Below are positions 1 through 64,000 of a stretch of DNA of 64,000 nt, piece by piece. A program made the position numbers and the translations under genes. The notes beneath the pieces are model-generated. The model was not told the origin of the DNA and made no database searches. It was given only the letters and a program-made list of their open reading frames with translations. Source of the DNA: Hasllibacter halocynthiae (GTDB taxonomy: Bacteria > Pseudomonadota > Alphaproteobacteria > Rhodobacterales > Rhodobacteraceae); assembly GCF_003003095.1 (NCBI RefSeq), contig NZ_PVTT01000002.1, positions 496,001-560,000 of the forward strand, in the 5' to 3' direction. Numbering within the stretch: the first letter of the stretch is position 1; every line of letters begins with the position of its first letter.

Positions 1-1
1 G

Positions 2-373
2 GGCGACCCCTACCACTGCCAGTGCCAGAAGACGACGCGCCTCCTGAAGGAGCGGCTGGGCTGGGACGATTTTGAGATCGCGACCACCTTCCAGTCCAAG
101 TTCGGCCCGGAGGAATGGCTCAAGCCCTACACGGTCGAGGAGGTCGCGCGCCTCGCCCGCGAGGACGGCAAGAGGAACATCGCCGTGATCGCCCCGGCGT
201 TCTCGGCCGACTGCATCGAGACCCTCGAGGAGATCAACGAAGAGATCCGCGAGAGCTTCGAGGAGGCCGGCGGCGAGCGGTTCACCTACATCCCCTGCCT
301 CAACGACGACGACGCCCACATGGACGCCCTGTCGAACGTGATCCGGGACGAGCTGAAGGGTTGGATCGGATAG
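2..373 (+). CDS. hemH: Ferrochelatase, C-terminal part (cut by window start)
   Basis: The open frame enters from the left edge and ends at TAG 371-373, giving about 123 C-terminal residues. They match the ferrochelatase C-terminal half: a GDPYHCQC segment at the left edge, then TFQSKFGPEEWLKPYT and a NIAVIAPAFSADCIETLEEI stretch, the usual end of the protoporphyrin ferrochelatase fold. The enzyme inserts ferrous iron into protoporphyrin IX, the last step of haem synthesis, at the inner membrane face. The start and N-terminal half lie outside the window. A strong hairpin follows at 395-420. Identity is from recognised family sequence. Confidence 0.93.
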   Translation, partial: GDPYHCQCQKTTRLLKERLGWDDFEIATTFQSKFGPEEWLKPYTVEEVARLAREDGKRNIAVIAPAFSADCIETLEEINEEIRESFEEAGGERFTYIPCLNDDDAHMDALSNVIRDELKGWIG

Positions 374-394
374 CGCCGGGGCGCCTGGATGCGA

Positions 395-420
395 AGAGGG
401 CGCCCCTGGGGGCGCCCTCT
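395..420. terminator. Bidirectional hairpin terminator between hemH and a small exported protein gene
   Basis: Perfect 11-bp inverted repeat (395-405 pairs with 410-420) with a 4-base loop, in the gap between two genes that converge on it. It lacks a clear T tract on either strand, so termination is inferred from position and stem strength. Confidence 0.6.
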
Positions 421-446
421 CCAGTCGCGCCGGCGCGAAGGACTGA

Positions 447-632
447 TCAGTCGGCCACGGCTGCGGCGATGACGGCCAGCAGCAGCAGCGGGACGACGAT
501 GCCGGCCGACGAGGACGCGGCGGTGGTCTCTTCGACGATGACGGGGGCCGTGATGATGGGCTCGACCAGGCCGCCGGCGAAGGCGGAGGAGGCGGCGGCG
601 GACAGCGCGGCGGCGAGAACGATCTTCTTCAT
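447..632 (-). CDS. Small exported hydrophobic protein, 61 aa, function unknown
   Basis: ATG at 632 is preceded by a GGAG 9-10 bases upstream. The 61-residue product starts with a clear signal peptide (MKKIVLAAALSAAASSAFA, cleavage probably after AFA at residue 19). It continues as a short segment rich in I, V, P and T and ends in a single hydrophobic stretch (GIVVPLLLLAVIAAAVAD, residues 44-61), so it is either inner-membrane anchored or a tiny periplasmic protein. I recognise no named family. The upstream gap is AT-richer than its surroundings and probably holds its promoter. It converges on hemH across the hairpin at 395-420. Confidence 0.72.
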   Translation of the reverse strand: MKKIVLAAALSAAASSAFAGGLVEPIITAPVIVEETTAASSSAGIVVPLLLLAVIAAAVAD

Positions 633-786
633 GTGTTCACTCCATTGAGGGCCGTCATCCGGACAATCCGAGAGAGAACGGAAAAAACGGCCAAGGGACA
701 GTCTCTCGTAAGTTATGGGTAATCACCCGTTTCCTTCGATTGCAAACCGACTCTAGCTTGATATGCCCGCGCGGCCACGCCTTTCG

Positions 787-1380
787 TCAAATCAGCAACA
801 CCTGTGTGCCGACTTGCGAGAAATTGAAAAGCTCCGCGATCTGCTCGTTGAAGAGGCCGATGCAACCATTGGACGATCGGCGCCCGATCTTCCGCGTGTC
901 GTGGGTGCCGTGGATCCGGTAGTATTGCCAAGACAGATACAATGCATGCGTCCCAAGCGGATTGTCCGGTCCCGGCCCGATGAACTCGGGCCAGTCGGGA
1001 TTGCGCTCCAGCATCGCGGGGGTCGGGCGCCAGGACGGCCCCTCCACCTTCCGGATCACCTCCGTCCGGCCGCGCCGCGTCAGGTCCTCCGAAAGGGGCA
1101 CGGAAGTCGGGTAGAGGCGGTAGACGCTCTCGTCCTCGGACCAGAAGTGCAGCGCGCGGGACTGCAGGTCGCAGAGGATGGCGCCCCCCGCCAGCGTGTC
1201 GAAATAGGGCCGCCAGTCCAGCGCCCGGAACGAGGAGATGTTGCGCGGCGCGTCCGCGGCGTCGTCGCGCTGGGCCGTCGCGCCGAACTGCGCCAGCGCC
1301 GGCGCGGCCAGCGTCCCCGCGCCGAAGGCGGCGGCCACGCCCAGAAGCGCGCGGCGGGTGGGGCGTCGGGTCTCGTCCAT
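787..1380 (-). CDS. L,D-transpeptidase (YkuD domain), exported
   Basis: Product of 197 aa. The N-terminus TRRALLGVAAAFGAGTLAAPALA is a twin-arginine-like signal peptide. The C-terminal YkuD domain carries the catalytic signature: His157 in HGTHD and Cys173 in RRSSNGCIGLF. Such enzymes act in the periplasm, forming 3-3 peptidoglycan cross-links or attaching proteins to the wall; which of these is not visible. Codon use near the 3' end (787-950) is less GC-rich than the rest of the gene. It diverges from a CAP-domain lipoprotein gene at 1562, and a second, unrelated-looking YkuD lipoprotein follows at 2225. Confidence 0.88.
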   Translation of the reverse strand: MDETRRPTRRALLGVAAAFGAGTLAAPALAQFGATAQRDDAADAPRNISSFRALDWRPYFDTLAGGAILCDLQSRALHFWSEDESVYRLYPTSVPLSEDLTRRGRTEVIRKVEGPSWRPTPAMLERNPDWPEFIGPGPDNPLGTHALYLSWQYYRIHGTHDTRKIGRRSSNGCIGLFNEQIAELFNFSQVGTQVLLI

Positions 1381-1561
1381 GTCGTTCGTCCTTCCCCTGA
1401 AGATCGCCCCCCCGACCTACACGGCGCGCGCGGCGGGGGCATCACCGACCCTCCGCGGGACGGGCGGAAGATCGCCCATGGGGCTTTCGACGCCACGGTC
1501 CGGCCGCTAGAAGCCGCGCCGGGGCCTGCAGGCCGGTCCCGTCACGACGGATAACCTTCCC

Positions 1562-2188
1562 ATGCGCGGCACCCTCGTCCCGGCGGCCCTCGCGGCCCTC
1601 ATCGCCCTTTCGGGCTGCACCTCGCCCGGGGGCCCGATGGCGGGCGCGCCGGCATCCGGGATCTACCGCATCACCGAAGCCGACGAGGGCCGGGTGCAGT
1701 TCGCCATGCTCGACGAGGTGAACGCCCTTCGCTCGGCGGGGGGGGCGGAGGCGCTGTCGCTCGACGCCGCGCTCAACGCCGCCGCCGTGACGCACAGCCG
1801 CGACATGGCCCGCCAGAACCGGCCCTGGCACTTCTCGTCCGACGGGTCCTCCCCGATCGAGCGGGTGCGCCGCGCGGGCTACACCGGCGGCTTCGTCGGC
1901 GAGGTCATCGCCGAGAGCTTCGAGACCGAGCGCGAGACCGTCGCCGCCTGGATGCTCGAGGAGGGCTCGCGCCAGGCGATCCTGAACCCGGCCGCGCGAG
2001 ATGCCGGCATCGGCTGGTTCCAGGAGCCGGGCGGCAAGATCTGGTGGACCCTCGTCACGGGCGCCCCCGGCGCCGGGGCCTCGGCCGTCTCGCGTCCGGC
2101 GGGCACGCTGCCGCCCGCGCCGGGCATCGCCGCGCCCCCCGGCGGCGCGGGCTTCGGCGGCGGGGCGATCCAGCTTCCGCGAAGCTAG
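1562..2188 (+). CDS. CAP-domain (SCP/PR-1-like) lipoprotein
   Basis: ATG at 1562 gives 208 aa. The signal peptide ends in a lipobox (ALSGC, lipidated Cys19), so the protein is membrane-anchored in the periplasm. Residues about 45-165 form a CAP domain: MLDEVNALRSAGGAEALSLD, the His-containing AAAVTHSRDMA helix, and GEVIAESFETERETVAAWM. The C-terminal 45 residues are a Pro/Gly/Ala-rich low-complexity tail. Bacterial CAP proteins have mostly unknown roles; the placement between two L,D-transpeptidase genes suggests a cell-envelope job, which is inference only. Confidence 0.82.
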   Translation: MRGTLVPAALAALIALSGCTSPGGPMAGAPASGIYRITEADEGRVQFAMLDEVNALRSAGGAEALSLDAALNAAAVTHSRDMARQNRPWHFSSDGSSPIERVRRAGYTGGFVGEVIAESFETERETVAAWMLEEGSRQAILNPAARDAGIGWFQEPGGKIWWTLVTGAPGAGASAVSRPAGTLPPAPGIAAPPGGAGFGGGAIQLPRS

Positions 2189-2224
2189 GCGCCCCCCGGC
2201 GGCCCCCCCCCGGAGGGCCGGGGC

Positions 2225-2770
2225 CTAGCGGCCCAGCGGCGCCGGTCGCAACGGGTCGGGAAGGACCATCGGGTTCGGGGCCGGGCGCGCGGCGTAGATG
2301 TCCACGGGCGTGCCGATGCCGACCATGGCGTACATCCGCTCGATGTCGCGGTTCGGGATCGCCAGGCAGCCGGCGGTCCAGTCGTCGCGTCCCGCGAACT
2401 CCCTCGGGGTGCCGTGGAAGAAGATGTCGCCGCCCGGATCGACCCCGGCCTCGGTCGCGCGCTGCTGGTCCACGCCCCGCGGATAGTCGATCCCGAGCGA
2501 GAGATGGTAGCGCGATTCGGGGTTGCGGCGGTCGATGAAGTAGCGCCCCTCGGGCGTGCGCCCGTCGCCGTAGCGCTCCTTCGTGCCCTCGGGGGCGAAG
2601 CCCAGCTCCATGTCGAAGCTCTCCAGCACGGCGTCGTGATGCAGCAGGTGCACCTCGCGTTCTGCCTTGTAGACGACGATGCGCGTCACGGCCGGCCCGT
2701 CATAGCTGCGGAACTTCGACGCGCAGCCCGTAAGGGCCAACGTGAGAAGGATGAAGGCCAATATACGCAT
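2225..2770 (-). CDS. L,D-transpeptidase family lipoprotein
   Basis: Product of 181 aa from ATG 2770. A short signal peptide ends in a lipobox (ALTGC, Cys16). The YkuD-type domain covers about residues 30-160, with His119 in FHGTP and the nucleophile Cys135 in DWTAGCLAIPN. The length and the GDGRTPEGRYFIDRRNP segment resemble the YafK-like murein L,D-transpeptidase branch. It probably modifies peptidoglycan at the membrane face. It is the second YkuD gene within 1.5 kb but is not a close copy of the first. Confidence 0.87.
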   Translation of the reverse strand: MRILAFILLTLALTGCASKFRSYDGPAVTRIVVYKAEREVHLLHHDAVLESFDMELGFAPEGTKERYGDGRTPEGRYFIDRRNPESRYHLSLGIDYPRGVDQQRATEAGVDPGGDIFFHGTPREFAGRDDWTAGCLAIPNRDIERMYAMVGIGTPVDIYAARPAPNPMVLPDPLRPAPLGR

Positions 2771-2794
2771 GGGCGGCGGTCCCGAACTGTCCGG

Positions 2795-3616
2795 CTACCG
2801 GCGTAGCACCCCGCGGGCCGTCCCGCCATCGGCCTCGCTCGGCGGCGGCGCTCCGTTGCCGTCGAGTCGCGCCTCGATTGCCCTCAGCCGCTCGAGCACC
2901 TCGTCGCGGTAGGCGTCGCGCGCGGCGTTCTCCTCCTCGGCATGGGCATCCTGCATGCTGTTCACGATCAGGCCGACCACCAGGTTCACCACCGCGAAGG
3001 TCGTCACGAGGATGAACGGCACGAAGAAGGCCCAGGCCCAGGGATGGACCTCCATCACCGGGCGCACGATCCCCATGGACCACGATTCCAGCGTCATGAT
3101 CTGGAACAGCGAGTAAAGCGCGGCGCCCAGCCCCCCGAACCACTCGGGGAAGGTGTCGCCGAACAGCTTCGCGGCCATCACGCCGAAGATGTAGAAGATG
3201 ATCGCCATCAGGACGAACACGCTCGCCATGCCGGGCACGGCGGCGAGGAACCCCTCGACCACCCGGCGCAGGCGCGGCACCACGGTGATCAGGCGCAGGA
3301 CCCGCAGGATCCGCAGCGCCCGCAGCACCGACAGCCCCCCTGCGTCGGGCACGAGGGCGATGCCCACCACGAACACGTCGAACCAGTTCCAGCCCGAGCG
3401 GAAGAACGCCCCCCGCCACGCGAGGAGCTTCAGCGCGATCTCGACCACGAAGACCGCGAGGCAGGCGGTGTCCAGCGCGACCAGCACCGGCCCCGCCGCC
3501 GCCATCGCCCGGTCCGAGGTCTCGATCCCCAGGATCACGGCGTTGAAGACGATGACGCCGATGATGAAGCGCCGGAACGCGCCCGAATCGACCAGCTTGC
3601 GGATCGCCTCCCTCAT
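2795..3616 (-). CDS. Bacterial voltage-gated sodium channel (NaChBac/NavAb type)
   Basis: With ATG 3616 the product is 273 aa, the usual BacNav length. It has six membrane helices. S4 spans about residues 97-118 with arginines every third residue (R99, R102, R105, R108, then R115, R117, R118), the voltage sensor. The pore loop carries TLESWSM at 175-181, the sodium-selectivity filter known from NavAb-type channels. S6 is followed by an acidic, helix-prone tail (222-252), as expected for the tetramer-forming coiled coil. An in-frame ATG at 3688 would add 24 residues and overlap the next gene by 32 bases; I prefer 3616, although neither start has a strong ribosome site. Roles in such bacteria include motility and pH or salt response. 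Confidence 0.9.
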   Translation of the reverse strand: MREAIRKLVDSGAFRRFIIGVIVFNAVILGIETSDRAMAAAGPVLVALDTACLAVFVVEIALKLLAWRGAFFRSGWNWFDVFVVGIALVPDAGGLSVLRALRILRVLRLITVVPRLRRVVEGFLAAVPGMASVFVLMAIIFYIFGVMAAKLFGDTFPEWFGGLGAALYSLFQIMTLESWSMGIVRPVMEVHPWAWAFFVPFILVTTFAVVNLVVGLIVNSMQDAHAEEENAARDAYRDEVLERLRAIEARLDGNGAPPPSEADGGTARGVLRR

Positions 3617-3656
3617 GGGCGACCCATGCGGCGTGCCGGCGGTGCTTGGCAAGGCG

Positions 3657-4865
3657 TCAGCGGCGGAAGGCGGCGGCAAGCTCGACATGGGGGGACCAGC
3701 GGAACTGGTCCACGATCCGCAGCGGCCCCATCCGGTAGCCGCCCGCGACCAGCGCCGCCGCGTCGCGCGCGAAGGTCGACGGGTTGCAGGAGAGGTGCGC
3801 GATCACCGGCGGGCCGTGCGCGGCGAGCGCCCGGGCCTGCGCCTCCGCCCCCGCGCGGGGCGGGTCGATCACGGCCGCCGCGGCGCCCCGCATCTCCTCG
3901 GGCGCGAGGGGCGAGCGGAAGAGATCCCGCGCCTCGGCCCGCACCTCGCGCAGCCCCCGGGCGCCCCGCCACCCGTCGAGGAGGGCGGCGACCATGGCGC
4001 GGTCCCCCTCGAAGGCGTGGACCTCGAACCGCTCGGCGAGGGGCAGCGCGAAGGTGCCGGCCCCCGCGAAGAGGTCCAGCACCCGCGCGCCCTCCGGCAC
4101 CTCCCGCAGGGCGTCGCGCACCACCGCCAGCAGCGCCGCCTCGCCGTGGCGCGTGGCCTGCAGGAACGCGCCCGGCGGCGGCACGACGCGCGCGCGCCCG
4201 AAGGGCAGCCGGGGCGGGGCGGACTGGAACAGCACCTCCCCCTCCCAGGCAAGGCGCGCGAAGGCCCCGGCGGCGATCCCCGGCGCGGCGAGCCGCAGCC
4301 GCTCCGTCGCGGGGGCGCCCGCGACCGCCACGTCGAGGCCGGCCGCCGTCTCCGTCACCGTCAGCGCCACCTCGCCCTTCGCGCCCGCCGCGACGAGGGC
4401 CTCCAGCGCCGGCAGGGCGGCCAGGATCGCGGGCCGGACCACCCGGCATCCGGGCATCGGGACGATCCGGTCGCTGGCCCGGCCGTGGAACCCCACCACC
4501 GGCCCGTCCGCGAGCATCCGCCCCGACAGCACCGCCCGCCGGCGCGATCCGGCTGGCGAGGTGGCGACCCCCGCGACGCGCCCCTCGATCCCCCGCGCCC
4601 GGAGCGCCCCGAGCGCCCGACCGGCCTTCCAGCGCGCCAGGGGCGCGTCCGCCATATGCTGCAGGGCGCAGCCCCCGCAGGGGCCGAAATGCGGGCAGGG
4701 CGGGAGCTGCCGCTCGGGCACGGGGTCCAGGATGCGGGGGGCGGTCATGCGGCCCCGCTCCACCGTGCCTTCCGCGATCTCGCCGGGCAGGGCGAAGGGC
4801 ACGGAGACGCCCGGCGCGACCCCCTCGCCCCTGCCGTCCAGCCGCTCGATCCGCACCCGCTCCAT
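3657..4865 (-). CDS. Class I SAM-dependent RNA methyltransferase, TrmA/RumA family (Fe-S)
   Basis: Product of 402 aa: an N-terminal TRAM-like segment, an iron-sulfur site with Cys57, Cys63 and Cys66 (CPHFGPCGGC) plus Cys140, a SAM-binding motif VLDLFAGAGTFALPLAE, and the C-terminal catalytic segment HLSCNPSTFARD with nucleophile Cys360. This family makes 5-methyluridine in RNA, most often at 23S rRNA U1939 or U747 (RlmD/RlmC). The exact target cannot be read from the sequence, so no gene symbol is given. It diverges from a BASS-family transporter. Confidence 0.88.
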   Translation of the reverse strand: MERVRIERLDGRGEGVAPGVSVPFALPGEIAEGTVERGRMTAPRILDPVPERQLPPCPHFGPCGGCALQHMADAPLARWKAGRALGALRARGIEGRVAGVATSPAGSRRRAVLSGRMLADGPVVGFHGRASDRIVPMPGCRVVRPAILAALPALEALVAAGAKGEVALTVTETAAGLDVAVAGAPATERLRLAAPGIAAGAFARLAWEGEVLFQSAPPRLPFGRARVVPPPGAFLQATRHGEAALLAVVRDALREVPEGARVLDLFAGAGTFALPLAERFEVHAFEGDRAMVAALLDGWRGARGLREVRAEARDLFRSPLAPEEMRGAAAAVIDPPRAGAEAQARALAAHGPPVIAHLSCNPSTFARDAAALVAGGYRMGPLRIVDQFRWSPHVELAAAFRR

Positions 4866-4973
4866 CCCCCGGCCCTAGCGCCCGCGACGCCGCCGCGACA
4901 GGGGGTCCGCGCCGAAGGGGCTGGCGCCAGGCGCCGGCTCCGCGCAGGCTGGCGCCAAAAGGGAGGATGCGAC

Positions 4974-5861
4974 ATGGACCTCGTGCTCTCGCTGGGGCTG
5001 CCCCTGGCGCTCGCGATCATCATGCTGACGCTGGGCCTCGGCCTCTCGGGGGCCGACTTCGCCCGCGTGGCCACCCGGCCCCGCGCCTTCGCCATCGGCT
5101 TCCTCGCGCAGGTCGCCCTCGTCCCGGCGCTGGCCTATGCCCTCCTGCAGGTCGTGCCGCTCGATCCGGCGCTGGCCTTCGGGATGATGATCCTCGCCCT
5201 CTCGCCGGGCGGGGCGACGACGAACATCCTGACGCGCTTCGCCCGGGGCGACGTCGCCCTCTCGGTGTCCCTGACCGCGGTGGTCAGCCTCCTTTCGGTG
5301 GTGACGGTGCCGATCCTCGTCGCGCTCTTCGCCGGGCTCATCCTCGGCGAGGCGGCCGAGGCGATCGACATCACCGCGCTCGCGGCGGCGATGTTCCTCA
5401 TCACCACGGTCCCGGTGCTGATCGGCATGGCGATCCGCCGCCTCGCGCCCGGCTTCACCAGGCGGATCGAGCCGGCGCTGCTGCGCCTCGCGGCGATTCT
5501 CTTCGCGGTCGTGCTCCTCGCGGCGCTGGCCACGCAATGGGCGGTGTTCGCCGCGAACCTGCCCGTGCTCGGCCCGCTCCTGCTGGGATGGGGCGCGGCG
5601 CTCCTGGCGCTGGGCTACGCCCTCGCCCGGCTCCTAGGGCTGGACGGGCGGCAGGCCTCCACGATCTCGATCGAGGCGGGGGTGCAGAACGGCACCGTTG
5701 GCATCACCGTCGCGAGCCTGATCGCCGGCACGGCCATGCCGCCCTTCGCAGTGCCCTCGGCCGTCTACGGGATCCTGATGTACGTCGTCGCGCTGCCCGC
5801 CATCGCCCTCTTCCTGCGGAGGGGCGATGATGCCGGGCGGCCCCTGGCAACCCGATCTTAG
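4974..5861 (+). CDS. Bile acid:sodium symporter (BASS) family transporter
   Basis: ATG at 4974 is preceded by GGGAGG (4961-4966). The 295-aa product is almost wholly hydrophobic, with about nine or ten membrane helices. It contains MMILALSPGGATTNILTRFARGD, the conserved core motif of the family, and the second conserved segment ISIEAGVQNGTVGITVAS. BASS members are sodium-coupled importers of organic anions; the substrate here is unknown. The stop codon overlaps the end of the convergent P-loop gene by four bases. Confidence 0.85.
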   Translation: MDLVLSLGLPLALAIIMLTLGLGLSGADFARVATRPRAFAIGFLAQVALVPALAYALLQVVPLDPALAFGMMILALSPGGATTNILTRFARGDVALSVSLTAVVSLLSVVTVPILVALFAGLILGEAAEAIDITALAAAMFLITTVPVLIGMAIRRLAPGFTRRIEPALLRLAAILFAVVLLAALATQWAVFAANLPVLGPLLLGWGAALLALGYALARLLGLDGRQASTISIEAGVQNGTVGITVASLIAGTAMPPFAVPSAVYGILMYVVALPAIALFLRRGDDAGRPLATRS

Positions 5862-6385
5862 ACTGTTTCACGTGGAACATTCGCGACGAACCGGGCGGAG
5901 ACGCGGTCGCCGCGCAGGACGACCCCCTTCCCCGCGGGCAGCCCGGCGATCAGCGCCAGATGCCGCTGCCGGTGCAGCCCGGCGGTCCGAAGGGTGTAGC
6001 GGACGAACTCCAGGTCGGGTCGCTCGGGGCAGTCCTCGGGCACATCGGGGCGCTCGGCGCCCGTCAGCCGCGCCGCGGCGATCCGCCGGCCCATCCGCCA
6101 GAGCCGCCGCCCGACCGGCAGGTCGAGGAACACCACGAGGTCCGCCCGTGCCGCCCGCTCCGCATAGGTCGCCGAGAGGCCGCCCTCGATGATCCAGCGC
6201 GGCTTCGCCTCCTCCGCACGGATCATGGGCAGCTTCTCCGCCAGGGGCCGCTCGGTCCAGCCGAGCTGCCAGTGGATCCTGTCCATATGGACGACCGGCA
6301 GACCCGTCCGGGCGCCCAGCGCGCGGGCGAAGGTGGACTTGCCGGCGCAGGGGCCGCCCACGACCATGACCCGCCGAAGGGGCAC
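5858..6385 (-). CDS. P-loop nucleotide kinase-like protein (AAA_18/topology-modulation type)
   Basis: GTG at 6385 follows a GGCGGAG sequence and gives 175 aa; an ATG at 6367 would start only four residues before the P-loop, so the GTG is preferred. Walker A is GGPCAGKST (residues 10-18), followed by an HMDRIHW segment, DLVVFLDLP and an Arg-rich lid region (RRLWRMGRRIAAARLTG). This pattern fits small adenylate-kinase-like proteins often labelled DNA topology modulation proteins; the true substrate is unknown. The gene lies 5 bases after the ABC exporter gene. Its last codons contain the parS-like site at 5864-5879. Confidence 0.8.
   Translation of the reverse strand: MPLRRVMVVGGPCAGKSTFARALGARTGLPVVHMDRIHWQLGWTERPLAEKLPMIRAEEAKPRWIIEGGLSATYAERAARADLVVFLDLPVGRRLWRMGRRIAAARLTGAERPDVPEDCPERPDLEFVRYTLRTAGLHRQRHLALIAGLPAGKGVVLRGDRVSARFVANVPRETV
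5864..5879. promoter_or_regulatory. parS-like centromere site (ParB binding)
   Basis: TGTTTCACGTGGAACA differs by one base from the widely conserved chromosomal parS consensus TGTTTCACGTGAAACA; the other strand reads TGTTCCACGTGAAACA, also a common half-site combination. It lies inside the last codons of the P-loop gene. ParB binds such sites near the chromosome origin to drive segregation. Confidence 0.8.
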
Positions 6386-6390
6386 GCGGC

Positions 6391-8226
6391 CTACTCCGCC
6401 GCCTCGCGCCGGTCCCGGAAGCCGCCCGACTGGCGGTCCCAGTAGCGGGCGTAGAGGCCGCCGCGCGCCAGGAGCGCGGCATGGGTGCCCTCCTCGACCA
6501 CCCGGCCCTCGTCGAGGACGACGATCCGGTCCATCTCGGTCAGGGTGGACAGGCGGTGCGCGATGGCCAGCACGGTCTTGCCCTCCATCACCCGCCCGAG
6601 GGCCGCCTGGATCGACGCCTCCACCTCCGAATCGAGGGCCGAGGTGGCCTCGTCGAGCACGAGGATCGGCGCGTCCTTCAGGATCGCGCGCGCGAGGGCG
6701 ATCCTCTGGCGCTGCCCGCCGGACAGGCGCACGCCCCGCTCGCCGAGGAAGGCGTCGTAGCCCTCCCGCCCCTCGCGGTCGCGCAAGGCCAGGATGAACT
6801 CGTGCGCCTCGGCGGCCTTCGCGGCCGCGACCACCGCCTCGTCCGAGGCGCCGGGATCGCCGTAGGCGATATTGTCCCGGGCCGAGCGGTTGAACATCGC
6901 CGTCTCCTGCGTGACCAGCGCGATGGCGCGGCGCAGGCTGTCCTGGGTGACGCGGGCGACGTCCTGCCCGTCGATGCGGATCGCGCCCCCCTGCACGTCG
7001 TGCATCCGCAGCACGAGGTTCACGAGCGTCGACTTGCCCGCCCCGGACGCGCCGACGATGCCGACCTTCTCGCCCGGCCGCACGGTCAGCGAGACGCCAT
7101 GCAGCCCCTGCCCCCCCTCGCGGCCATAGGTGAAGGAGACGTCGTCCAGCTCGATCCGGCCGCCGTCCACCGCGAGGTCGGCCGCGCCCTCGGCGTCCAC
7201 CAGCGTCGGGCGGGGTGAAAGGGTGCGCATCCCGTCCTCGATCTCGCCGATGTAGGAATAGACGCCCATGAAGGTGAACGAGACCCAGCCCGACATCTGC
7301 GCCAGCCGGATGGAGATGGCCCCGGCCGAGACGATGGCCCCCGCCGTCGCCGCCCCCGTGGACCAGTAGTACAGCATCATCCCGACGAGGATCACCGGCA
7401 GCAGGCCCGCGAGCGCGAAGAGCGACACCCGGAACGCCGCCGAGAGGCGGCCGAAGCGCAGCGCCGCCCCGCGGAAGCGGCCCATGGCGTCGAGGGCTGC
7501 GCGGTCCTCGTGCTCGGAATGGGCGAAGAGCTTCACGGTCTTGATGTTGGTGACCGTGTCCACGACCTGGCCCGTCACGGCGGCCCGCTTGCCGGCGCGG
7601 TCCTTCGCCCGGACCCGGATGCGGGGCAGGAAGAAGGCCATCAGCCCGAGATAGGCCACCACCCACAGCGCCATCGCGGCGCCCGCGCGCGCGTCGATCC
7701 CCGCGACCATGATCGCCGCCCCGACGATCGAGGCCAGCGCGAAGAGGCCGGTGTTGATGACGTCGACCGTGACGCTCGTGACGGCGTTGGCGGTCTGCAT
7801 CTGCTTCTGGGCAATGCGGCCGGCGAAGTCCTCGTCGAAGAAGGTGACGGCCTGGCCCATCGTCCAGCGGTGCAGCCGCGTCAGGACCTGGTTCTGGATG
7901 TTCGGCTGCAGCACCACCGCCTGCATGATCGCGCTCGCCCCGGTGACGGCGGGACGCAGGATCACGAGGAATGCCGCCGCCGCGAGGAGGAGCGGCATCG
8001 TCCCGGCCCAGAGCTCCGACGGGCCGGAGGCGAGGGCGGCGTCGATGATCCATCCCAGCAGGAGGGCGGTCAGCACCTCGAACACGCCGGCCGTGACCGA
8101 GAGCGCGCCCGCGATCCCCAGGGCGAGGCCCCCGCCCGCCAGGCACCAGCGCGCGAACGCCCAGAGCGTGCGCGGCGGCGGGCCGGAGGCCGGGACCTCG
8201 GGGTCGATGATGTCGGATAGCTGCAC
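6391..8226 (-). CDS. ABC exporter half-transporter (membrane domain fused to ATPase)
   Basis: GTG start at 8226 gives 611 aa. Residues about 30-330 form the six-helix exporter membrane domain; the rest is the nucleotide-binding domain with Walker A GASGAGKST, signature LSGGQRQR and Walker B ILVLDEATSALD. This layout fits MsbA/LmrA-like exporters of lipids, drugs or peptides acting as dimers in the inner membrane. The substrate is not visible. It is followed after five bases by the P-loop kinase-like gene, suggesting co-transcription. Confidence 0.88.
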   Translation of the reverse strand: MQLSDIIDPEVPASGPPPRTLWAFARWCLAGGGLALGIAGALSVTAGVFEVLTALLLGWIIDAALASGPSELWAGTMPLLLAAAAFLVILRPAVTGASAIMQAVVLQPNIQNQVLTRLHRWTMGQAVTFFDEDFAGRIAQKQMQTANAVTSVTVDVINTGLFALASIVGAAIMVAGIDARAGAAMALWVVAYLGLMAFFLPRIRVRAKDRAGKRAAVTGQVVDTVTNIKTVKLFAHSEHEDRAALDAMGRFRGAALRFGRLSAAFRVSLFALAGLLPVILVGMMLYYWSTGAATAGAIVSAGAISIRLAQMSGWVSFTFMGVYSYIGEIEDGMRTLSPRPTLVDAEGAADLAVDGGRIELDDVSFTYGREGGQGLHGVSLTVRPGEKVGIVGASGAGKSTLVNLVLRMHDVQGGAIRIDGQDVARVTQDSLRRAIALVTQETAMFNRSARDNIAYGDPGASDEAVVAAAKAAEAHEFILALRDREGREGYDAFLGERGVRLSGGQRQRIALARAILKDAPILVLDEATSALDSEVEASIQAALGRVMEGKTVLAIAHRLSTLTEMDRIVVLDEGRVVEEGTHAALLARGGLYARYWDRQSGGFRDRREAAE

Positions 8227-8271
8227 GGGCGCCCCCCAGGCGGCCCTACGTAGTCCTTCTGGCCGGTGGCG

Positions 8272-9429
8272 CTAGGCCCTCTCGCCCAACGCGATCCGGC
8301 GGAGGGCCTCGCGGTCGAGGGTCAGGTCGGAGGCGAGCCAGGCCCGCTCGGCCCGCTTCAGCCCCTCTCCCAGCGCCGGGCCCTCCAGCGCGGGCATCAG
8401 GTGCCTCGCGGCGAGGGGGAAGGACGCCTCCGCGCCCGCCGCGATCCGCTCGAAGGTCTCGGCCGGGACGCCCCCCTCCGCAGCGGCCGCGGCGAGGAGC
8501 GCGGCGTCCTCGGCGGCCTCGCGCCCGAAGGCCCGGCCCAGGGCGGCGGGGGGAAGGGTCGACGCGGCCGCCCCGGCCCGGCGCTCCATGCCCCTGGCCT
8601 CGGCGTTGGACAGCCGCCAGCCGTCCACCGCGCCGCCGAGCGCCAGCGCCCGCCGCTCCCACCGGGGGGGGAGGTCGCCCTCCGCATGGACGAGGGAGGC
8701 AACGTTCGAGGCGGACGCGCCCGGCATGACCCGTGCCAGCACCCCCGAGGCCGCCATCGCGGCGAGGGCGGGCGCGGGATCCGGCGCGGCGAGGAGCTTC
8801 TTCATCTCGGCCCCGATCCGCTCGGCCGAGAGGCGTCCGAGGCCGCCGGCATGGCGCGCGCAGGCGTCGAGGGCGTCGGGGTCGATGCCGCCGGACGGAT
8901 CGCCGTACCAGGCGTGGAAGCGGAAGAAGCGCAGGATGCGGAGGTAGTCCTCGCGGATGCGCGCGTCCGGCGCGCCGACGAAGCGGACCCGGCGGGCCAG
9001 GAGGTCGGGCAGCCCTTCCAGCGGGTCGACCACCGCGCCGTCCGGCGCGGCGTAGAGGGCGTTCATCGTGAAGTCGCGGCGCGCGGCGTCCTCGGCGACC
9101 TCGGCGGTGAAGGCGACGCGGGCGTGCCTTCCGTCCGTCTCCTCGTCGCGGCGGAAGGTCGTGACCTCGTAGGGGCGCCCGTCCGAGACGACCGTGACGG
9201 TGCCGTGCGCGATCCCCGTCGGGACGGCGCGCAGTCCGGCGCCCGCGGCGGCCGCGACGACCGCCTCCGGCGCGGCGTCCGTCGCGATGTCGAGGTCCGA
9301 GACCGGCGCGCCCAGGAGCGCGTTGCGCACGCAGCCCCCGACGTAGAGCGCGCGGTGCCCGGCCCCCTCCAGCGCATCCGTCACCGCGCGCGAGGCGGGA
9401 TCGTCCAGCCACTCCGCCCGGAGCCTCAA
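8272..9429 (-). CDS. cca: CCA tRNA nucleotidyltransferase / poly(A) polymerase family
   Basis: The product (385 aa) has the nucleotidyltransferase head GGCVRNALLG and DLDIATDA (catalytic Asp45 and Asp47), the RRDFTMNAL motif and RIREDYLRILRFFRFHAWYG, all hallmarks of class II CCA-adding enzymes. It repairs or builds the 3' CCA end of tRNA. No ATG fits; the most likely start is TTG at 9429, whose last bases overlap the TGA of the upstream NUDIX gene, so translation is probably coupled. The C-terminal half is Ala-rich and diverged, as is usual in alphaproteobacteria. Confidence 0.9.
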   Translation of the reverse strand: MRLRAEWLDDPASRAVTDALEGAGHRALYVGGCVRNALLGAPVSDLDIATDAAPEAVVAAAAGAGLRAVPTGIAHGTVTVVSDGRPYEVTTFRRDEETDGRHARVAFTAEVAEDAARRDFTMNALYAAPDGAVVDPLEGLPDLLARRVRFVGAPDARIREDYLRILRFFRFHAWYGDPSGGIDPDALDACARHAGGLGRLSAERIGAEMKKLLAAPDPAPALAAMAASGVLARVMPGASASNVASLVHAEGDLPPRWERRALALGGAVDGWRLSNAEARGMERRAGAAASTLPPAALGRAFGREAAEDAALLAAAAAEGGVPAETFERIAAGAEASFPLAARHLMPALEGPALGEGLKRAERAWLASDLTLDREALRRIALGERA

Positions 9430-10001
9430 GGCGCCATCCCCCGCAGGATCCGGGCCGTCGCGCCCCAGACGTACCAGGGGCCCCAGGGAACGGCGTGGTA
9501 GCGGCGCCAGGCGCCGCGCCATTCCCGCCGGCGGACGCGAAAGCTCGCCGGGTCCGTCAGATAGGCCAGCGGCGCCTCGAAGACCTCGTCGACCTCGCCC
9601 CGCTCGGGCACGGCGCGGAAGGACGGGTCCATCCTGGCGAGGACGGGGCGCACGCGAAAGCCGGTCACCGTCTCGTGCGGGGCGAGGAGGCCGACCACCT
9701 CCGCGTCCCGGAGGCCCACCTCCTCGCGGGCCTCGCGCAGGGCGGCGTCGACGGCGCCCTCGCCCGGCTCGAGCTTGCCGCCGGGGAAGGCGACCTGGCC
9801 GGGATGGTGCTTCAGCCGCGCCGAGCGGCGGGTCAGGACGATCCGGTCGACGTCGCGGCGGACCACGCCGACGAGGACCGCCGCCTCGCGCAGGGAGGGG
9901 CGGGCGGGGGGCCGCGCCTCCGGGTTCAGATCGAAATCCGAGGTGGCCCCGTCCCCCGCGGCGGGCAGGAAGCGCGTCAGATCGGCATCGCCCTGCTGCA
10001 T
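9426..10001 (-). CDS. NUDIX hydrolase, CoA pyrophosphatase (NudL-like)
   Basis: ATG 10001 gives 191 aa. The Nudix box spans about residues 73-96 (GGKLEPGEG, then REAREEVG) and is preceded by LKHHPGQVAFPGGK, the UPF0035 signature typical of CoA diphosphatases (NudL/YeaB). It likely hydrolyses CoA or related dinucleotides in the cytoplasm. The end overlaps the TTG start of cca; a NUDIX-cca pair is a common alphaproteobacterial arrangement. It diverges from the DUF4329 gene with a gap of 57 bases. Confidence 0.87.
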   Translation of the reverse strand: MQQGDADLTRFLPAAGDGATSDFDLNPEARPPARPSLREAAVLVGVVRRDVDRIVLTRRSARLKHHPGQVAFPGGKLEPGEGAVDAALREAREEVGLRDAEVVGLLAPHETVTGFRVRPVLARMDPSFRAVPERGEVDEVFEAPLAYLTDPASFRVRRREWRGAWRRYHAVPWGPWYVWGATARILRGMAP

Positions 10002-10058
10002 CCCGCATCCATCGCGCCTATGCTCGCCCCCGACAAGCACCATCGGGAACCCTCGCCC

Positions 10059-10589
10059 ATGAAGCCCCTCTTCGCCGTGCTCGCCGTTCTCGTGGCCCTG
10101 CCGGCCCTCGCCCAGACGCCCGAGAGCCCGCGCGAGTTCAAGCGCGTCGTCAAGCTGCTGAGCGACCTCAACGCCCGGTCGGTCGACGAGAGCCGGGAGT
10201 ATTGCGGCGCGCTGGGCCGCGACGAGGGGGGCTTCGAGGTGCACCTCGCGCCGCACCGGGGCGAGGGGGCGTCCTGCGGCAGCGCGGCCGCCCCGCGGGC
10301 ATGGGACCAGGTGATCGACTACCACACCCACGGGAGCTTCGACGAAGGCTACATGAACGAGGTCCCGTCGGACGACGACGTCCTCTACACCCTCGAGCGG
10401 GGCAACCCGCACTACGTGGCGACGCCGGGCGGGCGGCTCTGGCGGATCGACCCGGCCAACGGGATCTCGGTCCTCGTCTGCGGGCCGCGCTGCCTGCCCT
10501 TCGACCCGCGCTACGACGAGAGGGCCCACCGCCCCGTGCGGGAGGCCTACACCCTTCGCGAGCTCGAGCAGAGGATTTTCAGGCGCTGA
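10059..10589 (+). CDS. DUF4329 domain protein, exported
   Basis: ATG at 10059 gives 176 aa. A signal peptide (MKPLFAVLAVLVALPALAQ) is followed by a compact domain with DYHTHGSFDEGYMNEVPSDDD, GNPHYVATPGGRLWRIDP and LVCGPRCLP. HTHG plus YVATPGG is the pattern of DUF4329, a JAB-like fold found in some secreted toxins and peptidases. Catalysis is unproven; the two HxH histidines and following aspartates could bind a metal. It stands alone, converging on hslO. Confidence 0.72.
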   Translation: MKPLFAVLAVLVALPALAQTPESPREFKRVVKLLSDLNARSVDESREYCGALGRDEGGFEVHLAPHRGEGASCGSAAAPRAWDQVIDYHTHGSFDEGYMNEVPSDDDVLYTLERGNPHYVATPGGRLWRIDPANGISVLVCGPRCLPFDPRYDERAHRPVREAYTLRELEQRIFRR

Positions 10590-10629
10590 CGGGGGGCCTG
10601 GGGCGCCCAGGACCGCCCGGAGCGGCGGA

Positions 10630-11613
10630 TCAGGGGGCCTCGGTCGCCTCGAAGCCCAGGGTTGCTGGATCGAACTCGTAATGGGCGCCGCAGAACTGGC
10701 AATCGGCGGTGACGCGGCCGTCCTCGGTCGTCATGTGGCCGATGTCGCGGGCCGAGTAGATCGACAGCGACTGGCGCACCCGCTCGGCCGAGCAGGGGCA
10801 GCCGAACTCGGCCGGCTGGGGGTCGAAGACGCGCGGCCCCTCCTCGTGGAAGAGGCGGACGAGAAGCTCGGTCGGCTGGAGCGAGGGGCCGATCAGCTCG
10901 AGGTCCTCGACCGTGTCGAGCAGCATGTTCGCCCGGCGCCAGTTCTCGCCCTCTTCCGCCGACAGGATGTCCCCGGCCTGCAGGAGCCCGCCCTCGCCCG
11001 TGGCCTCCCTGGCGAAGGGGCTGGCCTTGGGCATGTGCTGGAGCATCACGCCCCCGCCGCGCCAGCTCTCGCGTCCGCCGGGGGCGATGTCGACGCCGAC
11101 CGAAAGGGCGAAGCGCGTGGGAAGCTGCTCGGACTGGGCGAAGTAGGTCTCCGCGCAGGCGGTCAGCGAGCCGCCGGAGATGGGCGTGATGCCTTGGTAG
11201 GGGTGGGTACCCTGGCCCTGATCGATCAGGATGGCGAAGTAGCCGCGGCCGATCTGCCCGAACGGGTCGGCGCGCTCGTCCAGGCGCTCGGCGTCGAAGG
11301 AGGCCCAGGCGCGCAGGCGGCCCGGCTCGCCCGGGGTGTCGGGCGCGTGCCAGTCGGTCGCGATGAGGCGTGCGGGCCCGTCGCCGCGCACCTGCAGCGA
11401 GAGCTTCCAGCCAGGGTTCACGTTCTGCCCGATCAGCGCGGTCAGGAGGGCCATCTCGGCCACCAACCGCTCGATCGGGGCGGGGTAGTCGTGCTGCGAC
11501 AGGACGGCGTCGAGCGTGCCGTCGAGGCGCGCGATGCGGCCCCGGATGTCGGAGGCGTCGAGTTGGAAGGGCAGGACGGTGTCGTCCCACGCGATCTTGG
11601 AGATGTCGTTCAT
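10630..11613 (-). CDS. hslO: Redox-regulated chaperone Hsp33
   Basis: 327 aa from ATG 11613. The C-terminal zinc-binding redox switch is present: CPC in EFGCPCSAERV and CQFC in ADCQFCGAHYEF, four cysteines that bind zinc when reduced and form disulfides under oxidative stress, switching the holdase on. The N-terminal domain has LLTALIGQN and ISGGSLTACAETYFAQSEQLPT, typical of the family. It is a cytoplasmic ATP-independent chaperone. In relatives a NUDIX gene often sits beside hslO; here that position holds a broken NUDIX remnant. Confidence 0.95.
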   Translation of the reverse strand: MNDISKIAWDDTVLPFQLDASDIRGRIARLDGTLDAVLSQHDYPAPIERLVAEMALLTALIGQNVNPGWKLSLQVRGDGPARLIATDWHAPDTPGEPGRLRAWASFDAERLDERADPFGQIGRGYFAILIDQGQGTHPYQGITPISGGSLTACAETYFAQSEQLPTRFALSVGVDIAPGGRESWRGGGVMLQHMPKASPFAREATGEGGLLQAGDILSAEEGENWRRANMLLDTVEDLELIGPSLQPTELLVRLFHEEGPRVFDPQPAEFGCPCSAERVRQSLSIYSARDIGHMTTEDGRVTADCQFCGAHYEFDPATLGFEATEAP

Positions 11614-11662
11614 CGGCTTTCCCTTTCGCGGGCTCGGACCGGGATATAGGGACCGGGCGCGC

Positions 11663-12112
11663 GATGTTGCAGGGGCGGGGGGCCGCGGAAGGGGGCGGCA
11701 TCACCGGGCGGCAGGCAGGGCACCGGCGCGGGGCGCGCGGCGCTGCCCGTCCCCGGCGGGGTGCTGCTGACGATGCAGGAGACGGAGGCCCGTCCCGAGG
11801 TGCAGCTTCCGGGCGGCGGGGCCGATCCGGGGCGAGCATCCCTCGCGGGCGCGTCGCCGCGAGGTGCTGGAGGAGACGGGCCGGACGATCGCCGGCCCGC
11901 CCCGGCCGGGGCGCGGCGATGCCTCGTCCGGATGCTGGGGCACGGCTTCCACGCCGGGGGGGTCTGCGCCGCGTTCCTCGCCCGGCCCGCGCCGCGTCGC
12001 GGCCCGCCGGCGGAGGCGGGGCGGCGCCTCGCGGCGAGCGGGGGGCCGGGGAGGCCGGGGAGGCCGGGGGGGACCGGACCTGCCTGCGGCGGGCCTTCGG
12101 CGCGGGCGCTAG
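11663..12112 (+). pseudogene. Decayed NUDIX hydrolase gene, several frameshifts
   Basis: The 495 bases between hslO and the phosphatase gene contain no intact gene but read as a NUDIX hydrolase in pieces. One frame gives VLLTMQETEARPEVQLPGGG (from 11761). The next gives EHPSRARRREVLEETGRTIAG (11834-11896), holding the REVxEExG box. The first frame resumes with ARRCLVRMLGHGFHAGGVCA and AFLARPAPRRGPP (about 11908-12009). The third frame gives GDRTCLRRAFG (about 12069-12101). At least three frame changes are needed, so no functional product is expected. Its end overlaps the 3' end of the phosphatase gene. Sequencing errors in the G/C runs are the alternative. Confidence 0.7.
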
Positions 12113-13386
12113 CGGGCGCGGGCGGGGCGCTTTCGCGCCGCCGCCCCCTGCCATTCGAGAAGCAGCGCGCTGACGTCGTCGGCGGGCGGATCCCCCGCGG
12201 CGTGGATCGAGAGGCCGTTCGTTATCGTCCGCAGCAGGCCCTGCCCGCCGCCGCCCGCGATGGCGAGGAGCCCCTCCTCGCCGAGCTGCCCGGTGGGCCC
12301 CTCGCATTCGGTGATCCCGTCCGAGTAGATCAGAAGCTGGTCCCCCTGCGCGAGGGTCAGCGCCTCGGCGTCGTACTCGGCCCCTTCGATCAGCCCGACG
12401 GGCAGCCCGCCCGAACCCTGGAACGTCCCGCCGCCGCCGCGCAGGAGAAGGGGCGGCGGGTGGCCGGCCTGGACGAAGGTCATCGTCCCGGCCGAGAGAT
12501 CGAGATCGGCGTAGAACATGGTGAAGTAGAGCTCGGTCCGCATCTCGCGGAGCGCGAGCTGGTTCAGGCGGGCGGCGACGCGGTCGGGGCGCAGCGGGCG
12601 CCCGAGCTCGAACGCGGCCGATCCGCCCTGGCCGTCGCCCGACAACCAGCCCTTCACCCGCATCGCCATCAGCGCCGACGAGATGCCGTGGCCCGACACG
12701 TCGATCGCCCAGAGCGCGAGGCGCCCGCGCGCGAGGGGGAACCAGCCGAGGAGGTCGCCGCCGACCTTGCCGCTGCTCTCGTAGTGGGCCTGCAGGAGGG
12801 CGGGGCCGTGCGTCTCGGTCCGCTGGGGGACGAGGCTGCGCTGGAGGCGCCGCGCCTCGTCCAGGTCCCGCTCGGTCGCGTCGAGGGCGCGGCGCAGGTC
12901 GGCGAGCGCGGCCTCCGCCCGGGCGCGGGCGGCGGCGGCGGCGTCCTGCGCCGCGAGCATCCGCACCCCCGCCTGCACCCGGGCGCGCAGGTCCGCGCCG
13001 CGGAACGGGATCGAGACGAGGTCGTCCGCCCCCGCCCCGAGCCCTTCGGCCGTCGCGTCCTCGTCCGCGCGGCCCGTCAGGAGGATCGAGTAGACGTAGC
13101 GCCCCGTCCCCGCCGCGACCTCGCGGATATGGCGGCAGAGCTCGGGGCCGGAGCCGCCGGGAAGCCGCCAGCCGCTGACGACGATGGCCGGCCGGCCCGC
13201 GCGCACCGCGCGGAGCGCGTCCTCCATCGCGCCGGCCTCCTCGATGGGGCAGCCGAGGGGGGCGAGGTGCGCGCGCACGAGCCGGCGCTTCAGCCGGCTG
13301 GCATCGACGACGAGGACGACGGGCGGCGCGTCCCCGTCCGGGTCGGCGCGGGGCGGCCCGGCGGGGCTGGAGGAGGCACTGGTCAC
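12109..13386 (-). CDS. PP2C-type (SpoIIE) phosphatase with degenerate receiver domain
   Basis: GTG at 13386 with AAGGA upstream gives 425 aa. Residues about 22-140 align to a response-regulator receiver, but the acidic pair is D28-A29, the phosphoacceptor position is Gly72 (VVSGWRLPG) and the conserved Lys is Ile126 (SIPF), so it should not be phosphorylated. A helical linker (140-185) leads to a SpoIIE/PP2C phosphatase domain with GKVGGDLLGW, AIDVSGHGISSALMAM and LIYSDGITE, whose aspartates bind metal. Such proteins dephosphorylate anti-anti-sigma or similar STAS proteins. A lone Hpt gene diverges from it at 13501. Confidence 0.88.
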   Translation of the reverse strand: MTSASSSPAGPPRADPDGDAPPVVLVVDASRLKRRLVRAHLAPLGCPIEEAGAMEDALRAVRAGRPAIVVSGWRLPGGSGPELCRHIREVAAGTGRYVYSILLTGRADEDATAEGLGAGADDLVSIPFRGADLRARVQAGVRMLAAQDAAAAARARAEAALADLRRALDATERDLDEARRLQRSLVPQRTETHGPALLQAHYESSGKVGGDLLGWFPLARGRLALWAIDVSGHGISSALMAMRVKGWLSGDGQGGSAAFELGRPLRPDRVAARLNQLALREMRTELYFTMFYADLDLSAGTMTFVQAGHPPPLLLRGGGGTFQGSGGLPVGLIEGAEYDAEALTLAQGDQLLIYSDGITECEGPTGQLGEEGLLAIAGGGGQGLLRTITNGLSIHAAGDPPADDVSALLLEWQGAAARKRPARAR

Positions 13387-13500
13387 GCGGGATCCTTCGC
13401 ACGGGGCGCGTTAAGGTCGGGTGAACGGGGCCGTTCGTCTTTCCTTAGGAACCCGGTGCTAGAGGGGGCCCGGAACGGAACGGCCCGGAGGAGGGACGAG

Positions 13501-13815
13501 ATGCCGGACGAGATCGACGATGGATGGATCCTGCGCCTGTCGGAGGAGATCGGCGCGGAGGCCGTGGACGAGGTCGTCGCGATCTTCGTGGAGGAGACGC
13601 GCGAGGGCGTCGCCCATCTGCGGGGCGGCGCGGACGCGGGCGAGGTCCTCCATTCGCTGTCCGGGGCGGCGGCGAACCTGGGCTTCTCCGCGCTCGAGCG
13701 GGACGCGCGGGGGGCGATGCTGGCGCTCTCGCGGGGCGAGGAGGTGCCGCTGGCGCCGCTCGCCGGACGGTTCGAGGAGGTCTGCACGGCGCTCGAGCGG
13801 CGGGTCGCGGCCTAG
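13501..13815 (+). CDS. Hpt (histidine phosphotransfer) domain protein
   Basis: 104 aa from ATG 13501, preceded by GGAGG. It is one small helical Hpt domain. The motif LHSLSGAAANLGF carries the phospho-accepting His51; the usual Lys three residues later is Ser. It would shuttle phosphate between a hybrid kinase and a receiver, neither of which is in the window. It diverges from the phosphatase gene with a 114-base gap, so joint action is plausible but inferred. The stop overlaps the end of ilvA by four bases. Confidence 0.78.
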   Translation: MPDEIDDGWILRLSEEIGAEAVDEVVAIFVEETREGVAHLRGGADAGEVLHSLSGAAANLGFSALERDARGAMLALSRGEEVPLAPLAGRFEEVCTALERRVAA

Positions 13816-15038
13816 ATCACGAACTCGACCATCACGGGATCGTCCGTGATGTCGCGGAAGGAAAGCCCCTCGGCCTGGACCCGCGCATCGAGCGCGAGGA
13901 GCTCGGCCGGAGACGCGCTCTCGATCCCGATGAGGACGGTGCCGACGGTGCGGGCGGACTTCTTGAGGTACTCGAACCGGGTGATGTTGTCGTTCGGCCC
14001 GAGGAGGTCGAGGAAGCCGCGAAGCGCGCCGGGGCGCTGGGGCAGCGAGAGGATCCAGTACCGCTTGAGCCCGGCGAAGCGGGCCGCCCGCTCGCGCACC
14101 TCGGGCAGCCGCTCGAAGTCGAAGTTGCCGCCCGTGCAGACGGCGACCACCGTGCGCCCGGCGAGGTCGCCCATGTGCTCGACCGCGTCCACCGCGAGGG
14201 CGCCGGCCGGCTCGAGGACGATGCCCTCGACGTTCAGCATCTCTTGGATGGTGCCGCAGAGGCGGTCCTCCGGCACCGTGACGACCGCGGCGGGGTCCAT
14301 GCCGCGCAGGAGGGCGAAGGGCCGCGCGCCGATCCGCGCCACGGCGGCGCCGTCCACGAAGTTCGGCACTTTCCCGATGTCCACCGGCGCCCCCGCAGCG
14401 AGCGCTGCCTTCAGCGACGCGGCGGTCTCAGGCTCGGCCAGCCGCAGCTCGGGCCCGCCGTCCCCGAAGAGGAGGCGCGCGCCCGCCGAGAGGCCCCCGC
14501 CGCCCACGGGCATGACGAGGACGTCCGCCCCGGGCACCGCCTCGGCGATCTCGGCGGCGACGGTGGCCTGCCCGGCGATCACCGCGTCGTCGTCGAAGGG
14601 CGAGAGGAACCGCGCGTCCGTGCCCGCGGCATTGTCCAGCGCGGCGGCGAGGCATTCGTCGAACGTGTCGCCGACGAGGCGGATCGTCACCCATTCGCCG
14701 CCGAACTGGGCGGTCTTCATGCGCTTCTGCTCGGGCGTGGTGACGGGCATGAACACCTCGCCCCGGACCTTGAGGCGCGCGCAGCACCAGGCGACGCCCT
14801 GCGCGTGGTTGCCGGCCGAGGCGCAGACCACGGGGGCGCCGCTGCCGCGCATCGCGTTGAACGCGCCCCTGATCTTGTAGGAGCGCACGGGGGTCAGGTC
14901 CTCGCGCTTGAGCCAGACCTCCGCGCCGAGGCGGTCAGAGAGGAAGGCGTTGCGCTGGCAGGGCGTGGGCGGGAAGAGCGTGCGGATCGCCGCGAGCGCG
15001 TCCCGGACCGCTGGCGGGGCGGCCGCAGGCGCGGTCAA
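13812..15038 (-). CDS. ilvA: Threonine ammonia-lyase (threonine dehydratase)
   Basis: 408 aa if TTG 15038 is the start; no ATG or GTG fits, and the TTG overlaps the TGA of the upstream membrane-protein gene. The PLP lysine is Lys55 in VRSYKIRGAF; a glycine-rich phosphate loop (VGGGGLSAG) and the ASAGNHAQG motif follow. The last 90 residues form an ACT-like regulatory domain (KRYWILSLPQRPGALRGFL), as in the catabolic/biosynthetic TdcB-IlvA group of about 400 aa. It makes 2-oxobutanoate from threonine, the first step to isoleucine. Confidence 0.92.
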   Translation of the reverse strand: MTAPAAAPPAVRDALAAIRTLFPPTPCQRNAFLSDRLGAEVWLKREDLTPVRSYKIRGAFNAMRGSGAPVVCASAGNHAQGVAWCCARLKVRGEVFMPVTTPEQKRMKTAQFGGEWVTIRLVGDTFDECLAAALDNAAGTDARFLSPFDDDAVIAGQATVAAEIAEAVPGADVLVMPVGGGGLSAGARLLFGDGGPELRLAEPETAASLKAALAAGAPVDIGKVPNFVDGAAVARIGARPFALLRGMDPAAVVTVPEDRLCGTIQEMLNVEGIVLEPAGALAVDAVEHMGDLAGRTVVAVCTGGNFDFERLPEVRERAARFAGLKRYWILSLPQRPGALRGFLDLLGPNDNITRFEYLKKSARTVGTVLIGIESASPAELLALDARVQAEGLSFRDITDDPVMVEFVI

Positions 15039-15823
15039 ACCGGCCGGCCCTCGACGAGGTGGCCGTAGAGCGCGGTCAGGATCGACACGCCCAGCATCGT
15101 GGAGAACCAAGTGACGGCGAGGCCGAGGAGGACGCCCGCGATCCCCAGCGTGCCGAGCGCGCCCGCGACGATCTGGAAGACCGCGTTGAGCGCGGAGAGG
15201 AGGATCGCGACGGTCAGGATCGCCCCGGAGGCCCGCTTCGTCACGGTCCACGAGCCTCCGATCCCGAGGTCCCCGCCCACCGCCTTCGCCGGCAGCGCGA
15301 GCGAGAAGCGCAGGCCGACATAGCTGAGGAGGACGCCGATCCCGAAGCCGAGGAGCGAGAGGACCAGGAAGCCCGCGTCCGGTCCCAGCGACCCGATCAG
15401 GGCCCCCGCCACCAGGCTGACGGGAATGGCCAGCGCGACGACGACGAGGGCGACGGCGATCGCCGTCAGGGCGTAGCGCAGCAGCGCGCCGGCGGGCGGC
15501 ACGGGGACGAGGCCGGGGTCCTCCTCGAGGAGGACGTAGCGATGCCAGGCGACGGCGATCCAGCAGAAGGCGACGCCGTAGAGCAGCGCGACCAGGATCA
15601 GGCGGCCGCTCGCGGCCGCGAGGGCCTGCGCCACCGCCGGGTCGACGGCTACGGGATCTGCGCCGAGGTCGGCTTGGACCGTCGCCAGCGTCGCCAGGGC
15701 CGGCCTGCCCAGGAACCAGGCGAGCGCGGCGAAGATCACGAGCGGCGCGGCCGACGCCCTGAGCGCCGCGCCGAGGTTGCGCATGAGAAGGCCGATGGCC
15801 TTTCCGACGATCTCAGGTCCCAT
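15035..15823 (-). CDS. Multi-pass membrane protein, function unknown
   Basis: 262 aa from ATG 15823. Hydrophobic segments near residues 22-40, 74-93, 113-138, 140-175 and 205-250 suggest about six membrane helices, with the loop [21 protein letters not shown] between the last groups. The pattern of paired helices and a [15 protein letters not shown] motif resembles integral membrane proteins annotated as glycerophosphoryl diester phosphodiesterase membrane domain-like, but I would not assign a function. Its stop codon overlaps the start of ilvA. Confidence 0.7.
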
Positions 15824-15957
15824 GTCCGTTCCCTTCCGCTTGCTGCCACCGGGTGCCGCGCGGGCGCGGCGCGGTCAACGCCCGCGGCTTGCCGGGGCCC
15901 GCCTTCGGCGCTACCCGCGCCCCGCCCGCAACGTCCCCAAGCCGGAGAGCCACGCCC

Positions 15958-17181
15958 ATGCCGAAGCCCAAGAAGGTCGTCCTCGCCTATTCGGGGGGGC
16001 TCGACACCTCGATCATCCTGCGCTGGCTGCAGGAGGAGTACGGCTGCGAGGTCGTCACCTTCACCGCCGACCTCGGCCAGGGCGAGGAGCTGGAGCCCGC
16101 GCGTCGGAAGGCCGAGGCCATGGGCGCGAAGGCGGTCTACGTCGAAGACCTGCGCGAGGAGTTCGTGTGCGACTTCGTCTTCCCCATGTTCCGGGCGAAC
16201 GCCGTCTACGAGGGGCTCTACCTGTTGGGCACGTCCATCGCGCGGCCCCTGATCTCGAAGCGGCTGGTCGAGATCGCGGCGGCCGAGGGGGCGGACGCCA
16301 TTGCCCACGGCGCGACGGGCAAGGGCAACGACCAGGTCCGGTTCGAGCTGGCGGCCTACGCGCTGGACCCGGACATCAAGGTCGTCGCCCCCTGGCGCGA
16401 ATGGGACCTGACGAGCCGCACGAGGCTGATCGACTTCGCCGAGAAGCACCAGATCCCCATCGCGAAGGACAAGCGCGGCGAGGCGCCCTTCTCGGTCGAC
16501 GCGAACCTCCTGCACACCTCGTCCGAGGGCAAGGCGCTGGAGGACCCCGCGCGCGAGGCCGAGGCGCACGTCTTCCAGCGCACCGTCGCCCCCGAGGACG
16601 CGCCCGACCGGCCCGAATACGTCGAGATCGGCTTCGAGCGGGGCGACGCCGCGTCCGTCGACGGCGAGGCGCTGTCGCCCGCCGCGCTGCTGGCGCGCCT
16701 GAACGAGCTGGGGGGGCGCAACGGGATCGGGCGGCTCGACCTCGTGGAGGGGCGGTTCGTGGGCATGAAGTCCCGCGGCATCTACGAGACGCCGGGCGGC
16801 ACGGTGCTGCTGGCCGCGCACCGCGGCATCGAGCAGATCACCCTCGACCGGGGCGAGGCGCACCTGAAGGATGAGCTGATGCCCCGCTACGCGGAGCTGA
16901 TCTACAACGGGTTCTGGTTCTCGCCCGAGCGCGAGATGTTGCAGGCAGCGATCGACCGCTCGCAGCGGCACGTCACGGGCACTGTCCGGCTGAAGCTCTA
17001 CAAGGGGTCGGCGGACGTGGTGGGGCGGTGGTCGGACGCCTCGCTCTACTCGGAGGCGCACGTCACCTTCGAGGACGACGCGGGCGCCTACGACCAGAAG
17101 GACGCCCAGGGCTTCATCCAACTCAACGCCCTGCGCCTGAAGCTGCTGGCCGCCCGGGCGCGGCGGCTGGGGTCGAACTAG
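15958..17181 (+). CDS. argG: Argininosuccinate synthase
   Basis: 407 aa from ATG 15958. The ATP pyrophosphatase loop [14 protein letters not shown] (residues 10-23) opens the protein; [13 protein letters not shown] and the family-typical length of about 405 aa confirm it. The enzyme joins citrulline and aspartate using ATP, the penultimate step of arginine synthesis. It stands alone, 134 bases from the divergent membrane-protein gene, with its own promoter presumably in that gap. Confidence 0.97.
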
Positions 17182-17224
17182 GGCGGCGGCACGCTAGTCT
17201 GCGGGCGGTGGAGGGAGGTCCGCG

Positions 17225-17644
17225 ATGACCGAGGAGCCCGACCTGGACCGCTTCCTGCGCGCGCAGGAGCACGACTTCGAGACCGCCCTCGGCGAGCTGC
17301 GGGCGGGTCGCAAGCGCACGCACTGGATCTGGTGGGTCTTCCCGCAACGCGCGGGCCTCGGCACCTCGCCCACGGCGGAGGCCTTCGGCATCCGGTCCGA
17401 GACGGAGGCGCGCGCCTACCTCGCCCATCCGGTCCTGCGCGAGCGTCTGGCACGGGCCGCCGAGGCGATGCTGCGGAACGAGGGACGCCCCCCGGAGGAG
17501 GTGCTGGGCGATCTCGACGCGATGAAGCTGCGCTCCTCCGTGTCGCTCTTTCTCGCGCAGCCGGGCGCGCCGGAGGCGCTGCGGCGGGTGCTGGACGCGT
17601 TCTACGGCGGCGAGGCGGACCCGAAGGCGGGCTTCGGCGGCTAG
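17225..17644 (+). CDS. DUF1810 family protein
   Basis: 139 aa from ATG 17225, with GGAGG close upstream. The family signature THWIWWVFPQ (residues 32-41) is followed by GLGTSPTAEAFGI and the YLAHPVLRERL helix, and MKLRSSVSLF nearer the end. DUF1810 proteins are small cytoplasmic proteins of unknown biochemical role. It lies 43 bases after argG and could be read from the same message. Confidence 0.85.
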   Translation: MTEEPDLDRFLRAQEHDFETALGELRAGRKRTHWIWWVFPQRAGLGTSPTAEAFGIRSETEARAYLAHPVLRERLARAAEAMLRNEGRPPEEVLGDLDAMKLRSSVSLFLAQPGAPEALRRVLDAFYGGEADPKAGFGG

Positions 17645-17721
17645 GGAAGCGCCCTTGCCGCTTGCCCTTTGCCCCCGCGCGCGCTTCCCTGCCCGCAGAA
17701 CGAAACATAGGGAGCATCACC

Positions 17722-19302
17722 ATGACCCGCATGATCGGCCTTGGGGCCGCCGCGCTGATGGCGTCGACCAGCCTCGCCTCCGCCGAGACGGTCCGCTGGG
17801 CCCGCGCCGGCGACAGCCTGACGCTGGACCCGCACGCCCAGAACGAGGGGCCGACCCACACCCTCGCCCACCAGATCTACGAGCCGCTGATCCTCCGCGA
17901 CATGACGGGCGAGCTTCAGCCCGCCCTCGCGACCGACTGGGCCGTCTCGGAGGAGGACCCGAACGTCTGGGTGTTCAACCTGCGCGACGGCGTGACCTTC
18001 CACGACGGGTCCGAGTTCACCGCCGAGGACGTCGTCTTCTCCTTCGAGCGGGCGCAGTCCGAGACCTCGGCCATGAAGGAGCTGCTGAACTCCATCGTCG
18101 AGGTTCGGGCGGTCGACGACCACACGGTCGAGTTCGTGACCGACGGGCCGAACCCGATCCTGCCGGCGAACTTCACCAACCTCTTCGTCATGGACAAGGG
18201 CTGGACGGAGGAGAACGGCGTCACGGCCGTCCAGGACATCGCCGCCGGCGAGACGACCTATGCCGCGACCCACGCCAACGGCACCGGCCCCTACGTGCTG
18301 GAATCGCGCGAGCCGGACGTGCGCACCGTGCTGACCCAGAACGAGGACTACTGGGGCCAGGGCGAGTTCCCCCTCGACGTCACGCGGATCGAGTACACGC
18401 CGATCCAGAACGCGGCCACGCGGGTCGCCGCCCTGCTGTCGGGCGAGGTGGACTTCATCCAGGACGTGCCCACGCAGGACATCGCGCGGGTCGAGGGCAC
18501 CGAAGGGCTGACCGTCAAGACCGCCCCGCAGAACCGGGTGATCTTCTTCGGCATGAACTCGGGCGCGGAGGACATCGAGGGGGACGACGTCGACGGGGCG
18601 AACCCGCTGGCCGACCCGCGCGTCCGCCAGGCGATGAACATGGCCATCAACCGCGACGCCATCCGGCAGGTGGTGATGCGCGGCCAGTCCGAGCCCGCCG
18701 GGATGATCGCCCCGCCCTTCGTGAACGGCTGGACCGAGGCGCTGGACGCGCTGCCCGAGGGCGACCTCGATCAGGCCCGCGCCCTCATGGATGAGGCCGG
18801 CTACGGCGACGGGTTCTCGATCCAGCTCGACTGCCCGAACGACCGCTACGTCAACGACGAGGCGATCTGCCAGGCCGTGGTCGGGATGCTGGGCCAGATC
18901 GGCGTGAACGTGAACCTGAACGCGCAGTCCAAGGCCCAGCACTTCCCGCTGATTCAGAACAAGACCACGGACTTCTTCATGCTGGGCTGGGGCGTGCCGA
19001 CCTACGATTCGGAATACGTCTTCAACTTCCTCGTCCACACCCCAACGGACGACCGGGGCTCGTGGAACGCGACGGGCTACTCGAACCCCGAGGTCGACGC
19101 GATGATCGAGTCGCTGGCCTCGGAGACGGACCTCGACGTCCGCAGCCAGACCGTCGCCGACATCTGGGACACCGTGCAGGACGAGACGCTCTACCTGCCC
19201 GTGCACAACCAGGTGCTGAACTGGGGCGAGACGGACAGCATCGATTATCCTTCCGTCGATCCCGACGACCAGCCGATGTTCAAGTACTTCACGATCGACT
19301 GA
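17722..19302 (+). CDS. ABC transporter substrate-binding protein, peptide/dipeptide type (SBP_5)
   Basis: 526 aa from ATG 17722. A signal peptide (MTRMIGLGAAALMASTSLASA) exports it to the periplasm. The family features are clear: AGDSLTLDPHAQNEG near the start, WVFNLRDGVTFHDGSEFTAEDVVFS in the middle and DPRVRQAMNMAINRDAI later. It resembles DppA/GsiB-type binding proteins for peptides or glutathione, though such proteins also bind other solutes. It heads a four-gene transporter operon; a strong hairpin (19331-19356) separates it from the permeases, likely giving excess binding protein. Confidence 0.9.
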   Translation: MTRMIGLGAAALMASTSLASAETVRWARAGDSLTLDPHAQNEGPTHTLAHQIYEPLILRDMTGELQPALATDWAVSEEDPNVWVFNLRDGVTFHDGSEFTAEDVVFSFERAQSETSAMKELLNSIVEVRAVDDHTVEFVTDGPNPILPANFTNLFVMDKGWTEENGVTAVQDIAAGETTYAATHANGTGPYVLESREPDVRTVLTQNEDYWGQGEFPLDVTRIEYTPIQNAATRVAALLSGEVDFIQDVPTQDIARVEGTEGLTVKTAPQNRVIFFGMNSGAEDIEGDDVDGANPLADPRVRQAMNMAINRDAIRQVVMRGQSEPAGMIAPPFVNGWTEALDALPEGDLDQARALMDEAGYGDGFSIQLDCPNDRYVNDEAICQAVVGMLGQIGVNVNLNAQSKAQHFPLIQNKTTDFFMLGWGVPTYDSEYVFNFLVHTPTDDRGSWNATGYSNPEVDAMIESLASETDLDVRSQTVADIWDTVQDETLYLPVHNQVLNWGETDSIDYPSVDPDDQPMFKYFTID

Positions 19303-19330
19303 TCCGGGCCGGACGTCCGGCGGGCTGGGA

Positions 19331-19356
19331 GGGGGCGGACCGGAGGGTCCGCCCCC
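19331..19356 (+). terminator. Hairpin between binding-protein gene and permease genes
   Basis: Perfect 11-bp stem (19331-19341 with 19346-19356), 4-base loop, followed by a pyrimidine run with TTTT, so it looks like a partial Rho-independent terminator. It probably lowers permease expression relative to the binding protein and protects the upstream mRNA. Confidence 0.7.
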
Positions 19357-19447
19357 CTTCTCCTTTTCCGGCAGCGGGCGGGGGCGGCGCGCGCCCGGGC
19401 GGCCGGCACGGCTTGACCCGTCCCCCGGGCGCGCAGAGAAGCGAAGG

Positions 19448-20464
19448 ATGCTGTCCTACATCCTGCGCCGCATCCTGCAGTCCGTGATCGTCCTTCTGGT
19501 CGTCGGCCTCGTTGCGTTCTCGATGTTCCGCTTCGTCGGCGACCCGATCGAGCAGCTCCTCGGGCAGGAGCGGACGCAGGCCGACGTCGATCGCCTGCGC
19601 GAGGCGCTGGGCCTGAACGAGCCCTTCGTCGTCCAGTACCTCGGCTTCCTCGGGCGGGCGATCCAGGGCGATTTCGGGATCTCCTACCGTCAGGCGCGGC
19701 CCGTGGCCGAGATCCTGCTGGAGCGCGCGCCCGCCACGCTCGAGCTGGCGCTGGTCTCGGGCATCATCGCGGTGGTGCTGGGCATCGCCCTCGGCGTGTT
19801 CACCGCGATCCGCCGCGAGGGGTTCGCGGCGAACGCCATCATGACGGTCTCGCTGATCGGGGTCAGCCTGCCGACCTTCCTGATCGGGGTGCTGCTGATC
19901 TGGTTCTTCGGCATCGGCATCGAGATCCCCGTGCCCTGGGGGGACGGGACGATCTCGACCAAGCTCTTCCCGACCTTCGGGCGGGGCGAGGTCGTGGACC
20001 TCGGCTGGTGGACGACGGGCCTGCTGACGGAATCGGGCCGCGCCTCGCTGGTGCTGCCGGCGATCACGCTGGGCCTCTACCAGATGACGCTGATCATGCG
20101 CCTCGTCCGCTCGGAGATGCTGGAGGTCCTGCGCCAGGACTACATCCGCTTCGCCCGGGCGCGGGGGCTGAAGGCGCGGGTGGTGAACTTCCGGCACGCG
20201 CTGAAGAACACGCTCGTGCCGGTCATCACGATCATCGGCCTGCAGCTCGGCGCGATCATCGCCTTCGCCATCATCACCGAGACGGTGTTCCAGTGGCCCG
20301 GGGTCGGGCTCCTCTTCATCAACGCGGTGCAGTTCGTCGACATCCCGGTGATGGCCGCCTACCTGATGCTGGTCTCGGTGATGTTCGTGGTGATCAACCT
20401 GATCGTCGACCTACTCTACGTGACGGTGGACCCGCGGCTTCGGATCGACGGAGGCACCGCGTGA
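19448..20464 (+). CDS. ABC transporter permease, DppB/GsiC type
   Basis: 338 aa from ATG 19448. Six membrane helices: helix 1 at about 9-30, a periplasmic loop with QADVDRLREALGLNEPFVVQY, then five helices. The cytoplasmic EAA-type coupling motif is EVLRQDYIRFARARGLKARVV near residue 225. It forms the inner-membrane channel with the next gene product. Its TGA overlaps the GTG start of that gene. Confidence 0.9.
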   Translation: MLSYILRRILQSVIVLLVVGLVAFSMFRFVGDPIEQLLGQERTQADVDRLREALGLNEPFVVQYLGFLGRAIQGDFGISYRQARPVAEILLERAPATLELALVSGIIAVVLGIALGVFTAIRREGFAANAIMTVSLIGVSLPTFLIGVLLIWFFGIGIEIPVPWGDGTISTKLFPTFGRGEVVDLGWWTTGLLTESGRASLVLPAITLGLYQMTLIMRLVRSEMLEVLRQDYIRFARARGLKARVVNFRHALKNTLVPVITIIGLQLGAIIAFAIITETVFQWPGVGLLFINAVQFVDIPVMAAYLMLVSVMFVVINLIVDLLYVTVDPRLRIDGGTA

Positions 20465-21440
20465 CCGACCCGACCCACATCCCCGCCGATCCCCACGAGG
20501 AGACGCCGCTCGCGCCCTCGGCGCACCGCCCCTCGCGCTGGAGGGCGGTCTGGGACGGCGACCTCGCCTGGAGCTTCCGCCGCTCGCCCGTGGCGCTGGT
20601 GGCCGCCCTCGTGGTGCTGGTGATGGTGCTGGGGGCGGCGCTGGCGCCGCTGATCGCGCCCTACACCCCGTTCGACCCGGCCTCGCTGAACCTCTTCAAC
20701 GGCATCACCCCGCCCTTCACGGCGAACGAGTTCACGGGCGACTACTTCCTCTTCGGGACCGACGACCAGGGGCGGGACGTGCTCTCGACCATCCTCTACG
20801 GGCTGAGGATCAGCCTCTTCGTGGGGGTGATGGCGGTGCTCTTCGCCATGCTCCTGGGGATCACGCTGGGGCTGCTGGCGGGCTACGCGGGGGGCTGGAC
20901 GGATACGGTCATCATGCGGGTCGCGGACGTGCAGCTGACCTTTCCGTCGATCCTCGTGGCCCTGCTCATCTTCGGGGTGGCGCGGGGGATCGTGCCGATC
21001 GAGCACCGCGCCGACATGGCGATCTGGGTGCTGATCCTGGCGATCGGGCTGTCGGACTGGGTCCAGTTCGCCCGCGTCGTGCGCGGCGCCACGCTGGTGC
21101 AGAAGGACCGCGAGTACGTGCAGGCCGCCCGCCTGATCGGCCGCTCGAACGGGGCGATCATGTTCCGGCACATCCTGCCCAACGTGCTGTCGCCGGTGCT
21201 GGTCATCGCGACGATCTCGCTGGCGCTCGCGATCATCGCGGAGGCGACGCTGAGCTTCCTCGGCGTCGGCGCGCCGCCCACCCAGCCTTCGCTCGGCACG
21301 CTGATCCGCATCGGGCAGGACTTCCTCTTCTCCGGGGAGTGGTGGATCCTCTTCTTCCCGGCGATGACCCTCCTCGCGCTCGCGCTATCGGTGAACCTGC
21401 TGGGCGACTGGCTGCGCGACGCCCTGAACCCGAGGCTGCG

Positions 21441-21444
<4 letters not shown>
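20461..21444 (+). CDS. ABC transporter permease, DppC/GsiD type
   Basis: 327 aa from GTG 20461 (GTGA overlap with the upstream permease). An N-terminal cytoplasmic segment of about 35 residues is followed by a first helix at about 43-65, the GTDDQGRDVLSTILYGLRISL motif of this permease class, and the EAA-like loop DREYVQAARLIGRSN. It pairs with the upstream permease. Its TGA again overlaps the GTG of the ATPase gene. Confidence 0.9.
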
Positions 21445-23153
<1,709 letters not shown>

Positions 23154-23221
23154 CATCCGCGCGAGCGGGGATGGACCCCGCGCGCGCCGTTCCCAGTTTG
23201 GCGGGCAAAGGAGAACCCGTC

Positions 23222-23860
23222 ATGCTCAAGCCCCTCGCCCTCGCCTGCGCCGCCGCATTGCCCCTCGCCGCGCCTCTCGCCGCCCAGGCCGACACGATCA
23301 CCGTGGCGGGGGGCTGCTTCTGGTGCGTGGAGGCGGACTTCGAGAAGGTGCGCGGCGTCTCGGAGGTCGTGTCCGGCTATACCGGCGGCACGGTGGAGGA
23401 CCCGACCTACCGCGAGGTCGTGCGCGGCGGCACCGGCCACTACGAGGCCGCCGAGATCGAGTACGACCCCGCCGAGATCAGCGAGCGGCAGCTCTACGAC
23501 CTGTTCCTGCGCTCGGTCGACGTGTTCGACGAGGGCGGGCAGTTCTGCGACCGCGGCGACAGCTACCGCACCGCGATCTTCGTGGACGACGCCGAGAGCC
23601 GCGAGGCCGCCGAGGCGGCGGTGGCCGCGGCCGAGGCCGAGCTGGGCCGCGAGATCGTGACGCCGATCGTCGACCTCGGGCCATTCTACGACGCCGAGGA
23701 CTACCATCAGGACTACTACAAGTCCCAGGACCTGATCCTGACCCGCTTCGGCCCCCGCGCGAAGGAGACGGCCTACCAGCTCTACCGCGACGCGTGCGGG
23801 CGCGACGACCGCATCCGCGACATCTGGGGCGAGGACGCCCCGTTCCTGCCCGCCTCCTAG
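23222..23860 (+). CDS. msrA: Exported peptide-methionine (S)-S-oxide reductase
   Basis: 212 aa from ATG 23222. A signal peptide ([23 protein letters not shown]) precedes the MsrA domain. The catalytic motif GGCFWCVE has the nucleophile Cys32, and [18 protein letters not shown] and [12 protein letters not shown] follow. Candidate resolving cysteines are in GQFCDRG and RDACGRD. It repairs methionine sulfoxide in periplasmic proteins, needing an exported or membrane electron donor that is not in the window. It lies 68 bases after a transporter operon and ends in a four-base overlap with the convergent oxidoreductase gene. Confidence 0.92.
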
Positions 23861-25035
23861 GCCGGGACCGGCTCGCCCGCGAGGAGGGCGCGGGCCTCCT
23901 CGGGGCCGAGGGCCTCGGGCCGCGGGCAGGTGGTGGCCATCTCGACGAAGCGCCGCTCGCGCCCCGAACGGATCACGGCGTCGAGCACCTCGGTGACGTG
24001 GAGCGCGAAGGCGAGGCCGCAGCGCGCCTCGCGCCCCTCGCGGATGGCGGCCGCCATGTCCGCGAGGCCGATGCCCCTGTAGTCGGCCAGACGGTGCCCG
24101 CCGGGCTGGACGCGGTTGCGCACCGACAGGGGGTGCCCTTCGCCCTCGTGGCGCCGGGGGCGGCCGTCGCGGCCGTGCACCTCGACCGCGCCGCCGAAGA
24201 AGTTGGGGTCCTGCGGGACCAGGGTGCCTTCGGTGCCGTAGAGCTCGAGGTGGCGATGGCCGTGGGCGTGGGCATCCCAGCTCGCCCCGAGGGTGACGAC
24301 GGCGCCGGAGGCGAACTCGAGCAGGGCGTGGTGCGTGGTCGGGACCTCGACGGGGACGGAACGGACCGCCGCGCCCGGCGCGGTGACGGCGCGGGTCCCC
24401 GACGCGGTCGCCGACATCCCCGCGACGCGGGCGACGGGGCCGAGGAGGTTCACGATAAGGGCGACATGATAGGGCCCCATGTCGAGGACCGGCCCGCCGC
24501 CGGCCCCGTAGAAGAAGCCGGGGTTCGGATGCCAGTGCTCCATCCCCGGGGAGAGGAAATGCGCGGTGCCGTGGACGATCCGCCCCGCCGCGCCCTCGTC
24601 CACCAGCCGCCGCGCCGTCTGGTGCGCCGCCCCGAGGAAGGTGTCCGGCGCGCTCCCCACGCGGCGGCCCGTGCGCGCCGCGATCGTGGCGAGCGCCTGC
24701 CCTTCCTCCAGGGAGAGGGCGAGGGGCTTCTCCGAATAGGCATGCTTGCCGGCCTCGAGGATGGCTGCCGTCACCTCCCGGTGCGCGGAGGGGACGGTCA
24801 GGTTCAGGACGATGTCGACGTCCGGCGCGGCGAGCAGCCCCTCGACGGTCTCTGCCCGCAGGCCGTGGAGCGCCGCCTTCGCGGCGGCCGCGGCCGGGTC
24901 CAGGTCGGCGACCGCGCGGAACTCGATCCCCCGGAAGAGAGGCGCGAGCGACAGGTAGCTGCCCGAGATGTTGCCGCAGCCGATCACGCCGACGCCCATC
25001 GGGCGTCCGCCGAACGCGGGGGACTGGTCGTTCAT
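23857..25035 (-). CDS. Gfo/Idh/MocA family NAD(P)-dependent oxidoreductase
   Basis: 392 aa from ATG 25035 (ATGA overlap with the isomerase gene). The Rossmann motif [17 protein letters not shown] (residues 13-29) is followed by the family motif [11 protein letters not shown], which contains the conserved catalytic-site Lys, and a C-terminal alpha/beta domain with [20 protein letters not shown]. Members oxidise or reduce sugars, inositols and related polyols. With the overlapping sugar isomerase it forms a two-gene catabolic unit whose substrate is unknown; no transporter is attached directly. Confidence 0.87.
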
Positions 25036-25781
25036 CCGGGTATTCCCTCGATGCGGCGGGCGGCTTTGAAAGCCGCGCCGGCAAAGCGGTCGTGGTCGGA
25101 GGGATCGTCGTGCTCGGCGATCCAAGAGGCGGGGGCATGAGGGGCGAGCGCGGCTGCGATGGCCGGCCAGTCGAGCGTGCCGGCGCCCGGGTCGGCCCAG
25201 CCGCCCTCCCCCTCGCCGCCGCCCACGCGCGCGAGGTCCTTGAAGTGGACTGCGCGGACCGCGTGGCCGTGCCGCGCGATCGCCTCCAGCGGGTCGGCGC
25301 CGGCGCGGGCGATCCACGCGATGTCCAGCTCGAGCGGCACGCCGGCGGCGACGATGTGGTCGATTGGGCGGGTGCCGTCCGGCAGGATCGCGAACTCGAA
25401 GTCGTGGTTGTGCCATCCATAGGGAACGCCGGCCCCGTCCAGCGCCCCCCCCGCCCGGGCCACCCGCGCGGCGAGCGCCCGCCAGCCTTCGGCGTCCGCG
25501 GGACGCTCCGCCACGAAGGGCACGAACGCGGCCTCCAGCCTCAGCGCCCGGACGATGTCGAGGGCGGCGGGCGGGTCCCCCTCGACCAGATCGAGCGGCA
25601 GGTGCGCCGTGCGCATCCGCAGGCCCGCGCCCTCCAGCGCGCGGCTGAGGCGCCTCGCGTCGGCCGGCGTCCGGTAGAGGTCCGCCCAGCCCTCGACCCA
25701 GGAGAAGCCGTGGCCCCGCAGCATGGCGAGCGTGTCCTCGAGCGGCCAGCGCCGGGAGGAGTAGAGTTGGTATCCGATCAT
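25032..25781 (-). CDS. Sugar phosphate isomerase/epimerase (xylose isomerase-like TIM barrel)
   Basis: 249 aa from ATG 25781, chosen because GAGGA lies 7-8 bases before it; an in-frame alternative at 25820 adds 13 residues. The fold signature of AP endonuclease 2-like barrels is present: MIGYQLYSSR at the start, GVPYGWHNHDFEF (metal-binding His), ELDIAWIARAG, VHFKDL and a final IAEHDDPSDH. These residues bind a divalent metal for keto-enol or epimer changes in sugars and inositols. It overlaps the downstream oxidoreductase, indicating a joint pathway. Confidence 0.84.
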   Translation of the reverse strand: MIGYQLYSSRRWPLEDTLAMLRGHGFSWVEGWADLYRTPADARRLSRALEGAGLRMRTAHLPLDLVEGDPPAALDIVRALRLEAAFVPFVAERPADAEGWRALAARVARAGGALDGAGVPYGWHNHDFEFAILPDGTRPIDHIVAAGVPLELDIAWIARAGADPLEAIARHGHAVRAVHFKDLARVGGGEGEGGWADPGAGTLDWPAIAAALAPHAPASWIAEHDDPSDHDRFAGAAFKAARRIEGIPG

Positions 25782-25889
25782 GCGATCCTCGCACACGGGG
25801 CGCCGCAGCGCGGCCGTCACGGAGGATCTTGGCGCAACCGGAGGGGGCGGCGGAAGGAGGGAGGGGGCGCGGCGCGACGACGCCCCCCG

Positions 25890-26924
25890 TCAGTTGCCGT
25901 TCAGCCGCGCCATCACGGATTCGGGCGTGACCTCGCCGATCAGCGCGTCGCCGTCGCGCACGCCGATCGGACCCGGCGCCCCGGCGAGCGCCTCCATCAC
26001 GGACGACAGGGGGGCCTCGGCGGGAATCGCGCGTTCCGGCACGCCGCTGGAGGGCACGCACACGTCGCGCGCGCGCAGCACGCCGAGCGGGTTCATGTGC
26101 GCCACGAAGTCCGCGACGTAGCCGTCGGCGGGGGCGGTGTAGATCTCCGGTGGGGTGCCGCTCTGGACGATGCGCCCCCCCTTCATGATGGCGATCCGGT
26201 TGCCGATCTTGAACGCCTCGTCGAGGTCGTGGCTGACGAAGACGATGGTCTTGCCCAAGGTCTGCTGCAGCTCCAGCAGCTCGTCCTGGAGGCGGGTGCG
26301 GATGAGGGGGTCGAGGGCGGAGAACGGCTCGTCCATCAGGAGGATCGGTGCCTCGGTGGCGAAGGCCCGCGCGAGGCCGACGCGCTGCTGCATCCCGCCC
26401 GAGAGCGTGTCGACCCTGCGGTCCGCCACGTCCGCGAGGCCCACGAGCGCGAGCTGCTCGTCGACGCGGCGGCGCCATTCGTCCTTCGGCACGCCCGCCA
26501 GCTCGAGCCCGAGGCCCACGTTGCCGCGCACGTCCCGCCAGGGCAGGAGGCCGAACTGCTGGAACACCATGGCGATCCGGCGCTGGCGCAGCCGCCGCAG
26601 CGCGCGCCCGCCCGCCCTCGTGACCGAGACCATGCCGTCCCCGTCGTCGACCCGGACCTCGCCGCGCACGACCGGGTTCAGGCCGTTCACCGCCCGCAGC
26701 AGGGTGGACTTGCCCGACCCGGACAGGCCCATCAGCACGACGATCTCGCCCTGCGCCACTGTCAGCGAACAATCGTGGACGCCCAGCACTTGGCCCGTCG
26801 CCTCCTGCACCTCGGCGCGGGTGCGCCCCTCGTCCATCAGGGGCAGCGCGCGCTTCGGCCGGGGGCCGAACACGATGGAGACGTCGTCGAACACGACGGC
26901 GGGCCGCTCGGGGGGGGTGCTCAT
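25890..26924 (-). CDS. choV: Choline/betaine ABC transporter ATPase
   Basis: 344 aa from ATG 26924. Walker A GLSGSGKST, signature LSGGMQQR, Walker B ILLMDEPFSALD; the N-terminal extension (FGPRPKRALPLMDEGRTRAEV) is typical of the choline-specific ChoV/ProV group. The C-terminus (after about residue 270) is a short, diverged CBS-like segment. It powers choline uptake with ChoW and ChoX. The start codon overlaps the choW stop (ATGA). Genes run choX-choW-choV, divergent from the bet operon. Confidence 0.9.
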   Translation of the reverse strand: MSTPPERPAVVFDDVSIVFGPRPKRALPLMDEGRTRAEVQEATGQVLGVHDCSLTVAQGEIVVLMGLSGSGKSTLLRAVNGLNPVVRGEVRVDDGDGMVSVTRAGGRALRRLRQRRIAMVFQQFGLLPWRDVRGNVGLGLELAGVPKDEWRRRVDEQLALVGLADVADRRVDTLSGGMQQRVGLARAFATEAPILLMDEPFSALDPLIRTRLQDELLELQQTLGKTIVFVSHDLDEAFKIGNRIAIMKGGRIVQSGTPPEIYTAPADGYVADFVAHMNPLGVLRARDVCVPSSGVPERAIPAEAPLSSVMEALAGAPGPIGVRDGDALIGEVTPESVMARLNGN

Positions 26925-27889
26925 CGGCGCCGGTCCACCCGCAGCATCCGGTCGAGCATGATGGCCACGACGACGATGACGATCCCGCTCTCGAAGCCCA
27001 GGCCGGTGTTGACGCTGTTGAGCGCCCGGACCACCGGCACGCCGAGGCCGTCCGCGCCCACGAGGGCCGCGATGACCACCATCGAGAGCGACAGCATGAT
27101 CGTCTGGTTCAGGCCGGCCATGATCTGCGGCAGAGCGTGGGGCAGCTCTGCCTTCCACAGCACGTTCCGCCGGGTGCCGCCGAACGCCTCGACGGCCTCG
27201 ATCAGGGGCTTGGGCGTGGACGAGACGCCCAGATGCGTCAGCCTGATCGGCGCGGGCAGGACGAAGACGACCGTGGCGATCAGCCCCGGCACCATCCCGA
27301 TGCCGAAGAAGACGATGGCGGGTATGAGATAGACGAAGGTGGGCAGCGTCTGCATCAGGTCGAGGACGGGCCGCATCCCGCGGTAGAGCGCGGGCCGGTG
27401 CGCCGCGGCGATGCCGATGGGCACCCCGACGGCCATGCAGACCGCGCAGGCGAAGAGGACGAGCGTCAGGCTCTCGGTGGTCTCGTCCCAGTATCCCTGG
27501 TTGACCACGAAGAGGAGGCCGAGGAGCACGAGGAGCGTGACGCCGGCCCGCCGGTGCAGCGCGAAGGTCAGCGCGGCGAGCAGGCCGATGACGACGAACG
27601 GGTGCCAGTCGGGGGGATAGAGGTACTCGACCTCGCGGCGCGGGATGTCGCGCAGCCATCCGGTGTTGGGCGGGTCCTGCAGGACGGCGACGACGGCCTC
27701 GATGGCCGCCTCGGCGCCGTCGCGGAAGCGGTCCACCACGGCGGCCGCGTTCTCGCGCGTCCATTCGAACGCCGCCTCCGCGCCGTCGCCGACGCGCAGC
27801 TTGCACTCGGTCAGGAAGCCGATGGGGGTGCGCTCGCCCGGGTCCAGGGGACGCTCGCACCCGGTGAGGGTCTGGAGAAGGCCTGCCAT
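26921..27889 (-). CDS. choW: Choline ABC transporter permease
   Basis: 322 aa from ATG 27889. An N-terminal soluble stretch of about 95 residues (FLTECKLRVGDGAEAAFEWTRENA) precedes roughly six to seven helices, as in ProW/ChoW proteins. The coupling region carries ALPQIMAGLNQTIMLSLSMVVIAALVGADGLG, the conserved signature of glycine betaine and choline permeases. It is an inner-membrane channel subunit. A hairpin lies between choX and this gene. Confidence 0.9.
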   Translation of the reverse strand: MAGLLQTLTGCERPLDPGERTPIGFLTECKLRVGDGAEAAFEWTRENAAAVVDRFRDGAEAAIEAVVAVLQDPPNTGWLRDIPRREVEYLYPPDWHPFVVIGLLAALTFALHRRAGVTLLVLLGLLFVVNQGYWDETTESLTLVLFACAVCMAVGVPIGIAAAHRPALYRGMRPVLDLMQTLPTFVYLIPAIVFFGIGMVPGLIATVVFVLPAPIRLTHLGVSSTPKPLIEAVEAFGGTRRNVLWKAELPHALPQIMAGLNQTIMLSLSMVVIAALVGADGLGVPVVRALNSVNTGLGFESGIVIVVVAIMLDRMLRVDRRR

Positions 27890-27900
27890 GGCGGGATCGA

Positions 27901-27923
27901 CCCGGCGCCGAGGGGGCGCCGGG
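27901..27923 (-). terminator. Hairpin between choX and choW
   Basis: Perfect 9-bp GC stem (27901-27909 with 27915-27923) and 5-base loop in the 43-base choX-choW gap. There is no T run, so mRNA stabilisation downstream of choX is as likely as attenuation. Confidence 0.5.
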
Positions 27924-27932
27924 CCGGAAGGT

Positions 27933-28865
27933 TCACATGCCCAGCCCGGCCTTCACGGCGGCGACCGCGTCGCCTCCGTCCAGCGTCGTCACGCCGTCCA
28001 GCCAGGGGGCCCACTCCGCCTCGTTGCCCGAGAGCCAGGTCCGCGCGGCGTCGCGCGGGTCCTCGCCGCCGTCGAGGATGGCGCCCATGATCTCGTTCTC
28101 CATGGGCAGCGAGAACTCGAGGTTCTCGAGGAACGTGCCGAGATTGCCGCACTCCTCCCGCAGGCCGGCGCGGGTGTTGGTGTGGACGGTGGCCCCCCCG
28201 AGGTCGGGGCCGAAGAAGTCGTCGCCCCCCTCCAGGTAGGTCAGGTCGAAGTTGGCGTTCATGGGATGCGGCTCCCAGCCGAGGAAGACGATGGGCTCGT
28301 CGTCGGCCGACAGGCGGTCCACCTGCGCGAGCATCCCCTGCTCGGAGCTCTCGACAAGCTCGAAGTCGCCGAGGCCGAAGGCGTCCGCGTCGATCATGCT
28401 CTGGATCAGGCGGTTGCCGTCGTTGCCGGGCTCGATGCCGTAGATCTCCCCGTCCAGGGCGTCGGCGTTCGCGGCGATGTCCTCGAAGGAGGCGATGCCG
28501 ATCTCGGCGCCCGCCGCGTTGGTCGCCAGCGTGTACTTCGCCCCCTCGAGGTTGGCGCGCACCGTCTCGACGGTGCCGGCCTCACGGTAGGGGGCGATGT
28601 CGGCCTCCATGGTGGGCATCCAGTTGCCCAGGAACACGTCCACGTCGCCCCCGGCCATCGCCGTGTAGGTCACGGGCACCGCGAGCACGCGGGTCTCGGT
28701 CTCGTAGCCCAGCGCGTCGAGGATCACGGTCGCCGTGGCCGTGGTAGCGGTGATGTCGGTCCAGCCGACGTCCGAGAACACGACCTCGGCGCAGTCGCCG
28801 GGTTCCTGCGAGAGGGCGGCGCCCGCGCAGAACGCCAGCGCGGTGGTCGCGAGTATGGTCTTCAT
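27933..28865 (-). CDS. choX: Choline ABC transporter substrate-binding protein
   Basis: ATG 28865 with GGGAGAG upstream gives 310 aa; the longer frame from 28898 would run through the operator palindrome and is rejected. A signal peptide (MKTILATTALAFCAGAALS) is followed by CAEVVFSDVGWTDITATTA and VFLGNWMPTMEADIAPY, both typical of ChoX, whose aromatic box (Trp, Tyr) binds the quaternary ammonium group; EPIVFLGWEPHPMN is the second lobe signature. It captures choline in the periplasm. Expression is probably repressed by BetI at 28884-28901. Confidence 0.92.
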   Translation of the reverse strand: MKTILATTALAFCAGAALSQEPGDCAEVVFSDVGWTDITATTATATVILDALGYETETRVLAVPVTYTAMAGGDVDVFLGNWMPTMEADIAPYREAGTVETVRANLEGAKYTLATNAAGAEIGIASFEDIAANADALDGEIYGIEPGNDGNRLIQSMIDADAFGLGDFELVESSEQGMLAQVDRLSADDEPIVFLGWEPHPMNANFDLTYLEGGDDFFGPDLGGATVHTNTRAGLREECGNLGTFLENLEFSLPMENEIMGAILDGGEDPRDAARTWLSGNEAEWAPWLDGVTTLDGGDAVAAVKAGLGM

Positions 28866-28883
28866 GGGTCTCTCCCTGTGCAT

Positions 28884-28901
28884 TGATTGACTAGTCAATC
28901 A
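28884..28901. promoter_or_regulatory. BetI-type operator palindrome in choX-betI divergent promoter
   Basis: TGATTGACTAGTCAATCA is a perfect 18-bp palindrome centred in the 86-base gap between the choX and betI starts. The half-site TTGA resembles known BetI (TetR-family) operators. It is well placed to control both operons, with choline as the inducer expected for BetI. Confidence 0.78.
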
Positions 28902-28951
28902 TCCACCCGTAAGGGGTTTCGGCGATGGGTCCCACGTTGCCAGAGGAAGCG

Positions 28952-29506
28952 ATGCCGCGAAAGGGAATGGAATCCGAGCGTCGCGCCGCGCTCGTCGAGG
29001 CCGCCATCGGCGAGATCGCCCATGGGGGCGCGGGCGCGGTGACGGTCGCGAAGATCGCCCGCCGGGCCGGGGTGTCGGCCCCGCTGGCGCACCACTACTT
29101 CGGCTCGAAGGACGCGATCCTCCTGGCCGCGATGCGCCATATCCTGCGGGCTCTGGCGGCCGAGACGCGCGGCCGGCTGCGGAGGGCCGAGACGCCCCTG
29201 GCCCGGGTCCGGGCGGTCGTCGGCGCCTCCTTCGCCCCGGCGAGCTTCCGGGAGGAGAACGTGGCCGCATGGCTGGACTTCTACGTCGCCGCACGGACCG
29301 ATCCGGCGACCATGCGCCTCCTGCGGGTGTATCAGCGGCGCCTGCGCTCGAACCTCCTGCACGCGCTGCGGCCCCTGACGCCCCAGGCGCCGGAGGTCGC
29401 GGAAGGCGCGGCCGCGCTGATCGACGGCGTGTGGCTGCGCGCGGCGCTGGGCGAGACGGACGCGCCCGAGCGGACCGTCAACGAATGGATCGAGGCGCGG
29501 CTGTGA
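28952..29506 (+). CDS. betI: TetR-family repressor BetI
   Basis: ATG 28952 with GAGG upstream gives 184 aa; the earlier in-frame ATG at 28925 would add nine residues with no support. The helix-turn-helix spans about residues 27-50 (VTVAKIARRAGVSAPLAHHYFG), typical of BetI. The C-terminal ligand domain contains FREENVAAWLDFYVAARTDP, matching the family. It is the choline-sensing repressor of the bet genes and probably of choXWV. Its TGA overlaps the GTG start of betC. Confidence 0.92.
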   Translation: MPRKGMESERRAALVEAAIGEIAHGGAGAVTVAKIARRAGVSAPLAHHYFGSKDAILLAAMRHILRALAAETRGRLRRAETPLARVRAVVGASFAPASFREENVAAWLDFYVAARTDPATMRLLRVYQRRLRSNLLHALRPLTPQAPEVAEGAAALIDGVWLRAALGETDAPERTVNEWIEARL

Positions 29507-30999
29507 ACCTCCTGCTGATCATGGTCGACCAGCTGAACGGCACGTTCTTCCCGGACGGGCCGGCCGAGTGGCTCGATGCGCCGAACCTCAAGCGGCTGGC
29601 CGCACGCTCGACCCGGTTCCGCAACTGCTACACCGCCTCGCCGCTCTGCGCGCCGGGGCGGGCGTCGTTCATGTCGGGCCTGCCGCCCTCGCGCACCCGG
29701 GTCTACGACAACGCGGCCGAGTTCGCCTCCGACATCCCGACCTACGCCCACCACCTGCGCCGCGCCGGATGGCGGACCTCTCTGTCCGGCAAGATGCACT
29801 TCGTCGGGCCCGACCAGCTCCACGGGTTCGAGGAGCGGCTGACCACGGACATCTATCCGGCCGACTTCGGCTGGACGCCGGACTACCGCAGGCCCGGCGA
29901 GCGGATCGACTGGTGGTACCACAACATGGGCTCCGTGACCGGATCCGGCGTGGCCGAGATCACCAATCAGATGGAGTACGACGACGAGGTCGCGCACTTC
30001 GCGCGGATGTGGCTCTACGACGCCGCGCGGGGGCATGATCCCCGGCCCTGGTGCCTGACGGTGTCCTTCACCCACCCGCACGACCCCTACGTCGCCCGGC
30101 GGGAGTTCTGGGATCTCTACGAGGGGTGCGGGCACCTGCTGCCCGAGATCGGCCCCATGCCGTTCGAGGATCACGACCCCCATTCCCAGCGCATCCTCCG
30201 GGCCAACGACCACGGGAACTACGACGTCACGGAGGAGGACGTCATGCGCTCGCGCCGGGCCTATTTCGCCAACCTCTCCTATGTCGACGCGAAGGTGGGC
30301 GAGCTGCTGAAGGTGCTGGACGACACGCGCCAGGAGGCCGCGGTCGTCTTCCTGTCGGACCATGGCGACATGCTGGGCGAGCGGGGACTGTGGTACAAGA
30401 TGAGCTTCCTCGAGGGCTCGGCCCGCGTGCCCCTGATGATCGCCGCCCCCGGGATGGCGCCCGGCCGCGTGGACGACCCGGTGTCGAACATCGACCTCTG
30501 CGCGACCCTCTGCGACCTCGCGGGGGTGGACCTTTCGGAGATCGAGCCCTGGACCACGGGCGAGAGCCTCGTCCCCCTGGGTTCGGGCGGAACGCGCGAG
30601 ACGCCGGTGGCGATGGAGTACGCGGCCGAGGGCTCGTACGCGCCGCTCGTCGCCTTGCGGCAGGGGCGGTGGAAGTACACGCGCTGCGAGCTGGACCCCG
30701 AGCAGCTCTTCGACCTTCAGGCCGACCCGCACGAGCTGCGCGACCTCGCCGGGGATGCGCGGCACGCGGACGTCCTGGCGGGCTTCAGGTCCCAGGCGGA
30801 CGCTCGCTGGGACCTCGCCCGCTTCGACGCGGAGGTGCGCGAGAGCCAGGCGCGCCGGCTGATCGCCTACGAGGCGCTGCGTCAGGGCGGCCACTACCCC
30901 TGGGACTGGCAGCCCGTGCGCACCGCCTCCGAGCGGTACATGCGCAACCACATGGACCTGAACGTGCTGGAAGACGCCCAGCGCGCGCCGAAGGACTGA
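29503..30999 (+). CDS. betC: Choline-sulfatase
   Basis: 498 aa from GTG 29503, overlapping betI by four bases. The N-terminal metal-binding MVDQLNG is followed by the sulfatase motif CAPGR, whose Cys49 is converted to formylglycine; [20 protein letters not shown] and [17 protein letters not shown] are further choline-sulfatase features. It hydrolyses choline-O-sulfate to choline and sulfate in the cytoplasm, feeding betA and betB. A formylglycine-generating enzyme must be encoded elsewhere. Confidence 0.95.
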
Positions 31000-31003
31000 G
31001 CCG

Positions 31004-32452
31004 ATGCGTGCCCGACCCTCCGCCTCGCACTTCGTCGACGGCCGGCCCGTCGAGGACGACGCCGGCGATCCGATCGACGTGATCTATCCCGCTACGGGCG
31101 AGGTGGTCGCCCGCGTCCACGCCGCGACGGACGCGGTGATCGAGACGGCCCTCGCCTCCGCCGCGCGCGCGCAGCGCGAATGGGCGGAAACCGATCCGGC
31201 CGAGCGGGGGCGCGTCCTGCGCCGCGCCGCCGACATCATCCGCACGCGCAACCGGGCCCTCTCCGAGCTGGAGACGCTCGATACCGGCAAGCCGCTGTCC
31301 GAGACGCTCGTCGCCGACGCGTCCTCCGGCGCGGACGCGCTGGAGTACTTCGGGGGCCTCGCCGCCGACGTTACCGGCCAGACGATGCGCTTCGGGCAGG
31401 ACTGGGCCTACACGATCCGCCGCCCCCTGGGGGTCTGCGTCGGGATCGGCGCGTGGAACTACCCGACCCAGATCGCCTGCTGGAAGGCGGCGCCCGCCCT
31501 CGCCGCCGGCAACGCCATGGTCTTCAAGCCGAGCGAGGCGACCCCGCTCTGCGCCCTGAAGGTGGCGGAGATCCTGGTCGAGGCGGGGCTTCCCGCCGGG
31601 CTCTTCAACGTCGTGCAGGGCCGCGCGCCGCAGGGTTCGGCCCTGGTGGCGGACGCGCGGGTGGCGAAGGTCTCGTTGACGGGGTCGGTGCCCACGGGCC
31701 GCAAGGTGGCCGCCATCGCGGGAGAGAGGATCAAGTCCGTGACGATGGAGCTGGGCGGCAAGTCCCCCTTCATCGTGTTCCCCGACGCCGACCTCGATTC
31801 GGCCGTCTCGGGGGCGATCAACGCGAACTTCTACTCCTCCGGGCAGGTCTGCTCGAACGGGACGCGGGTCTTCGTGCACGAGGACGTCCTGGAGGAGTTC
31901 ACCCGCCGCCTGCGCGTGCGCACGGAGGGCGCGCGGATCGGCGATCCGATGGACGAGGCGACGGATTTCGGCCCCATGACGACGGAGGCGCAGCTTCGCG
32001 TGGTCGAGCGCCACCTCGCCACCGCGCGGGAGGAGGGCGCCACCGTCCTGGGGGGCGAGCGGCTGGACCGCCCGGGCTTCTGGATCACGCCCGCGATCCT
32101 GGCAGGCGTCAGAGACGAAATGACCGTAGCGCGCGAGGAGGTGTTCGGCCCCGTCCTGTCGATCCTCGCCTTCCGGGAGGAGGGGGAGGTCCTCGGCCGC
32201 GCCAACGCGACGCCGTTCGGCCTGTCCGCCGGGGTGTTCACCCGCGACCTCGCCCGCGCCCACCGCGTCGCGGCCGCGCTGGAGGCGGGGACCATCTGGA
32301 TCAACCAGTACAACCTGACCCCCGCCGGGATGCCGTTCGGCGGCTCGAAGGCGTCCGGCATCGGGCGCGAGAACGCGCGCGTCGCCCTGGACCAGTTCAC
32401 GGAGGTCCAGACGGTCTACGTCGGCATGTCCCCCGTCGAGGCGGCGTTCTGA
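31004..32452 (+). CDS. betB: Betaine aldehyde dehydrogenase
   Basis: 482 aa from ATG 31004, four bases after betC. It is an NAD-dependent aldehyde dehydrogenase with [20 protein letters not shown], catalytic Glu249 (MELGGKSP) and Cys283 ([10 protein letters not shown]). It oxidises betaine aldehyde to glycine betaine, a compatible solute and nutrient. Position between betC and betA fixes the role. Confidence 0.95.
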
Positions 32453-32453
32453 G

Positions 32454-34094
32454 ATGGAGGCGGACTACGTCGTCGTCGGCGCGGGCAGCGCCGGATGCGC
32501 CATCGCCTACCGGCTGGCCGAGGCAGGACGCAGCGTGATCGTGATCGAGCATGGCGGCACCGACGCCGGCCCCCTGATCCAGATGCCGGGCGCCTTGTCC
32601 TTCCCGATGAACATGCCGCGCTACGACTGGGGCTACCGCACCGAGCCCGAGCCGAACCTCAACGGCCGCGTCCTCGCCACGCCGCGGGGCAAGGTCCTGG
32701 GCGGGTCCTCCAGCATCAACGGCATGGTCTATGTCCGCGGCCACGCGAGGGACTTCGACCATTGGGCCGAGGCGGGCGCGCGCGGCTGGGCCTTCGCGGA
32801 CGTGCTGCCCTACTTCAAGCGGATGGAGCATTCGCATGGCGGCACCGATCCCGCCTGGCGGGGCAAGGACGGACCCCTGCACGTCACGCGGGGCACCCGG
32901 CTGAACCCCCTCTACCACGCCTTCGTCGAGGCGGGGCGGCAGGCCGGCTACGAGGTGACGGAGGACTACAACGGCCGGCAGCAGGAGGGGTTCGGCCCCT
33001 TCGAGCAGACGGTCTGGAAGGGCCGCCGCTGGTCGGCGGCGAACGCCTACCTCCGGCCCGCGATGCGGACAGGCAAGGTCGCGGTGAAGCGCGGCCTCGC
33101 CGCCCGCGTCGTGATCGAGGACGGGCGCGCGACGGGCGTTGCGCTGAAGGACGGCACGGTGATCCGGGCGAGGGCGGAGGTGATCGTCTCGGCCAGCGCG
33201 ATCAACTCGCCCAAGCTGCTGATGCAGTCCGGGATCGGGCCCGCCGCGCACCTCGCCGAGCACGGGATCGAGACGGTCCGCGACCGCCCCGGCGTCGGCG
33301 CGAACCTCCAGGACCATCTGGAGATCTACGTCCAGATGGCGGCCTCGCAGCCGATCACGCTCTTCCGATACTGGTCGCTTCTTGGGAAGGCCTGGGTCGG
33401 CGCGAGCTGGCTCCTCGCGCGCCGGGGCCCGGGGGCGAGCAACAACTTCGAGAGCTGCGGCTTCGTCCGCTCGGCCCCGGGGGTCGAGTACCCGGACATC
33501 CAATTCCATTTCCTGCCCCTCGCGGTGCGCTACGACGGGCGGGCCGCGGCCGAGGGGCACGGCTTCCAGGCCCATGTGGGGCCCATGCGCTCGAAGTCGC
33601 GGGGGACCGTCACCCTGCGCTCGGGCGATCCTTCGGACGCCCCCGTGATCCGGTTCAACTACATGAGCCACGAGGACGACTTCCCCGCGTTCCGCCGGGC
33701 CATCCGCCTGACGCGCGAGGTCTTCGCCCAGGACGCCTTCGCCCCCTTCCGCCGCCACGAGATCCAGCCCGGCGAGGCCGCCCGAACCGACGAGGAGCTG
33801 GACGCCGTCATCCGCGAGCACGCCGAGAGCGCCTATCACCCGACGGGCACCTGCCGGATGGGCGCGGCGGACGATCCGGGCGCGGTGGTCGACCCCGAAT
33901 GCCGGGTGATCGGCGTGGACGCGCTGCGCGTGGCCGACAGCTCGATCTTCCCGCGCATCACCAACGGCAACCTGAACGGCCCCTCGATCATGGTGGGCGA
34001 GAAGGCGGCCGACCACGTCCTCGGCCGCCGGCCCCTCGCGCCCGCCAACCTCGAGCCGTGGACCCACCCCGCATGGCGGGTCGCGCAGCGATAG
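32454..34094 (+). CDS. betA: Choline dehydrogenase
   Basis: 546 aa from ATG 32454, one base after betB. It is a GMC-family FAD enzyme: [20 protein letters not shown] at the start, the [20 protein letters not shown] signature (about residues 80-99), and the C-terminal [10 protein letters not shown] and [17 protein letters not shown]. It is membrane-associated and oxidises choline to betaine aldehyde. It completes the choline-sulfate to betaine route. Confidence 0.95.
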
Positions 34095-34109
34095 GGCAGG
34101 CCGAGCCCG

Positions 34110-35171
34110 ATGCATGACGCCGTCCTTCGCCATTGCCGCGCCATCGTCGGCGGGGGCCTCGCCATGGCGGCGGGCGCCGCGTGGATCGCGCCGGACGGGA
34201 CGGAGGGCGCGATCCTCTGGGGCCGGGTGCATCCCGAGGACGCGACCGGCCCGATCGACCCGGGCCTCCGACTGAGGGCGGCCTCGATCACCAAGGGCGC
34301 GCTGGGGCGGCTGGTGGCGGTGCTCGGCCTCAACCTCGGCGCGCCGCACGTGCTGCCGCACGGGCCGCCTGTCACGCTGGGGGGCCTTCTGTCGCACACG
34401 GACGGAATCCGTGACTTCGCCGGCTATCTGCCGGGCCCGTCCGAGACGCCCCGCACCCTCGCCCCGAGGGCGCGGGAGGCACCGGGGCCGTTCTTCTACT
34501 CGAACCTCTCCGCGCTCGTGGCCGCGCAGATCGTCGAGGAGGAGGCGGGCGAGCGTATCGACACGCTCCTCGCGCGCCACGTCCTGCGGCCGGCGGGGAT
34601 CGATGGCGGGCTGAACTGGGCGGGGGTCCGGGACCGGACGCGGCGGCTGCCCCTCCATCAGCGGCGGGGGGACCGCCTCGTGCCGTCGGTGGACGGCGCG
34701 CAATGGCCCTGGGACGCGCCCGCCCTGGCCGGGGGCGCGGCGATCGACCTCGGCGCCTGCCTGCCGGGCCGGGACACGGCCCTCCTGTCGCCCCATGCGG
34801 GGCTGCGCGCCTCCCTGCCGGAGCTGGCGCGCCTCGCGCGCCTCTTCGGCGCCGACGACGCGGCCGGACGCCTGCAGCGCAAGGTCCGCTGGCGCCACGA
34901 CGGCACGAACGGAGAGGCCGCCGGGGGCCTCTTTCCGGCGCAGGCGCTGTCGCTGACGCCGCACGACGCGCTGCCGGGGCGGCCGGTCGGCCATGCCGGT
35001 CACGCGCTCGGCTTCTCGGGCGGGGCGTGGCACGGGCGGGCGACGGGCCTCTCCTTCGCCTATGGGCTGACGGGGGTGGCGGACGCGACCGAGGGACTGA
35101 GGACGGAGGTGTTCCTGCCCGAGGAGGAACTGGGGTTCCTTCGCCTGTTCGCCGAGGCGGGGCCGCCCTAG
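34110..35171 (+). CDS. Serine hydrolase of the beta-lactamase/penicillin-binding family
   Basis: 353 aa from ATG 34110, 15 bases after betA, so probably co-transcribed. The active-site SxxK appears as ASITKGAL (Ser near residue 55), the second motif as YSN (FFYSNLSAL), and HAGHALGF could serve as the third. There is no obvious signal peptide, so it may be cytoplasmic. The class includes beta-lactamases, esterases and peptidases; the substrate is unknown, and resistance should not be assumed. Its place behind betA is unusual and may hint at a choline-ester or related substrate, which is speculation. Confidence 0.78.
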   Translation: MHDAVLRHCRAIVGGGLAMAAGAAWIAPDGTEGAILWGRVHPEDATGPIDPGLRLRAASITKGALGRLVAVLGLNLGAPHVLPHGPPVTLGGLLSHTDGIRDFAGYLPGPSETPRTLAPRAREAPGPFFYSNLSALVAAQIVEEEAGERIDTLLARHVLRPAGIDGGLNWAGVRDRTRRLPLHQRRGDRLVPSVDGAQWPWDAPALAGGAAIDLGACLPGRDTALLSPHAGLRASLPELARLARLFGADDAAGRLQRKVRWRHDGTNGEAAGGLFPAQALSLTPHDALPGRPVGHAGHALGFSGGAWHGRATGLSFAYGLTGVADATEGLRTEVFLPEEELGFLRLFAEAGPP

Positions 35172-35298
35172 GCGGCATATCGCCCCGAACCCGACGTAAG
35201 GTGCCGAGCCGCCTTGCGGCGTCGGCGGACCCTCGCGCAGGATCGGGGCCAGAGGCCGCGAAAAGCGGCCCGCACCGACCCCAATACGGGAGATCCCC

Positions 35299-36915
35299 AT
35301 GATCCGCACAGCCACCGGCACGCTCGCCGCGCTGCTTCTGTCGACGGCCGCCTTCGCTCAGGACGCCACCAACCCCGAGACCGGCGAGCCGCTGGCCGAG
35401 GACCAGTCCTTCACCTACCGGATGCTGGACGACTGGAAGTCGATCGACCCGCAGCTGGTCGAGGAGACCGCCGGGAACCATGCGGTCCGCCAGCTCTTCG
35501 AGGGGCTCTACAACTCGGCCCCCGACGGCACGATCGAGCCGGGCGTCGCCCTTTCCCACGAAGTCTCGGACGACGGCCTGACCTACACGTTCACGCTGCG
35601 CGACGACGCCAGGTGGTCCGACGGCGAGCCGGTGACCGCGCAGGACTTCGTCTACGGCATCCAGCGCGCCGTCGACCCGGAGCTGGCCTCGAACTACTCG
35701 TGGTATATCGAGCTCGCGACCGTGGAGGGCGCGACCGAGGCCATCGCGGGCGAGATCGACCCCTCCGAGATCGGCGTGCGCGCCATCGACGACACCACCC
35801 TCGAGATCACCCTCGAGGAGGCGCTGCCCTACTTCCCGCAGATGGTCACCTACTCGACCTTCTTCCCGGCTAGGCAGGACGTCATCGAGGAGCACGGCGC
35901 CGACTGGGTGCGGCCCGGCAACATCGTCGGGAACGGCGCCTACGTCCTGACCGACTACCGCGTCGGCGAGCGCTGGAGCGCCGAGAAGTCGGACACCTAT
36001 TGGAACGCCGACGACGTCATCATCGACGAGGTCACCGGCCTCATCATCAACGACCCGAACCAGGCGCTGACCCGCTACTTCGACGGCGAGGTCGACATGA
36101 CCGAGCCCCTGCCCGCCGGCCAGTTCCCCGAGCTGAAGGAGGAGTATCCCGATCAGGCCCACTCGATCCCGCGCCTGTGCTCCTACTACTACGCGTTCAA
36201 CCAGTCCGAATCCGGCCCCGAGGCGCTGAAGGACCCGAACGTCCGCCGGGCGCTGTCGCTCGCGGTGGACCGCAGCGTGATCACCGACCAGATCCTGCAG
36301 GGCGGGCAGACGCCGGCCTACACCTTCGCGCACCAGGACACGGCGAACTTCGAGATGCCGGTCCTTCCCGACGCCCAGATGACCCAGGCCGAGCGCGACG
36401 CCGAGGCCCAGCGCCTCTGGGAGGAGGCCGGGAGCCCCGACCTGACGCTCGACCTCATCTACAACACCTCCGACCAGCACGAGCAGATCGCGACGATCGT
36501 CTCGCAGATGTGGAAGCAGAAGCTCGGCGTCGACACCGATCTTTCGAACTACGAATGGTCGACCTATCTCGACGTGCGCGGGGGGCAGAACTTCGACATC
36601 TCCCGCTCGGCTTGGTGCGCCGACTACAACGAGGCGTCGAGCTTCCTCGACCTGATGACCTCCAACAACGAGAACAACGACGGCAAGTACGCGAACCCCC
36701 GCGTGGACGAGCTGATCGACGCCTCGCGCACGGCCGAGAACCCGCAGGAGATCTACACCGAGGTCGAGGAGATCCTGAACGAGGACACGGCGATCATCCC
36801 GATCTACCACTACTCGCTCGCCTTCATGCTCGACGAGGACGTGAAGGGCTGGCCGTTCGAGAACGCCGAGAACAACTGGTACGCCCGCGACCTCTACCGC
36901 GTCGCCGGCGAATGA
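35299..36915 (+). CDS. Oligopeptide ABC transporter substrate-binding protein (OppA/MppA type)
   Basis: 538 aa from ATG 35299. A signal peptide (MIRTATGTLAALLLSTAAFAQ) is followed by a short QDATNPETGEPLAEDQSF linker and the SBP_5 fold: SIDPQLVEETAGNHAVRQLFEGLY, TLRDDARWSDGEPVTAQDFVYGIQRAVDPE and DPNVRRALSLAVDRSVI. The WSDGEPVTAQDFVYG region is typical of OppA. It binds peptides in the periplasm and heads a five-gene operon with its own hairpin before the permeases. The 127-base upstream gap holds small hairpins (around 35205-35225 and 35252-35268) and presumably the promoter. Confidence 0.92.
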   Translation: MIRTATGTLAALLLSTAAFAQDATNPETGEPLAEDQSFTYRMLDDWKSIDPQLVEETAGNHAVRQLFEGLYNSAPDGTIEPGVALSHEVSDDGLTYTFTLRDDARWSDGEPVTAQDFVYGIQRAVDPELASNYSWYIELATVEGATEAIAGEIDPSEIGVRAIDDTTLEITLEEALPYFPQMVTYSTFFPARQDVIEEHGADWVRPGNIVGNGAYVLTDYRVGERWSAEKSDTYWNADDVIIDEVTGLIINDPNQALTRYFDGEVDMTEPLPAGQFPELKEEYPDQAHSIPRLCSYYYAFNQSESGPEALKDPNVRRALSLAVDRSVITDQILQGGQTPAYTFAHQDTANFEMPVLPDAQMTQAERDAEAQRLWEEAGSPDLTLDLIYNTSDQHEQIATIVSQMWKQKLGVDTDLSNYEWSTYLDVRGGQNFDISRSAWCADYNEASSFLDLMTSNNENNDGKYANPRVDELIDASRTAENPQEIYTEVEEILNEDTAIIPIYHYSLAFMLDEDVKGWPFENAENNWYARDLYRVAGE

Positions 36916-36925
36916 CCTGAAAGCC

Positions 36926-36954
36926 CGGGGGCCGTCCATGCGGGACGGCCCCCG
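36926..36954 (+). terminator. Hairpin between oppA-like and oppB-like genes
   Basis: Perfect 12-bp stem (36926-36937 with 36943-36954) and 5-base loop in a 57-base gap within the operon. There is no T run; likely an mRNA-stabilising or attenuating element favouring the binding protein. Confidence 0.6.
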
Positions 36955-36972
36955 GCCCGCTGCGGAAGCCCT

Positions 36973-37896
36973 ATGCTCGTCTACTCAATCAAGCGCATCC
37001 TCGTAGCGATCCCGGTGCTGCTGATCTTGGTGATCGTCAGTTACCTCGTGATGGTGCTCGCCCCTGGCGGGCCCACCTCCTCCGAGCGGACGCTGCCCGC
37101 CGCCGTCATCGCCAACATCGAGGCGCGCTACGGCCTCGACCAGCCGCTGTGGAAGCAGATCTACGACTACGTCGAGAACGTCGTGCTGCGCTTCGACTTC
37201 GGCCCCTCCTTCCTGCGCCGCGACCTTTCCGTGAACGACATGATCGCGCAGGGTTTCCCCGTGACGCTGACCTACGGCGCGCTGTCCTTCGTCCTCGCGG
37301 TCGCGGTGGGCGTGCCGCTCGGCGTCGTGGCGGCGGTGCGCCAGAACACCTGGCTCGACTATCTCGCGGTCGGCTTCTCCGTGGGCGCGCAGGTGCTGCC
37401 GAACTTCGTGATGGCGCCGATCCTCGTCGTGATCTTCACCGTCTGGCTGGGCTGGCTGCCGGCGGGCGGATGGAACGGCGGCGCGCCCGAGAACCTCGTG
37501 CTGCCGGTGATCGCGCTGGGCACGTCCTTCATGGCCTCGATCGCGCGCCTGACGCGCTCGTCCATGCTCGAGACGATGAACTCGGGCTTCATCCGGACCG
37601 CGCGCGCCAAGGGCATGCCCATGCGCAAGGTCGTCCTGCGCCACGCGCTGAAGCCGGCGATGCTGCCCGTCATCTCCTATCTGGGGCCGACCTTCGTGGG
37701 CATGATCACCGGGTCGGTGGTGATCGACTACTTCTTCTCGACCGGCGGGATCGGGGGCTTTCTCGTGAACGCAGCCCTGAACCGGGACTATTCGACGATG
37801 ATGGGCATCACGATCCTGATCGGCGCGCTGACGATCCTGTTCAACCTCCTGGTGGATCTTACCTACGCCTGGATCGATCCGAGAATCCGCTACTGA
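36973..37896 (+). CDS. oppB: Oligopeptide ABC transporter permease OppB
   Basis: 307 aa from ATG 36973. The first helix (about 9-30) is followed by VMVLAPGGPTSSERTLPAAVIANIEARYGLDQPLWKQ, typical of OppB, and the coupling loop SGFIRTARAKGMPMRKV. Six helices are predicted. The TGA overlaps the ATG of oppC by one base. Confidence 0.9.
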   Translation: MLVYSIKRILVAIPVLLILVIVSYLVMVLAPGGPTSSERTLPAAVIANIEARYGLDQPLWKQIYDYVENVVLRFDFGPSFLRRDLSVNDMIAQGFPVTLTYGALSFVLAVAVGVPLGVVAAVRQNTWLDYLAVGFSVGAQVLPNFVMAPILVVIFTVWLGWLPAGGWNGGAPENLVLPVIALGTSFMASIARLTRSSMLETMNSGFIRTARAKGMPMRKVVLRHALKPAMLPVISYLGPTFVGMITGSVVIDYFFSTGGIGGFLVNAALNRDYSTMMGITILIGALTILFNLLVDLTYAWIDPRIRY

Positions 37897-38882
37897 TGCG
37901 CGCACCCAAGATGCATCCGGCCGCCGCGGCCGAGCCCTTCGTCGAGGCGGCCGAGACGGGCGTGCTCGTCGCCGACGAGGAAGGTGGCGGACGGTCCCTC
38001 TGGCAGGACGCCCGGCGCCGCTTCTTCCAGAACAAGGTCGCTGTGGCCTCTCTGGTCTGGCTCGCCATCGTGGCGGCCATGGCCCTGATCGGCCCGCTCG
38101 TGGCGCCCTGGGACTACGAGAGCGTGGACTGGTCCGTCCTCGGCAACATCCGCGAGGCGGGACGCCCTTCGATCGAGAGCGGGCACTGGTTCGGCACGGA
38201 CGAGCTCGGGCGCGACCTCTTCGCACGGACCATGCAGGGCACGCAGATCAGCTTGATGGTCGGCATCGTCGGCGCGCTGGCGGCCGTCGTCATCGGCACG
38301 CTCTACGGCGCGATCTCGGGCTATGCGGGGGGCCGGGTGGACGGGTTCATGATGCGCCTCGTCGACATCCTCGTCTCGATCCCGTACATGTTCGTGCTCA
38401 TCCTGCTGCTGGTCGTCGTGCAGGCTAGCGCGTTCCTCCAGTCCATTCCGGGCATCCAGTTCATCGCCCTCTTCGTGGGGATCGGCGCGATCTCGTGGTT
38501 CGACATGGCCCGCATCGCGCGCGGCCAGACCCTGTCGCTGAAGAACCGCGAGTTCGTCGAGGCGGCCATCGCCACGGGGGTGCGCCCCTTCCGCATCGTC
38601 ACGCGCCACATCGTGCCGAACCTGATGGGGATCGTCGTGGTCTATGCCACGCTCCTCGTGCCGAACATGATCATCTTCGAATCCTTCGTCTCCTTCCTCG
38701 GCCTCGGCGTGCAGGAGCCGGCGACCTCGTGGGGGGCGCTGCTGAACGACGGCGCCGAGACGCTGACCCGCGGGACGCTCTGGCAGATCGGGTTCCCGCT
38801 CTTCTTCTTCGTCACGACCCTCTTCGCCTTCTTCTTCATCGGCGACGGGCTGCGCGACGCGCTCGATCCGAAGGACCGCTGA
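37896..38882 (+). CDS. oppC: Oligopeptide ABC transporter permease OppC
   Basis: 328 aa from ATG 37896 (TGATG overlap). A long N-terminal cytoplasmic segment of about 50 residues (DARRRFFQNKVAVASLV at its end) is followed by six helices, the GTDELGRDLFARTMQGTQISL motif and the coupling loop NREFVEAAIATGVRPF. It forms the channel with OppB. Confidence 0.9.
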   Translation: MRAPKMHPAAAAEPFVEAAETGVLVADEEGGGRSLWQDARRRFFQNKVAVASLVWLAIVAAMALIGPLVAPWDYESVDWSVLGNIREAGRPSIESGHWFGTDELGRDLFARTMQGTQISLMVGIVGALAAVVIGTLYGAISGYAGGRVDGFMMRLVDILVSIPYMFVLILLLVVVQASAFLQSIPGIQFIALFVGIGAISWFDMARIARGQTLSLKNREFVEAAIATGVRPFRIVTRHIVPNLMGIVVVYATLLVPNMIIFESFVSFLGLGVQEPATSWGALLNDGAETLTRGTLWQIGFPLFFFVTTLFAFFFIGDGLRDALDPKDR

Positions 38883-38883
38883 G

Positions 38884-39870
38884 ATGCCGCTTCTGGAAAT
38901 CGACGACCTCGCCGTGACCTTCGCCACGCCTGGCGGCGACGTGCGCGCGGTCGACGGCGTGTCGCTCTCGGTGGACGAGGGCGGCGCCACGGCCGTGGTG
39001 GGCGAGTCGGGGTCGGGCAAGTCGCAGACCGCCTTCTCCGTCCTGGGCCTGCTGGCGAAGAACGGCCGGGCGACGGGCGCGGTGCGCTGGGACGGCGAGG
39101 ACATCCTGAACGCCCCCGACCGGCGCCTGCGCACCCTGCGCGGCGAGGAGATCGGGATCATCTTCCAGGACCCGATGACCTCGCTCAACCCGTTCATGCG
39201 GGTGGGCTCGCAGCTCGCCGAGGCCCTGACGGAGCACCGCGGCGTCAGCCGCCGCGAGGCCGAGCGGGAGGCCGGACGGATGCTCGACGCGGTCCGCATA
39301 CCCGACGCGAAGGCGCGCCTGCGCCAGTACCCGCACGAGTTCTCGGGCGGGATGCGCCAGCGCGTGATGATCGCGATGGCCCTCTTGAACCGGCCGCGCC
39401 TCCTCATCGCGGACGAGCCGACGACCGCGCTCGACGTGACCGTCCAGGCCCAGATCATGGAGCTGCTCGCCGATCTGCGGCGCGAGTTCGGGATGGCGCT
39501 CCTCCTCATCACGCACGACCTCGGGATCGTGGCGGGCGCCTGCGAGGAGACGGTCGTGATGTATGGCGGGCGGGTGATGGAGAAGGGGCCGACGGCCGAC
39601 CTCTTCGCCGCCCCGACGCATCCCTACACGGTGGGCCTTCTCGCGGCGGTGCCGCGCATCGACGGCGACGGCGATCTCGCCGCGATCCCGGGCGATCCGC
39701 CCGACATGTCGCGCCCCTTGCCGGGCTGTCCCTTCACGCCGCGCTGCCCCCTCGCTCATGCGCCCTGCCCCACCGTGCGCCCGCCTATGGACGGCCGGCG
39801 CGCCTGCCATGCGCCGGTGCCGGACGTCCGCGCCCTCGCGGCGCGCCTCGCCCCGGAGGCCGCGGAATGA
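38884..39870 (+). CDS. oppD: Oligopeptide ABC transporter ATPase OppD
   Basis: 328 aa from ATG 38884. Walker [10 protein letters not shown], signature FSGGMRQR and Walker B LLIADEPTTALD; the C-terminal oligopeptide-ATPase region carries four cysteines (CPFTPRCPLAHAPC and a later RRACHAPVP) that in relatives bind an Fe-S cluster. It drives transport with OppF, whose ATG overlaps its TGA. Confidence 0.9.
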   Translation: MPLLEIDDLAVTFATPGGDVRAVDGVSLSVDEGGATAVVGESGSGKSQTAFSVLGLLAKNGRATGAVRWDGEDILNAPDRRLRTLRGEEIGIIFQDPMTSLNPFMRVGSQLAEALTEHRGVSRREAEREAGRMLDAVRIPDAKARLRQYPHEFSGGMRQRVMIAMALLNRPRLLIADEPTTALDVTVQAQIMELLADLRREFGMALLLITHDLGIVAGACEETVVMYGGRVMEKGPTADLFAAPTHPYTVGLLAAVPRIDGDGDLAAIPGDPPDMSRPLPGCPFTPRCPLAHAPCPTVRPPMDGRRACHAPVPDVRALAARLAPEAAE

Positions 39871-40859
39871 CCCTGCTGCGCCTCGAGGACCTGTCGGTCA
39901 CCTTCCCCGTCGCCCGGCGCGGCGCCTGGCCATGGGAGGCGCCGGACCTCTTGCGCGCGGTCACGGACGTCTCGCTGGAGGTCGCCGCGGGCGAGACGCT
40001 GGGCCTCGTGGGCGAGTCGGGGTCGGGCAAGTCCACCCTCGCCCGCGCCGTGATCGGCACGATCCCCGCCTCGTCGGGCCGCGTCCTCTGGGAGGGGCAG
40101 GATCTCGCCGCGCTTTCGGCCGGCCGGCGGCGGCGCCACCGCGCAGAGGTCCAGATGGTGTTCCAGGATCCGCTCGCCGCGCTGAACCCCCGCATGACGG
40201 TGGGCCGCGCCATCGCCGAGCCCCTGCAGACCCACGAGCCGGACGCGAGCCGGGACGAGCGCCGCCGACGCGTCGGCGAGGTGATGGAGAAGGTCGGCCT
40301 GTCCCCGAAGCTGATGGACCGCTACCCGCACGAGTTCTCGGGCGGCCAGTGCCAGCGCGTCGGCATCGCGCGGGCGCTCGTCCTGAACCCGCGCCTCATC
40401 GTCGCGGACGAGCCGGTCTCGGCGCTCGACGTTTCGGTGCAGGCGCAGGTCGTGAACCTGATGAAGCGCCTGGTGAAGGACATGGGGATCAGCCTGATCT
40501 TCATCGCGCACGACCTTTCGGTGGTGCGCAACGTCTCGGACCGGATCGCCGTCATGTACCTCGGTCGCCTGATGGAGGTGGGGCCCGCCCGGCCGCTGAT
40601 CGCGGCGCCGGCCCATCCCTACACCCGCGCGCTGGTCGAGGCCGTGCCCGTTCCCGACCCCGCGCGCGGCGCCGTGCGCGCCGCCGGCCTGGTCGAGGGC
40701 GACATCCCCTCGCCCCTCAGCCCCCCGTCGGGCTGCGTGTTCCGCACCCGCTGCCCGCGCGCCCGGCCCGACTGCGCCGACGCGCCGCCGGCCCTGCGCC
40801 CCGTGCGGGAGACCGAGGCCGCCTGCATCCATCCCATCGCCGAGGCCGCGCACGCCTGA
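39867..40859 (+). CDS. oppF: Oligopeptide ABC transporter ATPase OppF
   Basis: 330 aa from ATG 39867 (ATGA overlap). Walker [10 protein letters not shown], signature FSGGQCQR (Cys in place of the usual Arg), Walker B LIVADEPVSALD. Its C-terminus has the cysteine-rich FRTRCPRARPDC segment of the group. It completes the five-gene importer; the xsc gene starts 99 bases later. Confidence 0.9.
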   Translation: MTLLRLEDLSVTFPVARRGAWPWEAPDLLRAVTDVSLEVAAGETLGLVGESGSGKSTLARAVIGTIPASSGRVLWEGQDLAALSAGRRRRHRAEVQMVFQDPLAALNPRMTVGRAIAEPLQTHEPDASRDERRRRVGEVMEKVGLSPKLMDRYPHEFSGGQCQRVGIARALVLNPRLIVADEPVSALDVSVQAQVVNLMKRLVKDMGISLIFIAHDLSVVRNVSDRIAVMYLGRLMEVGPARPLIAAPAHPYTRALVEAVPVPDPARGAVRAAGLVEGDIPSPLSPPSGCVFRTRCPRARPDCADAPPALRPVRETEAACIHPIAEAAHA

Positions 40860-40958
40860 GGGCCGCGGCCCCGGCCGGGACGGGGCGAAATACCCCCTCG
40901 CCAAGCGCGCCCGCCTGGCCCATCACGACCGGCGGGCCCAAGGGGAGGGGACGAGACC

Positions 40959-42734
40959 ATGCGCATGACGACCGAGGAAGCCTTCATCAAGGTCCTGCAG
41001 CGGCACGGGATCCGTCATGCCTTCGGGATCATCGGCAGCGCCATGATGCCGATCTCGGACCTGTTTCCGCAGGCGGGGATCACCTTCTGGGACGCCGCGC
41101 ACGAAGGCTCGGCCGGCTTCATGGCCGACGGCTACACCCGGGCCACGGGCGAGACGTCGATGATGATCGCGCAGAACGGGCCGGGCATCACCAACTTCGT
41201 CACGGCCGTGAAGACCGCCTATTGGAACCACACGCCGCTCCTGCTCGTCACGCCGCAGGCCGCGAACGCCACCATCGGCCAGGGCGGCTTCCAAGAGGTC
41301 GAGCAGATGAAGCTGTTCGAGGACATGGTCGCCTACCAGGAGGAGGTGCGCGACCCTGCCCGCATCGCCGAGGTGCTCACCCGCGTCATCGCGAAGGCGA
41401 GGCGCCTCTGCGGCCCGGCCCAGATCAACGTGCCCCGCGACTTCTGGACCCGCGAGATCGACGTCGAGATCCCCGAGCCGGTCGTGTTCGAGCGCGCGCC
41501 CGGCGGCGAGCGGTCCGTTGCCGCCGCCGCCGCGCTGCTGTCGGAGGCGCGGTTCCCCGTCATCCTGAACGGCGCGGGCGCGGTGCTGTCCAAGGGCGGG
41601 ATCGACGCCTCGTCCGATCTGGCCGAACGTCTCGATGCGCCGGTCTGCGTGGGCTACCAGCACAACGACGCCTTCCCCGGCGCGCACCCGCTCTTCGCCG
41701 GCCCCTTGGGCTACAACGGCTCGAAGGCCGCTATGGAGCTGATCGCGAAGGCGGACGTGATCCTCGCCCTCGGCACGCGCCTCAACCCGTTCAGCACGCT
41801 TCCGGGCTACGGCATCGACTACTGGCCGCCGGGCGCGAAGGTGATCCAGGTCGACATCAACCCCGACCGCGTCGGTCTGACCAAGAAGGTCGCCGTCCCC
41901 ATCGTCGGCGACGCGGCGAAGGTGGCGCGCGGCATCCTCGCGGACCTGTCGGAGACGGCGGGCGACGAGGGGCGCCAGGCGCGCCGGACCCTGATCGCCG
42001 AGACGAAATCCCGCTGGGCGCAGGAGCTGTCGTCGATGGACCACGAGGAGGACGACCCCGGCACCACCTGGAACGAGCGCGCGAGGCAGGACAGGCCCGA
42101 CTGGATGAGCCCGCGCATGGCGTGGCGCGCGATCCAGGCCGCCCTGCCGCGCGAGGCGATCATCTCGTCGGACATCGGCAACAACTGCGCCATCGGCAAC
42201 GCCTACCCGGACTTCGACGAGGGGCGCCGCTATCTCGCGCCCGGGTTGTTCGGGCCCTGCGGCTACGGCCTGCCGGCCATCGTGGGCGCGAAGATCGGTC
42301 GGCCGGACCTGCCCGTCGTGGGCTTCGCGGGCGACGGCGCCTTCGGCATCGCGGTGAACGAGCTGACGGCGATCGGCCGCGGCGAATGGCCCGCGATCAC
42401 GCAGATCGTGTTCCGCAACTACCAGTGGGGGGCGGAGAAGCGGAACTCGACGCTCTGGTTCGACGACAACTTCGTCGGCACCGAGCTCGATACCCAGGTC
42501 TCCTATGCCGGCATCGCGCGGGCCTGCGGCCTGAAGGGCGTGGTCGCGCGCACCATGGAGGAGCTGACGGAAGCCCTCCGCAATGCCGTGCGCGCGCAGA
42601 TGCGGGACGGCACCACCACCTTGATCGAGGCCATGATCAACCAGGAGCTGGGCGAGCCCTTCCGCCGCGACGCGATGAAGAAGCCCGTTCGCGTCGCGGG
42701 CGTCTCGAGGGACGACATGATCGCCGCCGGGTGA
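40959..42734 (+). CDS. xsc: Sulfoacetaldehyde acetyltransferase
   Basis: 591 aa from ATG 40959, with GGGGAGGGG about 10 bases upstream. It is a thiamine-diphosphate enzyme: the catalytic Glu region DAAHEGSAGFMADGYTRATG, IAQNGPGITNFVTAVKTAYWNHTPLLLVTPQ, and the ThDP/Mg motif GFAGDGAFGIAVNELTAIG (about residues 457-475) with NYQWGAEKRNST, characteristic of Xsc rather than acetolactate synthase. It converts sulfoacetaldehyde and phosphate to acetyl phosphate and sulfite, the final step of taurine, isethionate and sulfoacetate breakdown. The next gene overlaps by four bases and uses acetyl phosphate. Confidence 0.95.
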   Translation: MRMTTEEAFIKVLQRHGIRHAFGIIGSAMMPISDLFPQAGITFWDAAHEGSAGFMADGYTRATGETSMMIAQNGPGITNFVTAVKTAYWNHTPLLLVTPQAANATIGQGGFQEVEQMKLFEDMVAYQEEVRDPARIAEVLTRVIAKARRLCGPAQINVPRDFWTREIDVEIPEPVVFERAPGGERSVAAAAALLSEARFPVILNGAGAVLSKGGIDASSDLAERLDAPVCVGYQHNDAFPGAHPLFAGPLGYNGSKAAMELIAKADVILALGTRLNPFSTLPGYGIDYWPPGAKVIQVDINPDRVGLTKKVAVPIVGDAAKVARGILADLSETAGDEGRQARRTLIAETKSRWAQELSSMDHEEDDPGTTWNERARQDRPDWMSPRMAWRAIQAALPREAIISSDIGNNCAIGNAYPDFDEGRRYLAPGLFGPCGYGLPAIVGAKIGRPDLPVVGFAGDGAFGIAVNELTAIGRGEWPAITQIVFRNYQWGAEKRNSTLWFDDNFVGTELDTQVSYAGIARACGLKGVVARTMEELTEALRNAVRAQMRDGTTTLIEAMINQELGEPFRRDAMKKPVRVAGVSRDDMIAAG

Positions 42735-43705
42735 CGGTCCTCTGCCTGAACGCCGGCAGCACCTCGCTCAAGCTGTCGGCCTTCCGGGACGGCGTGCGCG
42801 TCGCCTCGAACCAGCGGGACCGCCTCGCCGAAGGCGGTCACGCCGCCGCCCTCTTCGAGATGCTCGCAGACCTTCCCCGGCCCAGGGCGGCTGTCCACCG
42901 GATCGTCCACGGCGGCGACCGGGCCGAGCCCGCCCTTCTGGACGACGCGACCCTGACCGCCCTCGACGCCCTCGCCCCCCTCGCGCCGCTGCACAACCCG
43001 CCAGCCCTCGCGGCGGTCCGCGCCCTGACCCGGATCGACCCGGACCTGCCCCAGATCGCCGTCTTCGACACGGCCTTCCACGCGACCATGCCGGAGGTCG
43101 AGCGCGCGCTGCCCCTCCCCGAGGAGGAGCGCGCGCGCGGCCTGCGTCGCTACGGCTTCCACGGCATCTCCTATTCGGGGGTGGCCGCCGCGCTCGATCC
43201 CCTGCCGGGGCGCCTCCTTGCCCTGCATCTGGGCGGCGGCTGCTCGGCCTGCGCGATCGTGGGCGGGCGATCGGTCGCGACGACGATGGGCTACTCGCCC
43301 GCCTCGGGCCTGCCGATGGGGACCCGCGCGGGCGACCTCGACCCGATGGCCGTCCTCGACCTCGCGCGGCGGCATGGGGCGGACGGTGCCGCCGAGATCC
43401 TCAACCGCCGCTCGGGCCTCCTGGCCCTTGGGGGCAGCGCGGACATGCGGACCCTCCGCGCAGAAGGGCGGGGCGCGGCCGTCGAGTACCTCGTCCACTG
43501 GACCCTCCGGCAGTGCGGCGCGCTGATCGCCGCGATGCGGGGCCTCGACGCCGTCGCCTTCACCGGCGGCATCGGCGAGAACGACGCCTCCTTCCGCGAG
43601 GCGGTGATGGAGGGCCTCGCCTGGACCGGTTGCCGCGCGGCCCACGTGGTGCCCGCGGACGAGGAGGCGACGATGCTTCGCCTAGCGCGTCCGCTGCTCG
43701 CCTAG
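42731..43705 (+). CDS. ackA: Acetate kinase, short form
   Basis: 324 aa from GTG 42731, overlapping xsc. Family residues are kept: Asn7 (LNAGSTSLK), Arg57 (HRIVHGG), Asp113 (VFDTAFHATMPE), His166 (LHLGGG), Arg199 (MGTRAGDLDP), GGIGEND and a late DEE. It is about 75 residues shorter than typical AckA (about 400), lacking material after the N-terminal strand and before the C-terminus. It would turn Xsc-made acetyl phosphate into acetate with ATP gain. Most known xsc operons carry pta here instead. The 3' end overlaps the convergent BKACE gene by 24 bases. Confidence 0.88.
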   Translation: MTVLCLNAGSTSLKLSAFRDGVRVASNQRDRLAEGGHAAALFEMLADLPRPRAAVHRIVHGGDRAEPALLDDATLTALDALAPLAPLHNPPALAAVRALTRIDPDLPQIAVFDTAFHATMPEVERALPLPEEERARGLRRYGFHGISYSGVAAALDPLPGRLLALHLGGGCSACAIVGGRSVATTMGYSPASGLPMGTRAGDLDPMAVLDLARRHGADGAAEILNRRSGLLALGGSADMRTLRAEGRGAAVEYLVHWTLRQCGALIAAMRGLDAVAFTGGIGENDASFREAVMEGLAWTGCRAAHVVPADEEATMLRLARPLLA

Positions 43706-44518
43706 GCCCAGGATCGCGCGGGCCTCCGCCGGGGTGGCGACGGGCCGGCCGTGACGCCCGGCCACCGCCGCCGCCCGCCGGACGAGGGCGCCGTTCGACG
43801 GGGCCAGCGTCTCGCGGTCGAGGCGCACGTTGTCCTCCAGCCCGGTACGCGCGTGCCCGCCCGCGCCGATGGCCCATTCGTTCACCTCCAGCTGGTGCCG
43901 CCCGATCCCGGCGGCGCACCAGGGCGCCTCGCCGAGGAGGTGACGCTTGGCCGCGAGCATCGCCTCGAAGGCGTGCGGGTCCGCGGGCAGGGCGTTCCGC
44001 ACCCCCAGGACGAACTGGCAATAGGGAACGCGCGGCAGCCTGCCGTCGCGGTGCATCGCCGCCGCCTGCCAGAGATGGCTCAGGTCGAAGCACTCGACCT
44101 CCGGCAAGACGCCGTGGGCGGCCATCTCGGCCGCCAGCCAGTCCACCAGGTCGGGCGGGTTCTCGTAGACCCGCGCCGGGAAGTTGTTCGACCCGACGCT
44201 CAGCGAGCACATGTCCGGCCGCAGCCCGATCATCCCGCCCCGCTCGCGCCCCGCCCCCGAGCGCCCCCCGGTCGAGAGCTGGACGATCATCCCTGGGCAG
44301 TGCCGCTCGATCCCCTCCTTCAGCGCGGCGAATCGCGCCGGGTCGCTCGTCGGCGTCCCGTCGTCGTTCCGGACGTGGCAATGCGCGATGCTGGCGCCCA
44401 CCTCGAACGCCTCGTGGGTCGATTCGATCTGCTCGGCCACGGTGATCGGCACCGCCGGGTTGTCGCGCTTGCGCGGCAAGGATCCCGTGATCGCCACGCA
44501 GATGATGACCGGTCCCAT
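43682..44518 (-). CDS. BKACE family enzyme (3-keto-5-aminohexanoate cleavage type, DUF849)
   Basis: ATG 44518 with GGGGAGGG upstream gives 278 aa; a longer frame to 44563 is unlikely. Zinc-binding His46 and His48 lie in IAHCHVRNDDGTPTSD; GMIVQLSTGGRSG, PDMCSLSVGSNNFP and the late GIGRHQLEVNEWAIGAGGHARTGLEDN are family signatures. BKACE enzymes cleave beta-keto acids with acetyl-CoA; substrates include 3-keto-5-aminohexanoate and dehydrocarnitine. Which one applies cannot be seen. It diverges from argS. Confidence 0.88.
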   Translation of the reverse strand: MGPVIICVAITGSLPRKRDNPAVPITVAEQIESTHEAFEVGASIAHCHVRNDDGTPTSDPARFAALKEGIERHCPGMIVQLSTGGRSGAGRERGGMIGLRPDMCSLSVGSNNFPARVYENPPDLVDWLAAEMAAHGVLPEVECFDLSHLWQAAAMHRDGRLPRVPYCQFVLGVRNALPADPHAFEAMLAAKRHLLGEAPWCAAGIGRHQLEVNEWAIGAGGHARTGLEDNVRLDRETLAPSNGALVRRAAAVAGRHGRPVATPAEARAILGLGEQRTR

Positions 44519-44574
44519 GTTGCGCCCTCCCCCGCCCCGCCCTAGGGCATCCCGGTTTCGCACCGGAGGGCCCC

Positions 44575-46257
44575 ATGACGCTGCAAACGGCCATCGAGAG
44601 CAAGGTCCGTTCCGCCTTTGAGGCCGCGGGCTTCGATCCGGCGCTCGGCACCGTGCGCCCCTCCGACCGGCCCGACCTCGCGGACTTCCAATGCAACGGC
44701 TGCCTCGCCGCCGCGAAGCGCTACAGGATGGCGCCCCAGGCGGCGTACGAGAAGGTCGCCGCGCATCTCGAAGGCGGGTTCGAGACGGCGTTCGCGCCGC
44801 CGGGCTTCCTGAACGTCCGCGTCACCGAGGAGGGGCTTCTCGGCCGCGCCGCGTCCCTCGCGGGCGATCCCCGGTTCGGCGCCGGCACCCCGGCGGAGGG
44901 CCGGCGCCTCCTCCTCGACTATGGCGGCCCCAACGTCGCGAAGGAGATGCACGTCGGGCACCTGCGCTCCTCGCTCATCGGCGAGGGGCTGCGCCGCCTT
45001 CTCGCCTTCGCGGGCGCCATGGTCGAGGGGGACGTCCACCTCGGGGACTGGGGCCTGCAGATGGGCCAGGTCATCGCCTGGATCGAGGAGGACGTCCCCG
45101 AGGCCCTGGACGGCGCACCGTTCGACATGGACGACCTGCGCCGGTGGTATCCCGCCGCCTCCGCCCGCTCGAAGGAGGACGAGGAGTTCCTCGCCCGCGC
45201 GAGGCGGGTGACGGCCGCCCTCCAAGCGGGCGAGCCGCGCTACCGTGCCATCTGGGATCGGATGATGGAGGTCTCGAAGGCCGGGCTGCGGCGCGACTTC
45301 GACCGCCTCGGCGTGGGGTTCGAGTACTGGTACGGCGAGTCGCGCTACCAGGGCATGCTGGACGGGATGGTCGACGACCTCCTCGCCCGCGGGGTGGCCG
45401 AGGAGGACGACGGCGCCGTCATCATCCGCTTCGAGGAGAAGCTGCCGCCCCTCATCCTGCGCAACTCGCGCGGGGGCTACGGCTACGGGGCGACGGACTT
45501 GGCCACGATCAAGGACCGCGTGGACGAGGGCATGGCGGGCGGGGCGCCGGACGCGATGCTCTACGTCGTCGACGCGCGCCAGAAGCTGCACTTCCGGCAG
45601 GTCTTCGCCGCCGCCGGGCGCGCGGGCTACGTCTCGCGCGACCGGCTCGAGCACATCGCCTTCGGCACGGTGAACGGCCCCGACGGCAAGCCCTTCAAGA
45701 CCCGCGCCGGCGGGGTGATGCGCCTGAAGGACCTCGCCGACATGATGCTGGAGGCCGCGACCGAGCGGCTGAAGGAACGCGGCGAGGTCGACACGGACAC
45801 CGCCGAGCAGGTCGCCATGGCCGCGGTGAAGTTCGGCGAGCTCTCCCACGACCGCGAGCAGAACTACGTCTTCGACGTCGATGCCTTCACCCGCTTCGAG
45901 GGGCGCACCGGCCCCTATCTGCAGTACACCGCCGTCCGTCTGGAATCGCTGCGCGCCAAAGCCGCCGAGGTCGGGATCGAGCCGGGCGCGCCGACCCTCG
46001 GGACCGGCACGCGCGAGCTGATCCTCGCCCTCGACGCCTTCCCGGCCCAGCTCGACCGGGCGGTGGCGCAGCGCAAGCCCTCGGTCCTGGCGATGCACGC
46101 CTACGACGTCGCGAACCGGATCAACGCCTGCTACGCCGCGAACCGGATCCTCGGTGCGGAGGACGGGGCGGGGCACCTCGCCCTTCTCCTCCTCGCGCGG
46201 CGGCAGCTCGTGCTGATCCTGGGCATCCTAGGCATCGAGGTTCCCGCCGAGATGTGA
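44575..46257 (+). CDS. argS: Arginyl-tRNA synthetase
   Basis: 560 aa from ATG 44575, with GGAGGG upstream. The class I HIGH motif is HVGHLRSS (about residues 125-132), followed by DVHLGDWGLQMGQVI; the region of the second motif reads GKPFKTRAGGVMRL. The C-terminal anticodon domain (YDVANRINACYAANRIL) ends the protein. It charges tRNA-Arg. The flanking genes (BKACE, mutS) differ from the argS-SPOR-nagZ-scpA setting I associate with the standard alphaproteobacterial gene, and the N-terminus differs too, so this may be an acquired or second ArgRS. Confidence 0.93.
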   Translation: MTLQTAIESKVRSAFEAAGFDPALGTVRPSDRPDLADFQCNGCLAAAKRYRMAPQAAYEKVAAHLEGGFETAFAPPGFLNVRVTEEGLLGRAASLAGDPRFGAGTPAEGRRLLLDYGGPNVAKEMHVGHLRSSLIGEGLRRLLAFAGAMVEGDVHLGDWGLQMGQVIAWIEEDVPEALDGAPFDMDDLRRWYPAASARSKEDEEFLARARRVTAALQAGEPRYRAIWDRMMEVSKAGLRRDFDRLGVGFEYWYGESRYQGMLDGMVDDLLARGVAEEDDGAVIIRFEEKLPPLILRNSRGGYGYGATDLATIKDRVDEGMAGGAPDAMLYVVDARQKLHFRQVFAAAGRAGYVSRDRLEHIAFGTVNGPDGKPFKTRAGGVMRLKDLADMMLEAATERLKERGEVDTDTAEQVAMAAVKFGELSHDREQNYVFDVDAFTRFEGRTGPYLQYTAVRLESLRAKAAEVGIEPGAPTLGTGTRELILALDAFPAQLDRAVAQRKPSVLAMHAYDVANRINACYAANRILGAEDGAGHLALLLLARRQLVLILGILGIEVPAEM

Positions 46258-46321
46258 CGGCCGCCCTCCGCCTTCACCCTTTCTAGCGCGCACCCTACAC
46301 CCGTCGGAGAGGGGGGATCAC

Positions 46322-48931
46322 ATGGCACCGACGCCGATGATGGCGCAGTACCTGCGGATCAGGGAGGAAGCCGGGTCGGCCCTCCTCTTCTATCGCATGG
46401 GCGATTTCTACGAGCTCTTCTTCGAGGACGCGGAGGTCGCCGCGCAGGCGCTCGACATCGCGCTCACGAAGCGCGGCCAGCACGAGGGGCGCGACATCCC
46501 CATGTGCGGCGTGCCGGTCCATTCCGCCGAAGGCTACCTTCAGCGGCTGATCCGCGCAGGCCACCGCGTCGCCGTCTGCGAGCAGACCGAGGACCCCGCC
46601 GAGGCGAGGAAACGCGGCTCCAAGGCCGTCGTGAACCGCGAGATCGTGCGCCTCGTCACCCCCGGCACGCTGACGGAGGACGCGCTGCTCGACGCGCGGG
46701 CCGAGAACCTCCTCGCGGCCTTCCACCGGGTCCGGGACGAGGGCGCGCTGGCTTGGGTCGACATCTCCACCGGCGCGTTCACCGTGGCGGAGGCGCGGGA
46801 CCTGCCGCCCCTTCTCGCCCGCCTCGCGCCGGTCGAGGTCCTCGTCTCCACCGATTTCGAGGCGGCCATGGCCGAGACGGTCGAGACCGCGGGCGCCACC
46901 CTCACCCCCCTTGCGCCGTCGAGCTTCGACTCGACCGAAGGCGAGGCGCGCACCGCCAGGCTCTTCGGGGCGAGGGATCTCGGGGGCTTCGGCAGCTTCA
47001 CCCGCGCCCAGATCGGCGCGATGGGGGCCCTGGCCGACTGGCTGGAGATCACGCAGCGCGGCGCGCTCCCCCTCCTGCGCCCGCCTCGGCTGGAGCGGAG
47101 CTCGGGCGCCATGTCGATCGACGCCCCCACCCGCCGTTCGCTGGAGATCGCCGAGGCGCAGGGCGGCGGCCGCGCGGGATCGCTGCTGGAGGCGGTGGAC
47201 CGCACCGCGACGGCGTCGGGCGCGCGCCTCCTCGCCCGCCGCCTCTCGGCGCCCTCGACGGAGGTCGCGGTGATCCGCGCCCGGGCAGACGCGGTCGAGG
47301 CGCTGGCTGGCGACGCCGCCACTCGCGAGCGGTTCCGCGACGCGCTGCGCGCCGCGCCCGACCTCGACCGCGCCCTGTCGCGGCTGGCGCTGAACCGCGG
47401 CGGGCCGCGCGACCTCGCGGCGATCCGGGGGGGGCTGGAGTCGGCCCTGATCCTCGAGGGCGTGGCCCCGATGGACCTTCCGGACCTCCTCCGGGACGCC
47501 TTGGCGGACCTTCACGACCACAACGCCGTCTTGAACACCCTTCGATCCGCCCTCGTGGCCGAGCCGCCGCTCCTCGCGCGCGATGGCGGCCTCGTGGTCG
47601 AGGGCGCGGACGCCGAGCTGGACGAGGCGCGCGCTCTCCAGCACGACGGCCGTTCCGTGATCGCGGGGATGCAGAAGGACTACGCCGAGCGCACGGGCAT
47701 CGCCTCGCTGAAGGTCAAGCACAACAACGTCCTCGGCTACTTCGTCGAGACGACCGCGACCCATGCGGAGGCGATGCTCGCGCGGGACGACTTCATCCAC
47801 CGCCAGACGACCGCCTCGGCCGTGCGCTTCACCACGCCCGAGCTGTCCGAGCTAGAGACGAGGATCCTGAACGCCGCCGGCCGCGCCCAAGCCATCGAGC
47901 TGCGCATCTTCGAGCAGCTTCGCGCGCTGGTGCTGGACCGGGCCCCGGCGCTGCACGCCACCGCCGCCGCGCTGGCCGAGATCGACCTGGCGGCGGCCTT
48001 CGCGACCCTCGCGGTCGAGGGGGGCTGGACCCGCCCCTTGGTGGACGACTCGGCGGCCTTCGCGATTGAGGGCGGCCGCCACCCCGTGGTCGAGCGTGCC
48101 CTCCGCCGCGGCGGAACCCCCTTCGTCGCCAACGACTGCGACCTCGGCGGCCCCCGCGTTATCCTGCTGACCGGCCCGAACATGGCCGGCAAGTCGACCT
48201 TCCTGCGCCAGAACGCGCTGATCTGCCTCCTGGCGCAGACTGGCAGCTACGTTCCCGCCGCCGCGGCGCATATCGGCACGGTCGATTCCCTCCACTCCCG
48301 CGTGGGCGCTTCGGACGACCTCGCGGCGGGCCGCTCGACCTTCATGGTCGAGATGGTCGAGACGGCCGCGATCCTGAACCAGGCCGGCCCCCGGGCCCTG
48401 GTGATCCTCGACGAGATCGGGCGCGGCACGGCCACTTGGGACGGCCTCTCCATCGCCTGGGCGGTGCTCGAGCATCTCGAGGGCGTGAATCGCTGCCGCG
48501 CGATCTTCGCCACCCACTACCACGAGATGACGGCGCTCGCGGCCAAGCTGGATGGGGCCCGCAACGCCACCGTCGCGGTGCGCGAATGGGAGGGCGAGGT
48601 CGTCTTCCTCCACGAGGTCCGCGAGGGGGCGGCCGACCGCTCCTACGGGGTGCAGGTCGCCCGGCTGGCGGGGCTGCCCGCCTCCGTGGTGGATCGCGCC
48701 CGCCGCATCCTCGAGACTCTCGAGAACGGCGAGCGGGGGGCGAGGCCCGCCGCCCTTATCGACGACCTGCCCCTCTTCTCGAACGCTCCCCCGCCGCCGC
48801 CGCCCGCGAAGAGGGCCGGACCCGCCGAGGAGCGGCTGGACGCGGTCAATCCCGACGCCCTCACCCCGAGGGAGGCGCTGGACCTCGTCTACGAGCTGAA
48901 GGGATTGCTCAGCGCGCCATCCGGCGGATGA
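46322..48931 (+). CDS. mutS: DNA mismatch repair protein MutS
   Basis: 869 aa from ATG 46322. The mismatch-binding Phe-x-Glu equivalent is in LLFYRMGDFYELFFEDA near the start. The ATPase has Walker A GPNMAGKST (about residue 618), the DDLAAGRSTFMVEM segment and Walker B LVILDEIGRGTATWDG. It detects mismatches and recruits MutL. It stands between argS and the carotenoid cluster; its 3' end overlaps the convergent aldehyde dehydrogenase gene by 23 bases. Confidence 0.97.
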   Translation: MAPTPMMAQYLRIREEAGSALLFYRMGDFYELFFEDAEVAAQALDIALTKRGQHEGRDIPMCGVPVHSAEGYLQRLIRAGHRVAVCEQTEDPAEARKRGSKAVVNREIVRLVTPGTLTEDALLDARAENLLAAFHRVRDEGALAWVDISTGAFTVAEARDLPPLLARLAPVEVLVSTDFEAAMAETVETAGATLTPLAPSSFDSTEGEARTARLFGARDLGGFGSFTRAQIGAMGALADWLEITQRGALPLLRPPRLERSSGAMSIDAPTRRSLEIAEAQGGGRAGSLLEAVDRTATASGARLLARRLSAPSTEVAVIRARADAVEALAGDAATRERFRDALRAAPDLDRALSRLALNRGGPRDLAAIRGGLESALILEGVAPMDLPDLLRDALADLHDHNAVLNTLRSALVAEPPLLARDGGLVVEGADAELDEARALQHDGRSVIAGMQKDYAERTGIASLKVKHNNVLGYFVETTATHAEAMLARDDFIHRQTTASAVRFTTPELSELETRILNAAGRAQAIELRIFEQLRALVLDRAPALHATAAALAEIDLAAAFATLAVEGGWTRPLVDDSAAFAIEGGRHPVVERALRRGGTPFVANDCDLGGPRVILLTGPNMAGKSTFLRQNALICLLAQTGSYVPAAAAHIGTVDSLHSRVGASDDLAAGRSTFMVEMVETAAILNQAGPRALVILDEIGRGTATWDGLSIAWAVLEHLEGVNRCRAIFATHYHEMTALAAKLDGARNATVAVREWEGEVVFLHEVREGAADRSYGVQVARLAGLPASVVDRARRILETLENGERGARPAALIDDLPLFSNAPPPPPPAKRAGPAEERLDAVNPDALTPREALDLVYELKGLLSAPSGG

Positions 48932-50297
48932 TCCGCTGCATGAAGGGCGGGTGCGGCGGGGCGAGCATCCGCATCCACGGGCCCCGCGCCACGTGCATCA
49001 CGCTGCGCTCGTGGGTGAACGCCTCCAGCCCGCTCGTGCCGTGATAGGCGCCCATGCCGGAAGTGCCGATCCCCCCGAAGGGCAGATCGTGCGCCGCGAG
49101 GTGGATCACCGGCAGCCCCGTCGCCGCCCCGCCCGAACGGATGCGCCGCAGGAGCGCGGCGGACGCCCCCCGGTCCGGCCCGAACGCATAGGCCGCGAGC
49201 GGCGCCTCGTCCCGCTGGCGCCTGAGGATATCCTCCTCGGAGCCGTACTCGAGGATCGGCAGGACCGGGCCGAAGATCTCCTCGCGCATCAATGCGATGC
49301 CCTCGGGCGGGCGCAGCACGACCGCGGGGGCGACATGGGGCGCCTCGGCGTCGAGGGCGCGGACATCGGCGCCCGCGCCCCGCGCCTCGTCCAGCATCGA
49401 GCGGATGCGGTCCCCGGCGCGGGCGTCGATCATGGCGGTGTAGTCGCCCGCCCCGCCGAGGAACCGGCCGGCCTGCCCGAGGAGCGCGTCCGCCCAGGCG
49501 GGCGCGGTACCCTCGGGCACCAGAAGGAAGTCCGGCGCCACGCAGGTCTGGCCGGCGCTGAACCACTTGCCCCAGGCGATCGGGGCGGCCTCCCGCACGG
49601 GATCGGCGCCCGGCATGGCGATGGCGGGGGACTTGCCGCCCAGCTCCAGCGTCACGGGCGTCAGGTGGCGCGCGGCCGCGGCGGCGACCTTGCGCCCGAT
49701 CTCCGTCGAGCCGGTGAAGAAGATGTGCCCCAGCGGCAGGTCGCAGACCGCCGCCGCGACGTCCGGCCCCCCGGTCACGACGGCGACCTCGTCCGGGGGG
49801 AAGACCTCCCCCAGCATATCCGCGAGAAGCTCGGAGGTCGCAGGGCTCCGCTCGGACGGCTTCAGGATCACCCGGTTCCCCGCCGCCACGGCCGTCGCCA
49901 GCGGCACGAGCGCGAGCTGCAGGGGATAGTTCCAGGGCGAGAGGACGGCCACCACGCCCTTCGGCTCGCGCCAGATCTCCGTCCGGCCGGGGACGGGCCG
50001 CACCACGCGGCGGCGGCGCGTGCGCGCCCATCGCGGCAGGACGCGCTTGAGGTGCCGGATCGCGTCGAGGGTGAAGCCGACCTCGGAGGTCAGCGTCTCG
50101 ACCTCCGCGCGGTGACCTTGGAAGTCCGAGGCGACGGTCCGGGCGATCTCGTCCGTGCGGGCGCGAAGCACGTCCATGAGGGCGTCCAGACGGGCGATCC
50201 GCTCGCGGACGGAAGGAACGGCGCCGAGGTCGAAGGCCCGCGCGAGGCGGTCGTGCGCCTCGCGAACCGGGTGGGGGATGGGCGCTCCGTCGGCCAT
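48909..50297 (-). CDS. Aldehyde dehydrogenase, likely C30 carotenoid aldehyde oxidising
   Basis: 462 aa from ATG 50297, overlapping the glycosyltransferase stop (TGATG). It has the class 3-like length, SPWNYPLQLALVPLATAVAAGN, catalytic Glu near 218 (LELGGKSP), Cys near 252 (GQTCVAPD) and EEIFGPVLPI. The C-terminus (MRMLAPPHPPFMQRIIRR) is amphipathic and may bind membranes. As last gene of an operon with CrtN-, CrtP- and CrtQ-like genes it is the natural candidate for oxidising the terminal 4,4'-diapocarotenoid aldehyde to the acid, as AldH does in Staphylococcus. That role is inferred from context; the enzyme class is certain. Confidence 0.85.
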   Translation of the reverse strand: MADGAPIPHPVREAHDRLARAFDLGAVPSVRERIARLDALMDVLRARTDEIARTVASDFQGHRAEVETLTSEVGFTLDAIRHLKRVLPRWARTRRRRVVRPVPGRTEIWREPKGVVAVLSPWNYPLQLALVPLATAVAAGNRVILKPSERSPATSELLADMLGEVFPPDEVAVVTGGPDVAAAVCDLPLGHIFFTGSTEIGRKVAAAAARHLTPVTLELGGKSPAIAMPGADPVREAAPIAWGKWFSAGQTCVAPDFLLVPEGTAPAWADALLGQAGRFLGGAGDYTAMIDARAGDRIRSMLDEARGAGADVRALDAEAPHVAPAVVLRPPEGIALMREEIFGPVLPILEYGSEEDILRRQRDEAPLAAYAFGPDRGASAALLRRIRSGGAATGLPVIHLAAHDLPFGGIGTSGMGAYHGTSGLEAFTHERSVMHVARGPWMRMLAPPHPPFMQRIIRRMAR

Positions 50298-51433
50298 CAG
50301 TTCATGTCGTAGAGGCGGCCGCGCCACTGCGCCTGCGCCCCCTTCCGCGCCCCGAGGAGGGCCGACCACTGGATCGCCAGCGTCACCGCCACGCCGACCG
50401 GATGGAGGAGGACCGCGAGCGGACGCTGCCGCACCTTCCACGCCAGCAGCGCCCGGGCGAGGAGGACCATCGCCGTCGTAAGCAGCGCCACCTTGGCGGC
50501 GTAGTCGGCCCCCGCCCCCCAGGCGACCAACGCGACCACGGGCGGCAGGATGTGCCCGCCGGCTAGCAGGACCGTCCAGATCGGCAGCGCGACGGGCTTG
50601 GCCATCCCTTCGGTCGCGTTCTTCGTGAACCCCGACCAGATGTCGGCCCAGTTGTCGTACATCCGCACCCGCGCCAGCGGCGTCGCGTCCAGGATGTCCG
50701 TGCGCCCCCCCGCCGCCCGCACGTTGCGCGGCAGGTTCAGGCCGTCGTGCATCCGGTCCCGGAACGCCTCGTGGCCGCCGGCGGCGCGGTAGGCCTCGGC
50801 CTCGACCAGCATGAGCTGCCCGCACCCTGCCGCGAACCCTTCCCCAGGCAGCATGCGGGCCATCGGGAAGGGCAGGTAGCCGAGGAGGAGGACGAGGATC
50901 TGGGGGATCGTCACGACCTCGCCCAGGGTCCGGGTGATCTGGCGCGGAAAGCCCGAGACGAGGTCGAGGCCGCGCGCGTCCATGTAGCCGGACATGCGCG
51001 CCACCGCGCCGGGCGCGAGACGCACGTCCGCGTCGAGGAAGAGGAGCCGGGGATGCCTCGCCGCGAGCGCGAGCTGGTGGCAGGCGTGCTGCTTGCCGTT
51101 CCAGCCCATGGGCAACGGCGCCCCGTGGATCAGACGGACGCGCCCGTCGCGCGCCGCGAACTCGCCCACGATGCGGTCCGTCCCGTCGGTCGAGCCGTCG
51201 TCGCAGACCACGACCTCGATCTGCGCCCCCTCCTGCGCCAGCACCGCCTCGAGCGCGGCGCCGATGTTGCCCGCCTCGTCCCGCGCGGGGATCAGGACCG
51301 AGACGGGCCGCGGGGTTCCTTCGGGCGCACGCCGGGGCACGCCGAAGATCGCCAGGTTCATGAGCGTCACGACGGCATAGAGCCCGCCGAGGGCGAGGCC
51401 GAGCGAGGCGAGGATGTTCAACGCGAGGATCAT
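50297..51433 (-). CDS. crtQ: Family 2 glycosyltransferase, CrtQ-like
   Basis: 378 aa from ATG 51433. One N-terminal membrane helix (1-30) is followed by a GT2 domain: SVLIPARDEAGNIG, CDDGSTDGTD (Asp78-Asp79), the metal-binding FLDADVRL (134-136) and the acceptor region FRDRMHDGLNLPRNVRAAGGRTD; two or three C-terminal helices and a final QWRGRLYDM tail follow. The WNGKQHACHQ segment and the tail resemble staphylococcal CrtQ, which adds glucose to diaponeurosporenoate. HpnI/HpnB-like GTs are the alternative. Its partner genes support the carotenoid role. Confidence 0.8.
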   Translation of the reverse strand: MILALNILASLGLALGGLYAVVTLMNLAIFGVPRRAPEGTPRPVSVLIPARDEAGNIGAALEAVLAQEGAQIEVVVCDDGSTDGTDRIVGEFAARDGRVRLIHGAPLPMGWNGKQHACHQLALAARHPRLLFLDADVRLAPGAVARMSGYMDARGLDLVSGFPRQITRTLGEVVTIPQILVLLLGYLPFPMARMLPGEGFAAGCGQLMLVEAEAYRAAGGHEAFRDRMHDGLNLPRNVRAAGGRTDILDATPLARVRMYDNWADIWSGFTKNATEGMAKPVALPIWTVLLAGGHILPPVVALVAWGAGADYAAKVALLTTAMVLLARALLAWKVRQRPLAVLLHPVGVAVTLAIQWSALLGARKGAQAQWRGRLYDMN

Positions 51434-51440
51434 GGTGCCC

Positions 51441-52205
51441 CTATGTGGTGTGGTCCATGATATGGTCCGGATCGTGGGCGCGCCCAGCGGCGCGGGCGGT
51501 CACGCGCTTCCAGGCCCCGTAGACACCGCCCACGCCGCGCCGTCCACCGAGGACCGGCTCGAACGCCGCGGGGTCGCGTTCGCGGGCCGCGGCCGAGAGG
51601 CGCTCCATCGTCTCGTCGAGGCCGCGTTGCAGGGCCGCCTGCAGGTTCCGTGTCCGCACGGCGCGGGGGACGTCTTTGGATGGCGGGGCGGCGACGGGCG
51701 CGCCGAAGGCGGCAAGCGCCTCGGGGCGCTTCTCGCCCCAGAACGGGTACTCCAAGGCCAGCGGCACCGCCACGGTGCCGGGCACCCGGGCCATCAGATG
51801 CGCCAGCCCCGCCCGGATCGGGACCGCCGCGCGGGGATCGGCGAAGGTGCCTTGCGCCGTCATCCAGAGCGTGCGCGCCGGATCGGCGAGAACGTGCCGC
51901 CCCACCTCGAGGAAGCGCGCCGCGCCCGCGCGGCTGCCGGGCTCCACGCCGAAGAGGCCGATCCGCTTCATGAAGCCGTACCGCTCCAGCGCCTCGGCGT
52001 CGATCGGGCCGAAGGTGGTGTGCCGGGGAAGGAACGTCGTCGTCAGGACGATGTGGAAGGCCGGGTCCCACCATGAAGGGTGGTTGGAGTAGACGACGGT
52101 CGGCGCACCCTCGGGCAGCGCGGGCAGGCCGGGCCGCAGGAGGCGGACGGCGCGGAAGCTCCGCGCCATCTGCCGGCGCATGACGCCCGCGAAGAACCGG
52201 CACAT
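51441..52205 (-). CDS. PlsC-type acyltransferase, probable carotenoid acylation step
   Basis: 254 aa from ATG 52205. It has the acyltransferase motif NHPSWWDP (His42, Asp47), then FGVEPGSRAGAARFLE and LWMTAQGTFADPR, typical of the 1-acyl-glycerol-3-phosphate acyltransferase superfamily. It lies 7 bases before the crtQ-like gene and 65 bases after the crtP-like gene. In staphyloxanthin synthesis a fatty acid is added to the sugar by CrtO, an unrelated small protein; here a PlsC-like enzyme may fill that step. A general lipid role is the alternative. Confidence 0.78.
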   Translation of the reverse strand: MCRFFAGVMRRQMARSFRAVRLLRPGLPALPEGAPTVVYSNHPSWWDPAFHIVLTTTFLPRHTTFGPIDAEALERYGFMKRIGLFGVEPGSRAGAARFLEVGRHVLADPARTLWMTAQGTFADPRAAVPIRAGLAHLMARVPGTVAVPLALEYPFWGEKRPEALAAFGAPVAAPPSKDVPRAVRTRNLQAALQRGLDETMERLSAAARERDPAAFEPVLGGRRGVGGVYGAWKRVTARAAGRAHDPDHIMDHTT

Positions 52206-52270
52206 ACGGGGCGAGCGCAGGGCGACCGGATCGTCTGCGGGCGGCCCGGCGCGGGGCACGGGGGGGAGGC

Positions 52271-53788
52271 CTACTCGGCCGCGACGGCCGGAGCATTGGC
52301 CGCCGCGTCCCTGTCGAGGCTGTCGGCCGCGATCCAGCCCGACATCAGCGCCATCGGCATCCCCGGCCCCGGATGGGCGGACCCGCCAGCGAGGTAGAGG
52401 TCCCGCACCTGCCGCGAGCGGTTGCCCGGCTTGAAGGCTCCGTTCACCTTTCCATGGCTGACGAGGCCGTAGATCGCCCCGTCCAGCACCTTGTAGCGGT
52501 CGTGGATGCTCTGCGGGGTCAGCGCGCGCTCGACGACGATCCGCTCCTCCAGATCCTCCATCCCGGCGGCGCGGGCGAGCTTGGACATGATCTTCGCCCG
52601 CTCGCCGGGCAGCATCGCCTCCCAGTCGTGACCGTCCCTCAGATGCGGCGTGTGGACGAGGACGTAGAGCGCCTCGCCCCCCTCGGGCGCGACGCCAGGC
52701 TCGGTCCGGGCAGGGGCGGCGATGTAGGCGGTCGGGTCGGGCGCCGGCACGCCTTGGTCGTAGATGGCCGCGAACTCCTCCTCGGGGTCGCGCGAGAAGA
52801 CGAAGTTGTGATGGGCGAGATGGTCGTAGGCTCGGTCGAGCCCGAGATAGAGCACGATGCCCGAGCAGGCCGCCTCGCGCTTGCGGTAGCCGAAGTCGCG
52901 CCAGGCGTCGCCGCCGACCAGTTCGCGATAGGTGCGCACCGAATCCATGTTCGAGACGACCTTGTCGAAGCGCATACGCTCGCCGTCCGCGACGACCCCG
53001 ACGGCCCGGCCGTCCTCGACGTCGATCCCAGTCACGTCGACGCCCGTCCGGTAGTCGACGCCCAACTCCTCGCCCAGCCGGGTCAGCGCCGTCGGCACGG
53101 CGCGGGTGCCGCCGATCGGGTACCAAACCCCCTCGCCCTGCTGCATCTGCGCGATCCCGCACAGCACCGCCGGAGAGGCCAGGGGCGACGAGCCCACGTA
53201 TTGGATGAAATGCTCCAGCATCTGCTGGACACGGGGGTCGCGCACGTCCTTCTTGATCTGCCCCGCCACCGTGCGGTGCATCCGCAGCGCCATCACGTCG
53301 GACAAGGTGGCGAGGTTCATGTTCTGCTTCAGGTTCATCGTGTCGCGGATGTCCTCGACCGAGCGCCAGAAGAAGAACCGGTCCGACACGTCCGAGAGGC
53401 GGTCCGCCACCTCCATGAACCGCTGGAAGCCCGCCTCGTCCGCGGGGGAGAGCCTGCCGATCTCGCGCGCGGCCTCGGCGGGATCGTCCCGCAGGTCGAG
53501 GACCGTGCCGTCGTCGTAGAAGCAGCGCCACTGCGGATCGAGGCGGCGCAGGTCCAGATAGTCCGTCATGTCCCGCCCGGCTTCGGCGAACACGCGCTCC
53601 AGCACGCGGGGCATGGTCAGGATCGTGGGGCCCATGTCGAAGCGGAAGCCCCCCTCCTCCAGCTCGGCCGCCTTGCCGCCCAGCCACTCGTTCTTCTCCA
53701 GCAGCGTGACCTTGTGCCCCCGCGCCGCGAGCGTCGCCGCGGCGGCGAGGCCGCCGAGGCCGCCGCCGATGATGCCGACCGTGCTCAT
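52271..53788 (-). CDS. crtP: CrtP-like diapocarotenoid oxygenase (CrtI superfamily)
   Basis: 505 aa from ATG 53788 (ATGA overlap with the crtN-like gene). The FAD-binding IIGGGLGGLAAAATLAARGH opens the protein. Compared from memory with staphylococcal CrtP it shares FDMGPTILTMP, MLEHFIQYVGSS, LAHHNFVFS, GAIYGLV and the C-terminal LYLAGGSAHPGPGMPM. CrtP oxidises the terminal methyl group of 4,4'-diaponeurosporene to an aldehyde. A second desaturase is the alternative, but the paired presence with a distinct CrtN-type gene favours oxidation. Confidence 0.83.
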   Translation of the reverse strand: MSTVGIIGGGLGGLAAAATLAARGHKVTLLEKNEWLGGKAAELEEGGFRFDMGPTILTMPRVLERVFAEAGRDMTDYLDLRRLDPQWRCFYDDGTVLDLRDDPAEAAREIGRLSPADEAGFQRFMEVADRLSDVSDRFFFWRSVEDIRDTMNLKQNMNLATLSDVMALRMHRTVAGQIKKDVRDPRVQQMLEHFIQYVGSSPLASPAVLCGIAQMQQGEGVWYPIGGTRAVPTALTRLGEELGVDYRTGVDVTGIDVEDGRAVGVVADGERMRFDKVVSNMDSVRTYRELVGGDAWRDFGYRKREAACSGIVLYLGLDRAYDHLAHHNFVFSRDPEEEFAAIYDQGVPAPDPTAYIAAPARTEPGVAPEGGEALYVLVHTPHLRDGHDWEAMLPGERAKIMSKLARAAGMEDLEERIVVERALTPQSIHDRYKVLDGAIYGLVSHGKVNGAFKPGNRSRQVRDLYLAGGSAHPGPGMPMALMSGWIAADSLDRDAAANAPAVAAE

Positions 53789-55356
53789 TCCGCGGCCTCC
53801 TTGAACTTCGGTTGGGTTGGAAGTTGATCGGGCAGGGCGTCCGCGTCCAGCCCCAGGTCCTCAGCCGCGAGGCGCGAGGCGATGCGCGCGCTCTCGAAGA
53901 TGGTCGGCAGGCCCGAGCCGGGATGCGTGCCGCCCCCCGTCAGGTAGACGCCGTCCACGTCCTCGAACCGGTTGCGGGGCCGCCAGTGCAGCATCTGGCC
54001 CAGGTTGTGCGCGAGGTTGAAGGTCGCGCCTCGGAAGATGCCCATCTGCGTCTGCCAGTCGGCGGGGGTGATCATCCGCTCGGTCCTGATGCGCGGGCGG
54101 ATGTCGTGGCCGGTCAGCTTGGAGAGCCGGTCGAGGATCTTCTCGCGGTAGACCGGGCCCAGCGCCTCCCAGTCCTCGGGACCGGACAGGTTGCCCGTCG
54201 GCACGAGGACGTAGAGCGTGGAGTGCCCCTCCGGCGCCAGCGTCGGGTCGGTGACGGAGGCGTTCTGGACGTAGATCGTCGGATCCTCCGGCGCGCGGCC
54301 CTCGTCGATCTCCTGGATGTTCTTCAAGTAGTCGTCCGACAGGTGGATCGTGTGGTGGCTCACGTCGTCGAGCCGCCCCTCGATCCCGAGATAGAGCATG
54401 AAGGTCGAGCAGGAGTACTTCTTGGAGTCCACCTTCGCATCCGTCCACCGCCGCCGCTTCGCGTTCGGGATCAGCTTCGGGATGGTCGAGGCGAAGTCGC
54501 CGTTCACGATCACGGCATCGGCCTTCAGCACCTCTCCGTTCACGCGGACGGCCCTGGCCTTGCGGCCCTCGAACTCGATCTCCTCGGCGGGGGCGCTCAG
54601 GCGAATGTCGACGCCCATCTCGCTGGCCACGCGCGCCATCGCGCGGGGGATCGCGTTGCAGCCACCGATCGGGTGGAACACGCCGAACCCGTACTCGACA
54701 TGCGCGACGATGGTGAAGAGGGACGGGCACTTGAACGGGCTCATCCCGAGGTACTTCGACTGGAACGAGAAGGCGAGGCGCAGATCGGGGTGCTTGAAGA
54801 AGCGCCGCAGGTCCTGGTCCACCGTCAGCCAGGGCCGGAACAGCGGGAACGCCTTCACCATGTCCATGCGCGCCAGATCCCGGGGCCCGAGGAAGGGGCG
54901 CTGGAGGATCGGCTTGAAGGCGGCGAACTTGTCGATCTGCTCCTGCAGGTAGGCAGGCACGTTGCGGGCGTCGTCGGGGTCGATCTTCGCGGCCTCGGCC
55001 TTCAGCCGCTCGACGTCCGGGGTGGCGTCGAAGGTGTTCCCGTCGTCGAACTGCAGCCGGTACATCGGGTCGAGCCGCTTCAGCTCGACCTCCTCGAAGA
55101 GGTCGCGCCCGCAGGCCTGAAACACTTCCTGCAGCACCTCGGGATAGAGGTAGAAGGTCGGGCCGTAGTCGAAGGTGAACCCGTCCTGCGTGAACGAGGC
55201 GGTGCGCCCGCCCACGCGGTCCTCGCGCTCGAGCAGGGTGACGCGCGCGCCCGCCGCGCGCATCAGCATCGCGGAGGCCAGCCCCCCGGGGCCGGCGCCG
55301 ATCACCACGACGTCCCTCGTTTCCTGTTGCCCGCTCGCGCCGGTCATGGCGTTCAT
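53785..55356 (-). CDS. crtN: CrtN-like squalene/diapophytoene desaturase (CrtI superfamily)
   Basis: 523 aa from ATG 55356, one base into the DUF2141 stop (TGATG); a second ATG at 55347 is possible. FAD motif VVVIGAGPGGLASAMLMRAAG. It resembles staphylococcal CrtN through FDYGPTFYLYPEVLQEVFQACG, SCSTFMLYLGIEG, LSDDYLKNIQEIDEGRAP, DPTIYVQNASVTDPTLAPEG and LYVLVPT. It would desaturate a C30 backbone to 4,4'-diaponeurosporene or diapolycopene. As no CrtM is encoded here but HpnCDE are, squalene is the likely substrate. Confidence 0.85.
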   Translation of the reverse strand: MNAMTGASGQQETRDVVVIGAGPGGLASAMLMRAAGARVTLLEREDRVGGRTASFTQDGFTFDYGPTFYLYPEVLQEVFQACGRDLFEEVELKRLDPMYRLQFDDGNTFDATPDVERLKAEAAKIDPDDARNVPAYLQEQIDKFAAFKPILQRPFLGPRDLARMDMVKAFPLFRPWLTVDQDLRRFFKHPDLRLAFSFQSKYLGMSPFKCPSLFTIVAHVEYGFGVFHPIGGCNAIPRAMARVASEMGVDIRLSAPAEEIEFEGRKARAVRVNGEVLKADAVIVNGDFASTIPKLIPNAKRRRWTDAKVDSKKYSCSTFMLYLGIEGRLDDVSHHTIHLSDDYLKNIQEIDEGRAPEDPTIYVQNASVTDPTLAPEGHSTLYVLVPTGNLSGPEDWEALGPVYREKILDRLSKLTGHDIRPRIRTERMITPADWQTQMGIFRGATFNLAHNLGQMLHWRPRNRFEDVDGVYLTGGGTHPGSGLPTIFESARIASRLAAEDLGLDADALPDQLPTQPKFKEAAE

Positions 55357-55766
55357 CAATAGTACCTCATGCTGAGCGTGAGCCGCCCGCTTCCGTTGAT
55401 CTGGACGGCCGCGTCCGAGAAGCGCGGCGGGCCCATCCGCAGGGGTGCGTCCCGCGAGAAGCCCAGCCCCTCGGAGGGGCGGAAGCCCCGGCGGTTCAGA
55501 TTGCCATCGTTGTTCTCGTCGTGGAAGGCCTGCACCGCGTAGACGCCCGCCGGCACGTCCCTGACCACGACGACCTCTCCGGCGGGCGCGGTGGCGGTGT
55601 AGGGGCAGTCGGGGCGCGTGAAGCTGCTCTCCGGGCAGACGGCGACGCGGACGACCCCCAAGCCCGAGCGCAGGTCCGTCACCTCCACCGTCACGTCGGC
55701 CGCGAGGGCCGGCGCGGCGAAGGCTAGCGTTCCGACCACGAGGCCGGTCATACTGTCCCAAGGCAT
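55356..55766 (-). CDS. DUF2141 domain protein, exported
   Basis: ATG 55766 gives 136 aa (an in-frame ATG at 55796 adds ten residues; one at 55751 removes five). A signal peptide ends near APALAA. The DUF2141 beta-sandwich follows: VTVEVTDLRSGLGVVRVAVCPESSF, VVVRDVPAGVYAVQAFHDENNDGNLNRRGF with the acidic DENNDG loop that probably binds calcium, and EGLGFSRDAPLRMGPPRFSDAAV. It is first in the leftward crt operon and probably acts in the periplasm or outer membrane. Its role in carotenoid deposition or transport is a guess from position. Confidence 0.85.
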   Translation of the reverse strand: MPWDSMTGLVVGTLAFAAPALAADVTVEVTDLRSGLGVVRVAVCPESSFTRPDCPYTATAPAGEVVVVRDVPAGVYAVQAFHDENNDGNLNRRGFRPSEGLGFSRDAPLRMGPPRFSDAAVQINGSGRLTLSMRYY

Positions 55767-55791
55767 AGGCACACCTTTCTCTCCCGGTGGG

Positions 55792-55805
55792 GCCACCTAG
55801 GTGGC
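55792..55805. promoter_or_regulatory. 14-bp palindrome in the divergent crt/hpn promoter region
   Basis: GCCACCTAGGTGGC is a perfect palindrome in the 75-base gap between the DUF2141 start (55766) and hpnC start (55842), so it lies upstream of both operons. It is a plausible operator shared by the two operons; the regulator is unknown and not encoded next to it. Confidence 0.5.
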
Positions 55806-55841
55806 GGGCACGGAGAGTCACGGGAAGCGGGGCACGGGTAG

Positions 55842-56717
55842 ATGACGCTTGCGGACGCACCCGAGGAAGGGGGGATCGGGCCGGCCGCGCGCCGCGGGCC
55901 CGACCCCCTCGTGCGTGCCGCCCGGGCCGAGAACTTTCCCGTCGCCTCGCGCCTCCTGCCGCGGGCGACGCGCGCGCGGGTGATGGCCTTCTACCGCTTC
56001 GCGCGCACTGCCGACGACGCCGCGGACGACCCCGCAAGCGCCCCTTCCGAACGCCTCGCGGCCCTCGCGCGCCTGGAGGAGGGGCTGCGCGCCGGCCAGC
56101 CGGCGAACGCCGGCGCCGAGCTGCGCGCGGCCCTTGCGGGCACCCCGGGCGCGGCGGGGGCGGCCGCGGCGGCGCTGGACCTCCTGCCGGCGTTCCGGCG
56201 CGACGCGGAAGGGATCCTCTGCGCGGACTGGGCCGATCTCGCCGGCTACTGCCGCTTCTCCGCAGCGAGCGTCGGGCGCTTCCTCCTCGCGATCCACGAG
56301 GAGGGGGAGGGCGCAAGGGCGCCCTCGGATGCGCTCTGCACCGCGCTCCAGGTGCTAAACCATCTCCAGGACATGGGCGCCGACCGGCGCCGGCTCGGCC
56401 GGCGCTACCTGCCCGGCAACTGGATGGAGGCCGAGGGCGCGCGCGACGCGGACCTCCTGGCCCCCGCGCTGACGCCCGCGCTGCGCCGCGTCGTACTGCG
56501 GACCCTCGATGCCGCCGACGACCTTCTCGAGGAGGCCGCGCCGCTGCCAGCCCGCATCCGGGCGCGGGGCCTGCGCGCCCAGTCCACCGCGACGCTTCGC
56601 CTTGCCCGCCGCCTCTCCGCCCGGCTGCGCGTGGGCGATCCGCTCGCGGGCCGCGTCGCCCTCTCGCGCGTCGACTTCCTTCGCGCGGGCGCCGCGGGCC
56701 TCGGGGCCTGGGCATGA
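55842..56717 (+). CDS. hpnC: Hydroxysqualene synthase HpnC
   Basis: 291 aa from ATG 55842. It is a trans-prenyl head-to-head synthase: the HpnC hallmark ENFPVAS (30-36), the first Asp-rich motif in ARTADDAADD (about 55-64) and the second in LQDMGADRRRLGRRYLP (about 175-191). HpnC converts presqualene diphosphate (made by HpnD) to hydroxysqualene. It heads the rightward operon; hpnD starts inside its stop (ATGA). Confidence 0.92.
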   Translation: MTLADAPEEGGIGPAARRGPDPLVRAARAENFPVASRLLPRATRARVMAFYRFARTADDAADDPASAPSERLAALARLEEGLRAGQPANAGAELRAALAGTPGAAGAAAAALDLLPAFRRDAEGILCADWADLAGYCRFSAASVGRFLLAIHEEGEGARAPSDALCTALQVLNHLQDMGADRRRLGRRYLPGNWMEAEGARDADLLAPALTPALRRVVLRTLDAADDLLEEAAPLPARIRARGLRAQSTATLRLARRLSARLRVGDPLAGRVALSRVDFLRAGAAGLGAWA

Positions 56718-57580
56718 GCTTCGCGCCCGCCACCGACATCGCCCGCGACATCGCCGAGGTGCGGCGCGTCGTCGCCTCCGCCGGCTCCTCCTTCGCGGCG
56801 GGCATGCGGATCCTGCCCGCCATGCGCCGCCGCGCGATCCATTCGGTCTACGCGCTCTGTCGCGTGGTGGACGACATCGCCGACGGCGACGCCCCCGGCT
56901 GCGCCGATCCCGGGACGCGCGCGCGCCTCCTCGACGATTGGGACGACGAGATCGCCAGGACCTTCGCCGGCAGCCCCCGCACCGCCATCGGCGCCGAGAT
57001 CGCCCGCTCGGCCGAACGGCACGCCCTCCCTCGGAGGGAGTTCGAGCTGATCCTCGAGGGGATGCGGATGGACGCGGACGCCATCGTTGCCCCATCGGCC
57101 CAGCGCCTCGATGCCTATGTCCGCCGCGTCGCGGGGGCGGCCGGCATCCTCTCGATGCGCTGCTTCGGCGCCTGGAGCGGGCCCCCTTCCGAACGGTTCG
57201 CCCTGAACCTCGCGCGGGGGCTGCAGCTGACGAACATCCTGCGCGACGTGGAGGAGGACGCGCGCAGGGGCCGCCTATACCTTCCCCGCCACGTCCTCGA
57301 CGCCGCCGGGCTGCCGCACGACCCCGCCGGCGTCCCCGGCGATCCGCGCCTACCGGCCGCGCGCGCGGCGCTCGGCGCCGAAGCCCGGGCCGGGTTCAAG
57401 GCCGCCGCCGCCGAGATCCCGGCGCATCGCCGCGTGCCGCTCCTGCCCGCCCTGATGATGATGGGCCCCTACGAGCGGCTCCTCCGCCGCTGGGAGGCGG
57501 ACTGGGCCGCACCTCCTCCCCCCCGCTCCCGATGGGGCAAGGTTGCGGACGGGGTGGCGACGGCGACCCGCCTTAGATGA
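56714..57580 (+). CDS. hpnD: Presqualene diphosphate synthase HpnD
   Basis: 288 aa from ATG 56714. Asp-rich motifs CRVVDDIADG (about 49-58) and LTNILRDVEEDARRGRLYLP (about 172-191) bind the Mg-diphosphates of two farnesyl diphosphates, which it joins to presqualene diphosphate. Length and GMRMDADA fit HpnD rather than phytoene synthase, and its pairing with hpnC and hpnE settles it. ATGA overlaps on both sides. Confidence 0.92.
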   Translation: MSFAPATDIARDIAEVRRVVASAGSSFAAGMRILPAMRRRAIHSVYALCRVVDDIADGDAPGCADPGTRARLLDDWDDEIARTFAGSPRTAIGAEIARSAERHALPRREFELILEGMRMDADAIVAPSAQRLDAYVRRVAGAAGILSMRCFGAWSGPPSERFALNLARGLQLTNILRDVEEDARRGRLYLPRHVLDAAGLPHDPAGVPGDPRLPAARAALGAEARAGFKAAAAEIPAHRRVPLLPALMMMGPYERLLRRWEADWAAPPPPRSRWGKVADGVATATRLR

Positions 57581-58827
57581 GCCGCGCGTTCGTGATCGGC
57601 GCGGGGCTGGCCGGCCTCGTCGCGGCCGAACGCCTGTCGGCGGCCGGGCGGGACGTCACCATCCTGGAGGCGTCCCCCAAGGCGGGCGGGCGCTGCCGCT
57701 CCTACCGGGACGAGCGGCTGGGCCAGCTTATCGACAACGGCAACCACCTGATCCTCTCCGCGAACCGGGCCGTCCTCGGCTGGGCCCGGCGGATCGGCGG
57801 CGCGGATGCCCTGCGGGAGGGCGAGGCCGCCTTTCCCTTCCTCGACCTCGCGGACGGCCGGCGCTGGACCGTGCGGCCGGGACGGGGGCCGCTGGGATCG
57901 CTGGCGGCGGCCGCGCGCCCGCCGGGCGTCGGCAGGGCGGCGCTGCTGCGCGAGGTCGGCCGCCTCCTCCTCGCGCGGCGGGGGCGCACCGTCGCGGCGG
58001 CGGTCGGCGCCGGCGGGCCCGCCTGGCGCGCCTTCTGGGATCCGATGACCCGCGCCGTCCTGAACGAGGACCCCGAGGAGGGGGATGCCGGCCTCCTGCG
58101 CGCGGCGATGGTCCGCTCCTTCGCCAAGGGCGAGCGCGCCGCGCGCCCCGTCTTCGCCCCTGGCGGGCTCGGCCCCGCGCTGATCGACCCGGCGCTGGCC
58201 CTCCTGGCGGGGCGGGGGGTCGGGACGCGCCTGCGAACGCCCGTCACCGCCATCCACGGCGGGGGCCGCGCCGAAACGCTCGAGACGCGCGATGGACCGA
58301 TCCCCCTCCGGCCTGGGGACGTGGCGGTCCTGGCCGTGCCGTCCCAGCATGCGGCGAGCCTACTTCCCGGCATCCCGGTGCCCGGGCCGGGCCGGACCAT
58401 CGCCAACGGGCACTTCCTCGTGCCCGCACACGGCCTGCCGCCGCTCCTCGCGCTGCTCGGGGGCACCGCGCACTGGCTCTTCGCACGGGGGGACGTGGTG
58501 TCGGTCACGGTCTCGGCGGCCGAGCGGTCCCCCCTCGACGGGCTCGGGCGGGAGGAGGCGCTGGCCCGCCTCTGGTCCGACGTCGCCCGCGCGATCCGCG
58601 CGCATGGCGGCACGGCCCCTGACGCGATGCCCGCCGCCCGCTTCCTGCGCGAGCGGGCCGCGACCTTCGACCAGTCGCCCACCGGCGCGGCGCGGCGGAC
58701 GGGCCCCCGGACGGACCGGGCGAACCTCTTCCTAGCGGGGGACCACGCGGCGACGGGGCTACCGGCCACCCTCGAAGGCGCCGTCCTCTCCGGCGAGCGG
58801 GCGGCGGACCTCGCCCTGCGCGCCTGA
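57577..58827 (+). CDS. hpnE: Squalene-forming FAD oxidoreductase HpnE
   Basis: 416 aa from ATG 57577. FAD motif FVIGAGLAGLVAAERLSAAG, then ILEASPKAGGRCRSY, DNGNHLILSANRAVLGWARRIG and FWDPMTRAVLNEDPEEGDAG, all HpnE-typical, with a C-terminal FLAGDHAATGLPATLEGAV. It reduces hydroxysqualene to squalene. Third gene of the hpnCDE set, which normally feeds hopanoids but here stands beside C30 carotenoid genes and no cyclase. Its 3' end overlaps the convergent DUF2238 gene by 69 bases. Confidence 0.9.
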   Translation: MSRAFVIGAGLAGLVAAERLSAAGRDVTILEASPKAGGRCRSYRDERLGQLIDNGNHLILSANRAVLGWARRIGGADALREGEAAFPFLDLADGRRWTVRPGRGPLGSLAAAARPPGVGRAALLREVGRLLLARRGRTVAAAVGAGGPAWRAFWDPMTRAVLNEDPEEGDAGLLRAAMVRSFAKGERAARPVFAPGGLGPALIDPALALLAGRGVGTRLRTPVTAIHGGGRAETLETRDGPIPLRPGDVAVLAVPSQHAASLLPGIPVPGPGRTIANGHFLVPAHGLPPLLALLGGTAHWLFARGDVVSVTVSAAERSPLDGLGREEALARLWSDVARAIRAHGGTAPDAMPAARFLRERAATFDQSPTGAARRTGPRTDRANLFLAGDHAATGLPATLEGAVLSGERAADLALRA

Positions 58828-59460
58828 CGGGCCGCGCCAGCGCGGCCAGAGCACCGGGTTGGCCGCCATCGTGTCCAACATGAGGCCGGCCGGAACGACC
58901 GCCACGCGCCCCGCGAGGGCGAGCGTGCCGGCCACCGCCCCCCAGACGCCGCCCAGGGCGTTCGCGATCACGTCCGTCATCGTGTCCGGCAGGCCGCTGC
59001 GCTGCGTGTTCAGCCCGAACCCGATGTCCAGGCCGAACTCCAGCACCTCCCAAAGCGCGCCGACCATCTGCGAGAAGCCGAAGGCCAGCACCCCCGCCAC
59101 CCAGAGGCGCCGCGCGGGCCAGGTCCCGCCCGTCAGCGTCAGCGCGAGGCCGAGGCCCGCGACCGACAGCACGGCGGCGCTGACGAGGTGCAGCGCGAGG
59201 TCCCAGGCCGGGACCGCCTCGTAGATGCCCGACCACTCGCCGAGGAGGAGCGCGGCCGCCACGAAGATCGCGATCTGCGCATGCAGCCGGAACGGGAAGC
59301 GCAGGCCCGAGAGGGCCTCGAAGGCCGGCAGCAGGATCGCGCATCCCGAGACGCCGATCAGCACCCCCGCGAGGACCGTGTCGAACGGCACGGCGCACAG
59401 CGCGGCGACCGCGAAGAGCGCGGCCGGCACGGCGCTGACGGCGGGGCTTCGGTGGGACAC
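58759..59460 (-). CDS. DUF2238/VanZ-like integral membrane protein
   Basis: GTG 59460 with GGAAGG upstream gives 233 aa. About six membrane helices span residues 10-180; DTMTDVIANALGGVWGAVAG (about 158-177) is the conserved acidic helix motif of the DUF2238 group. The hydrophilic C-terminal tail of about 25 residues overlaps the last 69 bases of hpnE, so the tail may be accidental. No function is known. Location at the end of the carotenoid block suggests a link but does not prove it. Confidence 0.75.
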   Translation of the reverse strand: MSHRSPAVSAVPAALFAVAALCAVPFDTVLAGVLIGVSGCAILLPAFEALSGLRFPFRLHAQIAIFVAAALLLGEWSGIYEAVPAWDLALHLVSAAVLSVAGLGLALTLTGGTWPARRLWVAGVLAFGFSQMVGALWEVLEFGLDIGFGLNTQRSGLPDTMTDVIANALGGVWGAVAGTLALAGRVAVVPAGLMLDTMAANPVLWPRWRGPSGAQGEVRRPLAGEDGAFEGGR

Positions 59461-59524
59461 AGGGGCGCGCTTCCTTCCCTCGGTGGCGGCGAGGCCCCAA
59501 CGCGCCCCGCCGCGCGGGGTTTCG

Positions 59525-60187
59525 CTATCCTGCGGCGCGCGCGTCCGCCGCGGTCCCGAAGCGCGGCAGGTCGGCCCCCGCCATCCCCCGCGCGGCCATG
59601 AGGCCGTCGCGCACGAAGGCGACCTGCGCCGTCTCCTCGATGATCTCGGCGAGGTGCAGCGCCTTGGTCAGCGTCGGCCCGACGCCGATCGTGCCATGAT
59701 TGGCTAGGACGGCCGCGCGGACGGAGGGGTCGGCGAAGACCGGGCCGATCTCGGCCTCCGTCTGCGGACCGCCATTGGGCGACAGCGGGATCAGCGGCAT
59801 CCGCCCGATCTTCTCAATGGTCTGCACCGTGCAGCAGGGGATCTCGAGCCCCGCGCAGGCCCAGCCCGTCGCCCAGGGGCTGTGGCAGTGCACGACGGCG
59901 TTCACGTCGTCCCGCGCGCGGTAGATGGCCAGATGGAAGTCGAGATCCTTGGACGGCTTCAACGCCGACGGCTCGATCCGCCCGTCGAGCCAGGCAACCT
60001 GCAGGTTGTCGCGGGCGACTTCGGCGAAGCCCACGCCCGACGGCTTGATCACGACCGCCTCCGCCGCCGAGAGGCGCACGGAGAGGTTGCCGCCCGCGTT
60101 GGTCTGCAGCCCCGTCTCGAAGCAGCGGCGGGCGGCGGCGATGAGGGCGTCCTTCTTCGCCTCCACGTCGTTGGGGTCGAGGGTCAT
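59525..60187 (-). CDS. Class II aldolase/adducin family protein
   Basis: 220 aa from ATG 60187 (ATGA overlap with the Tm-1-like gene). The motif GLQTNAGGNLSVRL binds the phosphate end of the substrate; zinc histidines are in VVHCHSPWA and LANHGTIGVG; a Glu/His helix LHLAEIIEETAQ follows. The family includes L-fuculose-1-phosphate aldolase, ribulose-phosphate epimerase and OtnC-type decarboxylases. It probably cleaves or isomerises a sugar phosphate taken up by the linked ABC importer. Confidence 0.87.
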   Translation of the reverse strand: MTLDPNDVEAKKDALIAAARRCFETGLQTNAGGNLSVRLSAAEAVVIKPSGVGFAEVARDNLQVAWLDGRIEPSALKPSKDLDFHLAIYRARDDVNAVVHCHSPWATGWACAGLEIPCCTVQTIEKIGRMPLIPLSPNGGPQTEAEIGPVFADPSVRAAVLANHGTIGVGPTLTKALHLAEIIEETAQVAFVRDGLMAARGMAGADLPRFGTAADARAAG

Positions 60188-61341
60188 GCGTGCTCCTTCG
60201 CGGTGGCTTCGGCGCGGACCTCGGCCAGCGCGGCGGCGGCGGCCTCGGCGGCGGCGGGGTCGTTGATGTGCGCGTCCATGCGGCGGACGGGAACGTGGTC
60301 CGGCAGCGCCCCCTCCAGCGCGGCGGCGAAGGCCTCGCGCAGCGCGGGCGAGGGGATGGCGCAGCCCTCGCGGTCCTCGGCCGAGAAGCCGCGCATGGGC
60401 AGGAGCACCCGCGCCGGCCCCCTCCCCTCGGAGAGGGCCGCGCCGAGGATGGCGGCGCAGCGCGCGGCCTCCTCGGGGGTGCATTGCACGTGCGTGAAGA
60501 GGGGCGAGTGGCGATAGTGCGGCCGCAGCCGGTAGGCGTCCGGCATCAGGTGCGGCTCGCCCATGCCGATGAAGTTGGCGCCCCCCGGCAGGACGACGCG
60601 GGGCAGGTCGCGATAGGCGGTGAAGCGCGTGGGCATGTCGGTGTGGACGCCCGCGACGTAGAGACGCGTCAGCTCGTGCGGGGTGTAGTCGACCACCGAG
60701 TCGAACGCGCCGGCCGCGCACCACCGGGCGAAGGCCGCGCCGCCGAAGCCGTTGGCGTGGAAGACGGTCGCCTCGCGGCCCTCGCGCTTCAGGCGCCGCG
60801 ACAGCGCGTCCACCCCGGGCCCCGTGACCCCCAGCGCGGTGATGCCCGTGGACGGCGCGACCGCCACCCGCCCCGTGGGCAGGGTCGCATGGTAGAGCCC
60901 GCCGACGATCGCCGCCGCCCGGTCGAGCGCCTGGCGCACGGTCGCGTTCAGCCCAGTCAGATCGGCCATGGTCGGCACGAGGACGATGGCGTTGTCCGCC
61001 AGCTCGTAGCGCGGGTCGAAGGGCAGCGTGCTGACCATGACCTTCGGCATCTCGATCGGCAGCGCGCGCATCACCCGCAGCGCGATCTGCCCGCCGGTGC
61101 CGCCGCCGATGGCCACGACCATGCGCCGCCCCTGCTGGGGGGCGAAGGCCACGTGGTCGAGGGCGCGCGCCGCCGCCGCCTCCATCCCCGAGAGCTTGCG
61201 CGCGGCCTCCCAGTGCTCGCCCTCCGAATGGAGCGAGATGTCGCACCGCTCGGCCGCCACGCCGAGGGCCATGAGCGCGCCCATTAGGTAAGCGGCCTCC
61301 TCGGCCTTCGTGTCGTAGGTCGCGAGCAGCAGGACCGACAT
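60184..61341 (-). CDS. Tm-1-like ATP-binding domain protein (UPF0261)
   Basis: 385 aa from ATG 61341. Characteristic MSVLLLATYDTKAEEAAYL start, AIGGGTGGQIALRVMRALPIEMPKVMVSTLPFD, the DYTPHELTRLYVAGV segment and VVLPGGANFIGMG in the middle. The Tm-1 family binds ATP (named after the tomato virus-resistance protein); bacterial members sit in uptake/catabolism operons with unknown reactions. Here it overlaps the aldolase gene and lies three bases after the permease gene. Confidence 0.9.
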   Translation of the reverse strand: MSVLLLATYDTKAEEAAYLMGALMALGVAAERCDISLHSEGEHWEAARKLSGMEAAAARALDHVAFAPQQGRRMVVAIGGGTGGQIALRVMRALPIEMPKVMVSTLPFDPRYELADNAIVLVPTMADLTGLNATVRQALDRAAAIVGGLYHATLPTGRVAVAPSTGITALGVTGPGVDALSRRLKREGREATVFHANGFGGAAFARWCAAGAFDSVVDYTPHELTRLYVAGVHTDMPTRFTAYRDLPRVVLPGGANFIGMGEPHLMPDAYRLRPHYRHSPLFTHVQCTPEEAARCAAILGAALSEGRGPARVLLPMRGFSAEDREGCAIPSPALREAFAAALEGALPDHVPVRRMDAHINDPAAAEAAAAALAEVRAEATAKEHA

Positions 61342-61344
61342 CCT

Positions 61345-62319
61345 TCAGCCCTTCACGGCGCCGGCGGTCATCCCGGTGATGATCTGGCGGCTGGCCAGCA
61401 GCGTGAAGATCACCGGCGGGACCGCCAGGAGCATCCCGGTCGCCATGATGACGCCCCAGTCGATGTTGTGCTCGGTCAGGCTGTTCACGATCGTGACCGG
61501 CACCGTGCGCGTGTTCCGGCCCAGCAGCACGTTGGCGAGGATGAACTCGTTCCAGGCGATGCGGAAGGTGAAGATCGCCGCTGCCGCCAGCCCCGGCTTG
61601 ATGAGGGGCAGCACCACGAGGAGGAAGACCTGCCAGGGGTTCGCGCCGTCCATGCGCGCGGCCTCCTCCAGGGGCATGGGGACCTGGCTGATGAACGACT
61701 GCAGGATCCAGATCACGAAGGGCAGGTTCATCGCCACGTAGACGAGGACGATCCCGGCATAAGTGTCGTTCAGCCCGTACTGGAAGGTCCAGATCCCGAA
61801 GATCGGCACGAGGAGGACCGCGGGCGGGACCATCCGCATCAGGAGCGTGCCGAGGCTGACCGCGTCGCGCCCCATGAAGCGGAAGCGGACGATGGCGTAG
61901 GCGGCCATCGTGCCGATCAGCAGCGTCAGGACGGTGCTGACGGTCGCCACGATCAGGCTGTTGCCCAGCGCACGGCTGAAGGTCGGATCGCAGAAGCGCA
62001 CGTGCTCGGGCTCGTACCATAGGACGTCGCAGAGGACGGTCTCGTAGTTCTGCAGCGTCGGCGCGAAGAGAAGGCCGGGCGCGCTCGACACGATGTCGAC
62101 CTGCAGCTTCAGCGAGGTCGTGACCATCAGCAGGATCGGCCCCAGCGCCATCATCACGAGAAGGGCGATGATCACGTAGAAGACCGGCCCCGCCTCGCGG
62201 CGCCGGCGGCGGGGGGGGGCGACGGGGGCGTCCTCGGCCCTGACGGGAACGCCGGCAGGGGGCGCGGCAGGGGGCGCGGCGGGGCGCGCGCGGCCCGGGC
62301 CGGTCGCCTGGTCGGTCAT
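61345..62319 (-). CDS. Carbohydrate ABC transporter permease (MalG/UgpE type)
   Basis: 324 aa from ATG 62319 (ATGA overlap). An unusual proline- and alanine-rich cytoplasmic N-terminus of about 40 residues (GRARPAAPPAAPPAGVPVRA) precedes six helices and the coupling motif MPLEEAARMDGANPWQVFLLVVLPLIKPGL of sugar permeases. It forms the channel with the next gene product. No ATPase gene is in the window. Confidence 0.9.
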   Translation of the reverse strand: MTDQATGPGRARPAAPPAAPPAGVPVRAEDAPVAPPRRRRREAGPVFYVIIALLVMMALGPILLMVTTSLKLQVDIVSSAPGLLFAPTLQNYETVLCDVLWYEPEHVRFCDPTFSRALGNSLIVATVSTVLTLLIGTMAAYAIVRFRFMGRDAVSLGTLLMRMVPPAVLLVPIFGIWTFQYGLNDTYAGIVLVYVAMNLPFVIWILQSFISQVPMPLEEAARMDGANPWQVFLLVVLPLIKPGLAAAAIFTFRIAWNEFILANVLLGRNTRTVPVTIVNSLTEHNIDWGVIMATGMLLAVPPVIFTLLASRQIITGMTAGAVKG

Positions 62320-63245
62320 GCCGCCTCTGCTTCCGCGGCGCGCGCCCGGACGCGCGCGTCCCGCCCCTCGCGCCACTTCCCGAAGAGGAACATCGCCACC
62401 GTCAGCACGAGGACGATGAGCAGGAGGTAGATGGACATCGCCGCCCCGGTGCCGAGCTGCCGGAACTCGGCCACGGTGCGCTGGATGCGCAGGGACACGA
62501 TCTCGGTCGAGAGGCCGGGCCCCCCGTTCGTCATCACGAGGATCACCTCCAGGACCTTGAACGCGTCGATGAGCCGCAGAAGCGCGGTGACGATCAGCAC
62601 GGGCAGCATGAGCGGCAGCTTGATGTGCCAGACCTGCTGCCATTCGGACGCGCCGTCCACGCGCGCCGCCTCGAGGGCCGAGCGGGGCAGCGACTGCAGC
62701 GCGGCGAGCGACAGGATGAAGACGAAGGGCGTCCACTGCCAGACGTCGGCGATGATGACGGAGGCCAGCGCCCAGTCAGGCGAGGAGAGCCAGGGGATCG
62801 GCTCGAGCCCCCAGGACTCGAGGGTCCGGTTGAAGACGCCGACCGAGGGGTGGTACATGTAGCGCCAGATCAGGCCCACCACGATGGGCGCGATCATCAT
62901 CGGCAGGATGAACACCGTCCGCAGCAGCGACATGCCCCGGATCTGCCGGTCGAGCAGCAGCGCGAGGCCCACGCCCAGCACCATCTCGATCGAGACGACG
63001 GCGGCGGCGAAGACCAGGGTCACGCGCACCGATTCCTGGAAGCTCGCGTCGCCGAGCAGCCCGACGTAGTTCCGCATCCCCACGAACTCGGCCTCGCCGA
63101 TGCGCTGGGACGGGGACCAGTCAAGGAAGCTCGCCCAGACCATGTAGCCGATCGGATAGAGCAGCCCCACCGCCAGCACGAGAAGCGCGGGCGCCACGAA
63201 GAGGTAGGGCGTCAGGCGGTTCGCGCGGCGGCGGGCGGTGGCCAT
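62316..63245 (-). CDS. Carbohydrate ABC transporter permease (MalF/UgpA type)
   Basis: 309 aa from ATG 63245 with AAGGA upstream; the longer frame to 63287 is rejected as it runs into the hairpin. Six helices, PYLFVAPALLVLAVGLLYPIGYMVWASFLDW at the start and the coupling loop LPRSALEAARVDGASEWQQVWHIKLPLML. It pairs with the MalG-type permease. Confidence 0.9.
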   Translation of the reverse strand: MATARRRANRLTPYLFVAPALLVLAVGLLYPIGYMVWASFLDWSPSQRIGEAEFVGMRNYVGLLGDASFQESVRVTLVFAAAVVSIEMVLGVGLALLLDRQIRGMSLLRTVFILPMMIAPIVVGLIWRYMYHPSVGVFNRTLESWGLEPIPWLSSPDWALASVIIADVWQWTPFVFILSLAALQSLPRSALEAARVDGASEWQQVWHIKLPLMLPVLIVTALLRLIDAFKVLEVILVMTNGGPGLSTEIVSLRIQRTVAEFRQLGTGAAMSIYLLLIVLVLTVAMFLFGKWREGRDARVRARAAEAEAA

Positions 63246-63268
63246 GAGGGGGTCCTTCGGCAGGGTGT

Positions 63269-63300
63269 GCGCCGGCCCGCCGCGCATGGCGGGCCGGCGC
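63269..63300 (-). terminator. Hairpin between binding-protein gene and permease genes
   Basis: Perfect 13-bp stem (63269-63281 with 63288-63300), 6-base loop, in the 64-base gap after the binding-protein gene. There is no clear T tract; likely mRNA stabilisation or partial termination, as in the other transporter operons of this window. Confidence 0.6.
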
Positions 63301-63309
63301 GGGGGCGGA

Positions 63310-63999
63310 TCACTCGGCCGCGGCGTCCTGCCAGGTGTAGTACCCGGCCTCGCGCATGATCTCCTCCGTGCGCTCGGCCACGATGTCGAGCGCCTCCTGG
63401 ATCTCCATCTCGCCGGTCATCGCCATGTTCAGCGTGGTCCCGAGCTCGCTGTTGATCTCGCCCCAGGGCGGGATGATCGGGCGCCAGTCGGGATCGGCGT
63501 TCTCGAGCGCCTCGCCGAAGATGGCGAGGTGCGGATACTCGGCCAGCACCTCGGCGTCCTGGTGGGTGCTGATCCGCGACGGGTTGCCCCCGGCCAGCGC
63601 GATCAGCTTGTCCCCTTCCTTCGAGGTCAGCCACTGCATCAGCAGGAACGCGGCCTCGGGGTTCCGGGCGTTCCGCGGGATCGCGAGGCCGAAGCCCCCC
63701 GTCTGGGACGCGCACTCGACCGCGCAGGGATGGGGCACGAAGCCGACATTGCCCACGACCTGGGAGACTTCGGGGTCGTTCACCTCGCCGCCGATCGCGG
63801 TCGAGTCGAGGATCATCGCCGCCTCGCCCGTCAGGAAGGCGTTCTTGGCCTCGGCGTAGCCGAAGCTCGTGCCGCCCGCGGGCCCGCAGTCGAGGATGGT
63901 CTTCAGCGCCTCGGCGGCTTGGACCCCGGCCTCGTCGTTGACGATCACGTTCCAGTCGTCGTCGAAGATGCCGCCCCCGTAGGGGTTGAGGTGCAGAAG
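63310..63999 (-). CDS. Sugar ABC transporter substrate-binding protein, C-terminal part (cut by window end)
   Basis: About 229 residues of the C-terminal lobe are visible, reading in from the right edge: LNPYGGGIFDDDWNVIVNDE, AFLTGEAAMILDSTAIGGEV, GFGLAIPRNARNPEAAFLLMQWLTSKEG and a final GYYTWQDAAAE. This is the SBP_1/SBP_8 fold of carbohydrate-binding proteins (UgpB/MalE group). The signal peptide lies outside. It is the first visible gene of the leftward operon with two permeases, a Tm-1-like protein and an aldolase. Confidence 0.88.
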   Translation of the reverse strand, partial: LLHLNPYGGGIFDDDWNVIVNDEAGVQAAEALKTILDCGPAGGTSFGYAEAKNAFLTGEAAMILDSTAIGGEVNDPEVSQVVGNVGFVPHPCAVECASQTGGFGLAIPRNARNPEAAFLLMQWLTSKEGDKLIALAGGNPSRISTHQDAEVLAEYPHLAIFGEALENADPDWRPIIPPWGEINSELGTTLNMAMTGEMEIQEALDIVAERTEEIMREAGYYTWQDAAAE

Positions 64000-64000
64000 G

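Follow-up and report, generated by a model that had tools for sequence, protein, structure and literature searches.

The window (the whole stretch of 64,000 nucleotides that was analysed) very probably encodes a squalene-route C30 carotenoid pathway that is separate from the C40 (spheroidene-type) photosynthesis pathway of the same genome. The observations behind this reading were the gene content, the clade membership of the CrtI-type proteins, the synteny among related loci, the absence of both a squalene-hopene cyclase (SHC) match and a CrtM candidate from the host genome, and the presence of C40 genes in it. ORF coordinates and family profiles placed the cluster at 48909-58827, with an hpnC-hpnD-hpnE arm divergent from an arm encoding CrtN, CrtP, an acyltransferase, a glycosyltransferase (GT), and an aldehyde dehydrogenase (ALDH; Table 1). 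A sequence-only reading had claimed such a divergent hpnCDE/crt-type cluster, and this was confirmed by intact ORFs for every gene that it had named, by family profiles, and by motifs that we take to be those expected of these enzyme families, including DXXXD in HpnC and HpnD, GXGXXG in HpnE, CrtN, and CrtP, HX4D in the acyltransferase, GQTC in ALDH, and DAD in GT. The ORF coordinates gave 4-base overlaps at three gene junctions. Two further genes were identified, namely a DUF2141 gene between the arms and dn1, which is convergent with hpnE.

Table 1. Features of the C30 locus in window coordinates, with the evidence for each.
Feature	Position	Strand	Evidence
Aldehyde dehydrogenase (AldH-like)	48909..50297	-	PF00171, 254 bits; GQTC
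Glycosyltransferase family 2, CrtQ-like	50297..51433	-	Pfam GT2; HpnB/CruG nearest NCBIfam models, both under cut-off
PlsC-type (PF01553) acyltransferase	51441..52205	-	27 bits (cut-off 23); HX4D
CrtP-type terminal oxidase	52271..53788	-	crtI_fam, 411 bits (cut-off 238); tree clade
CrtN-type desaturase, squalene-route clade	53785..55356	-	crtI_fam, 528 bits (cut-off 238); tree clade
Small DUF2141 protein	55356..55766	-	PF09912, 75 bits
Candidate crt operon promoter GTGAC-N17-TAGGTG	55794..55821	-	Pattern recurrence in relatives
HpnC, hydroxysqualene synthase-type	55842..56717	+	TIGR03464, 226 bits; top family, below curated cut-off (250)
HpnD, presqualene diphosphate synthase-type	56714..57580	+	TIGR03465, 227 bits; top family, below curated cut-off (279)
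HpnE, hydroxysqualene dehydroxylase	57577..58827	+	TIGR03467, 292 bits; above curated cut-off (283)
dn1, conserved multi-helix membrane protein	58759..59460	-	No Pfam family; recurs in related loci

The related set consisted of 35 loci, the window included, in which a gene was counted as present at ≥50% coverage. All eight core genes were found in 25 of these loci and CrtN in 34, ALDH was found in 28 and missing from seven, and the DUF2141 gene occurred in 17. The hpnCDE and crt genes lay in one stretch in 32/35 loci, and the order was divergent (hpnEDC/crtN-crtP) in 31 of these 32; the recurrence of the core genes together with this order indicates that the arrangement is not due to chance. 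When the coverage limit was lifted and remnants were counted, the numbers were 26 for all eight core genes, 34 for GT, 35 for CrtN, and 22 for dn1. In locus L118, CrtN was split into two pieces. Genome-wide searches covered 28 genomes, with seven of the 35 loci (L064, L066, L068, L098, L138, L060, and L065) outside them. Two of the 28, Limimaricola litoreus (G489) and L. variabilis CECT 8572 (G496), contained CrtN and CrtP with no full match to HpnC or HpnD; the L. litoreus locus was on a 6.9-kb contig, and that of L. variabilis looked decayed. Among the best 80 of 93 homologous loci, at least eleven named genus labels carried the C30 locus. The claimed Rhodobacterales host was borne out by the 31 best named matches of this wider set, which had at least 75% identity and all carried labels of the Rhodobacterales group; the family placement of most of these genera is our assumption, and Rhodobacterales was stated outright in two of the database records.

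The individual reactions, their order, and the expression of the pathway are predictions from these genes. HpnD and HpnC would join two farnesyl diphosphates, via presqualene diphosphate, to hydroxysqualene, which HpnE would reduce to squalene. Desaturation of squalene by CrtN is predicted to give a coloured C30 chain, of which CrtP would oxidise a terminal methyl group to the aldehyde. ALDH would convert this terminal aldehyde into a carotenoid acid, to which GT would attach a sugar and the acyltransferase a fatty acid. The predicted end product is a glycosylated and acylated C30 carotenoid. GT and the PlsC-type acyltransferase adjoined CrtP, as in the Methylorubrum/Azospirillum-type pathway. 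GT was 55% identical to the cluster GT of Azospirillum brasilense Sp7 and 26% identical to CrtQ of Staphylococcus xylosus, and the acyltransferase was 54% identical to its Sp7 counterpart; the latter gave no BLAST match at 1e-4 to S. xylosus CrtO, which spans only 390 bases in that record. A C30 route that is real but yields an acid, an aldehyde, or a methyl ester lacking both sugar and fatty acid is possible, if rather unlikely. In Methylorubrum (Methylobacterium) extorquens PA1, the corresponding tailoring genes were without effect on the product in the accessible part of the report, which described a different product (PMC10448405), but the function of the homologues in M. extorquens AM1 was demonstrated by deletion and complementation (PMC10448405), and GT and the acyltransferase were kept in 33/35 and 34/35 loci, respectively (≥50% coverage). 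The locus ALDH, which is 43% identical to its Microvirga counterpart but shares only 31% identity with the one in the Sp7 cluster, is a candidate for the step left without an enzyme in M. extorquens AM1; two AldH candidates of M. extorquens had no effect, according to the accessible part of the same source (PMC10448405).

The DUF2141 protein, which has a signal-like N-terminus by eye, was 46% identical to the product of the gene that ends the Sp7 operon. Its ORF extends to 55796, and the ATG at 55766 was preferred as the start because the upstream GTG is covered by the candidate promoter. The promoter pattern, which was picked after inspection of the same intergenic sequences, occurred in 15 of the 31 intergenic regions compared, that of the window among them, against a mean of 0.09 in composition shuffles and 0 on the opposite strand. 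It had a single match in the whole window, both strands considered.

Rhodobacterales are mainly known for C40 carotenoids, and the host is not a C30-only organism. A search for crtB, crtI, crtM, and a C40 cluster, as the sequence-only reading had proposed, located crtI, crtB, and crtD, together with a gene resembling crtA, in a photosynthesis cluster that lies roughly 170 kb from the C30 locus (CrtD, 620 bits against a cut-off of 580; CrtB, 504 bits against 500) and found no CrtM candidate. The C30 pathway would operate alongside this separate C40 pathway, which would serve photosynthesis. It is improbable that the C30 cluster is silent or a relict while the C40 pathway supplies the carotenoids of the host. 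The host does have its own C40 and reaction-centre genes, and the cluster appeared to be decayed in one Limimaricola strain (L080), but the C30 genes of the host were intact, and both gene sets were kept in five other genomes of the 28; Limimaricola pyoseonensis and Palleronia abyssalis are examples of strains with both. Reaction-centre and C40 genes were searched in the same 28 genomes and in family genome G004; among the locus-bearing genomes, CrtB-strength matches were found only in the six with reaction-centre genes. The remaining 22 had no such match, and the CrtN/CrtP pair there therefore has no CrtB feeding it; the pigment predicted for these strains is a C30 carotenoid made from squalene. 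Rubellimicrobium mesophilum, Jannaschia rubra, and Limimaricola hongkongensis are examples of locus-bearing strains in which neither reaction-centre genes nor a CrtB-strength match were found. A phototroph carrying both routes offers a direct test system for the role of each pigment.

Phylogenetic analysis of the CrtI-type proteins was based on 34 rows, after removal of three (wrong frame, partial, and empty). The CrtN of the window belonged to a squalene-route CrtN clade of ten rows with support of 100/100. Its CrtP clustered with the Sp7 and planctomycete CrtP at 100/99, and at 94/89 when S. xylosus CrtP was added. The C40 clades, CrtI (100/99) and CrtD (100/100), were apart from both proteins, and a PDB sequence search with the CrtP alignment returned two carotenoid desaturases only. 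It is very unlikely that the two proteins are duplicated C40 desaturases (CrtI and CrtD) that act on phytoene or derived products. The host CrtB could supply phytoene, and the window CrtN is about 35% identical to C40 CrtI, but the tree separates the clades, the true crtI and crtD are located in the photosynthesis cluster, and most locus-bearing genomes gave no CrtB-strength match. A C40 identity was thus rejected on the tree and on the position of crtI and crtD proper, and the assignment to CrtN and CrtP was retained.

The host genome (99.7% complete) contained four SQS_PSY proteins, namely HpnC, HpnD, the CrtB of the photosynthesis cluster, and one short protein, and there was no CrtM candidate among them. 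The short protein (L004) was rejected as CrtM, as it had no NCBIfam match at 1e-25 and, by eye, lacked the usual first aspartate motif; short SQS_PSY matches similar to L004 occurred in 28/28 genomes. SHC had no match to TIGR01507 in the host genome and no match to PF13243 in any of the 28 genomes with the locus (the Bacillus subtilis and Methanosarcina acetivorans controls gave matches), and it was found in 4 of 149 family genomes, in one above the cut-off. That hpnCDE, the classic hopanoid genes, serve hopanoid or sterol synthesis and adjoin the carotenoid genes by accident is extremely unlikely. In its favour, hpnCDE adjoins SHC in family genome G004, where CrtN and CrtP were absent from the stretch examined, but SHC was unmatched in all 28 locus-bearing genomes, shc was reported in 3 of 203 Rhodobacterales genera in the accessible part of a survey (PMC12583986), and hpnCDE shares its stretch with crt genes in nearly all related loci. 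The hopanoid role was rejected because no SHC match was found. These results, together with the placement of CrtN and CrtP, support the squalene route without CrtM claimed by the sequence-only reading, and none of the findings it had named as refuting (grouping of the CrtI-type proteins with C40 desaturases, an organism making C40 carotenoids only, or a crtM elsewhere together with hpnCDE serving hopanoids only) was obtained. The presence of hpnCDE or squalene in Rhodobacterales should thus not be taken as a sign of hopanoids.

The dn1 protein is a candidate extra component of the C30 locus. It was found in 22/35 loci (21 at ≥50% coverage), adjoining hpnE in 11 and lying beyond the ALDH gene in 11. 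No family was found in a Pfam search, and an AF2 model with a mean pLDDT of 83 had no fold match in the PDB at E ≤ 0.001. A profile search of 149 family genomes detected homologues in 32 of them; with this profile, which was built from in-cluster rows, in-cluster dn1 scored >300 bits in 4 of 5 locus-bearing genomes, and every other listed match scored ≤173 bits. The neighbours of seven homologues outside the cluster gave no lead. As a tentative reading, two pathways may run at once, one C40 and photosynthetic and the other squalene-fed, C30, and probably directed to the envelope; dn1, or as a second candidate DUF2141, might be an undescribed, dedicated component of the C30 set of Rhodobacteraceae, needed to place or move the completed glycolipid carotenoid, and sister clusters that bear a sulfotransferase might make sulfated C30 glycolipids.

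Regarding novelty, a literature search gave, among the matches listed, no description of C30 carotenoids from Rhodobacterales or from any of the genera named here, although a squalene-route survey (PNAS 2022) may list some, and the accessible part of a paper on carotenoid producers did not tie C30 carotenoids to Rhodobacteraceae (PMC13028206). The suggestion that the set may be undescribed in Rhodobacterales agrees with the listed literature, but the squalene C30 route itself is already known from Methylorubrum, Azospirillum, and Planctomycetes, with genetic support in the first two.

Compared with these systems, planctomycete CrtN and CrtP orthologues (K23_9, Stieleria) fell in the same clades (52-59% identity). 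On the other hand, the 29 loci with planctomycete labels, several of which are short contigs, contained ALDH in 22 (26-33% identity), GT in 10, the acyltransferase in 12, CrtN in 5, and hpn genes in none of the stretches covered. The description "staphyloxanthin-like" was only partly upheld. The window shares a CrtP clade, a CrtQ-like GT, and the predicted acid-sugar-fatty acid logic with the S. xylosus plasmid genes, but it has HpnCDE in place of CrtM and a PF01553 acyltransferase without a BLAST match to CrtO. In the tree, S. xylosus CrtN sat on a long branch of a polytomy that also included CrtI and CrtN, and did not join the window CrtN. The locus is closer to the Methylorubrum/Azospirillum pathway. 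By description, M. extorquens AM1 also uses squalene made by HpnCDE and has CrtN, CrtP, GT, and lysophospholipid acyltransferase genes, and its product is 4-[2-O-11Z-octadecenoyl-glucopyranosyl]-4,4'-diapolycopenedioic acid; in contrast, its genes are scattered, hpnCDE adjoins the squalene-hopene cyclase gene, and ALDH was not found, as far as the accessible part of the report goes (PMC10448405). A. brasilense Sp7 (NZ_CP012917.1, ABSP7_p3) differs in that hpnCDE is at a separate locus (PMC13274349), DUF2141 is at the operon end, the cluster ALDH is distant, and dn1 was unmatched in a 19.4-kb stretch. In Sp7, deletion of crtNPOQ reportedly abolished the pigment and led to accumulation of squalene, whereas deletion of hpnCDE reportedly abolished both (PMC13274349). 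The Sp7 cluster has CrtN, CrtP, the acyltransferase, and GT in the identical order to the window, together with DUF2141; the Sp7 CrtN and CrtP, with which those of the window grouped in the tree, were 55 and 66% identical to them, and the other three had the identities given above.

Every gene that the sequence-only reading had named for a squalene-routed C30 carotenoid cluster was borne out by the ORF listing and the family scans. HpnE scored above its curated cut-off, and HpnC and HpnD each scored highest against their own families, yet both fell under the curated cut-offs. The motifs expected of the locus proteins were found, together with two genes absent from that reading, encoding a DUF2141 protein and a membrane protein (dn1) convergent with HpnE.

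Gene arms of the C30 locus and the adjoining gene dn1 (positions in the window)
Feature	Position	Strand	Genes, in order
Minus-strand arm	55796 -> 48909	-	DUF2141, CrtN-type, CrtP-type, PF01553 acyltransferase, family 2 glycosyltransferase, aldehyde dehydrogenase
Plus-strand arm	55842-58827	+	HpnC, HpnD, HpnE
dn1	58759-59460		membrane protein

The two CrtI-type proteins had been matched separately to CrtN and CrtP, and this assignment held in a maximum-likelihood tree of 34 proteins, which placed one in the CrtN clade (10 rows, support 100/100) and the other in the CrtP clade (9 rows, 94/89; 8 rows, 100/99 minus S. xylosus), together with Azospirillum brasilense Sp7 and two planctomycetes. The CrtD (7 rows, 100/100) and CrtI (7 rows, 100/99) clades were also recovered. 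S. xylosus CrtN formed a long branch at an open fork, outside the clade of the other CrtN rows, so a tie to staphylococcal CrtN is tentative.

As established for these enzyme families, HpnD, HpnC, and HpnE lead to squalene, CrtN performs desaturation, CrtP oxidizes the chain end, and aldehyde dehydrogenase (ALDH), glycosyltransferase (GT), and acyltransferase perform the finishing steps. We infer every reaction of the pathway in H. halocynthiae, where HpnD, HpnC, and HpnE would form squalene, CrtN would desaturate it, CrtP would then oxidize the end, and ALDH, GT, and acyltransferase would complete the product.

The H. halocynthiae genome (2.78 Mb, completeness 99.7%; window at C2:496001-560000) encoded four proteins of the SQS_PSY family, namely HpnC, HpnD, the phytoene synthase CrtB (504 bits against a cut-off of 500), and one short protein that matched no NCBIfam family at 1e-25. 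Squalene-hopene cyclase (SHC) was not found in this genome with two models. A photosynthesis gene cluster approximately 170 kb away contained crtI, crtB, crtD (620 bits against a cut-off of 580), a crtA-like gene (262 bits, below the cut-off of 300), and pufLM; other crt genes there lacked model support. H. halocynthiae therefore has a C40 gene set in addition to the C30 locus. The genome also harbored two reaction-centre sets, with pufLM in the photosynthesis cluster (C2:745900-747671) and a second set on the 104-kb contig C3 (49340-54216) comprising pufLM, PufC (296 bits, cut-off 150), and, by our reading, a PuhA-like gene; L and M were 65 and 60% identical between the sets. It alone had four reaction-centre hits among the 60 of 149 family genomes with such hits; in the search of genomes with the C30 locus, Tranquillimonas alkanivorans had four too.

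In a survey of 149 family genomes with 149 different genus codes, HpnE matches above 250 bits occurred in six, five of which contained the C30 locus; in the sixth, G004, hpnCDE adjoined SHC in place of it. Reaction-centre genes were searched in G004 and 28 genomes with the locus, and were present in 6/29: H. halocynthiae, Limimaricola pyoseonensis, Palleronia abyssalis, Jannaschia sp. Os4, T. alkanivorans, and Palleronia aestuarii. CrtB-strength matches (SQS_PSY, at least 228 bits, away from the C30 locus) occurred in exactly these six of the 28 locus genomes. In the remaining 22, no SQS_PSY matches were seen beyond HpnC, HpnD, the short family member, and fragments, and two of them (G489 and G496) were also without full HpnC and HpnD matches. 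SHC was found in none of the 28. This pattern is our strongest argument that the C30 locus makes pigment and is fed by hpnCDE.

A CrtP alignment was used to scan named genomes (best 80 of 93 relatives kept), and the labels among the nearest of these included Jannaschia, Palleronia, Oceaniovalibus, Rubellimicrobium, Limimaricola, Tropicimonas, Pseudoroseicyclus, Wenxinia, Tranquillimonas, Roseitranquillus, and, for one strain, Salipiger. Across 35 related loci, window included, at least 50% coverage was reached by CrtP in 35, CrtN in 34 (with a further locus where it is split in two), acyltransferase in 34, GT in 33, HpnC, HpnD, and HpnE each in 32, ALDH in 28, dn1 in 21, and DUF2141 in 17; all eight core genes were present in 25, some misses reflecting short contigs (L068, L070). 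Beyond this group, loci with the labels Acetobacteraceae and Azospirillum contained CrtN-CrtP-acyltransferase-GT, and relatives of CrtP were present in Planctomycetes and Chthoniobacterales. The cluster was plasmid-borne in Limimaricola variabilis OXR-209, L. hongkongensis, and Palleronia sp. LCG004.

In several sister C30 loci, a sulfotransferase gene followed the GT gene: L209 (12358-13467, PF13469), L085, L088, L072, L087, L083, L069, L053/L089, and L101, under the labels Palleronia, Pseudoroseicyclus, Rubellimicrobium, Tranquillimonas, Roseitranquillus, and Azospirillum TSH64. This gene may point to C30 carotenoids that are sulfated; the same search found none in the window's locus. On a Microvirga ossetica plasmid (L205:11400-13058), a 552-aa protein matched by HpnC (47%) and HpnD (45%), apparently a fusion of the two, belonged to a C30 cluster that also contained a SAM methyltransferase and ispH. 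L. variabilis CECT 8572 showed only CrtN and CrtP, along with remnants of the GT, in contrast to the intact plasmid-borne cluster of OXR-209. In the Salipiger-labelled strain IMCC34102, CrtN matched in two separate pieces and hpnCDE lay beyond the ALDH and dn1 genes; of the 32 loci whose stretch included hpnCDE, no other had a rearranged order.

The dn1 protein belongs to a conserved membrane protein family, has many invariant polar residues, and matched no Pfam family; its predicted structure was helical (mean pLDDT 83), with no match among solved folds. In 22 loci, dn1 either adjoined hpnE (11) or lay beyond the ALDH gene (11), and the fact that both arrangements keep the gene points to a functional link, although relatives elsewhere in the family keep this from being proof. 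By our reading of seven outside loci, these relatives often had a gene of endonuclease/phosphatase type and an EamA-like transporter as neighbours. A GTGAC-N17-TAGGTC-like sequence preceded the crt arm in 15/31 intergenic regions; it is only a candidate promoter because the pattern was picked post hoc from the same set of mutually related sequences and the shuffled controls preserved base composition only.

We assign the locus to the already known squalene-route C30 pathway, which one study describes as widespread in prokaryotes (PMC10448405). No account of this route in Rhodobacterales was among the literature matches listed. The locus is distinctive in its compact layout, the absence of SHC, and its coexistence with C40 photosynthesis genes. 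For Methylorubrum extorquens AM1, the same study reports deletion and complementation evidence for the steps of GT and acyltransferase, gives the product as an acylated glucosyl diapolycopenedioic acid, and identified no ALDH (PMC10448405); the ALDH of the window's locus is a candidate for that step. In Sp7, a second study reports that crtNPOQ deletion abolished the pigment and squalene accumulated, and that hpnCDE deletion abolished the pigment with no squalene detected (PMC13274349). Compared with the Sp7 genes, taken from the annotated plasmid record, identity was 55% for CrtN, 66% for CrtP, 54% for acyltransferase, 55% for GT, 46% for DUF2141, and 31% for ALDH.
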